From: Gluconacetobacter tumulicola
GTDB taxonomy: Bacteria > Pseudomonadota > Alphaproteobacteria > Acetobacterales > Acetobacteraceae
DNA: 64,000 bases
NCBI RefSeq assembly: GCF_014174215.1
Contig: NZ_JABEQL010000004.1
Location: forward strand, 62,001 to 126,000
Direction: 5' to 3'
The stretch's first letter is position 1. Every line of letters starts with the position of its first letter. The notes beneath the pieces were generated by a model. That model was not told where the DNA came from. It was given only the letters and a program-made list of their open reading frames with translations, and did not search any database. A program made the translations under genes and the position numbers. This document shows positions 1 to 64,000 of this stretch, piece by piece.

Positions 1-696
1 CATGTCGCCACCGTGCGGAACGCGCGTGGCGGCACCCATCCGGACCCGGTGGCCGCCGCCATCGCCGCCGTGGCGGCCGGGGCGGACGGGATTACCGCCC
101 ATCTGCGCGAAGACCGGCGCCATATCCGCGATGCCGATCTGGCGCGGCTGCGGGCCGAGATCGCGGCGCCGCTGAACATGGAAATGGCCGCGACGGACGA
201 AATGGTGGCCATTGCGCTGGATCTGCGCCCGCATGCGTGCTGCATCGTGCCCGAGCGCCGGGCCGAGATCACGACCGAAGGCGGGCTGGATGTAGCGGGC
301 CAGACGGCGGCGCTGGCCCCGCAGGTGCGGGCGCTGCGCGAGGCCGGTATCCGGGTTTCGCTGTTCGTCGATCCGGACCCGGCCCAGATCGCGGCCTCGG
401 CCGCTATCGGCGCGGCGGTGGTGGAGCTGCATACCGGCGCCTATGCCGAGGGCCGTGCCGGCGAGTATGAGCGCCTGCGCCGGGCCGCCGCCCAGGCCGA
501 TGAGGCCGGGCTGGAAGTGCATGCCGGCCACGGCCTGACCTATGGCAATGTGGGACCGATTGCCGCCCTGCCGCAGGTGGTGGAGCTGAATATCGGACAT
601 TTCCTGATCGGGCAGGCAATTTTCGACGGGCTGGCCGCGACCGTCGCGCGGATGCGGCAGTGCATGGACGCGGCCAGGAACATTCCGGAACTTTGA
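1..696 (+). CDS. pdxJ: Pyridoxine 5'-phosphate synthase PdxJ, 5'-truncated by window edge
   Basis: Condenses 1-deoxy-D-xylulose 5-phosphate with 3-amino-2-oxopropyl phosphate to pyridoxine 5'-phosphate, the last ring-forming step of the DXP-dependent vitamin B6 pathway; cytosolic TIM barrel. The frame is already open at base 1 and reads [11 protein letters not shown], which matches the conserved N-terminal strand of PdxJ, so only about ten residues plus the start codon are missing. Further family motifs seen are THPDP, the HLREDRRHI segment with the active-site His, NMEMA with the catalytic Glu, and AGHGLTY with the second His near the C-terminus. The stop is followed within 10 bases by a GC-rich hairpin (family A repeat). 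Identification is secure; the true start lies outside the window. Confidence 0.95.
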
Positions 697-704
697 AGGA
701 AGAA

Positions 705-721
705 CCAGGGCTCTGCCCTGG
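705..721. repeat. Family A palindrome, single-hairpin copy (A4)
   Basis: A perfect 7-bp inverted repeat (CCAGGGC, 3-base loop, GCCCTGG) sits just after the pdxJ stop and before the convergent MFS gene end. It matches module (d) of the larger compound elements at 28691-28805 and 42791-42906. It could help end transcription from both sides, but has no T-run. Confidence 0.6.
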
Positions 722-751
722 ACCCCGATCCCTAGCCAGGGGGCGGCGCGG

Positions 752-2260
752 TTATTCCATGGCCGACAGTGCCGCGCCTTCATCGGGCCGGATGCGGCTC
801 TTCTTGCGTGGCAGGAAGAGTGCGGGGCCGACGGCCAGGAGGATGATCCCGAACGACCACAGGAAGGTGTGGCCGAATGCCACATTGAGCGAGGCGGCCA
901 GGCTGGCCTGCGTGGCCGGGCTCAGGGTGCTCACCGCCGCCAGGCCGCCCTGGGCCACCGGGGAGATGCTGGAGATCTGATGGCTCAGCACCACCGCGAG
1001 CAGCGCGGTGCCGATCGAGCCGCCGACACGCTGCACCACATTCAGCCCGCTGGTCGTCCGGGCGATCTGGTGCCGTTGCACCGTGCTCATCGCCGCACTC
1101 ATCGACGGCATCATGGTCGACCCCAGCCCGAGGCCGATCGTGAACAGGATCGGTTCGATGACCCAGAATGGCGTGGTGCTTTCGATGCGGCTCAGGGCCA
1201 GCATGCCGGCCGCCACGCATACCAGGCCCGTCAGGACGACTTTTCCGGGTCCGAGCCGGTCGGTCATGCGGGCGGCGAGGGGCATGGAGATCATCGCGCC
1301 GATGCCCTGCGCGGCCAGGAGAAGGCCGGTATCGAAGGCCGGCTCTTGCCTGACGATCTGGAAATAGAGCGGCAGGACAAGGGACATGCCGAAAAAAGCG
1401 GTTCCGAACAGGAAGGTCGTCAAGGCGGAGGCGCCGACGGTCCGCTGGCCGAACATCCGGACGTCGATCAGCGGGTCGCGATGGCGCATGGCGTGGAGGA
1501 CGAAGGCGGTCACGAGCGCCAGGCCCGTCGCGGCGGCGATATCGCCGGTGAGCGCGCTGAAATTGCCGGCCGCCGCGATCCTGGCGAGGCCGAAGACGAA
1601 GATCGCCAGCCCAGGGGACAGCAGCAGCAGGCCCTGCCAGTCCAGGGCGTGATGCGGCTTGGCTTCGTCCGGTTCCAGGACCCGTAAGGCGGCGTAGAGC
1701 GCGATGGCGCCCACCGGCAGGTTCACGAAGAAGATCCAGCGCCACGACACGTCATCGACCAGCCAGCCGCCCAGGATCGGGCCGCAGATCGGCCCCAGCA
1801 GCATCGGCACGCCGATGATGCCCATCAGCCGGCCGATGCGCCGGGGGCCGGCGGCATGGCTCAGGATCGTCATCCCGGTCGGCATGATCATGCCGCCGCC
1901 CAGCCCCTGCAGCACGCGGAACAGGATCAGCGTGGGCATCGACCATGCCGCCCCTGACAGTGCGGAGCCGCCGAGGAACAGGAGGATCGAGGCCATGTAC
2001 AGCCGCTTGGTGCCGTAGCGGTCGGCCGCCCACCCCGTCAGGGGAATGACGGTCGCCAGTGCCAGCATGTAGCCGGTTGATATCCATTGCGTCGTGGCCA
2101 GCGAAGTCCCGAAATCTCGTGACAGGTCCCGGACCGCCACGTTGATGATCGTCGTATCGAGGATCGACATGAAGGTGCCGAGGACGACCACCGCCGCGAT
2201 CCGCAGCAGCTGTGGGTCCAGCCTGTCGTCATCCGGTCGTGATGCGCTGGTGGCATTCAT
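752..2260 (-). CDS. MFS multidrug exporter, DHA2 (EmrB/QacA) family
   Basis: Proton-driven drug exporter of the inner membrane. The 502-residue product opens with the typical first helix containing LDTTIINVA (motif D of DHA2 proteins), then GWAADRYGTKRLY (motif A, loop 2-3) and GPICGPILGGWL (motif C, antiporter signature) at the end of helix 5. Length and hydrophobic spacing fit the 14-helix DHA2 layout. It lies downstream of and on the same strand as a MarR regulator, the usual arrangement for EmrB-like pumps, with a 142-base gap that contains a hairpin (family B). No EmrA-type membrane fusion partner is seen, so it may act alone. The substrate cannot be told from sequence. Confidence 0.9.
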   Translation of the reverse strand: MNATSASRPDDDRLDPQLLRIAAVVVLGTFMSILDTTIINVAVRDLSRDFGTSLATTQWISTGYMLALATVIPLTGWAADRYGTKRLYMASILLFLGGSALSGAAWSMPTLILFRVLQGLGGGMIMPTGMTILSHAAGPRRIGRLMGIIGVPMLLGPICGPILGGWLVDDVSWRWIFFVNLPVGAIALYAALRVLEPDEAKPHHALDWQGLLLLSPGLAIFVFGLARIAAAGNFSALTGDIAAATGLALVTAFVLHAMRHRDPLIDVRMFGQRTVGASALTTFLFGTAFFGMSLVLPLYFQIVRQEPAFDTGLLLAAQGIGAMISMPLAARMTDRLGPGKVVLTGLVCVAAGMLALSRIESTTPFWVIEPILFTIGLGLGSTMMPSMSAAMSTVQRHQIARTTSGLNVVQRVGGSIGTALLAVVLSHQISSISPVAQGGLAAVSTLSPATQASLAASLNVAFGHTFLWSFGIILLAVGPALFLPRKKSRIRPDEGAALSAME

Positions 2261-2351
2261 GAGGCAGCCTTCCGTGAAAGGGCGGGTTTCCGCCGCGCGC
2301 GGACGGGAGCGTGCATGGGCGGGGATGAAAGCGGGGTACCGATGTCTTTTT

Positions 2352-2377
2352 GCGTCTTTTTCCTCGGAAAAAGAAGC
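2352..2377. repeat. Family B T/A-rich hairpin, partial copy (B1)
   Basis: A 12-bp inverted repeat with one mismatch and a TC loop lies between marR and the exporter gene. It shares the CTTTTTC/GAAAAAG core and the AAGC end of the longer family B elements at 43920-44001, 53050-53169 and 61094-61200. On the minus strand it could attenuate transcription from marR into the pump gene. Confidence 0.5.
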
Positions 2378-2402
2378 GGTTCGACCTCGGATGAGCGAAT
2401 CT

Positions 2403-2867
2403 TTAAAGAGATTGTTCCGTGCTGCTCGGATCGTCCTTTTCGTACCAGGCCAGTTTCGCGAAGATGTCCTCGCAGGCCAGCAATCTGGCGCGCTCTTCCT
2501 GTGTCAGGGCGTGGGTCATGGCGTCGGCCAGCCATTCGCGTCGTTTTTCCATGTCGGCCGACAGGGCGCGCAAGCCGTGTGGGGTCAGCGACAGGATGAT
2601 TTCCCGCCGGTCCGCCGGGTTGGGCTGGCGTGCGATGTAGCGGCGCTGTTCCAGCGCGGCGATGGTCCGGGTGAGGGACTGGGGCTGCAGCAATTCATGT
2701 GCCGCGAGCCGGGCGGCCGGCATGGGGCCGAGCCGGTAGAGCGTGCCCATGATGCCGATCATGGTGAGCGGCACGGACTCCTCCGGCCTCTCGCGGCGGA
2801 GGCGGCGCCCCAGCCAGAGAATGCCGCTCATCAAGCGGGCGATGTCGCGTGTGTGTATGTCTGTCAT
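2403..2867 (-). CDS. MarR-family transcriptional regulator
   Basis: Winged-helix repressor of 154 residues, the usual length for MarR. The DNA-binding part includes the helix-turn-helix around AARLAAHELLQPQSLTRTI, followed by the wing carrying the family hallmark NPADRREIIL (D-x-R in the wing). It is the first gene of a probable two-gene unit with the DHA2 exporter and is divergent from a FUSC membrane protein. The shared 86-base intergenic region holds a 22-bp near-palindrome (2898-2919), the likely operator. By analogy to MarR/EmrR systems it should repress the exporter, and perhaps the divergent gene, until a ligand binds. The ligand is unknown. Confidence 0.9.
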   Translation of the reverse strand: MTDIHTRDIARLMSGILWLGRRLRRERPEESVPLTMIGIMGTLYRLGPMPAARLAAHELLQPQSLTRTIAALEQRRYIARQPNPADRREIILSLTPHGLRALSADMEKRREWLADAMTHALTQEERARLLACEDIFAKLAWYEKDDPSSTEQSL

Positions 2868-2897
2868 TTAGTAAGTACTGCGTATCTTCTGGATGGT

Positions 2898-2919
2898 CAT
2901 ATGCTACGCATAGCGTATG
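2898..2919. promoter_or_regulatory. Candidate MarR operator palindrome
   Basis: Comparing the 22 bases with their own reverse complement gives 18 matches of 22, centred between the marR start (2867) and the divergent FUSC start (2954). Related half-sites (GCGTAT) recur at 2880-2884 and 2924-2930. The size and position fit a MarR dimer site controlling both directions; binding is inference. Confidence 0.6.
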
Positions 2920-2953
2920 GGTTCGCGTATGCCCATGACAGGAGGCAGGCCCC

Positions 2954-4054
2954 GTGGGTTTCAAGAGCCATATGGCTGACATGCTGCGCCTGGATCGGCA
3001 GGCGGAACTGCGATGGCTGGAGGTCGTGGTTTCCAGTGCGCTGATCGTGCTGCCGATCGTGCTCGGCCTTCTGGCGGGGCAGGAGCGGGCGGGGCTCGCG
3101 GTTGCCATGGGGGCGATGCTCGGCAGCAATGTGACGCGCCATGGGTCCGCGCGGGCACAGGGAGAAGAGATCGTCCTGATTGCGCTTGCGCTTTTTCTGG
3201 CCTGCCTGGTCGGCGTCGGTATCGCCGGCTGGGGCGGTTGGGCTGATCTGGCGTTGTGGGGTGTCATGACGCTTGCCGCATTGTGCGGCAATTTCGACCG
3301 GATTGCCGCGCTCGTCTGTGGCCGGTTCATCGTCTTTGTCGTGATCCTGACCGAGATGGCCCGGCAGGCGCGTCATCCGCATGCCATGGTCGTGCTGGTG
3401 ATGGCGGGAGGTGTTGCGGCGGCGTGCCTGGTCTCCGTTCTGGGGAGAGGGTCGCCTCCTTCCATATTGCCGCCCCGCGATATCGGGCTGGGGGCGAAGG
3501 CCGGACGATGGGTCTGGTCGTTTCGCAGCCTGTCATCCTGCCAGTTTCCGCTCCGGCTCTCCGTCCTGATGGCGCTGACGCTGTCGATGGATGCGCTCTG
3601 GCCGGAGCGGCATCTCCTATGGGCGGCCTTGACCGTGGCGCTGCTGTGCAGGCGACCGTTGGACCCGGTTCCGGCCCGGGCCTCGCAGCGTGCGCTTGGC
3701 GCATCGCTGGGCGTGCTGCTGTCGTGCGTCTTCCTGTTTCATGATCCCTCGCGGGAGGAATTCATGCTGTTCCTGACCGGACTTGGCGTTGCGGGCATGG
3801 TGGCCAGGAAACAGAACTACATGCTCTACAGCATGGTTACGACGCCGCTGATCATGATTCTGGTCGGGGGGAAGAGCATCGGCGAATCGATCCTGGTCGA
3901 CCGCCTGATCGCCACGATCGTTGGTGCGGGGTTGGTTGTCGTGGTGAATATCGTCGTTGCAAGAATGATAAGATCTTGTGAAAACAGGATATCCGGCCCT
4001 CGGGGCCTTGACGGCCGGGTTCCGGCCATAAAGCGGCCCCACGCTGTAGAGTAG
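2954..4054 (+). CDS. FUSC-family inner-membrane protein
   Basis: A 366-residue polytopic membrane protein with two hydrophobic blocks (about residues 22-150 and 205-335) separated by a short hydrophilic linker, resembling FUSC/YccS/AaeB-type aromatic acid or fusaric acid efflux proteins. It is shorter than full AaeB or YccS proteins (about 650-720 residues). The GTG start is supported by AGGAGG at 2940-2945 with 8-base spacing; an in-frame ATG at 2972 has no comparable site. It is divergent from marR and shares its operator region, so it is probably part of the same efflux response. The family call rests on overall pattern rather than one signature motif. Confidence 0.7.
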   Translation: MGFKSHMADMLRLDRQAELRWLEVVVSSALIVLPIVLGLLAGQERAGLAVAMGAMLGSNVTRHGSARAQGEEIVLIALALFLACLVGVGIAGWGGWADLALWGVMTLAALCGNFDRIAALVCGRFIVFVVILTEMARQARHPHAMVVLVMAGGVAAACLVSVLGRGSPPSILPPRDIGLGAKAGRWVWSFRSLSSCQFPLRLSVLMALTLSMDALWPERHLLWAALTVALLCRRPLDPVPARASQRALGASLGVLLSCVFLFHDPSREEFMLFLTGLGVAGMVARKQNYMLYSMVTTPLIMILVGGKSIGESILVDRLIATIVGAGLVVVVNIVVARMIRSCENRISGPRGLDGRVPAIKRPHAVE

Positions 4055-4079
4055 AGAGACGTGGAAGCGGGAGAGTGTC

Positions 4080-5387
4080 ATGCAGCTTTCCGGTGTCATC
4101 AACCGGTTCGGCTGGGGCGAGCGCGGCTTGGATCTGCCGCAGGAGGCCTCGCGCGACTGGCTGGCCGCCCAGCTCCAGGGGCCGGATGAGGCCCGTTTCA
4201 CGGGGGTTGGCGATACCGCCGACGGCCTGATTGCCCTGCGTACGCAGCGGCAGGAGAAGCTTCAGGGCGATCCGCTGCTCAAGCCGATTCTTCGGGCCGA
4301 GATTGCGACCCAGCTGGACGGCCTGCTGATGACCGGGCAGCCGTTTCGCGAGCGGCTGGCGTGGTTCTGGTTCAACCATTTCACCGTCAGCCTGCGCCAG
4401 GGCAGCACGCGCGGCGTGGTGGGCGCCTATATGCGCGAGGCGATCCGCCCGCATGTGACCGGGCGTTTCGAGGACATGCTGCTGGCCGTCATGCGGCATC
4501 CGGCCATGCTGATGTATCTGGACAATGCGTCTTCCATCGGGCCGGACAGTCCGGCCGGGCGGAAGAGCCACAAGGGCCTGAACGAGAACCTGGCCCGTGA
4601 ATGCCTGGAGTTGCATACGGTCTCGCCCGCCGCCGGTTATACCCAGGCCGATGTGACGGCGTTCGCCGCCATCCTGACCGGCTGGGGCATCGACATGCAT
4701 GCCGACAGGCCGGGCTTCGTCTTTCGCGGCAAGGCGCATGAACCCGGTGCGAAAACCCTGATGGGGCAGGTGTTTCCCGAAGGCGAGGAAGGCGGCGTGC
4801 AGGCGCTGCATGTCCTGGGCACGCATCCGGCGACCTATCGCCACATCGCGACCCAACTGGTCGGCCATTTCATCTCCGACACGCCGGCACCGCGCGATGT
4901 CGCCCGCATCGTGTCGGTCCTGCGGGCCAGCGGGGGCGATCTGGGCGCGGCATCGCTGGCGCTGGCCGACCTGCCCGATGCCGGCCGGCCCGGCGGCAAG
5001 TTCCGCGCGCCGATGGATTATGCCACCGCGGTCATGCGCGCCCTGTCGCTGGGCGGTGCGCCAAGCGGCCCGGACGACCCGCATGCCCCGGCGCATAGTC
5101 TGCTCGATGCCTTCGCGAAGCTGGGCCAGCCGCTGTGGACGGCGCCGCTGCCGAACGGATGGAGCGACCGGGCGGCGGACTGGTCCGCCCCGGCCGACAT
5201 GCTGGCGCGCACCGACTGGGCCTGGCGCATGGCGGCGCATGTCCGTTCGGGCGATCCGCTGGATATCGCCCATGCCGCGCTGGGGCCGGCCCTGCGCCGG
5301 CCGACCGTGCTGGCGATGCGTCAGGCGGGATCGCGGCAGGATGCGCTGACCCTGCTGTTCTCCTCCCCCGAATTCCAGAGGCGCTGA
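4080..5387 (+). CDS. DUF1800 family protein
   Basis: A 435-residue member of DUF1800, a family of unknown biochemistry that is nearly always paired with a DUF1501 gene. Visible family marks are FWFNHF (96-101), HPAMLMYLDN (140-149) and NENLARECLELHT (168-180), then a GWGID segment. The start is the ATG at 4080, preceded by a good ribosome site (GGGAGAG). No clear signal peptide is seen, although many family members are thought to be exported. It ends 2 bases before the DUF1501 gene, so the two are co-translated. Function is not known; do not read more into the family name. Confidence 0.88.
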   Translation: MQLSGVINRFGWGERGLDLPQEASRDWLAAQLQGPDEARFTGVGDTADGLIALRTQRQEKLQGDPLLKPILRAEIATQLDGLLMTGQPFRERLAWFWFNHFTVSLRQGSTRGVVGAYMREAIRPHVTGRFEDMLLAVMRHPAMLMYLDNASSIGPDSPAGRKSHKGLNENLARECLELHTVSPAAGYTQADVTAFAAILTGWGIDMHADRPGFVFRGKAHEPGAKTLMGQVFPEGEEGGVQALHVLGTHPATYRHIATQLVGHFISDTPAPRDVARIVSVLRASGGDLGAASLALADLPDAGRPGGKFRAPMDYATAVMRALSLGGAPSGPDDPHAPAHSLLDAFAKLGQPLWTAPLPNGWSDRAADWSAPADMLARTDWAWRMAAHVRSGDPLDIAHAALGPALRRPTVLAMRQAGSRQDALTLLFSSPEFQRR

Positions 5388-5389
5388 CC

Positions 5390-6592
5390 ATGATGCTCCG
5401 TCGCCGTTCCGCCCTGCTGGGGCTTGCCGCAAGCTGGACCTGCGGGCGGGCCTCCCTGGCCCTCGCCGGTTCGGGCGGCGGCCCGGACGATCCGCGTCTC
5501 GTCGTGATCATCCTGCGCGGGGCGCTCGACGGGCTTGCCGCCGTCACGCCCTATGGCGACCCCGATATCGCGACGCATCGGCGGGATCTTCTGCTGCCCC
5601 AGCCGGGGCGGGAGGGGGGATTGCTGGACCTGGGCGGCTTCTACGGGCTGCACCCCGCGCTGGCGGGAATGCACGATCTGTATGGCGCGGGGCAGATGCT
5701 GCCGATCCACGCGGTGGCCGGGCATTATCGCAGCCGGTCGCATTTCGAGGCCCAGGATTACCTTGAAAGCGGCGCGGACCGGCGGCTGGACAGCGGGTGG
5801 CTGAACCGCGCCGTTGCCGCCCTGCCGGGGCGCGGCCGCCGCCCGGACGGCTACGGGCTGGCCATGGGCCTGTCCGTGCCGCTGATGCTGCGCGGGCCCG
5901 CGCCTGTCGGCACCTTCGCCCCGGCCGGCAGCCAGCATCCGGACCCGGCACTCTACAGCCAGATCGCGGCGCTCAACGCGGCCGATCCTGTTACGGGGCC
6001 GGCCTTTCGTGACGGGCTGAGGGCGCGTGGCTTCTCCGATTCCGTCATGGAAGCGGCCGCGCCGGCTTCGGGCGACGGGCGCAAGCCGGATGCGTTTTCC
6101 GTCCTGTCCGCCACGGCGGGCCGCATGTTGACGGCCCCGAACGGCCCCCGTGTCGCGGCGCTGGAGATCGGCGGCTGGGATACCCATGCCGGTCAGGCCG
6201 GTCGCCTCAAGGGGCCTCTGAGCCAGCTCGATCGCGGCGTGCAGGCGTTGCGCGGGGCGCTGGGGGCGGACTGGAGCCGGACGGTCGTGCTGGCCATGAC
6301 CGAATTCGGGCGGACCGTGCGCATGAACGGTACCGGCGGCACGGATCATGGCACGGCAACCGTCGCTCTGCTCATGGGCGGGGCCGTCGCCGGGGGGCGG
6401 GTCGGCGGCACGTGGCCCGGCCTGCGGCAGGATCAGCTTTTCGAAAACCGGGACCTGGCGCCCACGACCGACCTGCGTGCCGTCGCGGCCGGGGTGCTGT
6501 GCGACCATCTGGGCGTGCCCGGCGGCGCGCTGGCGCGGATCTTTCCGGGGACGAGGGGCGAGAGGATGCATGGGCTGGTGCGGGTCGCCTAG
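5390..6592 (+). CDS. DUF1501 family protein, probable Tat substrate
   Basis: A 400-residue DUF1501 protein, a member of the alkaline-phosphatase/sulfatase-like fold by family knowledge. The N-terminus MMLRRRSALLGLAAS carries a twin-arginine pair and a short hydrophobic stretch, consistent with Tat export. Core motifs seen include ILRGALDGLAAV, AGHYRSRSHFEAQDYLESG, EIGGWDTHAGQ and MTEFGRTVRMNG-TGGTDHG, the last three being the putative metal-binding and active-site segments of this fold. The frame is open upstream into the DUF1800 gene, but the ATG at 5390, 2 bases after that gene's stop, gives the sensible signal peptide. Partner of the preceding DUF1800 protein. Confidence 0.88.
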   Translation: MMLRRRSALLGLAASWTCGRASLALAGSGGGPDDPRLVVIILRGALDGLAAVTPYGDPDIATHRRDLLLPQPGREGGLLDLGGFYGLHPALAGMHDLYGAGQMLPIHAVAGHYRSRSHFEAQDYLESGADRRLDSGWLNRAVAALPGRGRRPDGYGLAMGLSVPLMLRGPAPVGTFAPAGSQHPDPALYSQIAALNAADPVTGPAFRDGLRARGFSDSVMEAAAPASGDGRKPDAFSVLSATAGRMLTAPNGPRVAALEIGGWDTHAGQAGRLKGPLSQLDRGVQALRGALGADWSRTVVLAMTEFGRTVRMNGTGGTDHGTATVALLMGGAVAGGRVGGTWPGLRQDQLFENRDLAPTTDLRAVAAGVLCDHLGVPGGALARIFPGTRGERMHGLVRVA

Positions 6593-6694
6593 GAATTGTT
6601 TTTTCATCGTGACGGAATGATAAGGACGGTATGATCGGTCTCGCCGACATGTATTGCTTCCAACTCTTCCTTCCGATGCACAGGTCTTCCACCC

Positions 6695-7681
6695 ATGTCC
6701 CTGATGGTGCCGCCTCCGCCGCCGAGCAAACGCAAGGCGTGGACATACCAGCCGGCTGCGGCGCCGTCGTTGGTCGATCTGCTGGCCGGCGGCGAGGCCC
6801 GTCGGCGTTTCCTGCGCTACTGGGTGCGGGATAATCGTGGAAATATCTTTGACCTGACGTTCTTTTTTACATTCAGGCTGGTCCCGGCCACGTTATGTTC
6901 GCATTTTGGCGGGTGGCTGGGGCGTGTGCTGGTCCCGCGGGCCTATGCCGTCCCCCTGCAGCGTGCGCGTGCCAATCTTGAAACGCTCTTTCCCGACCAT
7001 GCGCCGGATGCCATCGCGGACATGGTGGATGCCTATGTGGACTCGCAGGGGCGGCAGATGGTCGAATATTCCGCGGTGCCGCGCCTGGCCCGCAGGTCGG
7101 GCGGCGTGCGTCGCGTCGGTGTGGATCATTTAAAAACATGCCTGGATGTGCCGGTCATTTTCATGGGGCTGCATCTCAGCAACTGGGAAGTGCTGATGCA
7201 GTGCCTGACCGATCTGGGATTGAAGGTCTCGCTCAATTACGATCCGCCGCGCAGTCGGGCCCGGCACTGGATCGTGCGGCATGTACGCACGCGTGCGGGA
7301 ATCGCGCTCCTGCCGCCCGGGCGCCAGGCCGTGCGGCCCGCCCTGCGGGTGCTGGAAGAAAGCGGGCAGCTTCTGGTGTTCTGCGACGAAGGGTTCAACG
7401 GCCAGATTCGGGCGCCGTTCCTGGGCCGGCCCGCCAATCTGCAAACCAATTATGCCCTGGTGGCGCGCCTGGCCCGCCGCACGGGCGCGCGGATCTGCCC
7501 GGTTTATCTGACGCGGGAAGCGGGGGTGCGGTTCACCCTGACGATTCTGGAACCTTTCGCGCTGGATGACGCGGCGTCATCCCTGCTGGACGATGTCGAG
7601 CACCTGAACGGGATTGTGGAACCGCTTGTACGCATGCATGCACCGCAATGGTATTTTGTCGATAATCGCCTCGTATCCTGA
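6695..7681 (+). CDS. LpxL/HtrB-like lysophospholipid/lipid A acyltransferase family protein
   Basis: A 328-residue member of the LPLAT superfamily as found in lipid A late acyltransferases. A hydrophobic segment lies at about residues 52-70. The catalytic H-x4-E motif appears as HLSNWE (160-165) where canonical LpxL/LpxM read HFGNWE; the later EESGQLLVFCDEG and FLGRPAN segments fit the second acyl-binding motif. It would transfer an acyl chain to a lipid acceptor on the cytosolic face of the inner membrane. It stands 300 bases upstream of a cytochrome P450, suggesting a lipid-modification context, but no lpx genes are nearby. The exact acceptor (lipid A, ornithine lipid or other) cannot be decided. 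Confidence 0.78.
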   Translation: MSLMVPPPPPSKRKAWTYQPAAAPSLVDLLAGGEARRRFLRYWVRDNRGNIFDLTFFFTFRLVPATLCSHFGGWLGRVLVPRAYAVPLQRARANLETLFPDHAPDAIADMVDAYVDSQGRQMVEYSAVPRLARRSGGVRRVGVDHLKTCLDVPVIFMGLHLSNWEVLMQCLTDLGLKVSLNYDPPRSRARHWIVRHVRTRAGIALLPPGRQAVRPALRVLEESGQLLVFCDEGFNGQIRAPFLGRPANLQTNYALVARLARRTGARICPVYLTREAGVRFTLTILEPFALDDAASSLLDDVEHLNGIVEPLVRMHAPQWYFVDNRLVS

Positions 7682-7981
7682 CGATCCGGTTGCCTGCTCC
7701 CGCCGCCAGTGCATGTCCGGACAGGTTCTAAAACGATCAAATTCTCATGGATTTGACCGGGTGGAGCCTGTCGTTCCAAAGAATTCGCGTAATACGATCC
7801 TTGTATGACTTCCTCAAGGGGAGGACGAGGCGCGGATGGATGTTATGAGGAATTTTGATAAAAATACACTATTACTTTTTCGAAATGTGACGGAAATCGG
7901 GAAATTCGCCTCATTTATTGACATCTCTGGCAGGTTGTGAATAAATGCTCGGTCTCCGATAGAGGTGTCAGGGGCTTTTTG
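7682..7981. other. 300-base intergenic region, probable P450 promoter
   Basis: The stretch turns notably A/T-rich between about 7840 and 7930, unlike its surroundings, which suggests the promoter region of the P450 gene. No confident -35/-10 pair, hairpin or small gene was found. An upstream in-frame GTG at 7937 could extend the P450 by 15 residues. Confidence 0.4.
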
Positions 7982-9475
7982 ATGCGCGCACGGTTCCTGC
8001 AGCCGGTCGAGATTGTGGAACATGTTTCCGACAACGTCCTGGAACCGGTACATGCCGCGTATTATGCCGGTCCTCCGGGGAAATATCTGAATCTGCTGCT
8101 GCAGGCCCGGCAGGATTTTCTCTCGATATGGCGCGTCGGCGATTATCGGGAAAAGGTGTCGCAGATCCGTATCCTCGGACGACAGATCGTCCTGGTGAAT
8201 GCGCCCGAGGTGATTCGCGACATCCTGGTGAAACGGCGCGACAATTACGAGCGCAAGAGCCCCCAGATGCGCCGCGCGCTGGAGTATCTGCTGGGCGACG
8301 GGTTGTTCATTTCCGACGGCCCGACCTGGCGGCAGCGGCGCGCCCTGGTCTCGGACATCGTGCACAAGGACCGTGTTCCCGCCTTCAGCCCCATCATCGA
8401 GCGGACCGCCCTGGAAATGGCGCGGCGCTGGCAGCAGATCCCCGATCGGACCACCATCGACATCCTGCCCGAAATGGCGGCGCTGACGGCGGAGATCATC
8501 TCGCGCAGTGTGTTCGGCCAGGAACTGGGTCATGCGGACACGGCCGAAGTGTCTGAAAGCTTCACGCAATATCAGGCGCTGGTGGACTCGACCAATCCCG
8601 GATATTTCCTGGGGCTGGACGAGGGGCTGCCGATGATGCGCACGCCGGCCCTGCGGCGCGCGGTGCGGCGCCTGCATCATGTGATCGACCGGATCGTCGA
8701 GGATCATCTGGCCGGCCGGGGCAGCCATAATTCGATGATGGAACTGCTGATCCGGCGCCAGAAGCGCAACCCCGAGCTGGGGCTGAACGCGGTGGCCCTG
8801 CGGAACGAGGCCGCCACCATCTTCATGGCCGGGCACGAGACCACGGCGGCGACGCTGACCTGGGTATGGTATCTGCTGGCGCGCGCGCCGTGGGTGGAAC
8901 GGGCGGTGCATGAGGAAATCGCCGCCGTGTGCGGCGACCGTGCCCCGACGGTGGAAGACCTGCCGCGCCTGCGCTGGTGCCAGGCGGTGATTGAGGAAAC
9001 GCTGCGGCTTTATCCCCCGGTGCCGATCCTGGCCCGCCAGAATCGCGATGCGGACCAGATCGGCGATATCGCCGTCCGCCCCAGTTCGCTGATCCTGATC
9101 GTGCCATGGCTGCTGCATCGGACCGAAAGCCTGTTCGAGGCCCCGCACGAATTCCGGCCGGAACGCTTCATGGACGGGGGCCGGCCCGAACCCTACAGCT
9201 ACATCCCCTTCGCCAGCGGCCCGCGCGTCTGCCCGGGCCAGCATTTCGGCATGACCGAGGCCATTCTCTGCCTGGCCATCCTGGCGCAGCGGTTCCGCAT
9301 CGTCCTGCCGCCGGACCAGAAGATCGTGCCGCAATGCCGGCTGACGCTGCGGCCGCGCGATGGCCTGCCCGGGATGCTGGTCCACCGGCAGCGCGGTCCC
9401 GCAAGCGACACCGTGACTTCCCCGCCCGCGCGGGAAAGAGAGATGGCGGCTGTCGGCTGTCCTTACTCCGCCTGA
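7982..9475 (+). CDS. Cytochrome P450, long-chain-hydroxylase-like
   Basis: A heme-thiolate monooxygenase of 497 residues. With the ATG at 7982 the signatures fall at AGHETT (283-288, I-helix oxygen activation), E-x-x-R in EETLR (339-342), an FRPERF segment, and the heme loop FASGPRVCPG with the axial Cys at 417. The AGHETT-type I-helix, the RLYPPVP segment and the HEFRPERF region resemble fatty-acid-hydroxylating classes (CYP4/CYP102-like). No ferredoxin, reductase or fused reductase domain is nearby, so electrons must come from elsewhere. The ATG is favoured because GGGG lies 9 bases upstream; a GTG at 7937 is the alternative. The preceding acyltransferase hints at a lipid substrate, which is inference. 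Confidence 0.93.
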   Translation: MRARFLQPVEIVEHVSDNVLEPVHAAYYAGPPGKYLNLLLQARQDFLSIWRVGDYREKVSQIRILGRQIVLVNAPEVIRDILVKRRDNYERKSPQMRRALEYLLGDGLFISDGPTWRQRRALVSDIVHKDRVPAFSPIIERTALEMARRWQQIPDRTTIDILPEMAALTAEIISRSVFGQELGHADTAEVSESFTQYQALVDSTNPGYFLGLDEGLPMMRTPALRRAVRRLHHVIDRIVEDHLAGRGSHNSMMELLIRRQKRNPELGLNAVALRNEAATIFMAGHETTAATLTWVWYLLARAPWVERAVHEEIAAVCGDRAPTVEDLPRLRWCQAVIEETLRLYPPVPILARQNRDADQIGDIAVRPSSLILIVPWLLHRTESLFEAPHEFRPERFMDGGRPEPYSYIPFASGPRVCPGQHFGMTEAILCLAILAQRFRIVLPPDQKIVPQCRLTLRPRDGLPGMLVHRQRGPASDTVTSPPAREREMAAVGCPYSA

Positions 9476-9527
9476 CCGGCGGCCGGACGGCGTTATCGGT
9501 TCCATGGGAGCCGTATTCATTGATGTT

Positions 9528-9546
9528 CTGACCTGGGACAGGTCAG
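9528..9546. promoter_or_regulatory. Perfect 8-bp inverted repeat after P450 gene
   Basis: CTGACCTG, three bases, CAGGTCAG. There is no T-run, so it may be a regulator site or an mRNA 3'-end hairpin rather than an intrinsic terminator. No factor can be named. Confidence 0.4.
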
Positions 9547-9670
9547 CGACGCCGCGCCTGCCGCCATCCGTGCAATCATCATCGACGGCGCATGTCCCTG
9601 CCGCGCGCGGTGGGGGGCTTTCAAGGTAGCCTCTTAACCTCAGGTTATGAGAGATGGTTGTTTTTGATTG

Positions 9671-9700
9671 TTGACGGTCAATATTATTGAATCGTAACAT
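9671..9700 (+). promoter_or_regulatory. Candidate sigma-70-type promoter for TonB receptor
   Basis: TTGACG (9671-9676), an 18-base spacer and TAACAT (9695-9700) inside the only A/T-rich patch between the P450 and the receptor. The -35 matches 5 of 6 and the -10 matches 4 of 6 consensus bases. Predicted by eye only. Confidence 0.4.
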
Positions 9701-9828
9701 TGCAGTAATCTAACAAAGTCTATTCAGACAAATAGTTGACGCGGCATGGCTCATCCGGCGCCGGGCGGTCGGATCGGGCCGGAGGAGTGCCGTGTCGGCA
9801 TGTTGCGCATCTGGCAGGAGAAGACGAA

Positions 9829-12354
9829 ATGACTGTTCGGCGGTGGTCGACGCAGGGCCCGCGTATCAGGGCCGGGTTGCTTCGCACAACGGCGATCGCG
9901 GGCCTTGCGGTGGTTTCGGTCGTTTCCTCGGCGGGCGCCGAGGTCGTGAGGCCTGCGCATAAGCTGCATGCGAAGAAGGCGCATCCCGGCACGGCGGCAC
10001 AGCCTGCCACGTCCATTGCCATGCGGCCTGCTGCCGTGCAGCATCCCCGCCGTGCCGCGCCGGTTCATGACGACCCGGAAGCGATCCAGGTCGAGGCATC
10101 GCGCGTCCGCAGCCACGGCGCCGAGGTTGCCGTCACGCGTGCGGTGATGGATCGCTTCGTTGCCGGCACGAACCCGATGCAGATTCTCTCCCTGACGACA
10201 CCGGGGGCCAATTTCGCTTCGACCGATGCCTTCGGCCTGGATACGTACGGCAATACGTTCTACGTGCGCGGCTTTACCCAGATGCAGATCGGCGCGACGC
10301 TGGACGGCATTCCGCTCGGCACCCAGGGCTTCGCCAATAACAACGGCGTGTCGATTACCCAGGCAATGATCCAGGACGATCTGGCGGGCATGACGATGTC
10401 GCAGGGGGCCGGCGCGCTGGATTCGTTCTCGGCGCAGAATCTCGGCGGCGCGATGACCTACACGACCTCCGACCCCAAGGACAAGGCCGGCGGCAAGATC
10501 AGCCAGACATTCGGCAGCTACAATGCCTATCGCACCTATGGGCGCGTGGACAGCGGCATATTGAACCCGACCGGCACCAAATTCTATGCCTCCTTCGCCC
10601 GCACCAATACGAATCTGTGGAAAGGGCAGGGCTATCAAAGCGAATTGCAGGCCGATGCCAAGGTCGTGCAGCCGGTCGGCGACCGGGGCAGGATAACCGC
10701 CTTCTTCGGCTACGGTAATTTCACGCAGGGAAATTACCTGACCATGACGAAGAACATGTGGCAGAAGATGGGCCGCTATTCGACCTATCTGAAGCCGGAT
10801 TACGAAAAGGCCAAGCTCTGGGCCTATTATGCGCAATATACCAGTGATGTCCCGCCGGGCTACGAGGGTATCCTGTCCAATGACGAGATCGGCGATTATG
10901 CCTGGGATGCTTCCCAGGTGCAGCGTACCTATCTCTCGGCGGTCACGGGACATTTCGACCTGTTCAAGAATGTCGCCTCCGACACGGTCGCCTATGGCGA
11001 TATCAGCAGCGCCATCCATGGCGGCACCAATAATTTCGTGACCTCGCCCAGCTACGGGGTGCCCGCCCTGCTGGCCGACGGCACGGTCTCGGGCGTGCCG
11101 ATGGCCTTGCAGATGGCCCATGCCGCCATGCGCCGCCTGGGCTTCACGCAGAAATTCTCGATCGAGGCGCCGCACAACAACCATATCGATACCGGCCTGT
11201 GGTACGAGAACAACCAGTGGATCTATAACCAGCGCCTGTATGAGGATTATCTGCACGACGCGCATAACTGGAACTCGGACTTCAAGCCCAGCCAGGCCCA
11301 TACGTGGTATGACGATACGTACAACACCAATACGTTCCAGTTCTTCCTGCAGGATCGCTGGACGATCATCCCCGGCATGACCCTGCTGGCCGGGTTCAAA
11401 TCCCTGACCCAGACGACCCATGGCGGCACGAAGAAGGATTTCACCAGCCAGCTCGATGCCGAAGGCTGGAACACCTATTATCGTCATGCCGCAACCGGAA
11501 CGCTGACCGCGTCGTCGGCCTTCCTGCCCCATTTCAACTTCGATTACCATTTTCTCGATCATCACGAATTCTACTGGGATATCGCCGAGAATATGCGCGC
11601 CTACGATTATTACTCGCAGTCGGGGAGCGGAACGGCGTGGGGCGGCCTGGGAAATGCCAGGCTGACCGCCCAGCAGGTCTTCGATGCGAATACGAAGGTG
11701 CTGCGGCCGGAACGGACATGGAACTATATCGTCGGATACCGGTATGATTCGCGCATCTTCTCGGGAACGGTCGATTTCTATCATACCGATTACTACAACC
11801 GCCTGGCCTCCATCACCGAAGGCAGTTCCGCGACGGCGCACAGCGCGTATCTGAATGTCGGGCGGGAGACCATGAACGGGGCGGATGTCATGGCGACGGT
11901 CCGCCCTGTGCGGGGGCTGGAAATCACCAACAGCTTCAGTTGGAACGACGCGCAATATCAAAGCCGTTCCATCAATTATGGCGGCACGACATACAGCCTG
12001 AAGGGCAAGCACCAGGTCTATTATCCGAAGTTCATGTACAAGGCGAACCTGAACTATACCTGGCGCCAGGTGATGTTCAATTTCAACGCGAATTATATCA
12101 GCTCGCGCCCAATGACCTATCTCAATGACCAGTCCATCCCGGCCTACTGGGTGACGAACCTCAACCTGGCCTATAATTTCGGCCGGATCGGCTTCGCGCA
12201 GAATCTCAAGGCCACCCTGGGGGTCACCAACCTGTTCGACAAGAATTACATCGGCGGTGTCTATGGCGCGGCGTCGGTTTCGGGCGATGACAATGCCAAT
12301 CTGTTCGTCGCGGCGCCGCGCGAATATTATGGCACCATCTCGGCTGAATTCTGA
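9829..12354 (+). CDS. TonB-dependent outer-membrane receptor
   Basis: An 841-residue outer-membrane transporter. The start at 9829 gives an Arg-rich n-region, a hydrophobic core and a cleavage site near AGAEV, i.e. a signal peptide. A Lys/His/Ala-rich linker follows, then a TonB-box-like segment (EAIQVEASR) and a plug containing NTFYVRGFTQMQIGATLDG and QGAGALDSFSAQNLGG. The rest is beta-barrel and ends with the usual C-terminal Phe (ISAEF). The gene heads a same-strand cluster with an amino acid ester hydrolase, a redoxin/2OG-oxygenase fusion and a second receptor. No siderophore-specific feature (FecA-type secretin domain) is seen, so the ligand is unknown. An in-frame extension upstream to 9736 lacks a ribosome site. 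Confidence 0.9.
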   Translation: MTVRRWSTQGPRIRAGLLRTTAIAGLAVVSVVSSAGAEVVRPAHKLHAKKAHPGTAAQPATSIAMRPAAVQHPRRAAPVHDDPEAIQVEASRVRSHGAEVAVTRAVMDRFVAGTNPMQILSLTTPGANFASTDAFGLDTYGNTFYVRGFTQMQIGATLDGIPLGTQGFANNNGVSITQAMIQDDLAGMTMSQGAGALDSFSAQNLGGAMTYTTSDPKDKAGGKISQTFGSYNAYRTYGRVDSGILNPTGTKFYASFARTNTNLWKGQGYQSELQADAKVVQPVGDRGRITAFFGYGNFTQGNYLTMTKNMWQKMGRYSTYLKPDYEKAKLWAYYAQYTSDVPPGYEGILSNDEIGDYAWDASQVQRTYLSAVTGHFDLFKNVASDTVAYGDISSAIHGGTNNFVTSPSYGVPALLADGTVSGVPMALQMAHAAMRRLGFTQKFSIEAPHNNHIDTGLWYENNQWIYNQRLYEDYLHDAHNWNSDFKPSQAHTWYDDTYNTNTFQFFLQDRWTIIPGMTLLAGFKSLTQTTHGGTKKDFTSQLDAEGWNTYYRHAATGTLTASSAFLPHFNFDYHFLDHHEFYWDIAENMRAYDYYSQSGSGTAWGGLGNARLTAQQVFDANTKVLRPERTWNYIVGYRYDSRIFSGTVDFYHTDYYNRLASITEGSSATAHSAYLNVGRETMNGADVMATVRPVRGLEITNSFSWNDAQYQSRSINYGGTTYSLKGKHQVYYPKFMYKANLNYTWRQVMFNFNANYISSRPMTYLNDQSIPAYWVTNLNLAYNFGRIGFAQNLKATLGVTNLFDKNYIGGVYGAASVSGDDNANLFVAAPREYYGTISAEF

Positions 12355-12364
12355 TGCCGGTCGC

Positions 12365-12389
12365 AGGCCGGGCCCGCATGGCCCGGCCT
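12365..12389 (+). terminator. GC-rich hairpin between TonB receptor and ester hydrolase
   Basis: A perfect 10-bp stem (AGGCCGGGCC / GGCCCGGCCT) with a 5-base loop, 10 bases after the receptor stop. Only TTCT follows, so it may be a weak terminator or a processing/stabilising hairpin that sets the receptor:hydrolase ratio. Confidence 0.55.
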
Positions 12390-12423
12390 TCTGTCCCAGC
12401 CTGCGCCCGAGGATGAGCGTCGC

Positions 12424-14349
12424 GTGAGAAAGATCCTGCTGCTTTCGGCCTGTCTTGCCATCCTGCCATGGGCGGCCATGGCGGGGGAGCCTTCCGCCCC
12501 CGGCGGCGGTATCGCCCCCGACATGCCGGACCATTTCCAGGTGGAGGATGCCAGCTTCGATCATGTCCGTCGGGATGTGATGATTCCCATGCGGGACGGT
12601 GCGAAGCTGCATACGGTCATCATCATTCCCAAGGGGGCCCATGGTGCGCCGATCCTGCTGACGCGCACCCCCTATAATGCCGACCACATGGTCGCCTTCG
12701 CTTCCAGCGGCAATATGGGGCCGATGCTGGAAGGCTATGACAACATGCCGGATGTGATCGCCGATGGCGGGTATATCCGCGTCATCCAGGATGTGCGGGG
12801 CAAATACGGGTCGGAGGGGCGGTATGTGATGAACCGCCCGCTGCGCGGCCCGCTGAACGGTACCTCGGTCGACCATGCCACCGACACCTGGGACACCATC
12901 GAATGGCTGGTGCATAACCTGCCTGAAAGCAACGGCAAGGTCGGCATCATCGGCGTATCCTATGACGGCTATACCGCCATCACGGCGCTGTTCCATCCGC
13001 ATCCGGCGCTGAAGGTCTCGGTGCCGATGAATCCGATGGTCGATGGCTGGATGGGCGACGACTGGTTCCATAACGGCGCGTTCCGCGAGGAAATGCTGCC
13101 CTATATCTACGAACAGGACGGCACGCCGAAGAATACGGCCCCATGGTGGGCGAGCCAGTACGATTCCTATGACGTCTTCCTGCGGGCGGGGTCGGCCGGG
13201 GCGGCGGGCCGCGTGCGCGGCATGGACCAGATCGGCTTCTTCCGCCAGATCCTGGCCCATCCGGCCTATGACGATTGGTGGCAGCAACAGGCGCTGGACC
13301 GGCTGCTGCCGCGCGAGGGGCTGACGGTGCCGACGCTGCTGGTCCATAGCCTGTGGGACCAGGAGGATAATTACGGCGCCATTGCCCTCTATTATGCGTT
13401 GGAAAAAGATCCGGCGGCGGCGTCGCGCCTCTGGCTGGCCGTCGGCCCGTGGAACCATGGCGGCGAGATCCGCGAGGCCAGCACGCTGGGGCCGGTCAAG
13501 CTGCGGTCCGACACCGGCCTGTATTTTCGCAGGAATATTCTGGAACCGTTCCTGGCCCATTACCTCAAGGATGGCAGCGTCCCGCTGCCCGCGCGCGTCA
13601 CGGCGTTCCGTACCGGTGACAATATATGGGAGAACGCGGACGCGTTGCCGCCACGGGGCTGCGCTTCGGGCTGTACCACGCTGCATCTCGAACCCGGCCA
13701 GGGGCTCGGCGCGCAGGCGCCGGGCGTCGATGCGGGGGTTGCGCGCTATGTGTCCGACCCCGATCATCCGGTGCCCTATGTGGCGCGCCCCATCGTCTCG
13801 AAGGGGCGTCCGGGCTCGAACTGGCGGGACTGGCTGGCGACCGACCAGCGCAACATGGCCGCGCGCCCCGACGTACTGAGCTTTACCTCGCCGGTGCTGA
13901 CGGCGCCGTTCGTCGTCCGTGGCCAGCCGCATATGCATCTGACGGCCACCACCACGGGCACCGACGGCGATTTCGTCGTGAAGCTGATCGACGTCTATCC
14001 GGATGAAGTGGCCGATCAGCCCGAAATGGGCGGGTATCAGCTCATGATCAGCGCGGACATCCTGCGCGGCCGCTATCGCGAGAGTTTCGCGCAGCCGCAT
14101 CCCATTCCGGCCAATGTCGCGCAGGCCTATGACATGGTGCTGCCGCTGGCGAACCATACGTTCCTGCCGGGGCATCGGATCATGATCCAGATCCAGTCAA
14201 GCTGGTTCCCGCTCTATGACCGCAATCCGCAGACCTATGTGGAGAATATCTTCCTCGCCCCGAAGGAGGCCTATCGTCCGGCCACGGTCAGCGTCGATCT
14301 CGCCCGGAGCTGGCTGGAGGTTCACGGGGCCCCGGTGAAGGGGCCCTGA
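12424..14349 (+). CDS. Alpha-amino acid ester hydrolase (CocE/NonD family), exported
   Basis: A 641-residue alpha/beta hydrolase with a jelly-roll C-terminal domain, of the type that hydrolyses esters and amides with an alpha-amino group and accepts beta-lactam antibiotics. A signal peptide ends near AMAGE (residue 21). The nucleophile motif GVSYDG puts Ser at 179, with Asp312 (in WDQED) and His345 (in GPWNHGG). The spacings 133 and 33 equal those I recall for the Xanthomonas citri enzyme (Ser174, Asp307, His340). The carboxylate cluster that binds the substrate amino group also lines up: Asp213, Glu314, Asp315. The GTG start is supported by a GAGG site and the signal peptide. It lies 69 bases after a TonB receptor gene. 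The physiological substrate is unknown. Confidence 0.88.
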   Translation: MRKILLLSACLAILPWAAMAGEPSAPGGGIAPDMPDHFQVEDASFDHVRRDVMIPMRDGAKLHTVIIIPKGAHGAPILLTRTPYNADHMVAFASSGNMGPMLEGYDNMPDVIADGGYIRVIQDVRGKYGSEGRYVMNRPLRGPLNGTSVDHATDTWDTIEWLVHNLPESNGKVGIIGVSYDGYTAITALFHPHPALKVSVPMNPMVDGWMGDDWFHNGAFREEMLPYIYEQDGTPKNTAPWWASQYDSYDVFLRAGSAGAAGRVRGMDQIGFFRQILAHPAYDDWWQQQALDRLLPREGLTVPTLLVHSLWDQEDNYGAIALYYALEKDPAAASRLWLAVGPWNHGGEIREASTLGPVKLRSDTGLYFRRNILEPFLAHYLKDGSVPLPARVTAFRTGDNIWENADALPPRGCASGCTTLHLEPGQGLGAQAPGVDAGVARYVSDPDHPVPYVARPIVSKGRPGSNWRDWLATDQRNMAARPDVLSFTSPVLTAPFVVRGQPHMHLTATTTGTDGDFVVKLIDVYPDEVADQPEMGGYQLMISADILRGRYRESFAQPHPIPANVAQAYDMVLPLANHTFLPGHRIMIQIQSSWFPLYDRNPQTYVENIFLAPKEAYRPATVSVDLARSWLEVHGAPVKGP

Positions 14350-14445
14350 TCGTTCGCTGTCTGGGGGGCGCTTTTTCTCTCTTGTGCATCCGGTACCGCT
14401 TCGCGCAGATTTCGTGCCTGCGGGTTCGCGGCGAAGGATTATGGC

Positions 14446-15477
14446 ATGAACAGGCGGTTCCTCGCCCCCGGTGATCCGGCTCCGTGGTTCACCCAGCGCT
14501 GCACCACGCCGTCGGGCCGGTACAGTTTCGACATGGCGGCCGGTCGTTACAACCTGCTCTATTTCTTTCCATCCGCCGCCGGTGCCGATATCGGCGAACG
14601 CCTGGTACATCTGGCCGGCGATCCTGTCTTCGACGGGGTACGCTGCCAGCTCTTCGGCGTCAGCGCCGATTCGGACGACGAGCTGTCGGGGCGGCGGCGC
14701 GCGCCGCCGCCGGGGGTACGGCATTTCCTGGATGCGGACCGGCTGGTCGCCGGCTATTATGGCGTGCCGGCCGGGGGCAGGAGTCTGGTGCTGGTGGACC
14801 CCATGCTGCGAATCGCCGCGATCGCGGACGATGAACCCTCCTCGATCAGGCAGGTCTTGTCCTTCCTGCGGCACCTCCCGGACGCCCTGGCCGTGCAACG
14901 GCAGGTACCGACGCCCGCCCTGATGCTGCCCGACGTGCTGGAGCCCGCGCTCTGCGAGATGCTCATCCGCTATTTCCATGCGCAGGCCAGCGTGCAGTCG
15001 GCCATCTTTACCGAGCAGGAACCGGGGCGCTCCCTGCCTGTGACGGATATCGGCTTCAAGAGCCGGCGGGACTGCGTGCTGCGCGATCCGGCGCTGGTCG
15101 CCCAGCTTCAGCATCGTGTCATACATCGTATCGTTCCAGAAATATCAAAATATTTCCAGTTCCAGGTCACGCGCATGGAACGCATGATCGTGGCCTGTTA
15201 TGACGCCGCCGATCATGGGTGCTTCGGCCCGCACCGTGACAATACGGTTACGGCCACGGCCCATCGCCGCTTCGCCGTCTCGATCAATCTCAATGACGAT
15301 TTCGAGGGGGGCGGGCTGAGCTTTCCGGAAATCGGTCCGGCGCGATATACAGCCCCCCTGGGCGGGGCGATCGTGTTTTCCTGCTCGGTCCTTCATGCGG
15401 TCGCCCCTGTGACGCGGGGCCGCCGCTATGCCTGCCTTCCCTTTCTCCACGACGCGCCGGGGGCTGCGAGGGCCTGA
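14446..15477 (+). CDS. Redoxin-like domain fused to 2-oxoglutarate/Fe(II) dioxygenase
   Basis: A 343-residue protein with two parts. Residues 1-150 look like a peroxiredoxin fold (APGDPAPWF start, NLLYFFPS strand, VLVDPMLRIAAI), but the peroxidatic Cys expected after the FFP strand is absent (FFPSAAGADIG), so this domain is probably inactive or structural. Residues 160-335 form a prolyl-4-hydroxylase-like dioxygenase: Fe ligands His263 and Asp265 (PHRDN) and His317 (LHAV), with the 2-oxoglutarate Arg at 327. It would hydroxylate a peptide or small molecule, and is cytosolic (no signal peptide). It sits between the ester hydrolase and a second TonB receptor; PKHD-type oxygenases are known neighbours of TonB receptors. 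Confidence 0.78.
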   Translation: MNRRFLAPGDPAPWFTQRCTTPSGRYSFDMAAGRYNLLYFFPSAAGADIGERLVHLAGDPVFDGVRCQLFGVSADSDDELSGRRRAPPPGVRHFLDADRLVAGYYGVPAGGRSLVLVDPMLRIAAIADDEPSSIRQVLSFLRHLPDALAVQRQVPTPALMLPDVLEPALCEMLIRYFHAQASVQSAIFTEQEPGRSLPVTDIGFKSRRDCVLRDPALVAQLQHRVIHRIVPEISKYFQFQVTRMERMIVACYDAADHGCFGPHRDNTVTATAHRRFAVSINLNDDFEGGGLSFPEIGPARYTAPLGGAIVFSCSVLHAVAPVTRGRRYACLPFLHDAPGAARA

Positions 15478-15506
15478 CGCACCCGGCCTTCACTCACCCA
15501 TAATGA

Positions 15507-15518
15507 TGCAAATTTGCA
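15507..15518. promoter_or_regulatory. Perfect 12-bp palindrome upstream of second TonB receptor
   Basis: TGCAAATTTGCA lies 174 bases before the receptor ATG, embedded in an A/T-rich context beginning TAATGA. The layout recalls Fur-like or other metal-regulator sites but does not match a Fur box well. Assignment as an operator is inference. Confidence 0.35.
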
Positions 15519-15691
15519 ACAGGATTCGGTCAAGGCGATCGACCATGAGAATGGCAGTTGCTTGCGAAAGCTGGCTGCTGATACGAGCTTGACGGAGTGG
15601 TCAGGTTTTCCGGAATTATTGTGGATTTTCGATGATTTCGGGGATTTTGTTTGCTTCTTCCCTTCATGATAAGAAAAAGGCCGTCCTGTAC

Positions 15692-18121
15692 ATGGTCACA
15701 CGTCTTCGCCTGAGTGTTCTTCTTGCCAGTACTGCCGTCGCCGGTCTGACCGGTGTGGCGGCGCGCGCCCAGACGACCAGCGTTGCCCCCAGCACCACGG
15801 CAACGGCGTCGACGCCTGCCGCTTCGGCGGCCACGCCGGTCCAGGGCGAAGCGAAGACGGAGGTCGTCAACGTGACCGGCCGCACCGCGCTGACCCGTTC
15901 GCCCGGCGCAGGCCTGATGCGGGTGGAAAAGGACCCCAAGGCGATCCAGACCATCACGCGCGACTTCATCTCGAAACAGTCGCCGACCACGAACATCCAG
16001 CAGATCCTGAAGATGCTGCCCAGCGCCAACGTGATGGATCAGGATTCCTTCGGCCTGTATTCCGGATCGACGATGGTGCGCGGCCTCGACCAGACCAATA
16101 TCGGCTGGACGCTGGACGGCATGCCGCTGAACGATATCGGCGGCGGGCAGTTCTATTCGAACGAGGTGCTGGAGGCCGAGGATCTGGAGACGGTTTCGCT
16201 GCTGCCCGGTTCGGTCAATCTCGACAGCCCGATCGTCAGCGGTGCCGGCGGCCTGGTCGAGGCGACGATGAGCAATCCTTCGCACAAGATGGGTGGCCTG
16301 CTCGATATCTCGTTCGGTTCGTTCGACATGACGCGCCAGTTCCTGAAGCTGAATTCAGGCGATATCGGCAATAGCGGCGTGCGGTTCATGTTCGCCTTCA
16401 GCCATACCAAGGCCAACAATTATCGCGGCCCCGGCCTGTCGGAGAAATTCCATTACGACTTCAAGCTCGTGAAGGATTTCGAGAATGGAAGCCATACCGG
16501 GCTGACCGTTTCCTACAACGACCAGGTCAACGATTCGTTCCTGAACCCCAGCCTGTCGCAATATCGCACGACCGGCTACAGCACGAACTACGATGCCAAT
16601 TACGGCGGCGTGAAGGATGCCAACTATTACAGGCTGCACGTCAATCCGTTCCGCAACGTCGTTGCCATCCTGCCGAGCCATATCGTCGTCAATTCGCGCC
16701 TGTCGATCGACGACAGCGCCTATTTCTGGCACGGGATCGGTAACGGCACCGGCGCCTCGACGCTGACCGAGGGCAAGACCTATTATGGCGGCGCCTATGT
16801 GCCGATCGACCTGACCGGTGACGGGCGGGTGACGAACGGCGCCACCTATCTGGCGCTGACGCCGTCGAACCAGGAGCAGTTCCGCCCCGGTAATACGATC
16901 AAGGTCAATTACCAGCTCGGCAGCCATCATCACCTGACCGCCGGCTGGTGGTATGAATATGCCAACCTGCTGCAATATTCGCCCGTCGGCAGGGTCAATC
17001 AGGCAACCGGCGAGCCGTACAATATCTGGGGTACCAATGCCCTGGTCAAAATGCCGAACGGCCAGCCCTACAATTATCGCGACTTCCTGAGCCTGTCGCA
17101 GGTCAACATGCTGTTCATCGGCGACAGCATGGATTATTTCGATCGCAAGCTGCATATCGACCTGGGCTTCAAGGAAGCCATGGTGACGCGGCGGGTCTAT
17201 AACTACGTCACCGGTCCCGGCGGCATCTATAACCGCAACCTGCATGTGGCCGAGCCGCTGCCGCAGATCGGCATTGCGTGGAACTTCAACCGCCACCATC
17301 AGATTTTCGTGGATGGCGCGACCAACTTCAAGGTGCCGTCGAACACCTCGCTCGTTGACTATTACTCCAACACGTCGGCGGCGCAGACCCAGCGCGGCGG
17401 GGCTTCGGTGCCGCAATATTCGATCTCCGAGGAAATCGGCTATCGCTACAACGGCGATACGGTTATCGGCAGCGTTTCGTTCTTCAACTACAACATGACC
17501 AACCGCCTGCTGACCCTGACCCAGTATAATTCAGCGGGTGGGGCCAGCTACAGCCAGACCGTCAATGCCGGTGGCCAGACGTCGCGCGGCGTCGATGTGC
17601 AGGTGTCGACGCGTCCGATCCTGTATCATCTGCGTCCCTATGCCTCGTTCGAGTATCTGAGCGCACGGATCGACAACAATATCGGGACGACGGGCGTTCG
17701 CAATGGCGTCACGATCGCCGATTACCTGCCTACGAAGGGCAAGAATCAGATCAACAGCCCGAAAGTGATGGCGGCCCTCGGCCTGGATTATGACGACGGG
17801 CGCCTGTTCGTGGGGGCACAGATCAAATATGTCGGCAAGCAGTACGCCACGCTGATGAACGACAGTTCGATCCCGAACTACATCACCGATGCCGTCAATA
17901 TCGGCTATCGTTTCGGCAGCCTCGGGTTCCTGAAGTCGCCGCAGATCCAGCTCAACATGACCAACCTGACCAATGCGAAGTTCCGCAGCGGTGTCTACAC
18001 GTTCCAGAACACGCTCAATGGGGTGACGGGCGTGAGGGGCAGCACCATTACCGGTGCGCAGCCTGTCTATTACCTCCAGACGCCTTTCACGGCGGTCGTG
18101 ACGGTCTCGACCGGCTTCTGA
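15692..18121 (+). CDS. TonB-dependent outer-membrane receptor
   Basis: An 809-residue outer-membrane transporter. The ATG at 15692 starts a clean signal peptide (MVTRLRLSVLLAST ... AARAQ); an in-frame ATG 60 bases upstream would bury it behind a polar stretch. A Thr/Ala/Pro linker leads to the TonB-box-like EVVNVTG, then a plug with STMVRGLDQTNIGWTLDGMP and a barrel ending in VSTGF. The plug shares TLDG and the general layout with the receptor at 9829-12354, suggesting related receptors rather than a tandem duplicate. It closes the cluster and is followed by a UUCG hairpin and a very strong terminator. The substrate is unknown. Confidence 0.9.
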   Translation: MVTRLRLSVLLASTAVAGLTGVAARAQTTSVAPSTTATASTPAASAATPVQGEAKTEVVNVTGRTALTRSPGAGLMRVEKDPKAIQTITRDFISKQSPTTNIQQILKMLPSANVMDQDSFGLYSGSTMVRGLDQTNIGWTLDGMPLNDIGGGQFYSNEVLEAEDLETVSLLPGSVNLDSPIVSGAGGLVEATMSNPSHKMGGLLDISFGSFDMTRQFLKLNSGDIGNSGVRFMFAFSHTKANNYRGPGLSEKFHYDFKLVKDFENGSHTGLTVSYNDQVNDSFLNPSLSQYRTTGYSTNYDANYGGVKDANYYRLHVNPFRNVVAILPSHIVVNSRLSIDDSAYFWHGIGNGTGASTLTEGKTYYGGAYVPIDLTGDGRVTNGATYLALTPSNQEQFRPGNTIKVNYQLGSHHHLTAGWWYEYANLLQYSPVGRVNQATGEPYNIWGTNALVKMPNGQPYNYRDFLSLSQVNMLFIGDSMDYFDRKLHIDLGFKEAMVTRRVYNYVTGPGGIYNRNLHVAEPLPQIGIAWNFNRHHQIFVDGATNFKVPSNTSLVDYYSNTSAAQTQRGGASVPQYSISEEIGYRYNGDTVIGSVSFFNYNMTNRLLTLTQYNSAGGASYSQTVNAGGQTSRGVDVQVSTRPILYHLRPYASFEYLSARIDNNIGTTGVRNGVTIADYLPTKGKNQINSPKVMAALGLDYDDGRLFVGAQIKYVGKQYATLMNDSSIPNYITDAVNIGYRFGSLGFLKSPQIQLNMTNLTNAKFRSGVYTFQNTLNGVTGVRGSTITGAQPVYYLQTPFTAVVTVSTGF

Positions 18122-18127
18122 TCCATG

Positions 18128-18147
18128 CGGCGCCCTTCGGGGCGCCG
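18128..18147 (+). terminator. UUCG-capped hairpin after TonB receptor
   Basis: A perfect 8-bp stem CGGCGCCC / GGGCGCCG closed by a TTCG tetraloop, 6 bases after the receptor stop. No T-run; it likely protects the mRNA 3' end together with the second hairpin downstream. Confidence 0.6.
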
Positions 18148-18167
18148 TTCAGGGAAACCGGAATTCT

Positions 18168-18209
18168 GAAAAAGCCTTTCAGCGAACGGGTTCGTTGAAA
18201 GGCTTTTTC
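18168..18209. terminator. Bidirectional intrinsic terminator, 20-bp stem
   Basis: Left arm 18168-18187 and right arm 18190-18209 pair over 20 positions with a single G:U. Each arm has an A5/T5 end, so it works in both directions: for the TonB receptor on the plus strand and for tldD and the small gene on the minus strand. The last ten or so codons of the small minus-strand gene lie inside it. Confidence 0.8.
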
Positions 18210-18400
18210 ATGTCCGAGAGGCGTGGAAACGCGTCGTCCGGCCGGTGATCGTGCCAGGACAGGACGATGACTGGCGTCATCAATGCCAGACATTCCGTGA
18301 AGAACAGGCCCATCATGATCCGCCGGGCGAGGTCGAGCCCGTCGACAGGGGCGAAGGACGAGGGATAGGGCATCGCGTCATCCTGCTCGTCCTGCGCCAT
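18179..18400 (-). CDS. Small single-span membrane protein of unknown function
   Basis: A 73-residue product I do not recognise. It has an acidic N-terminus (MAQDEQDDAMPYP), a predicted membrane segment at about residues 27-48 and a short charged tail. It is judged real because it starts 14 bases after the tldD stop on the same strand, with a GGGAG ribosome site 9 bases before the ATG, and because the stop coincides with a strong terminator. The last residues (DMKKPFNEP) are encoded by the terminator arm, so the C-terminus may be evolutionarily recent. In many alphaproteobacteria tldD neighbours cytochrome oxidase genes, but nothing here ties this protein to that complex. Confidence 0.6.
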   Translation of the reverse strand: MAQDEQDDAMPYPSSFAPVDGLDLARRIMMGLFFTECLALMTPVIVLSWHDHRPDDAFPRLSDMKKPFNEPVR

Positions 18401-18414
18401 GATGATATCTCCCT

Positions 18415-19875
<1,461 letters not shown>

Positions 19876-20107
19876 CGGGGGCGGACTCCGGACGGTGCGC
19901 GGGAACGGGAGGGCAGGGTGGGTGGTGCCCTGCCGGAATTCATAATCGTATTCCGATGTGGGGCGAAAGCGTGCGCTTGACCAGTGCCGCCATCGTCCGT
20001 CCGTGGGATGAACTTCACGCCATCCGGGTCGTTTTTCTTATGCGCCCTCGGCACCGCAGGGCATTCTGTCCTGCCAACATGCTGACCGAACGAGGATTTC
20101 CCGACTG

Positions 20108-21919
20108 GTGACGCTTCATCTTCCGGTGCGACGCGCCGTCCGGCCCGGTCGCGGTTCCGCCATGCCCCGCCGCCGCCGCGCGATGTCGCGCGGGGGGATG
20201 CTGCTGGCCGCCTGGCTGGCGCTGCCGGTCATGCAGCCTGCGTCGGCGGAGCCCGTCGCGGAACCCGTCATGGCGCCCGCGCCCGCATCGGCGCCCGCGA
20301 CGCTGCCTGTTATCGCGCCGGCCGCCGGCCTTCTGCCGCCCTCGATCGCGTTGGACGGGCTGTTCGCCGCTATTTCCGCCGCCCATATCTTCGCCGATGC
20401 CAAGACGGCGGCCGATGCCGTGCCCGACCGCGCGCCGGGCGACCTGCTGGCGGCGTATGAGCAGGCGAAGGCGCAATCGGGGTTCGACCTCAACAGTTTC
20501 GTGGCTCAGCATTTCTTGGTGCCGCAGCAGCGCCTGGTCTCCTATCGCCGGCATCAGGACGAAAGCGTGCGCGAGTATATCGACGGGATGTGGGATGTGC
20601 TGAGCCGGCCGCCGGACCGGCCGCCTGCCTATTCGTCGCTGCTGCCGCTGCCGGAGTCCTATGTCGTGCCCGGCGGGCGGTTCCGCGAGCTTTATTACTG
20701 GGATTCCTATTTCACGCTGATCGGGCTGTCGGAAAGTGGGCGGTTCGACCTGCTGCGCGGGACGGTGCGTGACATCGCCTCGCTGATCGACGGCTACGGG
20801 CACATGCCCAATGGCAGCCGCACCTATTATCTCAGCCGGTCCGAGCCGCCATTCTTCGCGCTGATGGTCGACCTGCTGGCGCGACATGACGGGCCGGGCG
20901 CCTACACGAACTTCCTGCCGCAGCTACAGCGCGAATATGATTATTGGATGGAGGGGGCCGACGGGCTGGCGCCCGGTACCGCCCATCGCCGCGTGGTGCG
21001 CCTGGCGGACGGAACGGTGATGAACCGTTACTGGGACGACCGGGATACGCCGCGCGACGAGAGCTATCCGCAGGATATCGCCACGGCCGCGGCGTCCGAC
21101 CGGCCCGCCGCCGAGATCTATCGCAACCTGCGTGCCGGGGCGGAAAGCGGGTGGGATTATTCCTCGCGCTGGCTGGCCGACGGCCATACGCTGACCACGA
21201 TCCATACCACCGACCTGCTGCCGGTGGATCTGAACAGCCTGATCGCGCATCTGCAGCAGACGCTGGCCCATGCCTATGGCCTGCGGGGGGACCAGGCGCA
21301 GGCGCAGCGCTACGCCCAACTGGCGACCGAGCGGATCGCCGCCATCCGGCGCGTATTGTGGGACCCGGCCCAGGGCGCGTTCTTCGATTACGATTGGAAA
21401 AAGCAGGCGCTGTCGCCGGTTCTGTCGGTGGCGACGATGGTGCCGCTGTTCCTGGAGGCCGCGACGCCCGAGCAGGCGCGCATGGTGGCGGCGACGGCGC
21501 GGGCCCGGCTGTTGCGCGCGGGCGGGCTGGTGACGACCGAGCAGGCCACCGGCCAGCAATGGGATGCGCCGAACGGCTGGGCGCCGGAGGAATGGATGGC
21601 CATCATGGGGCTGGCCCGCTACGGGCAGGACGATCTGGCGCGGGAGATCGCCGCCCGGTGGACGGCGCGGGTGGTCACGACCTACCAGAAATCGGGCGTG
21701 CTGCTGGAGAAATACGACGTGGTGGACCCGTCGGTCAGCCCGATGGGTGGTGCGGGAGGCGGCGAATATCCGATGCAGATCGGCTTTGGCTGGACCAACG
21801 GCACGCTGCTGGGTCTGATGAACCGCTATCCTGCCATCGTTCCTCCCTCGGTGCCGGTGCCCAATGCGCCGCCGCCCAGCGTTGCGTCATCCAACGCCCC
21901 GCCTTCAGCGCATGACTGA
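20108..21919 (+). CDS. treA: Periplasmic trehalase (GH37)
   Basis: Hydrolyses alpha,alpha-trehalose to two glucose. Both GH37 signatures are present: PGGRFRELYYWDSYF (188-202) and QWDAPNGWAP near residue 485, and the SGWDYSSRW segment contains the catalytic acid Asp. The N-terminus has an Arg-rich region, a hydrophobic core (MLLAAWLALPVM) and a cleavage site near ASAEP, then an Ala/Pro-rich spacer, so the enzyme is exported. GTG at 20108 is the longest start (GAGG lies 12 bases before it); the ATG at 20162 also gives a good signal peptide and may be the true one. The C-terminal 25 residues are Pro/Ser-rich. Likely role: use of external trehalose or osmotic adjustment. Confidence 0.93.
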   Translation: MTLHLPVRRAVRPGRGSAMPRRRRAMSRGGMLLAAWLALPVMQPASAEPVAEPVMAPAPASAPATLPVIAPAAGLLPPSIALDGLFAAISAAHIFADAKTAADAVPDRAPGDLLAAYEQAKAQSGFDLNSFVAQHFLVPQQRLVSYRRHQDESVREYIDGMWDVLSRPPDRPPAYSSLLPLPESYVVPGGRFRELYYWDSYFTLIGLSESGRFDLLRGTVRDIASLIDGYGHMPNGSRTYYLSRSEPPFFALMVDLLARHDGPGAYTNFLPQLQREYDYWMEGADGLAPGTAHRRVVRLADGTVMNRYWDDRDTPRDESYPQDIATAAASDRPAAEIYRNLRAGAESGWDYSSRWLADGHTLTTIHTTDLLPVDLNSLIAHLQQTLAHAYGLRGDQAQAQRYAQLATERIAAIRRVLWDPAQGAFFDYDWKKQALSPVLSVATMVPLFLEAATPEQARMVAATARARLLRAGGLVTTEQATGQQWDAPNGWAPEEWMAIMGLARYGQDDLAREIAARWTARVVTTYQKSGVLLEKYDVVDPSVSPMGGAGGGEYPMQIGFGWTNGTLLGLMNRYPAIVPPSVPVPNAPPPSVASSNAPPSAHD

Positions 21920-22113
21920 AAATGCGGGCTGGAACGTGGGCGGGGCTTGGGGAGCCTGGGCGGAAATGTGGGCTGGCGAGCGAGAGCGGCCCAAAGGGCC
22001 GCGCCCGTCGTGTGTTTTTGAGCATCGGAGCGGAGTGGCCTTGATGGCCATGAGCACCGGAGCGCAGGCAACGCGCGTCGGATCGCCGCCAGCGCGCATT
22101 TACGCCCAGGCTC
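21920..22113. other. Intergenic stretch with hairpin, possible dispersed repeat
   Basis: Between convergent trehalase and ctaA. It contains a perfect 7-bp hairpin with an AAA loop (21986-22002) and reads openly in several frames on both strands without a ribosome site. Composition and openness suggest repeat-like intergenic DNA rather than a gene. No second copy is in the window. Confidence 0.35.
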
Positions 22114-23214
22114 TCAGACGCGGCCGACGCCGCGTAGGCGGTGCAGCGCCACGATGGCGACGGTCAGCAGGACGGCGCCCCAGGTCTGGTGCATGGTGCC
22201 GGCCCAGGCGGGCACGACCAGCAGCAGGGTGGTGACGCCCAGCGCGTACTGGATCAGCACCGCCCAGCCCAGGAGCATCAGGATATCCTGCGCCTTCTTG
22301 CCCAGTTGCGGCGTGCGCAGGCCGCTCAGCACGGTGCCGCCGATGACCAGCGCGGTCACCGTCGCCAGCAGCCGGTGGTCGAACTGGACGGCGGGAATGT
22401 TGGCGAACCAGTTCATCCAGAACGGCGACAGCTTGGCATAGCCCTGCGGGATCAGGTGCCCTTCCATCAGCGGGAAGGTGTTGTAGGCGAAGCCCGCATG
22501 CGTGCCGGCGGTGAAGCCGCCGGCGATGATGGTGAGGCCGATCAGGAACGTGGCGCACCAGACCAGGCGCTTGGTCCGCACCACCGCGACGGTGGCGGGA
22601 ATGAAGGGGGCGACCGGCGTGCGGACCGACAGCGCCGTCCACAGGATCGCGATATAGAGGGCGAAGGCGCAGCTCAGATGCAGCACCAGCCGCACCGGCT
22701 CCACCGCCGTGCTGTTCTGGTCGAAGCCCGAGGCGACCATGAACCAGCCCACCGCCCCTTGCAGCCCGCCCAGCACGAAGAACAGCAGCAGCCGCGCGAT
22801 CAGGCCGCGTGTCAGCGCGCCCGTCACCGCGAACCAGATCAGCGGCACCAGCAGCACCAGCCCGATCAGCCGGCCCCAGAACCGGTGGGTCCATTCCGCC
22901 CAGAAGATCTGCTGGAACCCGGCCAGCCCGAACCCGTCATGCAGGATCTTGTATTGCGGGATGGTCTGGTACAGCGCGAACTGGCGCTCCCATTCCGCAT
23001 GGGACAGCGGGGGGATCATGCCCGTCACCGGCCGCCAGTCCATGATCGACAGGCCCGAGCCCGTCAGGCGGGTATAGCCGCCCAGCGCGATCATGCCGAT
23101 CAGCATGAAGCAGATGACGAACAGCCAGGTGGAGATGCGCTGCCGGTTGCGGGGCGAGAGGGACGAGGCCCTGTCGCGGCGGGCGGCGGATTGCGGGATG
23201 GTGTGTGCGGACAT
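22114..23214 (-). CDS. ctaA: Heme A synthase, CtaA/COX15 type
   Basis: Oxidises the C8 methyl of heme O to the formyl of heme A for aa3-type cytochrome oxidase; inner membrane. The 366-residue product has about eight transmembrane segments in two four-helix halves. Typical motifs seen are [17 protein letters not shown] near the N-terminus, the EWTHRFWGR His segment, [25 protein letters not shown] and QFDHRLLA. The paired His residues of both halves are the heme ligands. This is the proteobacterial type 2 (Cox15-like) form. No ctaB or oxidase genes are in the window. Start ATG at 23214 faces a divergent membrane-protein gene. Confidence 0.95.
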
Positions 23215-23378
23215 GAGGTGGATTTAGACCCGCCTTGCCGCCGGTCGCAAGCCGATGCTAGTGCATGGCCCATGCGTTGCCCGCCTGGGCGCGGCGCCTC
23301 CCGTCACGCCATGAATGATTCCAGCATCGGACCTGACGCCGTGGCCTCTTTCCTTCCCTGTCCTGACCGGCGCCCTGC

Positions 23379-24071
23379 GTGACCGATCGCCTCGTTGCCC
23401 CGTCTTCCCGTGCCGACGGGCTGGCCGTGCTGGTGCGGCCGGCGCTGATGGTGGCCGCCTGCGTGGCGGTGGGGCTGGCCCTGCGCTACGCGCCCGGTCT
23501 GCGGGGTGTGCTGGGCGATACCGCGCTGCTGCGCGACGGCATGGGCGGGCGGCTGGTCTTTCTGCTGGCGGGTTCGGCGATCTGTGCCGTGGGGCTGCCG
23601 CGCCAACTGGTCTGTTTTGCCGCCGGCGTGTCCTATGGCACGGCCGAGGGCATCGTGCTGGCCAGCCTTGCCACGCTGGCGGGGGCGGTCAGCGGGTTCG
23701 GCTGGGCGCGCGGGGTGGGGCGGGCCAGCGTGCGGCGGCGACTGGCCGGGCGCCTGGCCCGGCTGGACGGGTTTGTCACGGCGCATCCCTTCACCGCCAT
23801 CTTGACCATCCGCCTGCTGCCCGTGGGCTCGGCCCTGATGCTCAACCTGCTGGCCGGGGTTTCGGGGGCTGGATTCGTGCCGTTCGTGCTGGCGACGCTG
23901 CTGGGCAGCCTGCCGCAGACGGTGGTGTTCGTGCTGCTGGGCGGTGGGGCGCGGATCGGCCATGGCTGGCAGGTGGCGCTGGCGGCGGTGCTCTTCGCCG
24001 GGGCCGGCGCGCTGGGCCTGTGGCTGGCGCGGCGCATGGCGTCGCGGGACAATGCCCCGGAGGTGCCGTGA
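23379..24071 (+). CDS. TVP38/TMEM64 (VTT/DedA-like) membrane protein
   Basis: A 230-residue inner-membrane protein. The middle holds the family's core: a reentrant-loop region with FAAGVSYG and later RLARLDGFVTAHPFTAIL-TIRLLPVGS, followed by the NLLAGVSG and TLLGSLPQ segments (G-x-x-x-G-P/Q-type signature). Such VTT proteins are thought to scramble or flip lipids, but the role of this one is unproven. Start GTG at 23379; no alternative ATG fits. It is divergent from ctaA and followed by a Bcr/CflA exporter on the same strand after a 180-base gap, so it is probably transcribed separately. Confidence 0.82.
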   Translation: MTDRLVAPSSRADGLAVLVRPALMVAACVAVGLALRYAPGLRGVLGDTALLRDGMGGRLVFLLAGSAICAVGLPRQLVCFAAGVSYGTAEGIVLASLATLAGAVSGFGWARGVGRASVRRRLAGRLARLDGFVTAHPFTAILTIRLLPVGSALMLNLLAGVSGAGFVPFVLATLLGSLPQTVVFVLLGGGARIGHGWQVALAAVLFAGAGALGLWLARRMASRDNAPEVP

Positions 24072-24250
24072 AGGTGCCATTTTGTAGCCCTGTTCCGCCC
24101 GTCTGATCCGGGGACACGGGCCGCCTTGCCGGGGGCTGTTGCGCGTATGCACAGCGTCCGGCGAAATGCAGCCTTACAGTATTTATATGATGAAAAACGG
24201 TGACACGCTGAGATAGTAGGTCCCGACGATCTCTATATGGAGTGCCGCTG

Positions 24251-25582
24251 ATGGCGCCATCCGCGATAGCCGCGAGATCCGACGATGCCCCTGCCACCGC
24301 CTCCGCTTCCCGGCCCATGAACTGGATCGCCATCCTGCTTGGGTTTCTGACGGCTGTGGGGCCGGTATCGACGGATATCTACCTTCCCGCCTTCCCGGCG
24401 CTGGAAGCGTCGCTGCACGCCCCGGCGGGCTCGGCGGAAATGACCCTGGCGATCTGGTTCGTCGGCCTGGCGATCGGGCAGATCACGATGGGGCCGCTGT
24501 CCGACCGGTTCGGGCGGCGCATGCCCATGCTGCTCGGCACGCTGATCTATACGCTGGCCTCGGTCGGCTGCGCCATGGCGGGCGATATCTGGACCTTTTC
24601 CAGCTTTCGCCTGCTGGCGTCGCTGGGGGCGTCGGCCAGCCTGGTGATTCCCAGCGCCTGCGTGCGCGACATCTCCTACGGCAACGAGGCCGCGCGCCTG
24701 ATGTCGCGGCTGGTGCTGGTCATGGGGGTGGTGCCGGTGCTGGCGCCGACGCTCGGCGGCTTCGTGCTGTCCTTCACCTCCTGGCGGTCGATCTTCTGGG
24801 CCTCGGCGGCCTATGGGCTGATCTGTACCGTGCTGGTGGCGCGGGTGCTGCCCGAAACCCTGCCGGAGCGCGAGCGCAGCATCCTCTCCCCGCTTGCGCT
24901 GGCCACCCGTTATGTGACGCTGGCGCGCGACCGGGGGTTCATCACCAATGCCATGATTGCCGGATTCGGTGCTTTCATGTCGTTCACCTACCTGTCGGCG
25001 GCGCCTTCGGTCTTCATCCATCTTTTCGGCTTCACGCCGGCCGGGTTCGGCATGCTGTTCGGGGTGTTCGCCGCCTGCATGATCGGGGCCTCGCAGCTCA
25101 ATGGCGTGCTGGTGGGGCGGATCGATGCCGGGCGGATTCTCGGCATGTCGGTGGGTACCGCCGTGCTGGGCACGGTGGGGATGCTGGTGGTGTCGGTCGT
25201 CATGGCGTTTGCGATCCGGGGTGGGGCGGTGCCGCACGGGATCGCCCTGGTGCCGCTGATCCTGGCGATGATGGTCGCGCTGGGCACGACCGGCATCATC
25301 GGGCCGAATGCGGCCGTGGGGGCGATGGCCGACCATCCGCGCCAGGCGGGCAGCGCCTCGGCCTTCATCGGCACGCTGCAATATGTGCTGGGTGCCCTCG
25401 CCGGCGCCTTTGTCGGCATGCTGCCGCGCACCACGCCGGTGCCGATGGCGGGCGTGATGCTGATGGGGGCCGTCATCATGCTGCTGATGGTCCTGCTGCG
25501 GCCCGCGCGCCCGGCGGCCGAGACAGCCGAGGCAGTCCATATGGATGGAGAGGCACCGGGCGCCCCGCCCCTGATCCATTGA
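24251..25582 (+). CDS. Bcr/CflA-family MFS drug exporter
   Basis: A 12-helix proton antiporter. The 443-residue protein shows the Bcr/CflA hallmarks: [13 protein letters not shown] in helix 1, [19 protein letters not shown] (motif A) between helices 2 and 3, and the [17 protein letters not shown] region after helix 4, followed by [10 protein letters not shown]. Typical substrates of the family are bicyclomycin, chloramphenicol or small metabolites; the substrate here is unknown. The ATG at 24251 is preferred over the in-frame GTG at 24242 because GGAG at 24239-24242 is 8 bases upstream of the ATG. An A/T-rich patch near 24175-24200 is the likely promoter. Confidence 0.9.
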
Positions 25583-25703
25583 TGCCGGCTGCCGCCGGGC
25601 TTGCGGGCGATGGCGGCGGCGGGCTAGCTACAGCATGGCGGTTTTTCCGGCCCGGACGACAGGTCCTGGCCGGCTTTCGCCATGGAATTCGGTTTATTAC
25701 GGG

Positions 25704-26252
25704 ATGGATTTGGATACGGACATGACGACCGCCACGATGGACCTGAAGCAGCACATTCGCGGCATTCCGGATTTTCCGAAGCCGGGTATCCTGTTTTACG
25801 ATATCTCCACCCTGATGCGGAACGCGGATGCGTGGCAGGTGGCGATGGGGCGGGTGACGCATGCGGTCGCCCCCTGGGCGCCGGACATGCTGGCCGCCAT
25901 CGAATCCCGCGGGTTCCTGACCGCCGCCCCGCTGGCCAGCCGGCTGGGCTGCGGCCTGGTGATGCTGCGCAAGCCGGGCAAGCTGCCGGGCGAGACGGTC
26001 TCGCATTCCTACGAGCTGGAATATGGCAGCGACACGCTGCACATCCAGGCCGACGCCATCGTGCCCGGCCAGCGGGTGGTGGTGATGGACGACCTGCTGG
26101 CGACCGGCGGCACGCTCGCGGCCTCGGTCGCGCTGCTGCGCAAGGTCGGCGCGAATGTCGTGGGGGCCTCGGTGCTGGTGGAACTGACCGCGCTGGGCGG
26201 GCGGGCGCGGCTGGATGTGCCGGTCAAGGCCCTGGTCTCGTACGACGAATGA
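25704..26252 (+). CDS. apt: Adenine phosphoribosyltransferase
   Basis: Salvages adenine with PRPP to AMP; cytosolic dimer. The conserved [18 protein letters not shown] opening, ESRGF, and the PRPP-binding loop [13 protein letters not shown] are all present. From the ATG at 25704 the product is 182 residues, close to the family norm of 170-183; in-frame ATGs at 25722 and 25737 would give 176 and 171 residues and are also possible, since none has a strong ribosome site. The frame stays open further upstream to 25635 but the extra residues match nothing in the family. It is followed by a UUCG hairpin and a promoter region for the next gene. Confidence 0.93.
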
Positions 26253-26258
26253 CGCTGT

Positions 26259-26282
26259 CCCCGGCCGCTTCGGCGGCCGGGG
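26259..26282 (+). terminator. UUCG-capped hairpin after apt
   Basis: A perfect 10-bp GC stem (CCCCGGCCGC / GCGGCCGGGG) with a TTCG loop, 6 bases after the apt stop. It lacks a T-run, as the hairpin at 18128-18147 does. Confidence 0.6.
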
Positions 26283-26404
26283 GAATGCGGTTTCGTGACC
26301 TCTGTTATTCGGTTCCCTGTACTGTCGGCGGATGGCGTGGTGATCTAATGGTGATTTAAGAGAGGACGTGAAACCGTCGTCCGGCGGCGGGCGCAGTGCG
26401 GAGC

Positions 26405-28645
26405 ATGGATGCCGGGATGAATAGTCGCGAGCCGTCGCTGACCCCTGATCTGGCCCGGCTGCGCGATCTCTGGTCCCAGCTCTGGTCGGGGGTTCCCCGC
26501 CGGCAGGACCGTCTGCGCTGGCTCTTCGCCCCCGACCTGCTGACATTCGGCTATGCGGTGCGGACCACGATCACCTCGCTGATCGCCCTGGGCATCGCGC
26601 TGTGGTGGGAACTGGGCAGCCCCCAATGGGCGGCCCTGACGGTGTGGATGGTCGCGCAGGGCACGCGCGGCAAGAGCGTGGCCAAGGCGCGCTGGCATCT
26701 GTTCGGCATGGTCGTCGGCACGATCTTCGCCGTGGCGCTGGTGGCGGCCTGCCCGCAGCAGCCGCTGCTGTTCATCCTGCTGCTGGCGGTCGGGATCGGG
26801 TTGTTCTGCTTCGTGGGCACGCTGCTGCCGGGGCCGGCGACCATGACCAACTATCGCATCCACGGGATGCGGGCCAGCGGCTTCACCTATGCCATCATCG
26901 CCCTGGACGGCATTGCCGACCCGGAACATATCTTCCAGATCGCCATGGCGCGCGCGACCTATATTGTGCTGGGCATCGTGCTGGAAAGCTCGGTCTCCTC
27001 GCTGTTCCAGTTCCGGCTGGGCGAGCGGGCGCGCGACCGGCTGTCGCACAATTTCCTGACCGCCATCGACGGCGCCGCCCGCGCGCTGTCGGACCTGCTG
27101 GGGGGCGACGGGCAGGCCCTGACACGCGCGCGGGGCGTGTTTTCGACCATCACCACGTTGAGCGACCAGATCGAGTTCGCCGAGGTGGAACTGGGCCGCC
27201 ATCACGGGCATGAGGGCGACCATGCCCGCGCCGCGCTGGCGCGCGTGGCGGTGCTGCTGTCACGCGGGCTGGACCTGTCGGCGCTGCTGCACATGCCCGG
27301 CCATGTGGAGGGCGATGTCTTCGGCACGACGGCCGCATCCGTGCGGACGTTCCTGCTGGCCCTGCCCGCGCGGCTGCAGGCCGGCGATATCCAGCCCAGC
27401 CTGCTGCAACTGGCGGGATTGCGCGCCACCTGCCGCCAGGCGATCGCGGATTCGCTGGGTGAGGAGATGGGCAGCGACAGCCGGGCCCCGGCGAGCGAGG
27501 ACGAGGCGCGCGGCCTGCAATGGCAGCGTATGCTGCATCACGCGCTGGATGCGATGCTGGAGGATCTGGAAGGGGCGATCACCCAGTTCGAGGCCAGCCT
27601 GCACCCCCTGCCGCACGATCATTTCCATTATCGCATCAAGACGTTCCGCGACTGGCGGCTGGCGGGCGCCAACAGCCTGCGTGCGTCGATCACGATCTTC
27701 GGTGCCGGGGTGATCTGGATTGCCACCGGCTGGTCGGTCGGGCTGCTGTTCCTGATGTTCGTCTCGATCGTGTGCAGCCTGTTCTCGACGCTGGAGAAGC
27801 CGGCGCTGGCGACGCAGGCCTTCCTGACCGGGGCGCTGTGGGCGGTGGGGGTATCGGCGGTGCTGGTGCTGTGGACGCTGGCGACGCCGTCGACGTTCGA
27901 AGTCCTGGCCCTGTGCCTCAGCCTGCCGATGCTGGCGGGCGGGCTGGCGTTCGCCTATCCGACCATCATCCTGGCCGCCGTGTCCTATAATCTGTTCCTG
28001 CCCATTCTCGTCGGCCCGGACAATCAGGGGCGGCTGGACGAAGTCACCTTCTTCAATACCGCCATGCCGCTGGTCCTGGCGCTGTGGTACGCGATGTGGT
28101 CGTTCCGGCTGGTGCTGCCCAACGATACCAATGCCATGCGCTGGCAGATGCGCAGCGAGATCCTGAAGGGGCTGCGGCATGTGGCGCGGGCGCCCAGCCT
28201 GCCGACCACCATCTTCGTGGTCGAACGGAACGTGGACCGTTTCGTGCGCCTGCTGACCAATGCCGGCGAGACGCCGGAGCCGGTGATCGACGCCTATCTG
28301 CAAGGCACGCTCTCGGCGATGACGATCGGTCTGAACATCATCCGCCTGCGCCGCATCCTGGCGCGCAACCTGCTACCGGTCGCTGCTACCCAGGTGATCG
28401 AGGCCATGATGGGCCGCATGGAGCAGTTCAGCGGCCGCTATGGCGGCCATTACGGTCGCACCGCGCGCGCGGCCAAGCTGGCCAGCCAGCGGATCGCAGC
28501 CCAGGCCGGGCACGAAGACAATCTGGGCGTGCGGATGGAAATGGACCGCGCCCTGGCCAGCCTGAACGTGATTTCCTACGAGCTGGACACCAACCGAATG
28601 TTCTTCGACGCGTCGAGTCCGTATCTGGATACCGCTTTCGGCTGA
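26405..28645 (+). CDS. FUSC/AaeB-like efflux membrane protein
   Basis: A 746-residue protein with two membrane blocks (about residues 45-190 and 420-570), each followed by a long soluble, helical region. This is the layout of AaeB/YccS/FUSC proteins that export aromatic carboxylic acids. The first block carries GSPQWAALTVWMVAQGTRGKS, a typical FUSC helix pair with a conserved Trp/Arg segment. The start is uncertain: GTG 26396, ATG 26405 and ATG 26417 are within 21 bases and none has a clear ribosome site. No aaeA/X-type partner is adjacent. A second, shorter FUSC protein is at 2954-4054. The function as an aromatic or weak-acid exporter is inferred from family. Confidence 0.82.
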   Translation: MDAGMNSREPSLTPDLARLRDLWSQLWSGVPRRQDRLRWLFAPDLLTFGYAVRTTITSLIALGIALWWELGSPQWAALTVWMVAQGTRGKSVAKARWHLFGMVVGTIFAVALVAACPQQPLLFILLLAVGIGLFCFVGTLLPGPATMTNYRIHGMRASGFTYAIIALDGIADPEHIFQIAMARATYIVLGIVLESSVSSLFQFRLGERARDRLSHNFLTAIDGAARALSDLLGGDGQALTRARGVFSTITTLSDQIEFAEVELGRHHGHEGDHARAALARVAVLLSRGLDLSALLHMPGHVEGDVFGTTAASVRTFLLALPARLQAGDIQPSLLQLAGLRATCRQAIADSLGEEMGSDSRAPASEDEARGLQWQRMLHHALDAMLEDLEGAITQFEASLHPLPHDHFHYRIKTFRDWRLAGANSLRASITIFGAGVIWIATGWSVGLLFLMFVSIVCSLFSTLEKPALATQAFLTGALWAVGVSAVLVLWTLATPSTFEVLALCLSLPMLAGGLAFAYPTIILAAVSYNLFLPILVGPDNQGRLDEVTFFNTAMPLVLALWYAMWSFRLVLPNDTNAMRWQMRSEILKGLRHVARAPSLPTTIFVVERNVDRFVRLLTNAGETPEPVIDAYLQGTLSAMTIGLNIIRLRRILARNLLPVAATQVIEAMMGRMEQFSGRYGGHYGRTARAAKLASQRIAAQAGHEDNLGVRMEMDRALASLNVISYELDTNRMFFDASSPYLDTAFG

Positions 28646-28690
28646 TCAGGAGGGCGATTCGTCGAGGGATCGGTGCATGGGATCGCGCTG

Positions 28691-28805
28691 TCAAGGGCTT
28701 TGCCCTTGACCCACCAAAGGGCAGATGCCCTTTGGAAACCCATTCGTTATCAAATGATTGGGGTGCAGGGCCTCAGGCCCTGCCGGGTCCAGGGCAGAGC
28801 CCTGG
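28691..28805 (+). repeat. Family A compound palindromic element, full copy (A1)
   Basis: Four hairpins in 115 bases: (a) 8-bp stem 28691-28709, (b) 9-bp stem 28714-28735, (c) 9-bp stem 28765-28783, (d) 7-bp stem 28789-28805. A 29-base A/T-richer spacer between b and c is also conserved. The reverse complement of the same order and spacer is found at 42791-42906. It lies between the convergent FUSC and accC genes. Confidence 0.85.
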
Positions 28806-28808
28806 CCT

Positions 28809-30152
<1,344 letters not shown>

Positions 30153-30153
30153 C

Positions 30154-30594
30154 TTACTCTATGATGGCCAGGACTTCGCCGAACTCGACCGGATCGCCCG
30201 ACACGACCAGCAGCTGCTTCAGCGTGCCGGCGCGGGGGGCCTTGATCTGGTTGAAGGTCTTCATCGCCTCGATCAGCATCAGGGTCTGTCCGGCGGTGAC
30301 GCTCTGTCCTTCGGTGACGAAGGGGGGGGCGCTGGGGTCGGGCGTCAGATAGGCCACGCCGACCATCGGGCTGGTGACTGCGCCCGGATGCTTGGCCGGG
30401 TCGGCCGGCGCGGCGGCGGCGGCCGGGGCGGCGAGGGGAGCCGCCGCCGGCACGGCATGGACCACGCCGGGCGCGGCGCGGGCAACGCGGATGCGGTTGT
30501 CCTTCTCCGCGATCTCGATCTCGGTCAGGCCGGTTTCGGTCAGAATTTCAGCCAATGCCCGAATGGCATCCGCGTCCACGAGCAGTCGGCTCAT
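30154..30594 (-). CDS. accB: Biotin carboxyl carrier protein of acetyl-CoA carboxylase
   Basis: Carries the biotin swinging arm between AccC and AccAD. The 146 residues divide into an N-terminal region (1-40), an Ala/Pro-rich flexible linker (45-68) and the biotinyl domain (72-146). The biotin-lysine motif reads EAMKTFN with Lys112, where most AccB have EAMK(L/T)MN; the Phe at the +2 position is unusual. The start overlaps the aroQ stop by ATGA, and accC begins 1 base after its own stop, so the three genes are coupled. The frame remains open far upstream on this strand, but the overlap and ordinary domain length fix the start. Confidence 0.96.
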
Positions 30595-31049
30595 CGATCG
30601 TTCTCGTCCAGAATCATGTCTGTCATCGCCTGAAGCGCCATTGCATAGCCACGCACGCCCAGACCGCAGATGATTCCTGCGGCGGCCCGGGAGCAATAGG
30701 TATGATGGCGGAATTCTTCGCGGCGGTGAATGTTGGAGATATGGACCTCGATCACCGGCAGCTCGACGGCCAGGAGCGCGTCGAGCAGGGCGATTGAAGT
30801 GTGGCCGTAGGCGGCCGGATTGATAACGATCCCCTGCGCGCGGTTGCGGCATTCCTGCACCCACGACACCAGCTCGCCCTCGCCGTTGGTCTGGCGGAAG
30901 TCGATGGCGACATCCAGGCGCTCGGCGGCCTGGATGCAGATCTGTTCCACGTCGTCCAGGGTCGCGCGACCATAGACTTCGGGCTGGCGCATTCCGAGCA
31001 TGTTCAGGTTGGGCCCGTTCAGGACCGCGATCAGAGGGCGCTTTATCAT
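30591..31049 (-). CDS. aroQ: Type II 3-dehydroquinate dehydratase
   Basis: Third shikimate-pathway step, 3-dehydroquinate to 3-dehydroshikimate; dodecameric cytosolic enzyme. From the ATG at 31049 the product has 152 residues, the normal length, and begins MIKRPLIAVLNGPNLNMLG with the family signature NGPNLNMLG. Other key pieces are FRQTNGEGELV, the INPAAYGHTS loop and EVHISNIHRREEFRHHTY with the active-site His. The frame is open to 31178 but the extra residues are not family-like. It is the first gene of aroQ-accB-accC, a conserved alphaproteobacterial arrangement, overlapping accB by 4 bases. Confidence 0.96.
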   Translation of the reverse strand: MIKRPLIAVLNGPNLNMLGMRQPEVYGRATLDDVEQICIQAAERLDVAIDFRQTNGEGELVSWVQECRNRAQGIVINPAAYGHTSIALLDALLAVELPVIEVHISNIHRREEFRHHTYCSRAAAGIICGLGVRGYAMALQAMTDMILDENDR

Positions 31050-31362
31050 CACAGGCGCCGTAGCACGACCTTCGGCCGGTTCCAAGAGAATGATCATGGC
31101 CGGCGCGGCCGCCCGGTCGCAGGCCTGTATCGGGGCGGCAGTAATGAAGGCTGAAAATTGCCATAATTGACGGTGCAAATGCCGGCGGCACGGGAAAACC
31201 GGGGCGGCGCCGAATCTTCTCGGACTGCTGCGCCGGTATCGTGATGGAAAAAACTGGACTCAACGGTCGCGGGACTGCTTTATTGTGACCCGATACTGGC
31301 TGATTGATCCGAAGAGGACTGAAAGCGCATTGGAACTGCACCGGACACGACGAGGAATGCGA
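31050..31362. other. 313-base divergent promoter region, aroQ / rlpA
   Basis: No gene or strong hairpin was found. An A/T-rich patch around 31145-31172 (GAAAATTGCCATAATTGACGG) and another at 31245-31300 are the likely promoters for the minus-strand aroQ operon and the plus-strand rlpA respectively, but no convincing consensus pair can be assigned. Confidence 0.4.
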
Positions 31363-32007
31363 ATGGGTGGCCAGGCGATGCTGTCGCTGCTCTGCCTCGT
31401 TTTCTTCGTGTCGGCCGCCTGTGCCCATGAGGGAGCGGATACGGCGCCGGTGCGCGCATCGTCCGATGCAGAAGTGTCCGATGCCCAGGCCCTGGGGGCC
31501 GATGGCCGCCCCGTGACGGCGTGGGCGGCCTCGGTCCACGCGGCGCTGGCGCGGCGGTCGCATGCGTTGGCGGCCGCCAGCCGGTCCGCGCTTGCCTGGT
31601 CCGAGCAGGGGGTGGCCAGCTGGTATGGCCATGCGCGCCGTCCCCGGCATGAGGTGGTGCGCCGGACCTCGTCGGGCAGCAATTTCGACCCCAGGGCGCT
31701 GACGGCCGCGCATCCGACCCTGCCGATGGGGACGCGGGTGCTGGTGCGCTCGCAGGATACCGGTCGTTCGGTGGTGGTGACGGTGAATGACCGTGGCCCG
31801 TTCCTCGGCCGCCGCATCATCGACCTGTCCCCCGCCGCGGCGGCACAGCTGGGGATGCTCAATGCCGGGACCGCTCATGTCGTGATTCAGCCGGCTTCGC
31901 CCGTTGAAGTCGCGCAGGCTGAAGCCTCGGACAGCAGCGCGGACGCGATTGCCGCCGCAGGGCCGCATGCGGTGCGCCGCGCGACGGACGCCGCCCACCG
32001 CCACTGA
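31363..32007 (+). CDS. rlpA: RlpA-like septal/rare lipoprotein, double-psi beta-barrel
   Basis: Probable peptidoglycan lytic transglycosylase of the RlpA group. From the ATG at 31363 (GAGG site 7 bases upstream) the 214-residue protein has a signal peptide ending ACAHE; a Cys sits there (SAAC), but the lipobox is imperfect, so lipidation is uncertain. The DPBB domain spans about residues 78-165: GVASWYG, the RRTSSGSNFDPRALTAAHPTLPMGT stretch, VTVNDRGPF with the catalytic-type Asp, and IIDLSPAAAAQLGM. No C-terminal SPOR domain is visible, unlike E. coli RlpA, so septal targeting is not shown. It converges on the YihY gene. Confidence 0.85.
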   Translation: MGGQAMLSLLCLVFFVSAACAHEGADTAPVRASSDAEVSDAQALGADGRPVTAWAASVHAALARRSHALAAASRSALAWSEQGVASWYGHARRPRHEVVRRTSSGSNFDPRALTAAHPTLPMGTRVLVRSQDTGRSVVVTVNDRGPFLGRRIIDLSPAAAAQLGMLNAGTAHVVIQPASPVEVAQAEASDSSADAIAAAGPHAVRRATDAAHRH

Positions 32008-32087
32008 CCGGTTGGTATTGGTCGCCGGCGGGGGCCAGCCTTGCCGTCGCCAGCGGGGCTTTTGAAACCGCCTGTTACTGGGATTTG

Positions 32088-33083
32088 TTACTGGAGCTTG
32101 GCGGAGCGGGCCTGTTCCATCTCCTCTTCCAGCCCCGCGTTCAGTTCCGCGCCCAGCATGACGACATAGGCGGTCACGAAGAACCACATCATCGTCGCCA
32201 CCACCGCGCCCAATGGCCCGTACGTGGCGTTGTAGGTGGCAATGGTGCCGATATAGTACGAAACCCCGACCGAGGTGACGATCCAGATCAGGGTTGCCGC
32301 ACAGGAGCCGGGCAGGATGCGGCGCCACGGGACGGCGGGGCGGCTGGGCCCGAGCCGGTAGAGCAGCGTGCAGGCCACGAGGACGAACAGCAGCAGCAGC
32401 AGCGGGCCGCCCATCTGCACCAGCAGTTCGATCGACCAGGGCGGCGGTGCCAGGCCCAGCCGTTCGGGGATGAAATTGATCAGGACCGGCAGTGCCACCA
32501 TGACCGCCAGCGTCAGCACCGCGCCGCAGATCGCGCACAGTGTCATGCCCAGCGCCACCATCTGGAACCGAATGAAGCCCCGTGTCTCGGTGGTGCCATA
32601 GGCGATATTGACGGCAGCGATGATCGAGCGCGTGGCGGCCGAGGCCGACCATAGTGCGATGGTGGTGGAGATGATCAGGTTGAGTGTCAGCGACGAATGG
32701 GGCTCGGCCGCCAGCGTGTGGATCCGTTCGCCGATCAGGGTGAAGGCCGAGGGCGGCAGCAGGTGCCGCAGCAGGTCGAGTTGCGGCTCCACCGTGTCCG
32801 GGTCCAGCACCAGCCCGTAGATCGAGATCAGGGTGCTGATGGCCGGGAACAGGGACAGCGTCGCATAGAACGCGCATCCCGCCGCGGCCAGGGTGATCTG
32901 GTCCGATGTCAGGTTATGGAGCATGCGGCGCAGGACCGGCCGCCAGAGTCGCCTCAGATCAGGGGTCGTATCGGCAAGATGATCGGGTTTGTCTGGCTGC
33001 AGGACGATCAAGTTCGCTCCGTCGGTCGGGTGTGGGGCGGCGTGCGCCCCGTGGTGGGCGGCCATTGCCCGGCGGGTTTGCAC
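32088..33083 (-). CDS. YihY/BrkB-family inner-membrane protein
   Basis: A 331-residue polytopic membrane protein of the YihY/UPF0761 group, once misnamed ribonuclease BN. About six hydrophobic segments are visible between residues 65 and 310. Family pieces include AAAGCAFYATLSLFPAIS near the first segment, a LWSASAATRSIIAAVNIAYG stretch, and the final SYYIGTIATYNATYGPLGAVVATMMWF helix, which is the most conserved part. A polar 55-residue N-terminal tail precedes the membrane part. Function is not established for the family. It converges with rlpA. Confidence 0.88.
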   Translation of the reverse strand: MQTRRAMAAHHGAHAAPHPTDGANLIVLQPDKPDHLADTTPDLRRLWRPVLRRMLHNLTSDQITLAAAGCAFYATLSLFPAISTLISIYGLVLDPDTVEPQLDLLRHLLPPSAFTLIGERIHTLAAEPHSSLTLNLIISTTIALWSASAATRSIIAAVNIAYGTTETRGFIRFQMVALGMTLCAICGAVLTLAVMVALPVLINFIPERLGLAPPPWSIELLVQMGGPLLLLLFVLVACTLLYRLGPSRPAVPWRRILPGSCAATLIWIVTSVGVSYYIGTIATYNATYGPLGAVVATMMWFFVTAYVVMLGAELNAGLEEEMEQARSAKLQ

Positions 33084-33226
33084 TACCTAACGAAAAAACA
33101 TGCGCAGGGGACGATTTTTCTGTTGCGCGCAAGGTGCTTTGCCCCCATATGCGCTCTCCACGCAACAACGCACGTGCCACTGGCCCTCTGAGGTTACGCA
33201 ACGACGTCAAGCGTTCTGGCAATTGG

Positions 33227-33242
33227 GGGCCCTTCAGGGCCC
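33227..33242. other. Short GC hairpin in leader of PLP decarboxylase gene
   Basis: A 7-bp stem (GGGCCCT / AGGGCCC) with a 2-base loop, about 88 bases before the ATG at 33330. It may be part of a leader structure; no role can be shown. Confidence 0.35.
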
Positions 33243-33329
33243 GGTTCTGGTCGCTGGTCCGTTAGACCGTTTCGCAACACCTGTCCGGCGCAAGTTCCGG
33301 ATGGATTTCACAGAAGGGATTTGGGTGCG

Positions 33330-34460
33330 ATGACTCCCAAAATCGCCCATTTTCTGGCGGAGCATGCTCCCGCCACGCCCTGCCTCGTCGTCGATGTCGA
33401 CCGCGTCGAGGCCCGCTATCGCTCGCTGCACGATGTGCTGCCGCTGGCGCGCATCTATTATGCCGTGAAGGCCAATCCGGCGGAAGCCATTCTGCGCCGG
33501 CTGGTGTCGCTGGGCTCGGCCTTCGACGCCGCGTCGTGGGAAGAGATCCGCATGTGCCTCGATGCGGGTGCGCAGGCGCAGGACATTTCGTTCGGCAACA
33601 CCGTCAAGAAGGTGTCGGCGATTGCCAATGCCCATGCGGCCGGTGTGACGATGTATGCTTTCGACTGCATCGAGGAACTGGAAAAGCTGGCCCGCCATGC
33701 GCCGGGATCGCGCGTCTATTGCCGCCTGATCGTCGAGAACGAGGGCGCGGAATGGCCGCTGTCGCGCAAGTTCGGCACGACGCTGGACAGTGCGCGCGAC
33801 CTGATGCTGCGCGCCCGCGCGCTGGGGCTGGACCCGTATGGCCTGTCGTTCCATGTCGGCAGCCAGCAGACGACGACCGATGCGTACGAAGCCGCGATCG
33901 CGCGGGTCGGCATGCTGTTCACCGACCTGGCCGCGGCGGGGCTGAACCTGCGCATGGTCAATCTGGGCGGCGGCTTCCCGATCCGCTATCGCGAGGATGT
34001 GCCGGAGATCGACCGGTTCGCGCTGGCGATCAGCCATGCGATGACCGAGCATTTCGGCAACGATCTGCCGGAGATGATCGTCGAACCCGGGCGCTTCATC
34101 GTCGGCGATGCCGGCGTGGTGTCGTCCGAGGTCGTGCTGGTGACCAATCGCGGGCTGAAGGACGATACGCGCTGGGTCTATCTCGATATCGGTCGTTTCG
34201 GCGGTCTGGCCGAGACCGAGGGCGAGTCGATCCGCTACGGCATCCGCACGCCGCATGATGGTAGCGCCACGGGTAAGGTGGCGATTGCCGGCCCGACCTG
34301 CGACGGTGCCGATATCATGTACGAAAAGGCGCCCTACGCCCTGCCGCTGGATCTGGCGTCGGGCGACCGGATCGAACTGCTGTCGACCGGGGCGTATGTC
34401 TCGACCTACTGCTCGACCCGGTTCAATGGTTTTGCGCCGCTGACCGAGCATTATATCTGA
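33330..34460 (+). CDS. PLP-dependent ornithine/lysine decarboxylase, alanine-racemase fold
   Basis: A 376-residue group IV decarboxylase (eukaryotic ODC-like). The PLP lysine is in YYAVKANP (about residues 47-54), the His stacking on PLP is in LSFHVGSQ, the glycine loop is LGGGFP, EPGRFIVGDAG binds PLP phosphate, and GPTCDGAD contains the catalytic Cys at the dimer interface. CDGAD and the overall length favour ornithine (or lysine/ornithine) decarboxylase over diaminopimelate decarboxylase, which usually has CESGD. Product would be putrescine (or cadaverine). The ATG at 33330 is taken; a TTG nine bases upstream is in frame. It is followed by a strong intrinsic terminator. Confidence 0.9.
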   Translation: MTPKIAHFLAEHAPATPCLVVDVDRVEARYRSLHDVLPLARIYYAVKANPAEAILRRLVSLGSAFDAASWEEIRMCLDAGAQAQDISFGNTVKKVSAIANAHAAGVTMYAFDCIEELEKLARHAPGSRVYCRLIVENEGAEWPLSRKFGTTLDSARDLMLRARALGLDPYGLSFHVGSQQTTTDAYEAAIARVGMLFTDLAAAGLNLRMVNLGGGFPIRYREDVPEIDRFALAISHAMTEHFGNDLPEMIVEPGRFIVGDAGVVSSEVVLVTNRGLKDDTRWVYLDIGRFGGLAETEGESIRYGIRTPHDGSATGKVAIAGPTCDGADIMYEKAPYALPLDLASGDRIELLSTGAYVSTYCSTRFNGFAPLTEHYI

Positions 34461-34512
34461 AGCTGGCGGCTCCCCCTTTCGCGGGTGGCTTCCGGTGGCA
34501 GGCATCTTTGTG

Positions 34513-34540
34513 AAACCCGTCGCCTCTGGCGACGGGTTTT
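34513..34540 (+). terminator. Intrinsic terminator after PLP decarboxylase
   Basis: A perfect 12-bp stem (34513-34524 with 34528-34539), TCT loop, ending in TTTT. It lies 53 bases after the stop codon. It is the only structured element found in the 298 bases before the next gene. Confidence 0.9.
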
Positions 34541-34758
34541 GCGTTCGAGGGGTGTCGGCAGTCATAATAAAACCATCTTCCTGGGGGTTTCTGTGCGGTG
34601 GTCGCCGGTTGACCCAAAGCGTTCCGGTATGCAGAAGCAGGACCGGAGAGGTCCTGTTTTGTATGGGCTGTCTCGTGACGCTGGTACGGGAACGATCCAT
34701 TTCCATGGGTCAGCCGGTTTCTTCCTCATGTGGATCATCATCAACGGTCGAGGCAGCT

Positions 34759-34986
34759 ATGCTGGAAAGATCGCAGGCTCACGCGCGGGAAAAGGTCAGC
34801 GTCCGGGCGATGGCGCATTCTCTCATCGTCGTGTGTGGCGATGGTGCGCGTGGCATGACGATGCGTCATATCGCCCGCTGTCTGGATCAGGATCTGCCTG
34901 ACGATGTTCTGTTCTGGCTGAAGGTCCGTAATCAGATCGACTGGCTTATGCGGACCAGCCGGCGCGAGGGTGACAGCATCCAGTAA
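34759..34986 (+). CDS. Small hypothetical protein
   Basis: A 75-residue soluble protein that I do not recognise. The ATG at 34759 has a GAGG site 6 bases upstream; the frame is open to 34495, but the earlier residues cover the terminator region and look non-coding (Cys/Ser-rich, no ribosome site). The product is mixed alpha-like with MAHSLIVVCGDGARGMTMRHIARCL and a basic C-terminus. It ends at base 34986, directly abutting the stop codon of the convergent acyltransferase gene (34987). The small size and absence of a family match keep confidence modest. Confidence 0.5.
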   Translation: MLERSQAHAREKVSVRAMAHSLIVVCGDGARGMTMRHIARCLDQDLPDDVLFWLKVRNQIDWLMRTSRREGDSIQ

Positions 34987-36186
34987 TTACGCATCGCGAT
35001 TGGGTTTCCAAAGGGCGATGCCCTTTGGCGGGGTTCGGGGCGGCGCCCCGACCTGAAGCCACCCCCGAAGCAGGCGATTGGCTGGTGTCGAGACCAGCCT
35101 GTCGGTCGCCCATCCCAGCAGCCAGGACAGGGCGAAGGCGGGCGGAAACCAGAGCCAGCCGGTGCGCATGTCGCCGCCGCTGAGGTGGAACAGGCCGACG
35201 AGCGGGAACACCACGAACATGTGGGTCAGGTAGATTTCGTAGCTCATGAAGCCGTAGGAGCGCAGCCATCGTGTGCCGCGCATCAGGCGGTGTCGCCCCC
35301 AGCCCCACTGGAAGGCGACCAGCAGCAGGGCGCAGCCGAGTGTCAGCACCAGCATCGTCATATTGCCCAGCAGGCTCCAGAGCGCATTTTCCTTCAGGAA
35401 GACGGCCAGCAGCGCCAGAAGGGCGAAACAGCCCGTTGCGTTGACGATGCCCGGACGCGGAGTGGGGCGGCCGGCGACCGTCACCGCCGCGCAGACACCG
35501 GTGGCGATGGCTGCGAGTCCGGGCAGGTAAGCCTTTTCCCGCCAGATCTCCGGAGCGTTGGCCAGGGCGTCGAGGGCGAGCGGCAGCGACAGAGCGAGGA
35601 GGGCGAACAGGCTGGTGCGCAGGCGAGGGATGCCTGCCAGGCAGAGGCAGAGGGCTGGAAAGCCCAGATAGAAGAGTTCCTCGATCGACAGGGACCACAA
35701 CACGTCCCAGCCGCCGGGCAGGTAACCCGTGTGCCCTTCATACCAGTTCAGGTGCATGGTCAGGGCGGAGACGATCGCGCGCGGCAGGGTCTGGTCGGCG
35801 CGGGTGATGGTGTAGTTGGGCACGCCGAACAGGTCGAGCACGGAGAGGATGGCGACCAGGGCCAGCAGGCAGGGTGCGATGCGGGCCAGCCGGCGGGCGT
35901 AGAAGGCGCGCGGGTCCAGCGTGGACAGGGAGCCCCAGCGCCGGATCGTGTGGCTGGTGACGAGGAAGCCCGACACGACGAAGAACAGGAACACCGCTTC
36001 GTAGCCGAACCAGCTGAAGAGGCGCAGGAGCGGCAGGGGGACGATTCCGGCGAGGCCGGTCTTCGCCAGGGGAATCCGCAGCGCCATGTGGTGCGAGACG
36101 ACGAGAAGGATCGACGCGCCGCGCACGAGGTCGATGCCGGGATTGCGGCCGTCGAGCGTGCCGGTTCCGGAGGCGGCGTTGGTCAT
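34987..36186 (-). CDS. Acyltransferase family 3 (OafA/YrhL-like) membrane protein
   Basis: A 399-residue integral membrane O-acyltransferase, probably acetylating a surface polysaccharide or other glycan. The N-terminus has GIDLVRGASILLVVSHH with the family's catalytic-type His, then LFFVVSGFLVTSHTIRR and the FYARRLARIAP motif (R-R-x-x-R-I-x-P), and VLWSLSIEELFYLGFP, all classic for the family. About ten hydrophobic segments are present. The final 16 or so residues (APPRTPPKGIALWKPN) are encoded by a family A repeat (35001-35051), so the C-terminus appears to have run into that element. It is upstream of nothing on its own strand; ccmB is 1 base away upstream. Confidence 0.9.
   Translation of the reverse strand: MTNAASGTGTLDGRNPGIDLVRGASILLVVSHHMALRIPLAKTGLAGIVPLPLLRLFSWFGYEAVFLFFVVSGFLVTSHTIRRWGSLSTLDPRAFYARRLARIAPCLLALVAILSVLDLFGVPNYTITRADQTLPRAIVSALTMHLNWYEGHTGYLPGGWDVLWSLSIEELFYLGFPALCLCLAGIPRLRTSLFALLALSLPLALDALANAPEIWREKAYLPGLAAIATGVCAAVTVAGRPTPRPGIVNATGCFALLALLAVFLKENALWSLLGNMTMLVLTLGCALLLVAFQWGWGRHRLMRGTRWLRSYGFMSYEIYLTHMFVVFPLVGLFHLSGGDMRTGWLWFPPAFALSWLLGWATDRLVSTPANRLLRGWLQVGAPPRTPPKGIALWKPNRDA
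35001..35051. repeat. Family A palindromic element, partial copy (A3), inside gene 3' end
   Basis: Contains hairpin (b) as a perfect 9-bp stem at 35008-35028, preceded by the conserved TGGGTTT spacer end, then a different 7-bp GC hairpin (35035-35051). The orientation matches A2. It overlaps the last codons of the acyltransferase gene. Confidence 0.75.
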
Positions 36187-36882
36187 CTATTCGACGGCGG
36201 CCCGCAGGCCGGCGCCGGCGGCCAGCGGGCAGAGCGGGAGCGCGCCGGCGAGGAAGGCACCCAGAAGTTCCAGGTCGGGCCGCCAGGAGAGGCCGGTCTG
36301 TGCGGCGTCGAGCGCGGCCGCGCCGAAGATGAGGGCGGGGGTAGCCAGCGGCAGCACCAGCAGGGGCAGCAGCACGCCGCCCCGGCGCGCGCCCAGCACG
36401 ATGGACGCCGCCATGCCGCCGATCAGCGACAGGACGGCGGTGCCCAGTGCCAACCCGCCCAGCAGGATCGGCAGGACCGGCAGCGGCAGGCCCAGCATGA
36501 TGGCCAGCGGGGCGGCTGCCAGCAGCAGCGGCAGGCCGGTGGTGAGCCAGTGCGCGATCATCTTGGCCAGCGCCACGAGGGCGGGCGGCAGCCCGGACAG
36601 CATGAGCTGGTCCAGCGAGCCGTCTTCCAGTTCCGATCCGAACAGGCGGTCCAGCGGCAGCAATGCGGCCAGCAGGGCGCAGACCCAGACGATGCCGGGG
36701 GCCATGTGGCGCAGCAGGTCCGGCGACGGGCCGAGGGCGAGGGGAAACAGCGCGCCCGCGAGGATGAAGAACAGCACCGCGCCCAGCGTGTCGGCGCCGT
36801 GGCGCAGTGCCAGCCGCAGGTCGCGCCCGATGACGGCCGCCAGCAGGGCGGGGAGGGAGGCCTGCATGCCCTCGGCCTTCAT
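36187..36882 (-). CDS. ccmB: Heme exporter / cytochrome c maturation permease CcmB
   Basis: Membrane subunit of the CcmABC(D) complex that, with CcmA, drives release of holo-CcmE during cytochrome c maturation. The product is 231 residues with six hydrophobic segments. It has the family opening (RDLRLALRHGADTLGAVLFFILAGALFPLALGP) and the conserved FGSELEDGSLDQLMLSG loop. The start ATG overlaps the ccmA stop by ATGA; a Met five codons later is an alternative. The frame is open far upstream through ccmA on another phase, which is a shadow. ccmC and later ccm genes are not adjacent; an acyltransferase gene follows instead. Confidence 0.94.
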   Translation of the reverse strand: MKAEGMQASLPALLAAVIGRDLRLALRHGADTLGAVLFFILAGALFPLALGPSPDLLRHMAPGIVWVCALLAALLPLDRLFGSELEDGSLDQLMLSGLPPALVALAKMIAHWLTTGLPLLLAAAPLAIMLGLPLPVLPILLGGLALGTAVLSLIGGMAASIVLGARRGGVLLPLLVLPLATPALIFGAAALDAAQTGLSWRPDLELLGAFLAGALPLCPLAAGAGLRAAVE

Positions 36883-37646
36883 GACCACGACTCCATGTCC
36901 ATCTCTTCCATGGTTTCCAGGCCGCTCACGCCCGGCAGGTCCAGGGTCCGCGCATCGGGCAGGGGCAGGGGAACATGGGTGGTTGCGATTATGATTCCGC
37001 CAGTCTCGCGATGGGCGTGAAACAGGGCTTCCAGCAGCCCGATGGAGCTTGTGTCCAGCCCCAGGCTGGGTTCGTCGAGCAGCCAGAGCGGTGCGCGGGC
37101 CAGCATCACGCGCGCCAGCGCGGCGCGACGCTTCTGCCCGGCCGAGAGCATGCGGGCCGGCAGGTCGGCCAGTGGCAGAAGATCGAGTGCCTCCATGGCC
37201 TGTTTCGGGTCCGACCCCGCCGCGCGGGCGGGCAGGGCGAGGTTTTCGCGCAGGGTCAGGCCGGGCTTCAGCGCGTCCTGATGGCCGAGATAGGCCACCC
37301 GCGCGGCATGGGCCGTGCGGTCGGCCAGGGCGTCGATACCCGCCCATAGCACATGGCCGCCTTCCGGTTTGCGCAATCCGGCGAGAACGCGGAGCAGGGT
37401 CGACTTTCCTGCGCCGTTGGGCCCGGTCAGCAGCAGGGCCCCGCCGGCGTCCAGCTGCAGCCCGACACCGTCGAGAACCAGTCTTTCCCCTCTGAAAACA
37501 GAGATGTTTTCGACATTCAGCAAGGGGCCGGCGGGGGAGCGGGAGGCAGGAATGGCGATCGTCCTCGGATTGGGGTCGGCGGCGGCGGCACGGCGGCGGA
37601 GGCGTGTTCCCGCGTTCTTGTTACCGGGGCCAGCTTGTGTCGTCAC
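36879..37646 (-). CDS. ccmA: Heme exporter ATP-binding protein CcmA
   Basis: ATPase partner of CcmB in cytochrome c maturation. Motifs: Walker A TGPNGAGKSTLLR, signature LSAGQKRR (SAGQ form typical of CcmA), Walker B LWLLDEPSLGLD and the switch THVPL. From the GTG at 37646 the protein has 255 residues, about 40 more than usual; the extra N-terminal part is Arg/Ala/Pro-rich and no ribosome site is visible, so the true start may lie nearer the conserved LLNVENISVFRGERL (for example the TTG about 42 codons in). It overlaps ccmB by 4 bases and is divergent from acnA. Confidence 0.92.
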   Translation of the reverse strand: MTTQAGPGNKNAGTRLRRRAAAADPNPRTIAIPASRSPAGPLLNVENISVFRGERLVLDGVGLQLDAGGALLLTGPNGAGKSTLLRVLAGLRKPEGGHVLWAGIDALADRTAHAARVAYLGHQDALKPGLTLRENLALPARAAGSDPKQAMEALDLLPLADLPARMLSAGQKRRAALARVMLARAPLWLLDEPSLGLDTSSIGLLEALFHAHRETGGIIIATTHVPLPLPDARTLDLPGVSGLETMEEMDMESWS

Positions 37647-37774
37647 TGCGTCCGGGTATGTTCTACGACCGTTGGGAGATCAAGCCGGTTGTCCAGAGGG
37701 AACACACCGCCTTCATATGCGGAGCACGTGCCCCAATTGGATAATCCGTTGCTGACGCCACGGAGGAAAAACCA

Positions 37775-40468
37775 ATGAAGTCGGTTGGGCACGATTCAAT
37801 CAAGACAGGCCGTACGCTTAATGTCGACGGCAAGACGTACCATTATTTCTCGATCCCGGAAGCTGAGAAGACCATCGGCGATGTGACGCGCCTGCCGGTG
37901 AGCCTGAAGGTGCTGCTGGAGAACATCCTGCGCTTCGAAGACGGCCGGTCGTACAGCGTCGACGATGCCAAGTCGATTGCCGGCTGGCTGCCGGAAGGCA
38001 GCAGCGCGAAGGAAGTTCCCTTCAAGCCCTCGCGCATCCTGATGCAGGACTTCACCGGCGTGCCCGCCGTGGTCGATCTGGCCGCGATGCGCGACGGTAT
38101 CCTGAAGCTGAATGGCGACCCGCAGAAGGTGAACCCGCTGGTGCCCGTCAACCTCGTCATCGACCATTCGGTGATGGTGGACGTGGCCGGCACGCCGGAC
38201 GCGCTGCAGAAGAACGTCACCATCGAGTTCGAGCGTAATGGCGAGCGTTATGCGTTCCTGCGCTGGGGCCAGGAAGCGTTCGAGAATTTCTCGGTCGTGC
38301 CGCCGGGCACGGGCATCTGCCATCAGGTGAACCTGGAGTATATCGCCCAGGTCGCGTGGACGGCCGACGTCGACGGCAAGAGCTACGTCTATCCCGACAC
38401 GCTGTACGGCACCGACAGCCACACGACGATGGTCAACGGCCTGGGCGTGCTGGGCTGGGGCGTGGGCGGTATCGAGGCCGAGGCCGCGATGCTTGGCCAG
38501 CCGATCGCGATGCTCATCCCCGACGTCATCGGCTTCAAGCTGACGGGCAAGCTGCCCGAGGGCGCGACGGCCACCGACCTGGTGCTGACCGTTACCCAGA
38601 TGCTGCGCAAGAAGGGCGTCGTCGGCAAGTTCGTCGAATTCTTCGGCCCGGCGCTGGACCATCTGCCGGTTGCCGATCGCGCGACGATCGCCAACATGGC
38701 GCCGGAATATGGCGCGACCTGCGGCTTCTTCCCGGTCGACCATCTGACGCTGGACTATCTGCGCCAGACCGGCCGTGACGAACACCGCATCAAGCTGACG
38801 GAAGAATATCTGAAGGCCCAGGGCATGTTCCGCACCGCGGAATCGCATGAGCCGGTGTTCACCGACACGCTGGAACTGGACCTGGCGACCGTCGTGCCGT
38901 CGTTGGCCGGCCCGAAGCGCCCGCAGGACCGCGTGACGCTGAAGGACGCGACCAGCGCGTTCGAAACCGAGCTGACCGGCGGCCTGGGCGTTCCCGCCGC
39001 CGATGCGCACAAGAAGGCCAAGGTGGCCGGCACGAACTACGAGATCGGCCACGGCGACGTGGTGATCGCGGCCATTACCTCGTGCACCAACACCTCCAAC
39101 CCGGCGGTGCTGATCGCGGCGGGCCTGGTGGCGAAGAAGGCGCGCGCGCTCGGCCTGAAGCCGAAGCCGTGGGTGAAGACGTCGCTGGCGCCGGGCTCGC
39201 AGGTCGTGACCGACTATCTGGACCGCGCCGGCCTGACGGAAGAGCTCGACGCGATGGGCTTCAACACCGTCGGCTATGGCTGCACGACCTGTATCGGCAA
39301 TTCCGGCCCGCTCGAGTCCCACATCGTGGATGCGATCGAAGGCAACAAGCTGGTCGCCGTGTCGGTGCTGTCGGGCAACCGTAACTTCGAAGGCCGCATT
39401 TCGCCCAACGTGCGCGCCAACTACCTGGCCAGCCCGCCGCTGGTGGTCGCGTACTCGCTGCTCGGCACGATGCGCGAGGACATCACCACCGCGTCGCTCG
39501 GCACCTCCAAGGACGGCAAACCGGTCTATCTGAAGGACATCTGGCCGACCAACAAGGAGATCGCGGACCTGATCGGTTCCTCGATCAACCGTGAAGAGTT
39601 CATCAAGCGCTACAGCCAGATCAGCAAGGGCACCAAGGAGTGGCAGGCCCTGAAGGTCGCGACCGGTTCCGAGACCTACAAGTGGGATCCGACCTCGACC
39701 TACGTGCAGGACCCGCCGTACTTCCAGGACATTACGCCGGAGCCGAAGCCGAAGGGCGACATCGTGGGTGCCCGCGTCCTGGCGCTGCTGGGCGACAACA
39801 TCACCACCGACCATATCTCCCCGGCCGGCTCGATCAAGGAAAGCTCGCCGGCTGGCGTCTACCTGAAAGAGCATCAGGTCTCGGCGAGGGACTTCAACTC
39901 CTACGGTTCGCGTCGCGGCAACGACCGCATCATGGTCCGTGGCACCTTCGCGAACATCCGCATCAAGAACGAGATGCTGCCGGGCACCGAAGGTGGCCTG
40001 TCCAAGCATTTCCCCGACGGGAAGGAAGGCTCGATCTACGATGTCGCGATGGAGTACAAGGCCGAGGGCGTGCCCCTGGTCGTGTTCGGCGGCAAGGAAT
40101 ACGGCATGGGTTCGTCGCGCGACTGGGCGGCGAAGGGCACCCTGCTGCTGGGTGTTCGCGCCGTGATCGCCGAGAGCTTCGAGCGCATCCATCGGTCCAA
40201 CCTGGTCGGCATGGGCGTTCTGCCCCTGCTGTTCAAGGACGGCACGACGCGCAAGTCGCTGAACCTGAAGGGTGATGAAATCATCGACATCAAGGGGCTG
40301 GAGACCATCACCCCGCGGATGACGATCGACATGGAAATCACCCGCGCCGACGGCACCAAGGAAACGGTGCCGCTGCTCTGCCGCGTCGATACGCTGGACG
40401 AGGTCGAGTATTACCGGCATGGTGGTATCCTCCAGTATGTGCTGCGTGGGATGACCAAAGCTGCCTGA
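37775..40468 (+). CDS. acnA: Aconitate hydratase A
   Basis: Interconverts citrate and isocitrate in the TCA cycle; cytosolic [4Fe-4S] enzyme. The 897-residue length fits AcnA. Cluster ligands are in TSCTNTSNP (one Cys) and [13 protein letters not shown] (two Cys). Other landmarks: [25 protein letters not shown], the [16 protein letters not shown] substrate segment, and the C-terminal swivel domain with [10 protein letters not shown] and [16 protein letters not shown] strong ribosome site (GGAGG) precedes the ATG, and codon use is strongly GC-ending, as expected of a highly expressed gene. It is followed by a textbook terminator. Confidence 0.98.
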
Positions 40469-40498
40469 ACGGTCTCTTCTTTCGTTTGATGAGTCTGG

Positions 40499-40532
40499 CG
40501 CCGGCCCGGGTTTTCCCGGGCCGGCGTTTTTT
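40499..40532 (+). terminator. Intrinsic terminator after acnA
   Basis: A perfect 12-bp GC stem (40499-40510 with 40515-40526), TTTT loop and a run of six T. It ends only 12 bases before the GTG of the next gene, so that gene's transcript must start very close to its start codon or read through. Confidence 0.95.
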
Positions 40533-40544
40533 GCTGAGTCCGTC

Positions 40545-41288
40545 GTGCGGGCCGATCAGGTGCGCAAGATTTTCGACGGCCACGCTGTGCTGCGCGGCAT
40601 CTCGCTGGACGTGGCGCGCGGCGAGCTGATTTCGATCATCGGGCCGTCGGGCTGCGGCAAGTCGACATTCCTGCGCTGCCTCAATTTTCTTGAAATTCCC
40701 GATTCCGGGACGGTGGATATCGCCGGCGTGACGATCACGCGTACCGGCGGACGCTGGACTCGTCAGGAGGAGGACGCCGCCCATCGCCTGCGCGCGCATG
40801 TCGGCATGGTGTTCCAGTCCTTCAACCTGTTTCCCCATCGCACCGTGCTGGACAATGTGATGCTGGCGCCCGTGCGCGTGAAGCGCATGCCGGCTGACGA
40901 AGCGCGGGCCGAGGCGCTGGCCCTGCTGGACAAGGTGGGCCTGTCCGCCATGGCCACGCGCTATCCCGACACGCTGTCGGGCGGTCAGCAGCAGCGCGCG
41001 GCCATTGCACGGGCGCTTGCGATGCGCCCCGACGTGATGCTGTATGACGAACCGACCTCCGCGCTCGACCCCGAACTGGCCGAAGAGGTGCTGTCGGTGA
41101 TGCGCACCCTGGACAATGAGGGGATGACCCAGCTTGTGGTCACGCATGACATGCGCTTCGCCCGTGCGGCGTCTGACCGCGTGGTGTTCATGGATGGCGG
41201 CGAGATCGTCGAGGCCGACGACCCCGACCGGTTGTTCGTGGCGCCGGAAGACCCTCGCACAAGGCGGTTTCTGAGGTCCGTGCTGTGA
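40545..41288 (+). CDS. Polar amino-acid ABC transporter ATP-binding protein
   Basis: A 247-residue ATPase of the GlnQ/HisP (PAAT) family. Walker A GPSGCGKST (33-41), Q-loop VFQSFNLFPH (typical amino-acid importer form), signature LSGGQQQR, Walker B VMLYDEPTSALDPE and H-loop VVTHDM. The start is GTG at 40545, only 12 bases after the T-run of the acnA terminator, with no good ribosome site; the transcript may be nearly leaderless. The stop overlaps the start of the fused binding protein-permease gene (GTGA), so the two make a complete two-gene importer. Substrate specificity is not determinable. Confidence 0.93.
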   Translation: MRADQVRKIFDGHAVLRGISLDVARGELISIIGPSGCGKSTFLRCLNFLEIPDSGTVDIAGVTITRTGGRWTRQEEDAAHRLRAHVGMVFQSFNLFPHRTVLDNVMLAPVRVKRMPADEARAEALALLDKVGLSAMATRYPDTLSGGQQQRAAIARALAMRPDVMLYDEPTSALDPELAEEVLSVMRTLDNEGMTQLVVTHDMRFARAASDRVVFMDGGEIVEADDPDRLFVAPEDPRTRRFLRSVL

Positions 41289-42790
41289 AGCCCGGCCTGA
41301 TGGCCCTGCTGCTGGCGTTGGTGATGTTTCTGCCCGTGGCCAGCCATGCCGCGCCCCTGCGCTGGGCGTCGGATGCCGAGGCCAATGTGCCGTTCGTGTT
41401 CCACGACCCGGCCGATCAGTCCCGCCTGACCGGCTATGAATACGAGATCGCGCAGGCGATCGCCCGCCGCCTCGGCCGGCAGACCCAGTTCGTCCAGAAT
41501 GACTGGGACGGGCTGATTCCCGGCCTGCAGCGCGGGCTGTACGACATGGTGATCGACGGGATCGAGATCACCCCCGAACATGAACAGGGCGTGCTGTTCA
41601 GCCGGCCCTATTACATGACGACCGAGCGCATCACCGTGCGGCGCGACCAGCAGGGGCTGGACACGCTGGAGGCGTTGCACGGGCATGTCGTGGGTACGCT
41701 GAAGGACACCACGGCCGAGCGCATGTTGCAGGCCGATCCGTCGATCAGCATCCGCGCGTACGAGGAAGAGACCAACGCCTATACCGATCTGAAGAATGGG
41801 CGGCTGGATGCGGTGCTGCTGGATGGTACCATCGCGCTTTATTATGGGTCGCCGGACCCGGACCTGAAGCTGGTGGGCGCGCCGATCGGGCAGGTGGCGT
41901 ATGGCGTCGCCTTCGCGCAGGGCAATAGCGTGCTGCGCGACCAGGTGAATGCCGCACTGGACGGCATGATGCGGGACGGCGAACTGCACCGCATTCTGGC
42001 GCGCTGGAAGTTATGGACGCCGGCGATGGCCGCCCTGACCGGCGATGCCTCGACGCCCGAGATCGCGCCTGATGCCTGGGACCATTACCGTGCCGCCACC
42101 GCGCCGACCACGGGCTGGCGGGCGCGGTTCGATCGCTATGTCAGCTTCCTGCCGCTGCTGCTGCATGGTGCGCTTCTGACCTTCGCGGTATCGGCCTGCG
42201 CCATGGTGCTGGCGGTAGGGCTGGGGCTGGCCCTGGCGCTGATGCGCCGGTATGGGCCGCGCTGGCTGGGTGCGTTGGCGACGCTCTATGTCGAGATCGT
42301 GCGCGGCACGCCGCTGCTGATCCAGATCCTGTTCATCTTCTACGCCCTGCCGGGCATCGGCCTGCGCCTGTCGCCGTTCGTGGCCGGCGTGCTGGCGCTG
42401 GGCATGAATTATGCCGCCTATGAGGCCGAGAATTACCGCGCCGGGCTGCAATCGGTGGCGCGTGGCCAGATCGAGGCCGCGATCGCGCTGAACATGACGC
42501 ATTTCCAGGCGTTGCGCTTCGTCGTGGTGCCGCAGGCGGTGCGGATGGTCATTCCGGTGATGACCAACGATTTCATCTCGCTGCTCAAGGATTCGTCGCT
42601 GGTCAGCGTGATCACGCTGACCGAGCTCAGCCAGACCTATGTGCGGCTGTCTTCGACCTATTACGATTATTTCGGCACCGGCCTGCTGATCGGGGTGGCC
42701 TATCTGCTGCTGGGCCTGCCCTTCGTGCGGCTGGCCCGTCTGGCCGAGGCGCGGTTTCATACCGGGCGCCAGCGGCAGGGGCATATCTGA
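41285..42790 (+). CDS. Fused solute-binding protein and permease of amino-acid ABC importer
   Basis: A 501-residue two-part protein. After a signal-like first helix (residues 1-22, cleavage near SHAAP), residues 25-240 form an SBP_bac_3 binding domain (YEYEIAQAIARRLGR, ITPEHEQGVLFSRPYY, LDAVLLDGTIALYY). Residues 285-490 are a HisM/GlnP-type permease with the EIVRGTPLLIQILFIFYALP segment and the coupling EAA loop (AIALNMTHFQALRFVVVPQAVR). Such fusions are known in some PAAT importers, where the first helix stays as a membrane anchor. The start GTG overlaps the ATPase stop. The gene is followed by a full family A repeat. Confidence 0.93.
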   Translation: MKPGLMALLLALVMFLPVASHAAPLRWASDAEANVPFVFHDPADQSRLTGYEYEIAQAIARRLGRQTQFVQNDWDGLIPGLQRGLYDMVIDGIEITPEHEQGVLFSRPYYMTTERITVRRDQQGLDTLEALHGHVVGTLKDTTAERMLQADPSISIRAYEEETNAYTDLKNGRLDAVLLDGTIALYYGSPDPDLKLVGAPIGQVAYGVAFAQGNSVLRDQVNAALDGMMRDGELHRILARWKLWTPAMAALTGDASTPEIAPDAWDHYRAATAPTTGWRARFDRYVSFLPLLLHGALLTFAVSACAMVLAVGLGLALALMRRYGPRWLGALATLYVEIVRGTPLLIQILFIFYALPGIGLRLSPFVAGVLALGMNYAAYEAENYRAGLQSVARGQIEAAIALNMTHFQALRFVVVPQAVRMVIPVMTNDFISLLKDSSLVSVITLTELSQTYVRLSSTYYDYFGTGLLIGVAYLLLGLPFVRLARLAEARFHTGRQRQGHI

Positions 42791-42906
42791 GGACCAGGGC
42801 TCCGCCCTGGTCCTGGCAGGGCCTGAGGCCCTGCGCCCCAATTATTTGATAATGAATGGGTTTCCAAAGGGCTTTGCCCTTTGGTGGGTCAAGGGTAAAG
42901 CCCTTG
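42791..42906 (-). repeat. Family A compound palindromic element, full copy (A2), inverted
   Basis: Reading the minus strand, it has the same four hairpins in the same order as A1: (a) 42890-42906, (b) 42864-42884, (c) 42816-42834, (d) 42791-42813, here with a 10-bp d-stem. The A/T-richer spacer between b and c differs from A1 by only a few bases. It begins immediately after the stop codon of the ABC permease gene. Confidence 0.85.
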
Positions 42907-43022
42907 CCGGGAATATGGTTGATGCGTCTGGCACATGTCGGTGCTGTTTTATGTCACGTTGTGCATAAATGGTGGGAAGCCTAAAGAAAACCAGTCGAAG
43001 ACAACCCGAACGTCATGTGGTC

Positions 43023-43910
43023 ATGGATCTGCTATCCGCTCTGCACAGCTTTGTTCGCGTCGCTGCCACCGGGTCGTTTTCCGCGGTTTCGCGGGAAACC
43101 GGCGCCAGTCAGCCGACAATTTCCCGCCATATCGCGCTGCTGGAGGCGCATTATGGCGCCACCCTGTTCGCCCGGACGACGCGCAGCCTGATGATGACCG
43201 AGGATGGGCGCAGCCTGCTGCCCCATGCCTACGAGGTGCTGGAAATCCTGGAAACCGCCGAAACCGCGCTGGGCCGCCGCCGGGCGTCGGTGTCCGGTTT
43301 GGTGCGGCTGGGGATCACGACGGCTTTCGGCCTGTACATGACCGGCCGGCTGGGCGAATTGCTGGACAAGCATCCGGACCTGGCGGTGGAACTGATCATG
43401 CGCGACGGGTTCGGCGATCTGGTCGAGGAAGGGCTGGATCTGGCGGTGCGCGTGGGTGAGATCGCGGAAGGATCGCTGATTGCCCGCCGCCTGGGCACCG
43501 TCAAGCGGATCGCGGTCGCCAGCGGCGACTATCTGGCGCGGCGCGGCGCGCCCGCCCATCCGCGTGACCTGCTGAATCATCCCTGCATCGCCTATACCTA
43601 TGGCGGCACGCGCCATGACTGGCATTTCGAAGGCAATGGCGAGGAAAGCGTGGTCGCCGCCAGCGGCCCCTTCCGCGCCAACAGCAGCGAGGCGGTGCTT
43701 CAGGCTACCCTTGCGGGGCTGGGGATCGGTTTGCTGCCGTCTTTCCAGGTGAGGGAAGATATCGCCGCCGGCCGGCTGATCCGCCTGTTCCCTGAATGGA
43801 CGGTGCCGGAACTGCCGTTCTACGCCGTGCACACCGGGCCGCGCACGTTGCCGCTGCGGACGCGTACGGTGCTGGATTTCCTGATCGATATTTCGGATGT
43901 GCTGCGATAG
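43023..43910 (+). CDS. LysR-family transcriptional regulator
   Basis: A 295-residue regulator starting MDLLSALHSFVRVAATGSFS, with the helix-turn-helix at about residues 18-37 (SAVSRETGASQPTISRHIA) and the LFARTTRSLMMTEDG wing. The C-terminal two-lobed effector domain follows (VRLGITTAFG ... GLGIGLLPSFQVREDIAAGRLIRLFPEW). This region resembles the CrgA/AaeR-like subgroup. The frame is open to 42969 but the upstream residues are polar and not family-like. Its target is unclear: the ABC genes lie upstream on the same strand and the AAA+ operon converges on it, so no divergent partner marks a regulon. Confidence 0.92.
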   Translation: MDLLSALHSFVRVAATGSFSAVSRETGASQPTISRHIALLEAHYGATLFARTTRSLMMTEDGRSLLPHAYEVLEILETAETALGRRRASVSGLVRLGITTAFGLYMTGRLGELLDKHPDLAVELIMRDGFGDLVEEGLDLAVRVGEIAEGSLIARRLGTVKRIAVASGDYLARRGAPAHPRDLLNHPCIAYTYGGTRHDWHFEGNGEESVVAASGPFRANSSEAVLQATLAGLGIGLLPSFQVREDIAAGRLIRLFPEWTVPELPFYAVHTGPRTLPLRTRTVLDFLIDISDVLR

Positions 43911-43919
43911 CGGAAGGAT

Positions 43920-44001
43920 CTTCTTTTTCTGAAGAAAAAGAAGCAAAAAGACTTTTGTTCGTTCAGGAGCCTTGTGCTTGCTCAAGCCAAGGCTCCTGAA
44001 C
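43920..44001. repeat. Family B hairpin mosaic, full copy (B2), bidirectional terminator
   Basis: First hairpin: perfect 10-bp CTTCTTTTTC / GAAAAAGAAG with a TGAA loop (43920-43943), followed by ACTTTTG. Second: perfect 14-bp inverted repeat 43961-43974 with 43988-44001. It fills the 94 bases between the convergent lysR gene and the AAA+ operon and should stop transcription both ways. Confidence 0.8.
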
Positions 44002-44004
44002 AGA

Positions 44005-45003
44005 TTACTCGCCCGGCAGGACCGAAGCCGGATCGCGGCTGGCGCGGACCAGCTCGGGGCTGCCGTTCGTCAGGTCGCCATGGAAGCCGCGCCGCAGCAT
44101 GGTCGTCCAGCCGTCCATCCAGCCATTGGCGGCGTTGACGAAGCGCTCGGCGCCCGGGTTCTGCGGCAGGGCCTGTTTCAGCCACTGTTCCGGCGGGGCG
44201 GGCAGCGTCATGGTGCCCTTGCGGGCCGGGCTGAGCAGGATGGTCACATTCTCGATGTTCGCACCGCGATCGGCGGCAGCTTCGGCGTAGTTCCAGGTCG
44301 CGACCAGCATGACGTACGGGATCGGGAAGCCCAGCACGTGCAGGCGGTTGAACGCGGTCTGGATATCCACGCTGTCGCTCAGCGGCTGGCCCTCGATCTG
44401 GACATGGCTGGTGAACCAGCATTCCATCACTTTCGACGCGCTGGGGACGATCCTGGACAGGTAGTTCCGGTCGTCGTGGCAGCCATTGTTCATCGAATCG
44501 ACGGTCGAGAGCGGCAGCGATTGCGTGCTGGCGCGCGCGATGATCACCCCGGTCACGACGCCGCCTTCGGCACGCACCAGCACGTTGCTGAGCAGTTCGC
44601 CGTGCGGGCCGCTCTGCGTCGTCAGCACCGGGTGCCAGGTGCCGGCGGGCAGGGGCAGGATGCGTCCGGCGAAGGGGATGGCGCCCGCCAGGTCCGAGGT
44701 GATGGGCGGGGCCGCCAGTTGCGGGCCGCCCGCCGTCTGCTGGCCATTGTCCGGCGTGCCGTCCACCGGTGGGGCGGGCGGTGCGGAGTCGGGCGGCGCG
44801 TCGGGGGAGGATGACGGTGCCGGCGGCGGCGTGGTGCGGCCCAGGGTGCGGTTGATCCGGTCGAACACCGGCCGCAGGGCCGGGACCGCACGCGTCAGGT
44901 ACGCCGGCGGGTAGAGCAGCGTCAGCGCCGTGAAGAGGGGGATGCAATAGAGCATCGCGCGCCAGATCGGCGCGCGATGCCAGAGACGGGAAGCTGCGGA
45001 CAT
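44005..45003 (-). CDS. Membrane-anchored periplasmic protein of unknown function (AAA+ operon, third gene)
   Basis: A 332-residue protein that I do not recognise. It has one membrane segment at about residues 14-33 (AMLYCIPLFTALTLLYPPAY), a Pro/Ser/Ala-rich linker at 57-100, then a folded domain of about 220 residues with two Cys (NNGCHDD and MECWF), compatible with an extracytoplasmic disulfide. No catalytic signature was seen. The first in-frame ATG lies 26 bases after the stop of the AAA+ ATPase gene on the same strand, and all three genes of the unit encode N-terminally membrane-anchored products. It is best read as a partner of that ATPase. The stop lies next to a family B terminator. 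Confidence 0.75.
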   Translation of the reverse strand: MSAASRLWHRAPIWRAMLYCIPLFTALTLLYPPAYLTRAVPALRPVFDRINRTLGRTTPPPAPSSSPDAPPDSAPPAPPVDGTPDNGQQTAGGPQLAAPPITSDLAGAIPFAGRILPLPAGTWHPVLTTQSGPHGELLSNVLVRAEGGVVTGVIIARASTQSLPLSTVDSMNNGCHDDRNYLSRIVPSASKVMECWFTSHVQIEGQPLSDSVDIQTAFNRLHVLGFPIPYVMLVATWNYAEAAADRGANIENVTILLSPARKGTMTLPAPPEQWLKQALPQNPGAERFVNAANGWMDGWTTMLRRGFHGDLTNGSPELVRASRDPASVLPGE

Positions 45004-45029
45004 TCAGGTCGCCGTACGGGAAAAGCGGG

Positions 45030-46298
45030 TCAGCGCAGGACGCGGGCCCGCTGGGCCTCGGTATCGTTGGCGATCTCGGCGCTCACGCCGTTCTCGCCGG
45101 AAATGACGCGCACCGTCTTCGCCCCCTGCTGGCGGGCGGAAATCAGCGAGTCGCTCATCATGTCTTCGATCGACCGTACCAGGTCGCGGGCGCTGGCGGC
45201 GGCGCCCATCTTGCTCTGGCGGCGCATGACCTCGAACAGCAGCGATGCGTCGATGCCGCCGGTCTCCACCTTCAGGCCGTAGCTTTCGATCATCGCCTCG
45301 ATCTCCAGCGCCGCGACGCGGGCCACGTCCAGGCCGGTCAGGGCGCGGAAGACGAAGATGCGGTCCAGGCGGTTCAGCACCTCGGGCGCGAAGCCGGCCT
45401 GGCGCAGGGCCTCGACCGACTCGGCACGCATGCGGTCGGGGTCGTCGGCCAGGCGGTCGGCGATCTCGGACAGGGCATCGGTCGCGATGTTCGACGTCAG
45501 CACGAAGATGGCGCGGACGGTGGAGATCTGCTGGCCGGTGGAGGCCTCGGTGACGTGCCCGTCATTCCACGCGGTGAGGAATTTCTTGAAGACGTCGGGA
45601 TGCGCCTTCTCGATTTCGTCGAGCAGGACGACGGCGTCGGGCTTTTCCTTCAGGCCGCCGGTCAGCTTGCCGAACGTGTCAGAGCCGACATAGCCCTTGG
45701 GCGAGCCGAAAAGCTGCGTCGCGGCATGCGGCGAGCTCATCTGCGTCATGTCGAAATGCAGCAGCGGGCGGTCGAGCTGCCGGGCCATCTGCTTGGCCAG
45801 GTAGGTCTTGCCGGTGCCCGGCGGGCCTGCCAGCAGGAAGATGCCGACCGGCTTGCCGCGCACCTGCAGCGCCATGCGGCGGCGGAGCTGGGCGGCGATG
45901 TCCTCGCAGACCTGGTCCTGCCCGATTACCCGCGCGCGCAGGCCGGCCGCCAGTTCCTCGGCATCGATCACCGTTTCTTTCTGGTCGCGCGCCAGCATTT
46001 CCTCCAGCGCGGTACGATTGGTCAGCCTGGCCAGTACATCCATCATCCACCCCCGTCGGCGCCGTAGCCCCTTGCGCGCCAGCCGTTCGGCGCGGGTTTC
46101 GAACATCAGTCCCGCCAGGGCCAGCAGGCTGCTCCCGCCCATCAGCACCGGAAAGGCCGGCGCACACCATTCCATGAAATGCGTCAGGCTGGCGAGTGAA
46201 AGATGCAGCGAGGCCGCGGCCTGCAGGCTGGCCAGGACCAGGAAAACGACCATCATGACCGGCATCAGCCGGTTGAGGGCGGGCAGGAGAGCCTTCAT
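45030..46298 (-). CDS. Membrane-anchored Clp/Hsp100-like AAA+ ATPase
   Basis: A 422-residue single-ring AAA+ protein with two N-terminal membrane segments (about 11-35 and 45-67) and a basic stretch (ERLARKGLRRRRGW), placing the ATPase in the cytosol. Walker A GPPGTGKT (158-165), pore loop GYVG (202-205), Walker B VVLLDEIEKAHPDV (D227, E228), sensor-1 Asn270 (LTSN) and an arginine-finger region NRLDRIFVF, followed by a ClpB D2-small-like C-terminal domain. The core resembles the second ATPase ring of ClpA/ClpB, but there is no first ring, N-domain or obvious ClpP-binding loop. Its start overlaps the stop of the upstream gene (ATGA). Likely a membrane-tethered unfoldase or remodeller; substrate unknown. 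Confidence 0.85.
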   Translation of the reverse strand: MKALLPALNRLMPVMMVVFLVLASLQAAASLHLSLASLTHFMEWCAPAFPVLMGGSSLLALAGLMFETRAERLARKGLRRRRGWMMDVLARLTNRTALEEMLARDQKETVIDAEELAAGLRARVIGQDQVCEDIAAQLRRRMALQVRGKPVGIFLLAGPPGTGKTYLAKQMARQLDRPLLHFDMTQMSSPHAATQLFGSPKGYVGSDTFGKLTGGLKEKPDAVVLLDEIEKAHPDVFKKFLTAWNDGHVTEASTGQQISTVRAIFVLTSNIATDALSEIADRLADDPDRMRAESVEALRQAGFAPEVLNRLDRIFVFRALTGLDVARVAALEIEAMIESYGLKVETGGIDASLLFEVMRRQSKMGAAASARDLVRSIEDMMSDSLISARQQGAKTVRVISGENGVSAEIANDTEAQRARVLR

Positions 46299-46897
46299 TG
46301 GACGATCACATCCATAACAAGCATCTGGTCCCGGTGAATGACCGGCAGCGGCGTCGGCCCCAGGACCGTGATGGCCCCCGGCGCCACGCCGGCCGGGCCA
46401 GGATCGGAAACCGGCGCGATATCGACCTCGCCGGATATGCGGATGGGCAGCAGCACGGTGCGTGGCTTGGGGGTCAGCGGCACGGTCTGGGTGATGCCGC
46501 CCGAACTGACGGTCACGATCCCGCCCGTGCCGGCCTCGTCATAGATCGGCATCTGGACCAGCCGGTATTCCCGCTTGCGGATGCCGGCCAGGATCCGGGC
46601 CTGCTGGTCGGGCGTCAGCCCCGATTGCTGCAGGGCGCGCGGCGCGTTATCGGGCGCGATCATGGCGAATTGCTGGGTGCTGGTCAGGGTGCCGGCCCCG
46701 GCGGCGGCACCATGGGCGGCATCGCTGACGATCGGGGCGGGCGCCGGGGCCGGGTGCTCGCTCTGGCTGGCCATGCGGGCGCTGAAACCGGCCACGACGA
46801 TCATGCCCGCCGCCAGGCCGTACCATAGGGGCCGGCCTTTGCCGGGTCCGGCCTCGTCGGGCGCGGCGCGTGCTTCGGGATCGGGCGTCTGCCTCAT
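46295..46897 (-). CDS. Membrane-anchored protein of unknown function (AAA+ operon, first gene)
   Basis: Unrecognised. From the ATG at 46897 it has 200 residues: an acidic N-terminal tail, a membrane segment at about 23-41 (LWYGLAAGMIVVAGFSA), a Pro/Ala linker, then a periplasmic-facing part of about 130 residues with a Gln/Arg-rich helix (LTPDQQARILAGIRKREYRL) and beta-rich end (VLLPIRISGEVDI). The start is uncertain: the ATG at 46921 (208 residues) is equally possible, and the frame is open to 47002. It overlaps the AAA+ gene by 4 bases. Same topology as the third gene, suggesting a membrane complex. Confidence 0.7.
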   Translation of the reverse strand: MRQTPDPEARAAPDEAGPGKGRPLWYGLAAGMIVVAGFSARMASQSEHPAPAPAPIVSDAAHGAAAGAGTLTSTQQFAMIAPDNAPRALQQSGLTPDQQARILAGIRKREYRLVQMPIYDEAGTGGIVTVSSGGITQTVPLTPKPRTVLLPIRISGEVDIAPVSDPGPAGVAPGAITVLGPTPLPVIHRDQMLVMDVIVQ

Positions 46898-47070
46898 GTC
46901 CGTATCATGCGTGCGCCCCATGCGGTTGGGCAAGCATGCAAACGAGGACGTGATTGTAATGTAATGTAGCCCCTGTGGTTCGCCCGGGTGCTGCCGGCGC
47001 ATGCACCTTGCGGCGGCATGCGTTATCGCCTATATCAGCTGCATTCCTTCATCTTCCGCTTTTCTTGGGG

Positions 47071-47095
47071 GGTGGCCTTGCCGGCCGCCTTTTTT
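47071..47095 (+). terminator. Terminator-like hairpin (attenuator) in rimP-nusA-infB leader
   Basis: GGTGGCC (47071-47077), 5-base loop, GGCCGCC (47083-47089), then TTTTTT. The 7-bp stem has one G:U. It ends 3 bases before the probable TTG start of rimP, so a fraction of transcripts should stop before the operon. Confidence 0.65.
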
Positions 47096-47098
47096 GTT

Positions 47099-47680
47099 TT
47101 GGACGCAGACTTACCCTACCTCACCGGCCTGGACGCCAAGGTGGCCGCCCTCGTGGCGCCCGTCCTGGCCGATATGGGATTCGAACTGGTCCGTGTGGCG
47201 ATCCTGGGCCGGGAGAGCCCGACGGTGCAGATCATGGCCGACCGTGCCGATGGCAGCCTGATCGCGATCGAGGATTGCGAGCAGATCAGCCACGCGGTGG
47301 GCGCGGTGCTGGATATCGAGGACCCGCTGCCCGGTGCCTGGACGCTGGAAGTCTCGTCGGCCGGCATCGACCGTCCGCTGACGCGGGCGAAGGACTGGAA
47401 CCGGTTCGCCGGGCATCTGGCGAAGGCCGAGGTGAATATCCCGATCGACGGCCGCAAGCGCTTTTCGGGCATCCTGCTGGGTGCCGCGGACGGGGTTGGG
47501 CGGCTGCGGCTGGAAGATGGAACCGAAGTGGCGCTGCCGCTGTCGGATATGCGTCGCGCGCGACTGGTTCTGACCGATGAGCTGATCGCGGCCAGCGCCC
47601 ATATGATGGGGGTCTCCGACGGCGGAGACCCGGAAACCCCTGTCCCGCCCGGCGAGAAGCCGGCGCGGAAGACTCACTAA
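47099..47680 (+). CDS. rimP: Ribosome maturation factor RimP
   Basis: Needed for 30S subunit maturation; first gene of rimP-nusA-ylxR-infB-rbfA. The conserved core begins [25 protein letters not shown] and continues with [14 protein letters not shown] and [13 protein letters not shown], the family signature. A TTG at 47099 gives a 193-residue protein beginning at the family-typical distance from this core. The frame is open upstream to a start at 46988, but the extra 37 residues are hydrophobic and are encoded across a terminator-like hairpin, so they are unlikely. GTG at 47072 is another option. No good ribosome site precedes the TTG, so the exact start is unsure. The gene ends 18 bases before nusA. 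Confidence 0.92.
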
Positions 47681-47698
47681 GACGTCCTGGAGGTTCTG

Positions 47699-49234
47699 AT
47701 GGATACGTCCGTTTCCCGTCCCGAGCTGCTGCTGGTGGCGGATGCCGTCGCGCGCGAGAAGGCGATCGACCGGGAGGAAGTCCTGGAAGCGATGGAGCAG
47801 GCCATCCAGAAGGCCGGGCGTGCCAAATATGGGCATGAGAAGGATATTCGCGCGACCATCGACCGCAAGACCGGCGATGTCCGCCTGTCCCGCTGGACCG
47901 AGGCCGTCGAGGTCGTGGAGAATGAGGAAACGCAGATCCCGCTCCACATCGCCCGCAAGTTCAAGCCCGAGATCCATCTGGGCGAGCATCTGGTCGACCC
48001 GCTGCCGCCGATCGATTTCGGCCGTATCGCGGCGCAGACGGCCAAGCAGGTGATCGTGCAGCGCGTGCGCGAATATGAGCGCAAGCGCCAGTTCGAGGAA
48101 TTCAAGGACCGCGTGGGCGAGATCGTGAACGGCACGGTCAAGCGCACGGAATACGGCAACCTGATGGTCGAGATCGGCAGTTCGGAGGCGCTGCTGCGCC
48201 GTGACGAGCTGATCCCGCGCGAGAGCTTCCGCAATTCCGACCGCGTGCGCGCCTATATCTATGACGTGCGCGACGAGCCGCGCGGGCCGCAGATCTTCCT
48301 GTCGCGCACCCATCCGGCCTTCCTGGCCAAGCTGTTCGCCCAGGAAGTGCCCGAGATCTATGATGGCATCATCGAGATCAAGGCCGTGGCCCGCGATCCG
48401 GGGTCGCGCGCCAAGATGGCGGTGATTTCGCGCGATGCCTCGATCGATCCGGTCGGCGCCTGCGTGGGTATGCGCGGATCGCGCGTCCAGGCCGTGGTGC
48501 AGGAACTGCAGGGCGAGAAGATCGATATCATTCCCTGGAGCCCCCAGGCGGCGACCTTCGTGGTCAACGCCCTGGCGCCGGCGGAAGTCACCAAGGTGGT
48601 GATGGACGAGGAAGCCGGGCGCGTCGAAGTCGTGGTGCCGGACGAACAGCTCAGCCTGGCGATCGGCCGGCGCGGACAGAATGTCCGCCTGGCCAGCCAG
48701 CTGACGCGCTGGGATATCGACATCCTGACCGAGGCCGAGGAATCGGAGCGTCGTCAGGAGGAATTCCGCCGTCGCAGCAGCCTGTTCGTCGAGGCGCTGG
48801 ACGTGGACGACGTCATCGCCGGCCTTCTGGTGACGGAAGGCTTCCATTCGATCGAGGAACTGGCCTATGCCGATCCCGACGAACTGGCCGGGATCGAGGG
48901 TTTCGACGAGGATGTGGCCAGCGAGCTGGTCCGCCGCGCCGAAGGCTTCCTGGCCCGCCGCGAGGACGAGCTGGACGAGAAGCGCCGTGGGCTTGGCGTG
49001 TCGGACGAGATCGCGGTCCTGGGCGTGTTTTCCAACCAGATGCTGGTGACGCTGGGTGAAAAGGGTGTGAAGACCCTGGACGACCTGGCCGACCTGGCCG
49101 GCGACGAACTGGTCGAGTTTCTGGGTGGCGACGTCATCGACGAGGAAGCGGCGAACGAGATCATCATGGCGGCGCGCGCCCACTGGTTCGAGGGCGAGCA
49201 GCCGGCCGACGCGCCGGAGGCACCGGAGGCCTGA
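47699..49234 (+). CDS. nusA: Transcription termination/antitermination factor NusA
   Basis: Binds RNA polymerase and modulates pausing, termination and antitermination. The 511 residues show the N-terminal polymerase-binding domain (1-125), S1 domain (about 135-200), KH1 and KH2 (about 230-345, including VGMRGSRVQAVVQELQGEKIDII and AIGRRGQNVRLASQLT), and two acidic C-terminal helix-hairpin repeats (about 365-425 and 440-500) as in other alphaproteobacteria. A GGAGG ribosome site lies 7 bases before the ATG. Second gene of the rimP operon; the next gene, ylxR, starts 8 bases after its stop. Confidence 0.98.
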   Translation: MDTSVSRPELLLVADAVAREKAIDREEVLEAMEQAIQKAGRAKYGHEKDIRATIDRKTGDVRLSRWTEAVEVVENEETQIPLHIARKFKPEIHLGEHLVDPLPPIDFGRIAAQTAKQVIVQRVREYERKRQFEEFKDRVGEIVNGTVKRTEYGNLMVEIGSSEALLRRDELIPRESFRNSDRVRAYIYDVRDEPRGPQIFLSRTHPAFLAKLFAQEVPEIYDGIIEIKAVARDPGSRAKMAVISRDASIDPVGACVGMRGSRVQAVVQELQGEKIDIIPWSPQAATFVVNALAPAEVTKVVMDEEAGRVEVVVPDEQLSLAIGRRGQNVRLASQLTRWDIDILTEAEESERRQEEFRRRSSLFVEALDVDDVIAGLLVTEGFHSIEELAYADPDELAGIEGFDEDVASELVRRAEGFLARREDELDEKRRGLGVSDEIAVLGVFSNQMLVTLGEKGVKTLDDLADLAGDELVEFLGGDVIDEEAANEIIMAARAHWFEGEQPADAPEAPEA

Positions 49235-49242
49235 GCCACGGC

Positions 49243-49908
49243 GTGTCGGAGCAGGCGGGGCAGGATATGATGGCGGACGCCGAACACGAGCCGGACGACG
49301 ACGAGCGGGGGCCACTCCGCCGCTGCATCGTCACGCGGGAGCGTGCGGCGCCCGAGACGATGCTGCGTTTCGTGGTCTCGCCCGACCGGATTGTGACACC
49401 CGATCTTTCCGCGCGTCTGCCCGGACGGGGAATCTGGTTGAGCGCACGGCGGGATGTGCTAGAAACGGCCCGGACACGGGGGGCGTTCTCACGCGCCGCC
49501 CGCGGTCAGGTCGTTGTTCCGCCCGACCTCGATGCAATCCTGGAAGCTGGCCTTGTGCGCCGGATCCTGGAGACGGTGGGACTCGCACGACGGGCCGGTC
49601 AGGTGACATACGGTTTCGTCAAGGTGCGGGAATGGATTGAGGGCGGTCGCGCCGGTCTGGTGATACAGGCCGAGGATGGCAGCCCTGACGAGAGGACGAG
49701 GTTATTGTCCGGCGCACGGGATCTGCCGATAGCGGTTGTTCCTACGGCGGCGGGTCTGGGGGCGGCATTCGGCCGTGACCATGTCGTGCATGCGGCGATG
49801 TCGCATGGCGAACTGGCGCGGCGCGTCCGCATTGATAGTGAACGTTTTGCGGGGCTGTCCGGCAGGGCGGTTCCGGGTTCGTCGGACCAATCCGGCGAAC
49901 TTGGGTGA
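49243..49908 (+). CDS. ylxR: YlxR (DUF448) RNA-binding protein with L7Ae-like C-terminal domain
   Basis: A 221-residue two-domain form of YlxR common in alphaproteobacteria. Residues 20-95 form the YlxR domain (RRCIVTRE, the GRGIWLSARRDV segment, AFSRAARG); residues 105-195 resemble a ribosomal L7Ae/L30e-type fold (LGLARRAGQVTYGFVKVREWI). The role is thought to be RNA or nucleoid related and is not settled. The start is GTG at 49243, 8 bases after the nusA stop; it lies between nusA and infB exactly as in the conserved operon. The C-terminal 20 residues are Ser/Gly-rich. Confidence 0.92.
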   Translation: MSEQAGQDMMADAEHEPDDDERGPLRRCIVTRERAAPETMLRFVVSPDRIVTPDLSARLPGRGIWLSARRDVLETARTRGAFSRAARGQVVVPPDLDAILEAGLVRRILETVGLARRAGQVTYGFVKVREWIEGGRAGLVIQAEDGSPDERTRLLSGARDLPIAVVPTAAGLGAAFGRDHVVHAAMSHGELARRVRIDSERFAGLSGRAVPGSSDQSGELG

Positions 49909-49920
49909 ACAGGCGGGTAC

Positions 49921-52605
49921 ATGAGCGAAGGCAACGATCAGGATCAGGGTAAGGGACGCTTGTCCTTGCGGCCGGCGGGCCGGAAGGAGGTCGGACGGAC
50001 GGTTGACGCCGGTTCCGTGCGACAGAGTTTCAGCCATGGTCGTTCGAAGGTGGTGCAGGTCGAGGTGCGCAAGAAGCGCGGCCCCGGTCCCGCCCCCGCA
50101 GGCAGCGGCTCCGGTTCGCCCGGTGGTAGCCGGGCAGGCGGTGGGCGCGGTGGGAGCGGCGGTCGCGCGCTGACCGCCGCCGAACTGGCCACCCGCCAGC
50201 GCGTACTCGAGGAGCAGCGGGCCGAGGGTGTCCGCCGCGAACAGGAGCGGCGCGAGCAGGAAAAGATCATGATCCTGTCCGCTGCCGAGGAAGCGCGGCG
50301 GCGTGAGGAAGATGCCCGGCGCGCAGCCGAGGAAGAAGCCCGCGAACAGGAAGAAGCGTCCCGTGCCCGCGCCGAACAGGCCGAGCAGCCGGTTCAGGAC
50401 CAGTCCGACGCTTCGGCGCCAGGGCCCGTGGTCTCGGCGGTGCCGATCCCCGGTGCGGTCACGCTGGCCCCGCCGATGGAGCGCCTGCGCCCGCTGGCCG
50501 AGCGCGCCATCATGCCGGCCCGTCCGGTCACGCCCACCCGTCCGGCCCCGCAGGCCGCGACGCCGGCCCAGCCGCCGGGCGAGACCCTGCGCCTGCGTAC
50601 CGGGCGTGGTCCCGACACGGAAGAAGAACGCCGTGCCCCGCGTCGCCCCGGCGTCGTGCCCAGCCGCAAGCCGAGCGGCGCGCCGGCGAAGAAGGGGGGC
50701 GACAATCGCCGTTCCGGCCGCATCGACGTTCAGGCGGCGATCGAGGGTGACGACGACAAGACGCGTTCGCTGGCCTCGGTCCGGCGCCAGCGTGAGCGTG
50801 AGCGCCGGCAGGCGGAGCTGGAGCGCCTGCGCTCCGACCAGGTTCGTGTGGTGCGCGACGTGGTGCTGCCCGAGACGATCACGGTTCAGGAGCTGGCGAA
50901 CCGCATGGCGGCCCGCCAGGGCGAAGTCATCAAGGCCCTGATGAAGATGGGCGTGATGGCGACCGTGACCCAGTCGCTCGATGCCGATACGGCCGAGCTG
51001 GTCATTCAGGAATTCGGCCATCGCGTCCGTCGCGTGGCCGACAGCGACGTCGAAATCGGCATCGAAGGCATCGAGGATACGCCGGAAGACCTGCTGCCGC
51101 GTCCGCCCGTCGTGACGGTTATGGGGCATGTCGACCACGGCAAGACCTCGCTGCTGGATGCGCTGCGCACCACCGACGTGGCCGCGGCCGAAGCCGGTGG
51201 CATCACCCAGCATATCGGTGCCTATCAGGTGACGCTGCCTTCGGGCGCCAAGATCACCTTCATCGACACGCCGGGCCATGAGGCGTTCACCGCCATGCGT
51301 GCCCGTGGCGCGTCGGTGACCGACGTGGTGGTGCTGGTCGTGGCGGCGGATGACGGGGTCATGCCGCAGACGATCGAGGCGATCCGCCATGCCAAGGCGG
51401 CGAATGCGCCGATCGTGGTTGCGATCAACAAGTGCGACAAGCCGGGCGCCAACCCCGAGCGCGTGCGTCAGGAACTGCTGTCGCACGAGATCGTGGTCGA
51501 ATCGATGGGCGGCGACACCCAGGATGTCGAGGTCTCGGCGCTGAAGCGCACCGGGCTGGACAAGCTGGAAGAAGCCATCCTGCTGCAGGCGGAAATCCTG
51601 GACCTGCGCGCCAACCCGGACCGGGTGGCCGAAGGCTCGGTGATCGAAAGCCGGCTGGATCGCGGTCGTGGCCCGGTGGCGACGATCCTGGTGCAGAAGG
51701 GCACGCTGCGGCGTGGCGACATCGTGGTGGCCGGTGCCGAATGGGGCCGTGTCCGTGCGATGCTGGACGACCGCAACCGCCCGATCCAGGAGGCGCTGCC
51801 TTCGACCCCGGTCGAGATCCTGGGCATTGCCGGCGTGCCGGGTGCCGGCGAGCCGTTCGTGGTGGTGGAGAACGAGAACCGCGCCCGCGAGATCTCGGAA
51901 TTCCGCCAGCGCGTGATCAAGGACCGCATGGCCGCGGGCCAGACGGCCGCGCGCGGCACGCTGGACCAGATGCTGGCGCGTATCCAGGCCGGCGCCCAGA
52001 AGGAAGTCGCCGTACTGATCAAGGCCGACGTCCAGGGTTCGGCCGAGGCGCTGCAGACCACGGTGCTCAAGCTGGAGCATGAAGAGGTCAAGGTGCGGGT
52101 GCTGACGGCCGGTGTCGGCCAGATCACCGAAAGCGACGTGCAGCTGGCCAAGGCGTCGGACGCGGTGATCATCGCGTTCAACGTCCGCGCCACGACGCAG
52201 GCGCGGGAGCTGGCGCAGCGCGAAGGGGTCGATATCCGCTACTACTCGATCATCTATCAGGTCGCGGACGACGTCGAGCAGCTGGTCAAGGGCAAGGTCG
52301 CGCCCAAGCACCGCGAGAAGTTCCTGGGTTATGCCGAGATCCGCAAGGTGTTCGACATCACCAAGGTGGGTAAGGTTGCCGGTTGCTACGTCACCGAGGG
52401 CGTGGTCAAGCGTGGGTGCGGTGTGCGCCTGCTGCGCGACAACGTTGTCATCCACGAGGGCGATCTCAGCCAGCTCAAGCGCTTCAAGGACGATGTCAAG
52501 GAAGTGGCGCGCGGTTATGAGTGCGGCCTGTCCTTCGCCGGCTACAACGACCTGCGTGAAGGCGACATGGTCGAGTGCTACGAAATGGAACTGGTCCCTG
52601 CATGA
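49921..52605 (+). CDS. infB: Translation initiation factor IF-2
   Basis: GTPase that delivers initiator tRNA to the 30S subunit and promotes subunit joining. The 894-residue protein has a long charged, Arg/Glu/Ala- and Pro-rich N-terminal region (1-300), the IF2_N-type domain (about 312-365: [13 protein letters not shown]), then the G domain with GHVDHGKT (402-409), DTPGHEAF and NKCDKPGAN, and C-terminal domains II-IV. The start ATG is 12 bases after the ylxR stop. Its stop overlaps the rbfA start (ATGA). Confidence 0.98.
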
Positions 52606-53039
52606 GCCGCAACCCATCACGTGGGAAGGTGAATACGGCTGGGCCGGCGGGGAAACTCGCCGGTCTTGCCGCTTCCGGCCCCAGCCAGCGCCAGTTGCGC
52701 GTGGGCGAGGAAGTGCGCCGCGTGCTGGCCGACCTGTTCGCCCGCACCGAATTCCGCGACCCGGAACTGGTCGATGCCCGCATCACCGTGACCGAAGTGC
52801 GGCTGTCGCCTGATCTGAAGCACGCCACGGCCTTCGTTGCGCGGCTGGGGCGGAGCGATGTCGACGCGCTGATGCCGGCATTGCGGCGGGTGGCGCCGTT
52901 CCTGCGGTCGCGCATGTCGGGCAATCTGCGGCTGCGGGTGGTGCCGGAAATCCATTTCCAGCCCGATACGGCGCTGGATTATGCGATGGAAGTCAGTGCG
53001 CTGCTGAGCCAGCCCGAGGTGGCGCGGGATCTGGACTGA
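52602..53039 (+). CDS. rbfA: 30S ribosome-binding factor RbfA
   Basis: Cold-shock and ribosome-assembly factor that binds 16S rRNA helix 1. The 145-residue protein starts at the ATGA overlap with infB and shows the single KH-like fold: [20 protein letters not shown], the [23 protein letters not shown] strand-helix region, and [20 protein letters not shown]. An N-terminal 30-residue basic/Ala-Gly tail precedes the fold. Last gene of the rimP-rbfA operon; a family B hairpin element follows. In many relatives truB follows directly, but here an MCE gene on the opposite strand interrupts. Confidence 0.96.
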
Positions 53040-53049
53040 GAGAAGGTCT

Positions 53050-53169
53050 CTTCTTTTTCTGAAGAAAAAGAAGCAGAAAGACTTTTGATCTGTTCAGGGG
53101 CACTGTGTGCCCCGGCAAAAAACTCCTGAACGAATAAAAGTTTTTTGGTTCTTTTTTTCAAAAAAGAAC
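53050..53169. repeat. Family B hairpin mosaic, longest copy (B3)
   Basis: Three hairpins: perfect 10-bp CTTCTTTTTC / GAAAAAGAAG with TGAA loop (53050-53073); GGGGCAC / GTGCCCC (53097-53113) nested between GTTCAGG (53092-53098) and CCTGAAC (53125-53131); and GTTCTTTTTT / AAAAAAGAAC (53148-53169). It lies between convergent rbfA and mlaD-like genes and can stop transcription from both. Confidence 0.8.
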
Positions 53170-53174
53170 GAAGA

Positions 53175-54152
53175 CTATTTCGTCCCCATCAGCAGCACGC
53201 CCGGTGCCTGTCGGATCTCATGCACCGCGTCGTGCAGCGCGGCGCCGCCGGCCGCGATATCGCGCCGCGTGGCTTCCAGATCGGTCTTCAGCGCATCGTC
53301 GGGCGTGTGCAGGTCGGAGCGGACCTGCCGGGCGGCTGCCATGCCTGCCTTGCTGTCGCGGGTGAGGGCCCGGATGTCCGCGCCGCGATCATGAATCTGC
53401 TGGTGGGCTGTGGCTCGGGCCCGCGCGATTGTGGTGCGGGTGGCGTGCCAGTCGTTTTCAGTCTTTTGCCGGGCAGTCTTCGCCGTGGCCGAGGCCGTTC
53501 GGAGGGCTGATGCGGTGGCCGTCAGGCTGGCGCGGACGGGCGGCAGGCTGGCATCCAGATTCTGCGCTATTTTTTGGCTTTCCTGCACGGCCTGTCGCCA
53601 TTCCGCCGCCATTTTGTGGATCGGCAGGGTGGTCAGGGTCCGGCGCAGGATCGCCAGCCGGGATTCGTGGGCCGGGATTTCCACCAGGTCCGACAGGCCG
53701 GGATGCGGCGGCGGGACGGGGCCGGGGACGATATCCAGATCGATACCGATGCGCCCGGTGACCAGGCTGGCGGTATGGAGTTCGGCCTGCAATCCGTCGC
53801 GCACCAGCCGGGCCAGGATCCGGCGGGGCGACGAGGCGTCCGCGCCGGCCGTCATATGAATCCGTTTGGGCTGGATGCGGATGATGACGGGGATCAGCGC
53901 GCGGCCCTGCTGTGGCTCGGCGTCGAGGGCGACCTGCTCGACCCGGCCCAGCATCACGCCGCGAAATGTGACGACCGCGCCGGCGCGCAGGCCGCCGACC
54001 GGATGGTCGAACACGATCATGGCCCGTTCGGTGCGTGCCAGCAGGCCGAACTGGCCGAACGAGCCCAGGAAGGCGCAGCCCAGCGCGATCCCGCCAGCGA
54101 CGAAGAGCAGGATGGCCGCCCATCGGGCTGCCTGACCCGGATGCATGCTCAT
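53175..54152 (-). CDS. MCE/MlaD-family lipid-transport protein
   Basis: A 325-residue periplasmic protein with one N-terminal membrane anchor (about residues 10-33), one MCE domain (about 40-120: FDHPVGGLRAGAVVTFRGVMLGRVEQV) and a long C-terminal helical region rich in Ala, Arg, Thr and Gln, likely coiled-coil. Single-domain MCE proteins are usually the substrate-binding part of Mla-type phospholipid ABC transporters. Here no MlaE permease or MlaF ATPase is adjacent, so it is an orphan whose partners would be elsewhere. Start uncertain: ATG at 54152 or 54146 gives a proper anchor; the frame is open to 54230. It is divergent from truB. Confidence 0.82.
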   Translation of the reverse strand: MSMHPGQAARWAAILLFVAGGIALGCAFLGSFGQFGLLARTERAMIVFDHPVGGLRAGAVVTFRGVMLGRVEQVALDAEPQQGRALIPVIIRIQPKRIHMTAGADASSPRRILARLVRDGLQAELHTASLVTGRIGIDLDIVPGPVPPPHPGLSDLVEIPAHESRLAILRRTLTTLPIHKMAAEWRQAVQESQKIAQNLDASLPPVRASLTATASALRTASATAKTARQKTENDWHATRTTIARARATAHQQIHDRGADIRALTRDSKAGMAAARQVRSDLHTPDDALKTDLEATRRDIAAGGAALHDAVHEIRQAPGVLLMGTK

Positions 54153-54308
54153 CGGCCGCGGGGACGAAGAAGAGTGATCATCGGCTTTTATTCGGGCCTC
54201 CCCCGCCTCATGAGAAAGCAGGCATCGCACAATCCGGCATTGCTCCTCATTCAGGGCTCGTCTACACGCACGCCTCTTCCAGGATTCTGATCAAGAAGGT
54301 TTTGCCCC

Positions 54309-55229
54309 ATGCGACGCAAGCGCGGACGTCCGATCGATGGCTGGCTGGTCATCGACAAGCCGACGGGGATGACATCGACCGATGTCGTCAACCGGGTGAA
54401 GCGTCTGTTCGACGCCGCCAAGGCGGGGCATGGCGGCACGCTGGACCCGCTGGCGACCGGGCTGCTGCCCATCGCCTTCGGCGCGGCCACCAAGACGGTG
54501 CCCTACATCATGGACGGGACCAAGCGCTACCAGTTCACCCTGCGCCTGGGCGAGGCAAGGGACACGGACGATGCCGACGGCGCGGTGACCGAGACCTCGC
54601 CGGTTCGTCCCTCGGACGATGATTTCCGCCGCGCGTTGCCAGCCTTTCGGGGCGATATCATGCAGGTGCCGCCCGTCTATTCCGCGATCAAGGTGGCGGG
54701 CGAACGGGCCTATGACATGGCGCGCGACGGTCGGCCGCCCGAGCTGCCGCCCCGGCCGGCGCGGATCGACCGGTTCGAACTGGTGGCGCGGCCTGATGAG
54801 GACACCGCGATTTTCGAGGTGGAATCCGGCAAGGGCGTCTATATGCGCTCGCTCGCGCGCGACATTGCCAGGGCCTGCGGCACGGTCGGCCATGTGGCCG
54901 CCCTGCGCCGCCTGCGGGTCGGCCCTTTTGCCGAGGAAGACGCGATTCCACTGGACAAACTGGCGCCAAACGACGACAACGCGCCTGCCTCACCGGATCT
55001 TCTTCTTCCGGTCGCGACCGCGCTGGCCGACATCCCGGCGCTGGCCTTGACCCACGAGGAAGCAGAGTCCCTTTCGCACGGGCAGGCGATCAGCCTGCTG
55101 GGCCTGATGGGACGCATTCCGGACGCCGCCGATCCCGAGCAGGGGATCGTCCGGGGGATGGACGGGGGGCGCGTGATCGGGCTTTGCCGGCTGGAAGATG
55201 GCTGGCTGCGCCCGGACCGCATGCTTTAA
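54309..55229 (+). CDS. truB: tRNA pseudouridine(55) synthase TruB
   Basis: Makes pseudouridine 55 in the T-loop of tRNAs. The 306-residue product has DGWLVIDKPTGMTS at the N-terminus, GHGGTLDPLATGLLPIAFG with the catalytic Asp, KRYQFTLRLGEARDTDDADG, and the VPPVYSAIKVAGERAYDMAR motif, then a PUA-like C-terminal part. ATG at 54309. Truncation of the operon by the mlaD-like gene separates it from rbfA, but rpsO still follows 24 bases downstream. Confidence 0.97.
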   Translation: MRRKRGRPIDGWLVIDKPTGMTSTDVVNRVKRLFDAAKAGHGGTLDPLATGLLPIAFGAATKTVPYIMDGTKRYQFTLRLGEARDTDDADGAVTETSPVRPSDDDFRRALPAFRGDIMQVPPVYSAIKVAGERAYDMARDGRPPELPPRPARIDRFELVARPDEDTAIFEVESGKGVYMRSLARDIARACGTVGHVAALRRLRVGPFAEEDAIPLDKLAPNDDNAPASPDLLLPVATALADIPALALTHEEAESLSHGQAISLLGLMGRIPDAADPEQGIVRGMDGGRVIGLCRLEDGWLRPDRML

Positions 55230-55253
55230 CCGAATCTGAATGTGGAGAACCCG

Positions 55254-55523
55254 ATGTCGATTACTGCTGAACGCCGCACGGCGCTGATTGGCGAATACCA
55301 GACCGCCGCCCAGGATACCGGCTCGCCGGAAGTCCAGGTCGCCCTGCTGACCGAGCGGATCACGAACCTGACCGAGCACCTGAAGACCCACGCGAAGGAT
55401 TTCCATTCGCGTCGCGGCCTGCTGGTGATGGTCGGCAAGCGCCGCGGCCTGCTGGACTATCTGAAACGCAAGGACGAGGCCCGCTACCAGACCGTGATCG
55501 GCCGCCTGGGCCTGCGCCGCTGA
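55254..55523 (+). CDS. rpsO: 30S ribosomal protein S15
   Basis: Primary 16S rRNA-binding protein of the central domain of the small subunit. The 89 residues contain [25 protein letters not shown] and [21 protein letters not shown], the family signatures. The ATG at 55254 has a GGAGAA ribosome site; an upstream in-frame start would add MENP. It lies 24 bases after truB and 313 bases before pnp, the standard truB-rpsO-pnp order. Confidence 0.98.
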
Positions 55524-55836
55524 GATGATTCGCGATCCGGTCCGCTGCCGCGCAGTGCGTGGCAACGGACCGGATCGCGTTGGTGCGTTCCGCCGACGGG
55601 ATGGCGTGGCCACCCCGTTGTCGCGGGGCCGCCATGCCCGATGCCCAATCGTGGGCCGGGTTACACGCTGCCGCCATGTCGGTGGAGACATCCGGACCGG
55701 GTCGCAGCGTTTCAGGCCACATGGTGTTCTGGCGGGCCACCGTCATCGCTCCATGCCGTCCGAGACGCTGTCCTTCATCCCCTTGTCCGGACCCCTCCCA
55801 TCCGTCCGGGGCGGCTTTCGGACAGGGAGTGTCTGA
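55524..55836 (+). promoter_or_regulatory. pnp leader region with strong RNA structures
   Basis: No gene; 313 bases between rpsO and pnp. It contains a 14-bp perfect inverted repeat (55531-55544 with 55566-55579) whose 21-base loop can fold further, a second interrupted stem around 55602-55636, and a third just before the pnp ribosome site (55784-55824). This resembles the E. coli pnp leader, where RNase III cuts a long hairpin and PNPase then represses its own translation; the same mechanism here is inference. Confidence 0.6.
55531..55579 (+). promoter_or_regulatory. Long leader hairpin, candidate RNase III / terminator site
   Basis: Arms 55531-55544 and 55566-55579 are perfectly complementary over 14 bp, with inner TGCC / GGCA (55546-55549, 55561-55564) lengthening the duplex. 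It starts 7 bases after the rpsO stop. No T-run follows, so processing is more likely than intrinsic termination. Confidence 0.65.
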
Positions 55837-57978
55837 ATGTTCAATTACTACCGCAAAGAGATCGAGTGGGGCGGCCGCACGCTGGTGCTGGAGACGGGCA
55901 AGATCGCCCGCCAGGCCGATGGCGCCGTGGTCGTGACCTATGGCGACACGGTCGTGCTCTGCACCGCCGTTGGCGCCCGCAGCGTCAAGCCGGGCCAGGA
56001 TTTCTTCCCGCTGACGGTCAACTACCAGGAAAAGGCCTATGCGGCCGGCAAGATCCCAGGCGGCTTCTTCAAGCGTGAAGGGCGCCCGTCGGAGATCGAG
56101 GTCCTGAATTCGCGCCTGATCGACCGCCCGATCCGTCCGCTGTTCCCGGAATCCTTCCGCAACGAGGTTCAGGTCGTCGCGACCGTGCTGAGCCACGATC
56201 TGGAGAACGACCCGTCGATCGTGGCCCTGATCGGCTGCTCGGCGGCGCTGACGCTGTCGGGCATTCCGTTCTTCGGCCCGGTCGCGGCCTGCCGCGTCGG
56301 CTACGAGAACGGCGCCTATGTGCTGAACCCGACCCTGGCGGAGCTGAAGACCAGCGCGCTGGACCTGGTGGTCGCCGGCACGTCGGAAGGCGTGCTGATG
56401 GTCGAGTCCGAGGCGGGCGAGCTGAGCGAAGAGGTGATGCTGGGCGCCGTGACCTTCGGTCATGAATCGTTCCAGCCGGTCATCGACTCCATCATTGCGC
56501 TGGCCGAGCATGCCGCGAAGGCGCCGTGGGACCTGGCCGAGCCGTCGGCCGAGGAACTGGCGCTGCGCAAGCGGGTCGACGAGCTGGGCCGCGCGTCCAT
56601 CGCCGAGGCCTATCAGGAGCGCGTGAAGCAGGCGCGTTACAAGAAGGTCGGCGCGGCGAAGGATGCCGTGCTGGCGGCGCTGACGGAAGAAGGCCTGGAC
56701 GCGAATGCGGCCAAGCCGGTCCTGAAGGACCTGGAAGCCGACGTGGTGCGCAGCGCGGTGCTCGATACCGGCCTGCGCATCGATGGCCGCGACCTGAAGA
56801 CGGTCCGCCCGATCGTGTCGGAAGTCGGCATCCTGCCGCGTGCCCATGGCTCGGCCCTGTTCACCCGTGGCGAGACCCAGGCCCTGGTGGTCGCCACCCT
56901 GGGCACCGCCCAGGACGAGCAGGTGATCGACGCGCTGGAAGGCGAATACCGCACCAACTTCATGCTGCACTACAACTTCCCCCCCTACTCGGTGGGTGAA
57001 TGCGGCCGCATGGGGTCGCCCGGCCGCCGCGAGATCGGGCATGGCAAGCTGGCCTGGCGCGCGGTCCATCCGCTGCTGCCCGGCAAGGACACCTTCCCGT
57101 ACACCATGCGCGTGGTGTCCGAGATCACCGAGAGCAACGGTTCGTCCTCGATGGCGACCGTGTGCGGCACCTCGCTGGCGCTGATGGATGCCGGCGTGCC
57201 GCTGAAGCGGCCGGTGGCGGGCATCGCCATGGGCCTGATCAAGGAAGATCGCGGCTTCGCCGTGCTGTCCGACATCCTGGGTGACGAAGATCACCTCGGC
57301 GACATGGACTTCAAGGTGGCGGGCACCGAGCAGGGCGTCACCGCGCTGCAGATGGACATCAAGATCACGTCCATCACGCCCGAGATCATGAAGATCGCCC
57401 TGGGCCAGGCGCGCGACGGCCGCCTGCACATCCTGGGCGAGATGTCCAAGGCCCTGACCGAGGGGCGCAGCGACGTGTCCTCGACGGCGCCGAAGATCAC
57501 CACCATCACCGTGCCCAAGGAAAAGATCCGCGATGTGATCGGTCAGGGCGGTAAAGTGATCCGTGAGATCGTTGAATATTCGGGTGCCAAGATCGACATC
57601 AACGATGACGGCACGATCATGATCGCGGCGTCGGCCGAAGAGCAGGCCACCAAGGCCATCGAGCGCATCCGCGGCATCGTGGCCGAGCCCGAGATCGGCG
57701 CGATCTATACCGGCAAGGTGGTCAAGACCGCCGATTTCGGTGCGTTCGTGAACTTTCTGGGCGCGCGCGACGGTCTGGTCCATATTTCGGAACTGTCGCA
57801 GGGCCGGGTTGCCAAGACCACCGACGTCGTCAACCAGGGCGACGTGGTCAAGGTGAAGGTCCTGGGCTTCGACGATCGCGGCAAGGTCAAGCTGTCGATG
57901 CGCGTCGTCGATCAGGAGACCGGCGCCGACATCACTGAGAATGTCGGAGCCAAGCCCGCTCGGCCGCCGGCGCGCTGA
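55837..57978 (+). CDS. pnp: Polyribonucleotide nucleotidyltransferase (PNPase)
   Basis: 3'-5' phosphorolytic exoribonuclease and degradosome component. The 713 residues comprise two RNase PH domains (about 10-230 and 310-550), an intervening helical domain, a KH domain (about 560-615: [20 protein letters not shown]) and an S1 domain (about 620-695: [22 protein letters not shown]). The active-site region of the second PH domain has the [21 protein letters not shown] stretch. A GGGAG ribosome site precedes the ATG, directly after a leader hairpin. No RNase E-binding tail extension is seen. Confidence 0.98.
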
Positions 57979-58090
57979 AGCCGGTCGGCGGTGGGGCAGC
58001 CTGCCTCCACCGCCGCGGCCCCGCGGGGTGCGGGGCACGTATGGACGAGACGCCGGTCCGTCGGGACCGCGCGAGGACGATAGGGTAGTG

Positions 58091-59509
58091 ATGAAGGCGA
58101 TCAATGCGATCCGCATGGGCGGGGTGGATGTCCTGCCGCTGATCGAAGGTGGAAAGGGCGTGTCGGTTTCGACCGGCATATCGTCCGGACATTGGGCGGC
58201 GGCGGGTGGCGCCGGCACGGTGTCGATCGTCAATGCCGATTCCTATGACGCCGAGGGACGACGCGTCCCGCAGGTCTATCATGGCCGCAACCGGCGCGAA
58301 CGGCAGCAGGAACTGATTGCCTATGCCATCAATGGCGGCATCGCGCAGGCGAAGATCGCGCATGATCTGGCCGGTGGGCGCGGACGTATCCACGCCAATA
58401 TCCTGTGGGAGATGGGCGGCGCCGAGGAAGTCATTACCGGGGTGCTGGAAGGCGCGCCGGGGCTGATCCATGGCCTGACCTGCGGCGCGGGCATGCCCTA
58501 TCGCCTGTCGGAGATCGCGGCGCGGTTCGGCATCCATTATTATCCCATCGTCTCGTCCGCCCGGGCGTTCAGCGCCCTGTGGAAGCGGTCGTTCCACAAG
58601 AACCCCGACGGGCTGGGCGGGGTGGTGTACGAAGACCCCTGGCGGGCCGGCGGGCATAATGGCCTGTCGAATACCGAGAATCCGCTCAACCCCGAGGACC
58701 CGTTCCCCCGCGTGCTGGCGCTGCGCCAGGCGATGCGCGGTTTCGGCCTGCACGAGACGCCGATCATCATGGCCGGCGGCGTGTGGTGCCTGGAGGAATG
58801 GGAAGACTGGATCGACAATCCCGAACTCGGGCCGATCGCCTTCCAGTTCGGCACCCGGCCGCTGCTGACGCAGGAAAGCCCGATCCCCGACGCGTGGAAG
58901 CGCAGGCTGCTGACCCTGAAGAAGGGCGATGTCTTCCTGAACCGCTTCTCGCCGACCGGATTCTATTCCTCGGCGGTGAACAATCCGTTCCTGCTGGAAC
59001 TCCAGGCGCGGTCCGAGCGCCAAGTTGCTTATTCCACCGAACCGGTGGGCGAGCATACGGCGTCCTATGGCGTGGGTGCGCGTGGCCGGCTGGTCTTCAT
59101 GACCGAAGCCGACCGCGCGCATGTCCTTCTGTGGGAGCGCGAGGGCTATACCGAGGCCATGCGCACCCCGGATTCCACCCTGATCTTCGTCGCGCCCGAG
59201 AAGGCGCGGGAGATCCTGGCCGACCAGGTGGCGTGCATGGGCTGCCTGTCGGAATGCCGCTTCTCGAACTGGAGCCAGCGGGGGCCGGACTATTCCAATG
59301 GTCACAAGGCCGATCCGCGCTCGTTCTGCATCCAGAAGACGCTTCAGTCCATCGCCCATGCCGGCTCCGAGGGCGCCGACGAAGTGATGGACAATAACCT
59401 GATGTTCGGCGGCACGAATGCGTGGCGCTTCGGCACCGACCCGTTCTACGCCAACGGGTTCGTGCCGACGGTCGGCCAACTGGTCGATCGCATCCTGACC
59501 GGACGCTGA
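58091..59509 (+). CDS. Nitronate monooxygenase-like flavoprotein, long form with Cys-rich C-terminal segment
   Basis: A 472-residue FMN-dependent TIM-barrel protein of the nitronate monooxygenase/2-nitropropane dioxygenase family. Family parts seen: GGVSVSTGISSGHWAAAGG-type N-terminus, LTCGAGMPYRLSEIA, IIMAGGVWCLEEWEDW, and FQFGTRPLLTQES near the FMN phosphate site. It is over 100 residues longer than ordinary nitronate monooxygenases. The extra part includes CMGCLSEC (Cys spacing 2 and 3) and a further Cys in SFCIQK, which could bind a metal or Fe-S cluster. The ATG at 58091 has AGGG 5 bases upstream; the frame is open into the end of pnp, but that extension is low-complexity. Its reaction is unknown. 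Confidence 0.85.
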   Translation: MKAINAIRMGGVDVLPLIEGGKGVSVSTGISSGHWAAAGGAGTVSIVNADSYDAEGRRVPQVYHGRNRRERQQELIAYAINGGIAQAKIAHDLAGGRGRIHANILWEMGGAEEVITGVLEGAPGLIHGLTCGAGMPYRLSEIAARFGIHYYPIVSSARAFSALWKRSFHKNPDGLGGVVYEDPWRAGGHNGLSNTENPLNPEDPFPRVLALRQAMRGFGLHETPIIMAGGVWCLEEWEDWIDNPELGPIAFQFGTRPLLTQESPIPDAWKRRLLTLKKGDVFLNRFSPTGFYSSAVNNPFLLELQARSERQVAYSTEPVGEHTASYGVGARGRLVFMTEADRAHVLLWEREGYTEAMRTPDSTLIFVAPEKAREILADQVACMGCLSECRFSNWSQRGPDYSNGHKADPRSFCIQKTLQSIAHAGSEGADEVMDNNLMFGGTNAWRFGTDPFYANGFVPTVGQLVDRILTGR

Positions 59510-59534
59510 CACGGCGCATTGCTGGAATGGTTGG

Positions 59535-59557
59535 AACGGGCCCCGATGGGGCTCGTT
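59535..59557. terminator. GC hairpin between convergent genes
   Basis: A 10-bp stem (AACGGGCCCC / GGGGCTCGTT, one G:U) with a GAT loop, 25 bases after the flavoprotein stop. It is followed by only a short T-rich stretch; a possible bidirectional terminator toward the convergent glycosyltransferase gene. Confidence 0.5.
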
Positions 59558-59616
59558 CGCGTTTACGGGCGGAAAAAGGCGATATCGTACGACCGCGGAC
59601 CCTGCGTGCGCCGTCT

Positions 59617-61140
59617 TCAGCCTGCTGAGGGCGCTTTCCTTTCATCGTCGCCGGCTTTCCGCGGTGCCAGGAAGACCGTTCGGTCGGCGCCGTCCAGAAC
59701 CGGGATATAGCCGGCCGCGTCCAGCGCCTCGGTGATCGGGTCGTGGCCGCCATGGGCGATCGCTTCGGCCTGGCGATGAGTGGCGGGATCGATTTCCACC
59801 CTCGCGAAACCATGCCCACGGACGATGTCCATAAAGGGGTAGAGCGTGTGTGTGGTCAGCAGGGCCTGGGTCAGATTGAAGAAATCGACCGTCTCCTCCT
59901 TGCCTGCCCAGTAGCAGAGGGCCAGCGTCTCGCATGCCGCTGAGCCGGGTGTGGCATGCAGATCGTCGATCGCCATCTGCCAATGTGCTGACCTGACGGG
60001 CAAGGCGCGCAGGTCGCGGAATTCATGTGTCACCTGGATCGGAGCCAGGGCCAGCAGCGGCAGGATGGACAGGCATGTCGGCAGGACCGCACCGTATGGC
60101 CGACCACCCAGCGCGCTTGTCGCGCGCGACACGGCCAGCCCCGCCGCGAGGCAGGCCGCGATCAGGGTTTCAAAATGGGCATTGGAATTTACGCCGTCGC
60201 CCATGCGCTGCAACAGGCCCGTGGCCAGCGCCAGGGCCAGGAACAGAGTGACGAAGGCCCGCATGCGCCGGGTCGCAGCATCGGGTGGCGGTCCGGCCCA
60301 GAGCAGGCCGGCCGCCAGCAGAAGGCCCAGCAATTCGATCAGTTTGCGGAGGCCGTCGGTTACTCCGGCCGCTGCCATCGTGCGGGCGTGATGCAGCAGG
60401 TCGGTCAGGAAAGACGGGCCGTACAGCAGCGTTGTCAGGCCGAAACCCGCCAGCAGGCCCAGTGCCCCGACCCCGCACCAGATGGCCAGCGCGCGCCGGT
60501 CGTACCACGCCAGCCAGACTGTCACGGCCAGTGGCAGCGCGACCAGATTGTGTTTGACGAAACCTCCGGCGACGACCAGCAGGGCCGCCGCCGCGACCCG
60601 GCCGGGGCGGAATCTGTCCGCTCCCGCCGGGAGCAGGGTGGCCAGACCGGCCAGCATGACGGCGTGCGCCAGCCATTGCGGATCGTCCATTGCGACGTAG
60701 CCATGGAAGGATGTGGCGGCATAAAGGGCCATCAGCAGACCGGCCAGCATCGCGGCCGCAGGCGTGCCGCCCATGCGCCGTACGCAGCCTGTCACCAGCC
60801 CCGCGCTGGCCAGCAGGGCGAGCAGCGCGACCAGCCGTCCGGCCACGATCACGTCGCCTTCCAGCCGGCCCGCCAGCCCCAGCAGCGGAAAGGACAAGGG
60901 TGGATAATTGTTGAAGAGCATCGCGCCCGGCGGCGGGTAGAGCGGCCGGGTTGGATCGCCCGCCACGGCGCGGGCTGCCAGATAGGCGTTCCAGCCTTCG
61001 TTGGGGTTCAGCGGGATGTGGTGGGGCAGTGTCATGATCGGGCCGGCCAGCAGCACGGCCAGCAGCGCCAGCAGACTGGGGTTTGGGTTCCGTGAGAAAA
61101 AGAGCCAAAACCCCTTCATTCGTTCAGGGATATTTTTCAT
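59617..61140 (-). CDS. Membrane glycosyltransferase, GT39/ArnT-like
   Basis: A 507-residue polytopic protein with about ten to eleven hydrophobic segments and a C-terminal soluble part, the layout of lipid-phosphate-sugar glycosyltransferases (ArnT/PMT superfamily). The first periplasmic loop has HHIPLNPNEGWNAYLAARAVAG, with an acidic residue in the position of the catalytic Asp/Glu, and YPPPGAMLFNNYPPLSFPLLG, a typical family loop. The acceptor and donor are unknown. The first ~17 codons (MKNIPERMKGFWLFFSR) are encoded by a family B repeat and there is no ribosome site, so the annotated N-terminus is doubtful; a second ATG is at 61119. Confidence 0.75.
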   Translation of the reverse strand: MKNIPERMKGFWLFFSRNPNPSLLALLAVLLAGPIMTLPHHIPLNPNEGWNAYLAARAVAGDPTRPLYPPPGAMLFNNYPPLSFPLLGLAGRLEGDVIVAGRLVALLALLASAGLVTGCVRRMGGTPAAAMLAGLLMALYAATSFHGYVAMDDPQWLAHAVMLAGLATLLPAGADRFRPGRVAAAALLVVAGGFVKHNLVALPLAVTVWLAWYDRRALAIWCGVGALGLLAGFGLTTLLYGPSFLTDLLHHARTMAAAGVTDGLRKLIELLGLLLAAGLLWAGPPPDAATRRMRAFVTLFLALALATGLLQRMGDGVNSNAHFETLIAACLAAGLAVSRATSALGGRPYGAVLPTCLSILPLLALAPIQVTHEFRDLRALPVRSAHWQMAIDDLHATPGSAACETLALCYWAGKEETVDFFNLTQALLTTHTLYPFMDIVRGHGFARVEIDPATHRQAEAIAHGGHDPITEALDAAGYIPVLDGADRTVFLAPRKAGDDERKAPSAG

Positions 61141-61200
61141 GCCGTAAGAAACACTGACGAACGAACGTCTTTGGCTTTTATTCCTTCGGAAAAAGAAGCC
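61094..61200. repeat. Family B hairpin mosaic, diverged copy (B4)
   Basis: The minus strand repeats the CTGAACGAAT-AAGG-TTTTGG-CTCTTTTTCTC order seen in B3, and a separate hairpin GGCTTTTATTCC / GGAAAAAGAAGCC (61173-61200) resembles B1. It lies between rdgB and the glycosyltransferase gene and covers the start of the latter. Confidence 0.6.
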
Positions 61201-61243
61201 CTCGCGGATACGCGCGGATCAGGGCGTTTCCTGGCCATGGTCT

Positions 61244-61864
61244 TTAGCCGGGATCGGGCAGACAAGCCGCCTGGAAGGCGGCGAAGGCACGGGCACGATG
61301 GCTGATGGCGTTTTTCTCGACCTCCGGCATCTCGGCGAAGGTTCGGGTTTCGCCTTCCGGCGTGAAGATCGGGTCGTAGCCATGGCCGTGGGCGCCACGG
61401 GGCGGCCAGGCGATCTGCCCGTCGATCCGGCCTTCGAACATGCGGATGGTGCCGTCGGGCCAGGCCAGGCACAGGACGGAGATGAACCAGGCCGATCGGT
61501 CCTCGTCCGTGCCGATGCCTTCATGGATGCGGGCCATGGCGCCGGGGAAATCCTTGTCGGGGCCGGCCCAGCGGGCGGAATAGATCCCCGGCGCGCCACC
61601 CAGGGCGGCAACGCACAGGCCGGAATCGTCGGCCAGTGCCGGCAGGCCGCTGGCCTGCGCCGCCGCCACGGCCTTCAGCGCCGCGTTGCCGGTAAAGCTG
61701 TCGGCGGTTTCCTCGGGCTCGGGCAGGCCAAGCTGGCCGGCCGAGACGATGGTGATGCCATACCCGTTCAGCAGGGCGTCGAATTCGGCCAGCTTTCCCT
61801 TGTTGTGGCTGGCCAGGACCAGCCGTTCGCCACCGGTCAGGCGGCGTGCCTCCGCCCCGCTCAC
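61244..61864 (-). CDS. rdgB: Non-canonical purine NTP pyrophosphatase RdgB/HAM1
   Basis: Hydrolyses dITP, ITP and XTP to monophosphates, keeping deaminated purines out of DNA and RNA. The 206-residue product opens [14 protein letters not shown] (family phosphate-binding signature S/T-x-N-x-x-K), followed by [40 protein letters not shown] and [10 protein letters not shown], with ISHRARAF at the end. The start is GTG at 61864 overlapping the rph stop (GTGA), so rph and rdgB are co-translated, the usual alphaproteobacterial pair. Confidence 0.97.
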
Positions 61865-62610
61865 GACGCGTCGCTCCGCGCGCCCAGTGCAGCGTCCACC
61901 GCCGCGCGCTGGGCGGCGAACAGATGCTGCGTGCCGTCCTGCGCCAGACGCAGCAGGGCCTCGAACTGCGCCTGCGAGAAGGGGGCCTGCTCGGCCGTGC
62001 CCTGGATCTCGACGATGCCGCCGGCCTCGGTCAGGACGAAATTGGCGTCGGCGGCGGCCGCGCTGTCCTCGTCGTAATCAAGGTCCAGCACTGCCCCGGC
62101 CCCGGTCAGGCCGCAGGAGATCGCGGCGACCTGCGCCGTCAGCGGCACGCGGGCCAGGACGCGGTTGCGCACCAGCTTTTCCAGCGCCAGCCGCAGGGCG
62201 ACCCAGGCGCCGGTGATCGAGGCGCAGCGGGTGCCGCCATCGGCATTCAGCACGTCGCAATCGACGGTGATCGAGATTTCGCCCAGCGCGCTGAGGTCGG
62301 TCACGGCGCGCAGCGAGCGGCCGATCAGGCGCTGGATTTCCTGCGTGCGGCCCGACTGCTTGCCCTTTGCGGCCTCGCGCGCGCCGCGCGTGTGGGTGGC
62401 GCGGGGCAGCATGCCGTATTCCGCCGTCACCCAGCCCTTGCCCTGGCCGCGCAGGAAGGGCGGCACGCGCGGTTCGACACTGGCGGCGCACAGCACCTCG
62501 GTCCCGCCCATGCGGATCAGGGCCGATCCCTCGGCGTGGCGGGCAAAGCCCGTTTCGATGGAGACGGGGCGCAGCGCGTCGGGGGCGCGGCCCGAGGGGC
62601 GGGTGGTCAT
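61861..62610 (-). CDS. rph: Ribonuclease PH
   Basis: Phosphorolytic 3'-5' exoribonuclease that trims tRNA precursors. The 249-residue product shows the single PH domain: [53 protein letters not shown], and [20 protein letters not shown] with the conserved D-x-L-x-x-D/G motif. The ATG at 62610 is taken; a TTG two codons upstream (62616) sits 6 bases after GGAG and may be the real start. It overlaps rdgB at its 3' end and is divergent from hrcA. Confidence 0.96.
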
Positions 62611-62779
62611 GGGCAAATGATACTCCGCATCGACAGGCAGGGTATTCCGGGGCGGGCCGCCGAAAAGGCGGGCATAGCCCGAGCCGGGGGATAAAGGCCA
62701 GCCCGACGCTTGTCATCGCCTGCCGGCGCCTCCAGATTCCGTTGCAGCGGTTGCCCGCGCGCCACCTGTTCAGGGGGCA

Positions 62780-62808
62780 TCGAAACTTTGGCGGCGACCT
62801 CGTATAAT
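62780..62808 (+). promoter_or_regulatory. Candidate hrcA promoter
   Basis: A perfect TATAAT (62803-62808) with a weak -35 (TCGAAA, 62780-62785) at 17-base spacing, 50 bases upstream of the hrcA ATG. No CIRCE inverted repeat (TTAGCACTC-N9-GAGTGCTAA) was found here, so hrcA does not look self-repressed at this site. Confidence 0.5.
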
Positions 62809-62858
62809 GCTCAATACGGCCGGTATTTCCGGCTGCGAACGTGGAGGCTTCAAGCAGG

Positions 62859-63926
62859 ATGAATCCCGGCACGCTGTCTTCCCGTCCGGCCCTGCCGCCG
62901 GGGCTGGATGCCCGTTCGGCGGCGATCCTGCGCGAGATCGTCGAACAATATGTCGAAACCGGCGAGCCGGTCGGCTCGCGCACCCTGTCGCGGCGCCTGC
63001 CGCTGCCGCTCTCGCCCGCCACCATCCGCAATGTGATGGCGGACCTGACCGAGGCCGGTCTGCTGTTCTCGCCCCACGCGTCGGCGGGCCGGCTGCCGAC
63101 GGAAAAGGGGGTGCGGCTGTTCGTCGATGGCCTGCTGCAATTCGGCAGCCTGAGCGAGGATGAGCGCGAGACCATCACCAACTCGCTGGAGATGCGCGGG
63201 CGCTCGTTGCAGGACACGCTGGCCGAGGCGTCGTCGATGCTGTCGGGCCTGTCCTCGGCCGCCGGGCTGGTGCTGGCGCCCAAGGGCGACGGGGCGGTGA
63301 AGCATATCGAATTCGTGGCCCTGGGCCCCCGGCGCGCCCTGGTGATCCTGGTGGGCGCGGACGGGCAGGTGGAAAACCGGGTGATCGAGATCCCGATCGG
63401 CCTGCCGCCCTCGGCGCTGGTCGAGGCGGGGAACTACCTCAACGCCCAGCTGGCGGGCCGTTCGCTGGAGGATCTGCGCGCGCATGTCAGCGCGGATATG
63501 AGTGCCAATCGCAGCGAGCTGCACCATCTGACGGCCGAGATCGTGGCCAGCGGGCTGGCGACGTGGAGCGATGTGGACCGTGGCGGCACGCTGTTCGTGC
63601 GCGGCCAGGCGCGCCTGCTGGCCGACGTGACGGAGATCGAGCGCCTGTCCACCATTCAGATGCTGTTCGAGCGGCTGGAAACGCAGGAGACGATGCTGCG
63701 CCTGCTGGAACTGGCCCAGGAATCGGACGGCGTACGGATCTTCATCGGGGCCGAAAGTGGCCTGTTCGGCCTGTCCGGCACCTCGGTGGTGGTGGCGCCG
63801 GCGCGGACCGAGAGCAATCGCATCGTAGGCGCGATCGGCGTGATCGGCCCCACGCGGCTCAATTACGGGCGTATCATACCGGTGGTGGACTACACGGCGC
63901 GGGTTATCGGCAGAATGCTCGGCTGA
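62859..63926 (+). CDS. hrcA: Heat-inducible transcription repressor HrcA
   Basis: Repressor of class I heat-shock genes that binds CIRCE sites with help from GroEL. The 355-residue product has a winged-helix N-terminus (AAILREIVEQYVETGEPVGSRTLSR, SPATIRNVMADLTEAGLL, SPHASAGRLPTEKG) and a GAF-like plus dimerisation region ending IVGAIGVIGPTRLNYGRIIPVVDYTARVIGRML, a strong family signature. The ATG at 62859 follows GGAGG by about 11 bases; GTG at 62841 is an alternative. It is divergent from rph. The 74 bases after its stop contain no gene; grpE commonly follows in relatives but is not reached in this window. Confidence 0.97.
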   Translation: MNPGTLSSRPALPPGLDARSAAILREIVEQYVETGEPVGSRTLSRRLPLPLSPATIRNVMADLTEAGLLFSPHASAGRLPTEKGVRLFVDGLLQFGSLSEDERETITNSLEMRGRSLQDTLAEASSMLSGLSSAAGLVLAPKGDGAVKHIEFVALGPRRALVILVGADGQVENRVIEIPIGLPPSALVEAGNYLNAQLAGRSLEDLRAHVSADMSANRSELHHLTAEIVASGLATWSDVDRGGTLFVRGQARLLADVTEIERLSTIQMLFERLETQETMLRLLELAQESDGVRIFIGAESGLFGLSGTSVVVAPARTESNRIVGAIGVIGPTRLNYGRIIPVVDYTARVIGRMLG

Positions 63927-64000
63927 ATCTCCGCCCGGACACGCGCGCTGGTGGCGATCCGGCGCGGGCGTGAAAGGCCGGACGGCCTTGGTGCCGCCAT

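Follow-up and report, generated by a model that had tools for sequence, protein, structure and literature searches.

A membrane-anchored, single-ring Hsp100-type ATPase encoded with two membrane-anchored partners in Acetobacteraceae

Three adjacent genes of Gluconacetobacter tumulicola, here called A, B and C, were analyzed within a window of 64,000 nucleotides (the whole stretch of contig NZ_JABEQL010000004.1 under study). Gene B encodes a single AAA+ ring of the Clp/Hsp100 type tethered to the membrane, and A and C encode two anchored partners, a composition that the initial annotation had already proposed and that the comparisons described below bear out. The comparative data associate A with an active motor and C with B even when B is dead, a division of labour unforeseen in that annotation. 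To our knowledge, very few AAA+ motors are fixed in the bacterial inner membrane, chiefly FtsH, and an operon tying a lone Hsp100 ring to two outward partners would add one to them. The ring itself is of a known kind. As far as searches of the open-access literature show, the combination of anchoring, a missing first ring and two outward partners is undescribed, in keeping with the initial annotation, whose author knew of no described system with this composition; no description of a three-part membrane Hsp100 system was found among titles and the opening parts of abstracts, which is a weak negative.

The positions of the genes and of their features are listed in Table 1. All three reading frames lie where they had been placed at first, with the sequence ATGA (46295-46298) common to genes A and B and 26 bases between the end of B and the start of C. 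The ATG at 46897 was taken by eye as the start of A from the family alignment, and an in-frame start is also found at 47002. Directly 3′ of C there is a hairpin with a folding energy of -34.2 kcal/mol for a 75-nt stretch (z -5.3 against 200 shuffles). Upstream of the trio, in divergent orientation, are genes that we take to be rimP-nusA-infB from our reading of the open reading frames. Because A and B overlap, C follows closely, a hairpin stands after C and the upstream genes are divergent, the three genes most likely form one operon.

Table 1. Features of the three-gene cluster, in positions of the window
Feature	Positions	Strand	Description or basis
Gene A	46295-46897	(-)	200 aa
Hydrophobic segment of A (residues 24-42)	46772-46828	(-)	hydropathy 1.35
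Gene B	45030-46298	(-)	422 aa, membrane-anchored single-ring Clp D2-type AAA+ ATPase
Membrane helix 1 of B (residues 11-29)	46212-46268	(-)	hydropathy
Membrane helix 2 of B (residues 48-66)	46101-46157	(-)	hydropathy
Walker A GPPGTGKT of B (residues 158-165)	45804-45827	(-)	alignment
Pore loop GYVG of B (residues 202-205)	45684-45695	(-)	alignment
Walker B LLDE of B (residues 225-228)	45615-45626	(-)	alignment
Gene C	44005-45003	(-)	332 aa
LWxRAPxWR motif of C (residues 7-15)	44959-44985	(-)	alignment
Outer domain of C (residues 106-310)	44074-44688	(-)	alignment, AlphaFold
Hairpin then T-rich stretch, putative operon terminator	43960-44001	(-)	folding energy

The Pfam AAA_2 model matched residues 149-313 of B (E 1.1e-36, 126.9 bits). 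In NCBIfam the best matches were to the second ring of ClpB, over residues 87-403, and to that of ClpA, and the nearest PDB chains were the second rings of ClpE, ClpC and ClpB. Alignment to E. coli ClpA and ClpB located GPPGTGKT, KGYVGSD, VVLLDEIEKAH, TSN, LNRLD and SAR, which we take to be, in that order, Walker A, the pore loop, Walker B, sensor 1, the Arg finger and sensor 2. B thus carries every feature of a second-ring-type Clp/Hsp100 ATPase, including the Walker motifs, GYVG and sensor 1 recognized previously. Ahead of approximately residue 95 no first ring or N-domain was detected in B, only two clear hydrophobic helices (19-residue hydropathy 2.2 and 1.77) and a basic linker with 7 K/R in the 15 residues just after the second helix. 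The IGL loop of E. coli ClpA had no counterpart in the aligned B sequence. The earlier claim that B lacks a first ring, an N-domain and an obvious ClpP loop is upheld. No HExxH motif was found in B by eye.

Several assignments to known classes were considered and rejected. With 422 aa and one AAA domain, B does not belong to the class 1 Hsp100 proteins (ClpA, ClpB, ClpC), which have two rings and an N-domain, and the missing IGL-type loop argues against a ClpP-partner ATPase. The FtsH model reached 18 bits over residues 150-175 only, and FtsH was also discarded on the lack of HExxH. The torsin model PF06309 scored 22.1 bits against a cutoff of 27 with the B protein of the window; the Accumulibacter B just passes (27.2) and that of locus L056 reaches 26.2, both far below AAA_2, indicating torsin kinship at the AAA level only. 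A MoxR-vWA ternary system was rejected likewise (bpMoxR 26.5 bits, cutoff 27, far below the AAA_2 score). DolAB, the Dodola-like ClpB defence pair, consists of a DolB-type ATPase and a DUF6414 partner; DolB matched B only through an AAA match of 74-76 bits, and A and C matched no Pfam family. None of the PADLOC models matched A or C, and B was matched by its AAA domain only.

Likenesses to other systems are partial. B shares Walker A/B, GYVG, sensors 1 and 2 and the Arg finger with the second ring of ClpB, ClpC and ClpA, but it has one ring, two membrane helices in place of the N-domain and first ring, and no ClpP loop. FtsH with HflK/HflC also combines a membrane-tethered AAA+ ring with periplasm-facing partners, although FtsH belongs to a different AAA+ group, has a zinc protease domain and works with partners unrelated to A and C. 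Msp1/ATAD1 is a membrane-anchored single AAA+ ring lacking a protease, but it is of a different AAA+ group, with one membrane helix and no known operon partners. Torsin with LAP1/LULL1 and Skd3 (human CLPB) resemble B in that their one ring is of the same type as the second ring of ClpB. Torsin also has type II membrane partners, but these are AAA-like, and torsin itself is located on the opposite side of the membrane; Skd3 is soluble and carries ankyrin repeats. In GspA/GspB (ExeAB) a cytoplasmic AAA+ ring is coupled to a periplasmic partner, but the AAA+ group and domain make-up differ from those of the B system.

Protein A consists of a short N-terminal tail, one membrane segment and an outer domain with a helical hairpin and a beta-sandwich. 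C has a short tail with the LWxRAPxWR motif, a membrane helix and an outer domain in which Cys 175 and Cys 195 are invariant; the motif at its start is conserved as far as Burkholderia. The initial annotation assigned N-terminal membrane segments to all three products. This is clear for B and weaker in the window for A (hydropathy peak 1.35) and C (1.46), values of at least 1.5 being reached in most family rows (27 of 32 for A, 31 of 38 for C). Residues 12-30 form a helix in the AlphaFold model of C, and the model of A shows no confident structure in its N-terminal third. The outer domain of A would lie outside the membrane, as its basic tail, read by eye, partly suggests; the same placement is suggested for the C domain by a basic tail, the two invariant cysteines and relatives with signal peptides or lipoprotein starts. 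Neither protein had a significant Pfam or NCBIfam match, in keeping with the earlier description of the partners as being of unknown family. The beta-sandwich of A gave no clear fold match. The outer domain of C probably has a Mog1/PsbP-like fold according to its model: Mog1 and PsbP were the top fold matches, and periplasmic immunity proteins are among the fold kin. Comparison of this domain with three secreted alphaproteobacterial proteins (hhalign 99.2%, E 1.4e-19, 214 columns) showed that it is shared with an unnamed family of secreted PLPxGxW...C...C proteins. Judged by eye, these begin with a signal peptide or as lipoproteins, and those read lack the LWxRAPxWR tail that C has. The beta-sandwich of A and the fold of C offer no direct functional clue.

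Gene B was present in 72 of 299 sampled Acetobacteraceae genomes, representing 25 of 102 genera (E <=1e-60). In the tally of these 72 genomes, which were chosen for B at E 1e-60 or better with none dropped and scored with profiles derived partly from the same loci, C was found directly downstream of B on the same strand in every one (72/72) and A upstream in 66. Both partners were accepted at E <0.01, C at up to 400 bases either way and A from a 2500-base overlap to a 400-base gap, overlap being allowed as frames may start early. The six genomes lacking A comprise five with a degenerate B and L205, whose B reaches the contig end; L206 was scored as ABC although its B frame has 272 aa. Among the 28 loci fetched last, one of which (L201) is apparently on the same contig as profile row L100, C was found in 28 and A in 26. 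Of 14 genomes of the genus Gluconacetobacter, C was found in 13; the other one is an assembly of 1310 contigs that is 87% complete. The co-occurrence across the family that the initial annotation had suggested checking was therefore observed, to a degree that exceeds chance, and the trio did not prove to be scattered in related genomes.

In acetic acid bacteria the trio mostly keeps a constant place, near an amino-acid ABC transporter gene and rimP-nusA-infB, so that its conservation there could be mere synteny. In other Acetobacteraceae it has different neighbours. When 17 loci from these, Burkholderia and Accumulibacter were compared (listing groups that reached three or more loci at E 1e-15, with L100/L201 as one apparent duplicate), B grouped in 17, A in 12 + 4 and C in 11. 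The remaining gene groups occupied at most 4 loci each or were alternate or antisense frames of the trio, and no cargo gene was recurrent beside the trio in the 17 loci. The A-B-C order was also kept in Burkholderia sp. Ac-20379, an Accumulibacter and an Azonexus, among the matches listed in the contig scan, and in a fourth betaproteobacterium, where the trio adjoins a presumably lipA-like gene (named by eye). The trio is rare beyond the family: scans gave 2 of 385 genomes of the class and 2 of 398 of the phylum, in both cases the own genome and another member of the Acetobacteraceae. The trio occurred in 1 of 65 genomes of the genus Burkholderia and in 2 of 91 of the Accumulibacter family, the query genome being counted in each. 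A Microvirga plasmid carries B with neither A nor C nearby. These comparisons indicate that A, B and C are one evolutionary unit, and its distribution suggests vertical inheritance among acetic acid bacteria with occasional transfer elsewhere. Its rarity in betaproteobacteria is unlike that of a housekeeping quality-control system.

The genomes with a degenerate B can be regarded as natural mutants. There are five (L057, L207, L058, L059 and L060), all small at 2.0-2.4 Mb and belonging to three genus groups. In their B sequences GNGKK, GTGKK or GTGKN replaces GTGKT in Walker A, Walker B is changed and GYVG is gone; L058-L060 have also lost the Arg finger. A is missing from all five and C is kept in all five, and each of the 66 genomes with A keeps Walker A (GxPGTGKT), the pore loop (GYVG, GYIG or GFVG) and LLDE[IF]EK. 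Trivial motif variants occur among these 66, namely GAPGTGKT with GYIG in L056 and GFVG in L185. When the neighbouring transporter was used for a quick tree (33 rows), the dead-B label required three changes, two of them forced by starred branches. Intact trios occur as well in two of the three dead-B genus groups. Our reading is a joint loss of ATPase function and A, probably more than once, in what would be few independent events.

Dead B is under purifying selection in L057/L207, the one close pair available for the estimate, where dN/dS is 0.057 in B and 0.07 in C. In intact pairs whose dS could be measured, the ratio for B was 0.018 and 0.031; in a third pair of intact genomes no amino acid differed, and L059/L060 and one further intact pair were saturated. 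Between Walker A and Walker B, identity to the B protein of the window was 85-98% in intact rows (63% in the divergent L056) and 27-52% in four dead B sequences, and small-domain identity was 40-44% in dead B versus 59-84% in intact rows (L056 aside). In L058-L060 the Walker stretch is now less well kept than either the linker (44-49%) or the small domain (40-44%). In L057 it is still the best-kept part of dead B (52%). Since A is gone where the ATPase site is lost and C is kept with dead B, A seems to be coupled to a working motor and B-C seem to retain an ATP-independent use; part of the function would then not be unfolding at all. These lineages make the roles of the parts directly testable, and such tests are possible in cultivable acetic acid bacteria used for food and cellulose production.

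Most likely the system is tethered to the membrane and unfolds or remodels envelope proteins; its work may include the quality control or extraction, with substrate presented by the partners, that the initial annotation proposed. We give an even chance to the more specific proposal that A-B-C is an inner-membrane machine in which B threads envelope proteins, C is a stable partner and A is an ATP-linked arm. On the cytoplasmic side B would assemble into one Clp-type ring, each subunit being held in the membrane by its two helices. With ATP and its GYVG pore loop it would pull on envelope proteins, unfolding them, extracting them or dismantling membrane-located complexes, much as Hsp100, Msp1 or FtsH do, minus the protease. 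The cytoplasmic LWxRAPxWR tail and the helix of C would lie beside B, with its disulfide-bonded outer domain as receptor or scaffold, and A would be a coupling or substrate-presenting arm, needed only while the motor works. The sequences themselves show the anatomy of B, the gene unit, the lack of A wherever the ATPase site is gone and the upkeep of dead B alongside C; we infer the topology of A and C, the assembly, the direction of the pull and the substrate. More tentatively, the trio may be a further membrane AAA+ machine derived from the Hsp100 second ring independently of FtsH, Msp1 and torsin, a three-part trans-membrane motor with A as an outer arm used only with ATP hydrolysis and C (probably Mog1/PsbP-like) as a second outer receptor working even with a pseudo-ATPase ring.

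All motifs of a threading Clp are kept in B, which counts for a threading motor. The main rival is a purely mechanical transducer, in which B would hydrolyze ATP to move A and pass force or a conformational change to a partner on the outer face, no polypeptide entering the pore. GspA/GspB and torsin with LAP1 are thought to act as such transducers. The absence of A from the five genomes that lost the ATPase site would suit a mechanically coupled arm, and B is a membrane-tethered single ring, but the aromatic pore loop kept in 66 of 66 A-bearing genomes points to threading. The B protein of the window also falls below the torsin cutoff, and GspA and torsin belong to AAA+ groups other than that of B, so that we consider a transducer rather unlikely. 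A role in envelope defence or surveillance, with C as receptor and the motor removing or inactivating an incoming toxin or phage component, would be compatible with the patchy spread of the trio and the immunity-like fold neighbours of C. We regard it as improbable, given the mostly single chromosomal place in the acetic acid bacteria examined, the PADLOC results and the fact that Mog1 and PsbP, the best fold matches of C, are not immunity proteins.

An Hsp100 ring fixed at a membrane with membrane partners also suggests an import or secretion motor that would drive a polypeptide through the inner membrane, like Hsp93 at the chloroplast envelope and HSP101 in the malaria export complex. However, one or two membrane helices per protein would be few for a channel and no recurrent cargo gene accompanies the trio, which leaves this reading very unlikely. 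That a Clp-type ring at the membrane serves a ClpP-linked or FtsH-like protease is scarcely credible in view of the missing IGL-type loop (by comparison with E. coli ClpA) and HExxH motif in B.

In a careful tree of 21 rows (20 different), 14 of them B, the B rows formed a clade apart from the ClpA/ClpB rings compared (support 100/100, branch length 3.09); besides B the tree took in ClpA and ClpB from E. coli, two Clp proteins encoded in the own genome, and three Clp rings of viruses. No second copy of B was found in the own genome, where the other four matches were two weak ones and two long Clp-like proteins (872 and 883 aa as open frames). Among the matches listed in the contig scan, a G. 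dulcium protein was 97% identical to B. Long branches in the B tree were those of the Methylorubrum row and one dead-B row.

The spacer between A, the gene for the first membrane-anchored partner, and rimP contains a conserved sequence, ATTGTAATGTAATGT, that is identical at every letter in the three of three other rows that cover it (L024, L026 and L091, all loci from other genomes). Three further rows end before the element. The sequence is a candidate shared promoter or operator element. In the Komagataeibacter-type loci L064, L093 and L094, the frame of A stays open so far upstream that its true start there is unsure.

Coordinates of the spacer element, the long open frames and the related loci
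Feature	Location	Remark
Conserved spacer sequence	window 46953-46967	between A and rimP; reads ACATTACATTACAAT on the operon strand
Long open frame including A	L064:10076-13048	990 aa in all
Long open frame including A	L093:1606-5004	1132 aa in all
Long open frame including A	L094:1795-5004	1069 aa in all
A-like and Clp-like ATPase genes	L177:7764-9346	Methylorubrum plasmid pB146-2
Protein with A-type domain	L178:7074-8267	Rhodovulum plasmid; 397 aa
C-type domain and transporter	L088:6326-8020
C-type domain and transporter	L089:6202-9509
Reverse transcriptase (RVT_1)	L102:4658-6112	downstream of the Accumulibacter trio

A-type sequences were also found on plasmids. The two genes of pB146-2 overlap and adjoin mobQ and a coupling-protein gene; the ATPase has one helix and GPPGSAKS, without GYVG. 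The Rhodovulum protein carries the A-type domain at its C-terminal end, after a signal-like start (by eye) and an N-terminal domain of another kind.

Two genomes from a single family have proteins with the C-type domain, the outer domain of the second partner, directly beside a ShlB/FhaC-type transporter; in L089 a FecR-domain gene adjoins them as well, with a rhomboid gene close by. The reverse transcriptase, for which the best PADLOC models were RT_other and RT_outgroup, was seen downstream of the trio at a single locus and may be there by chance.
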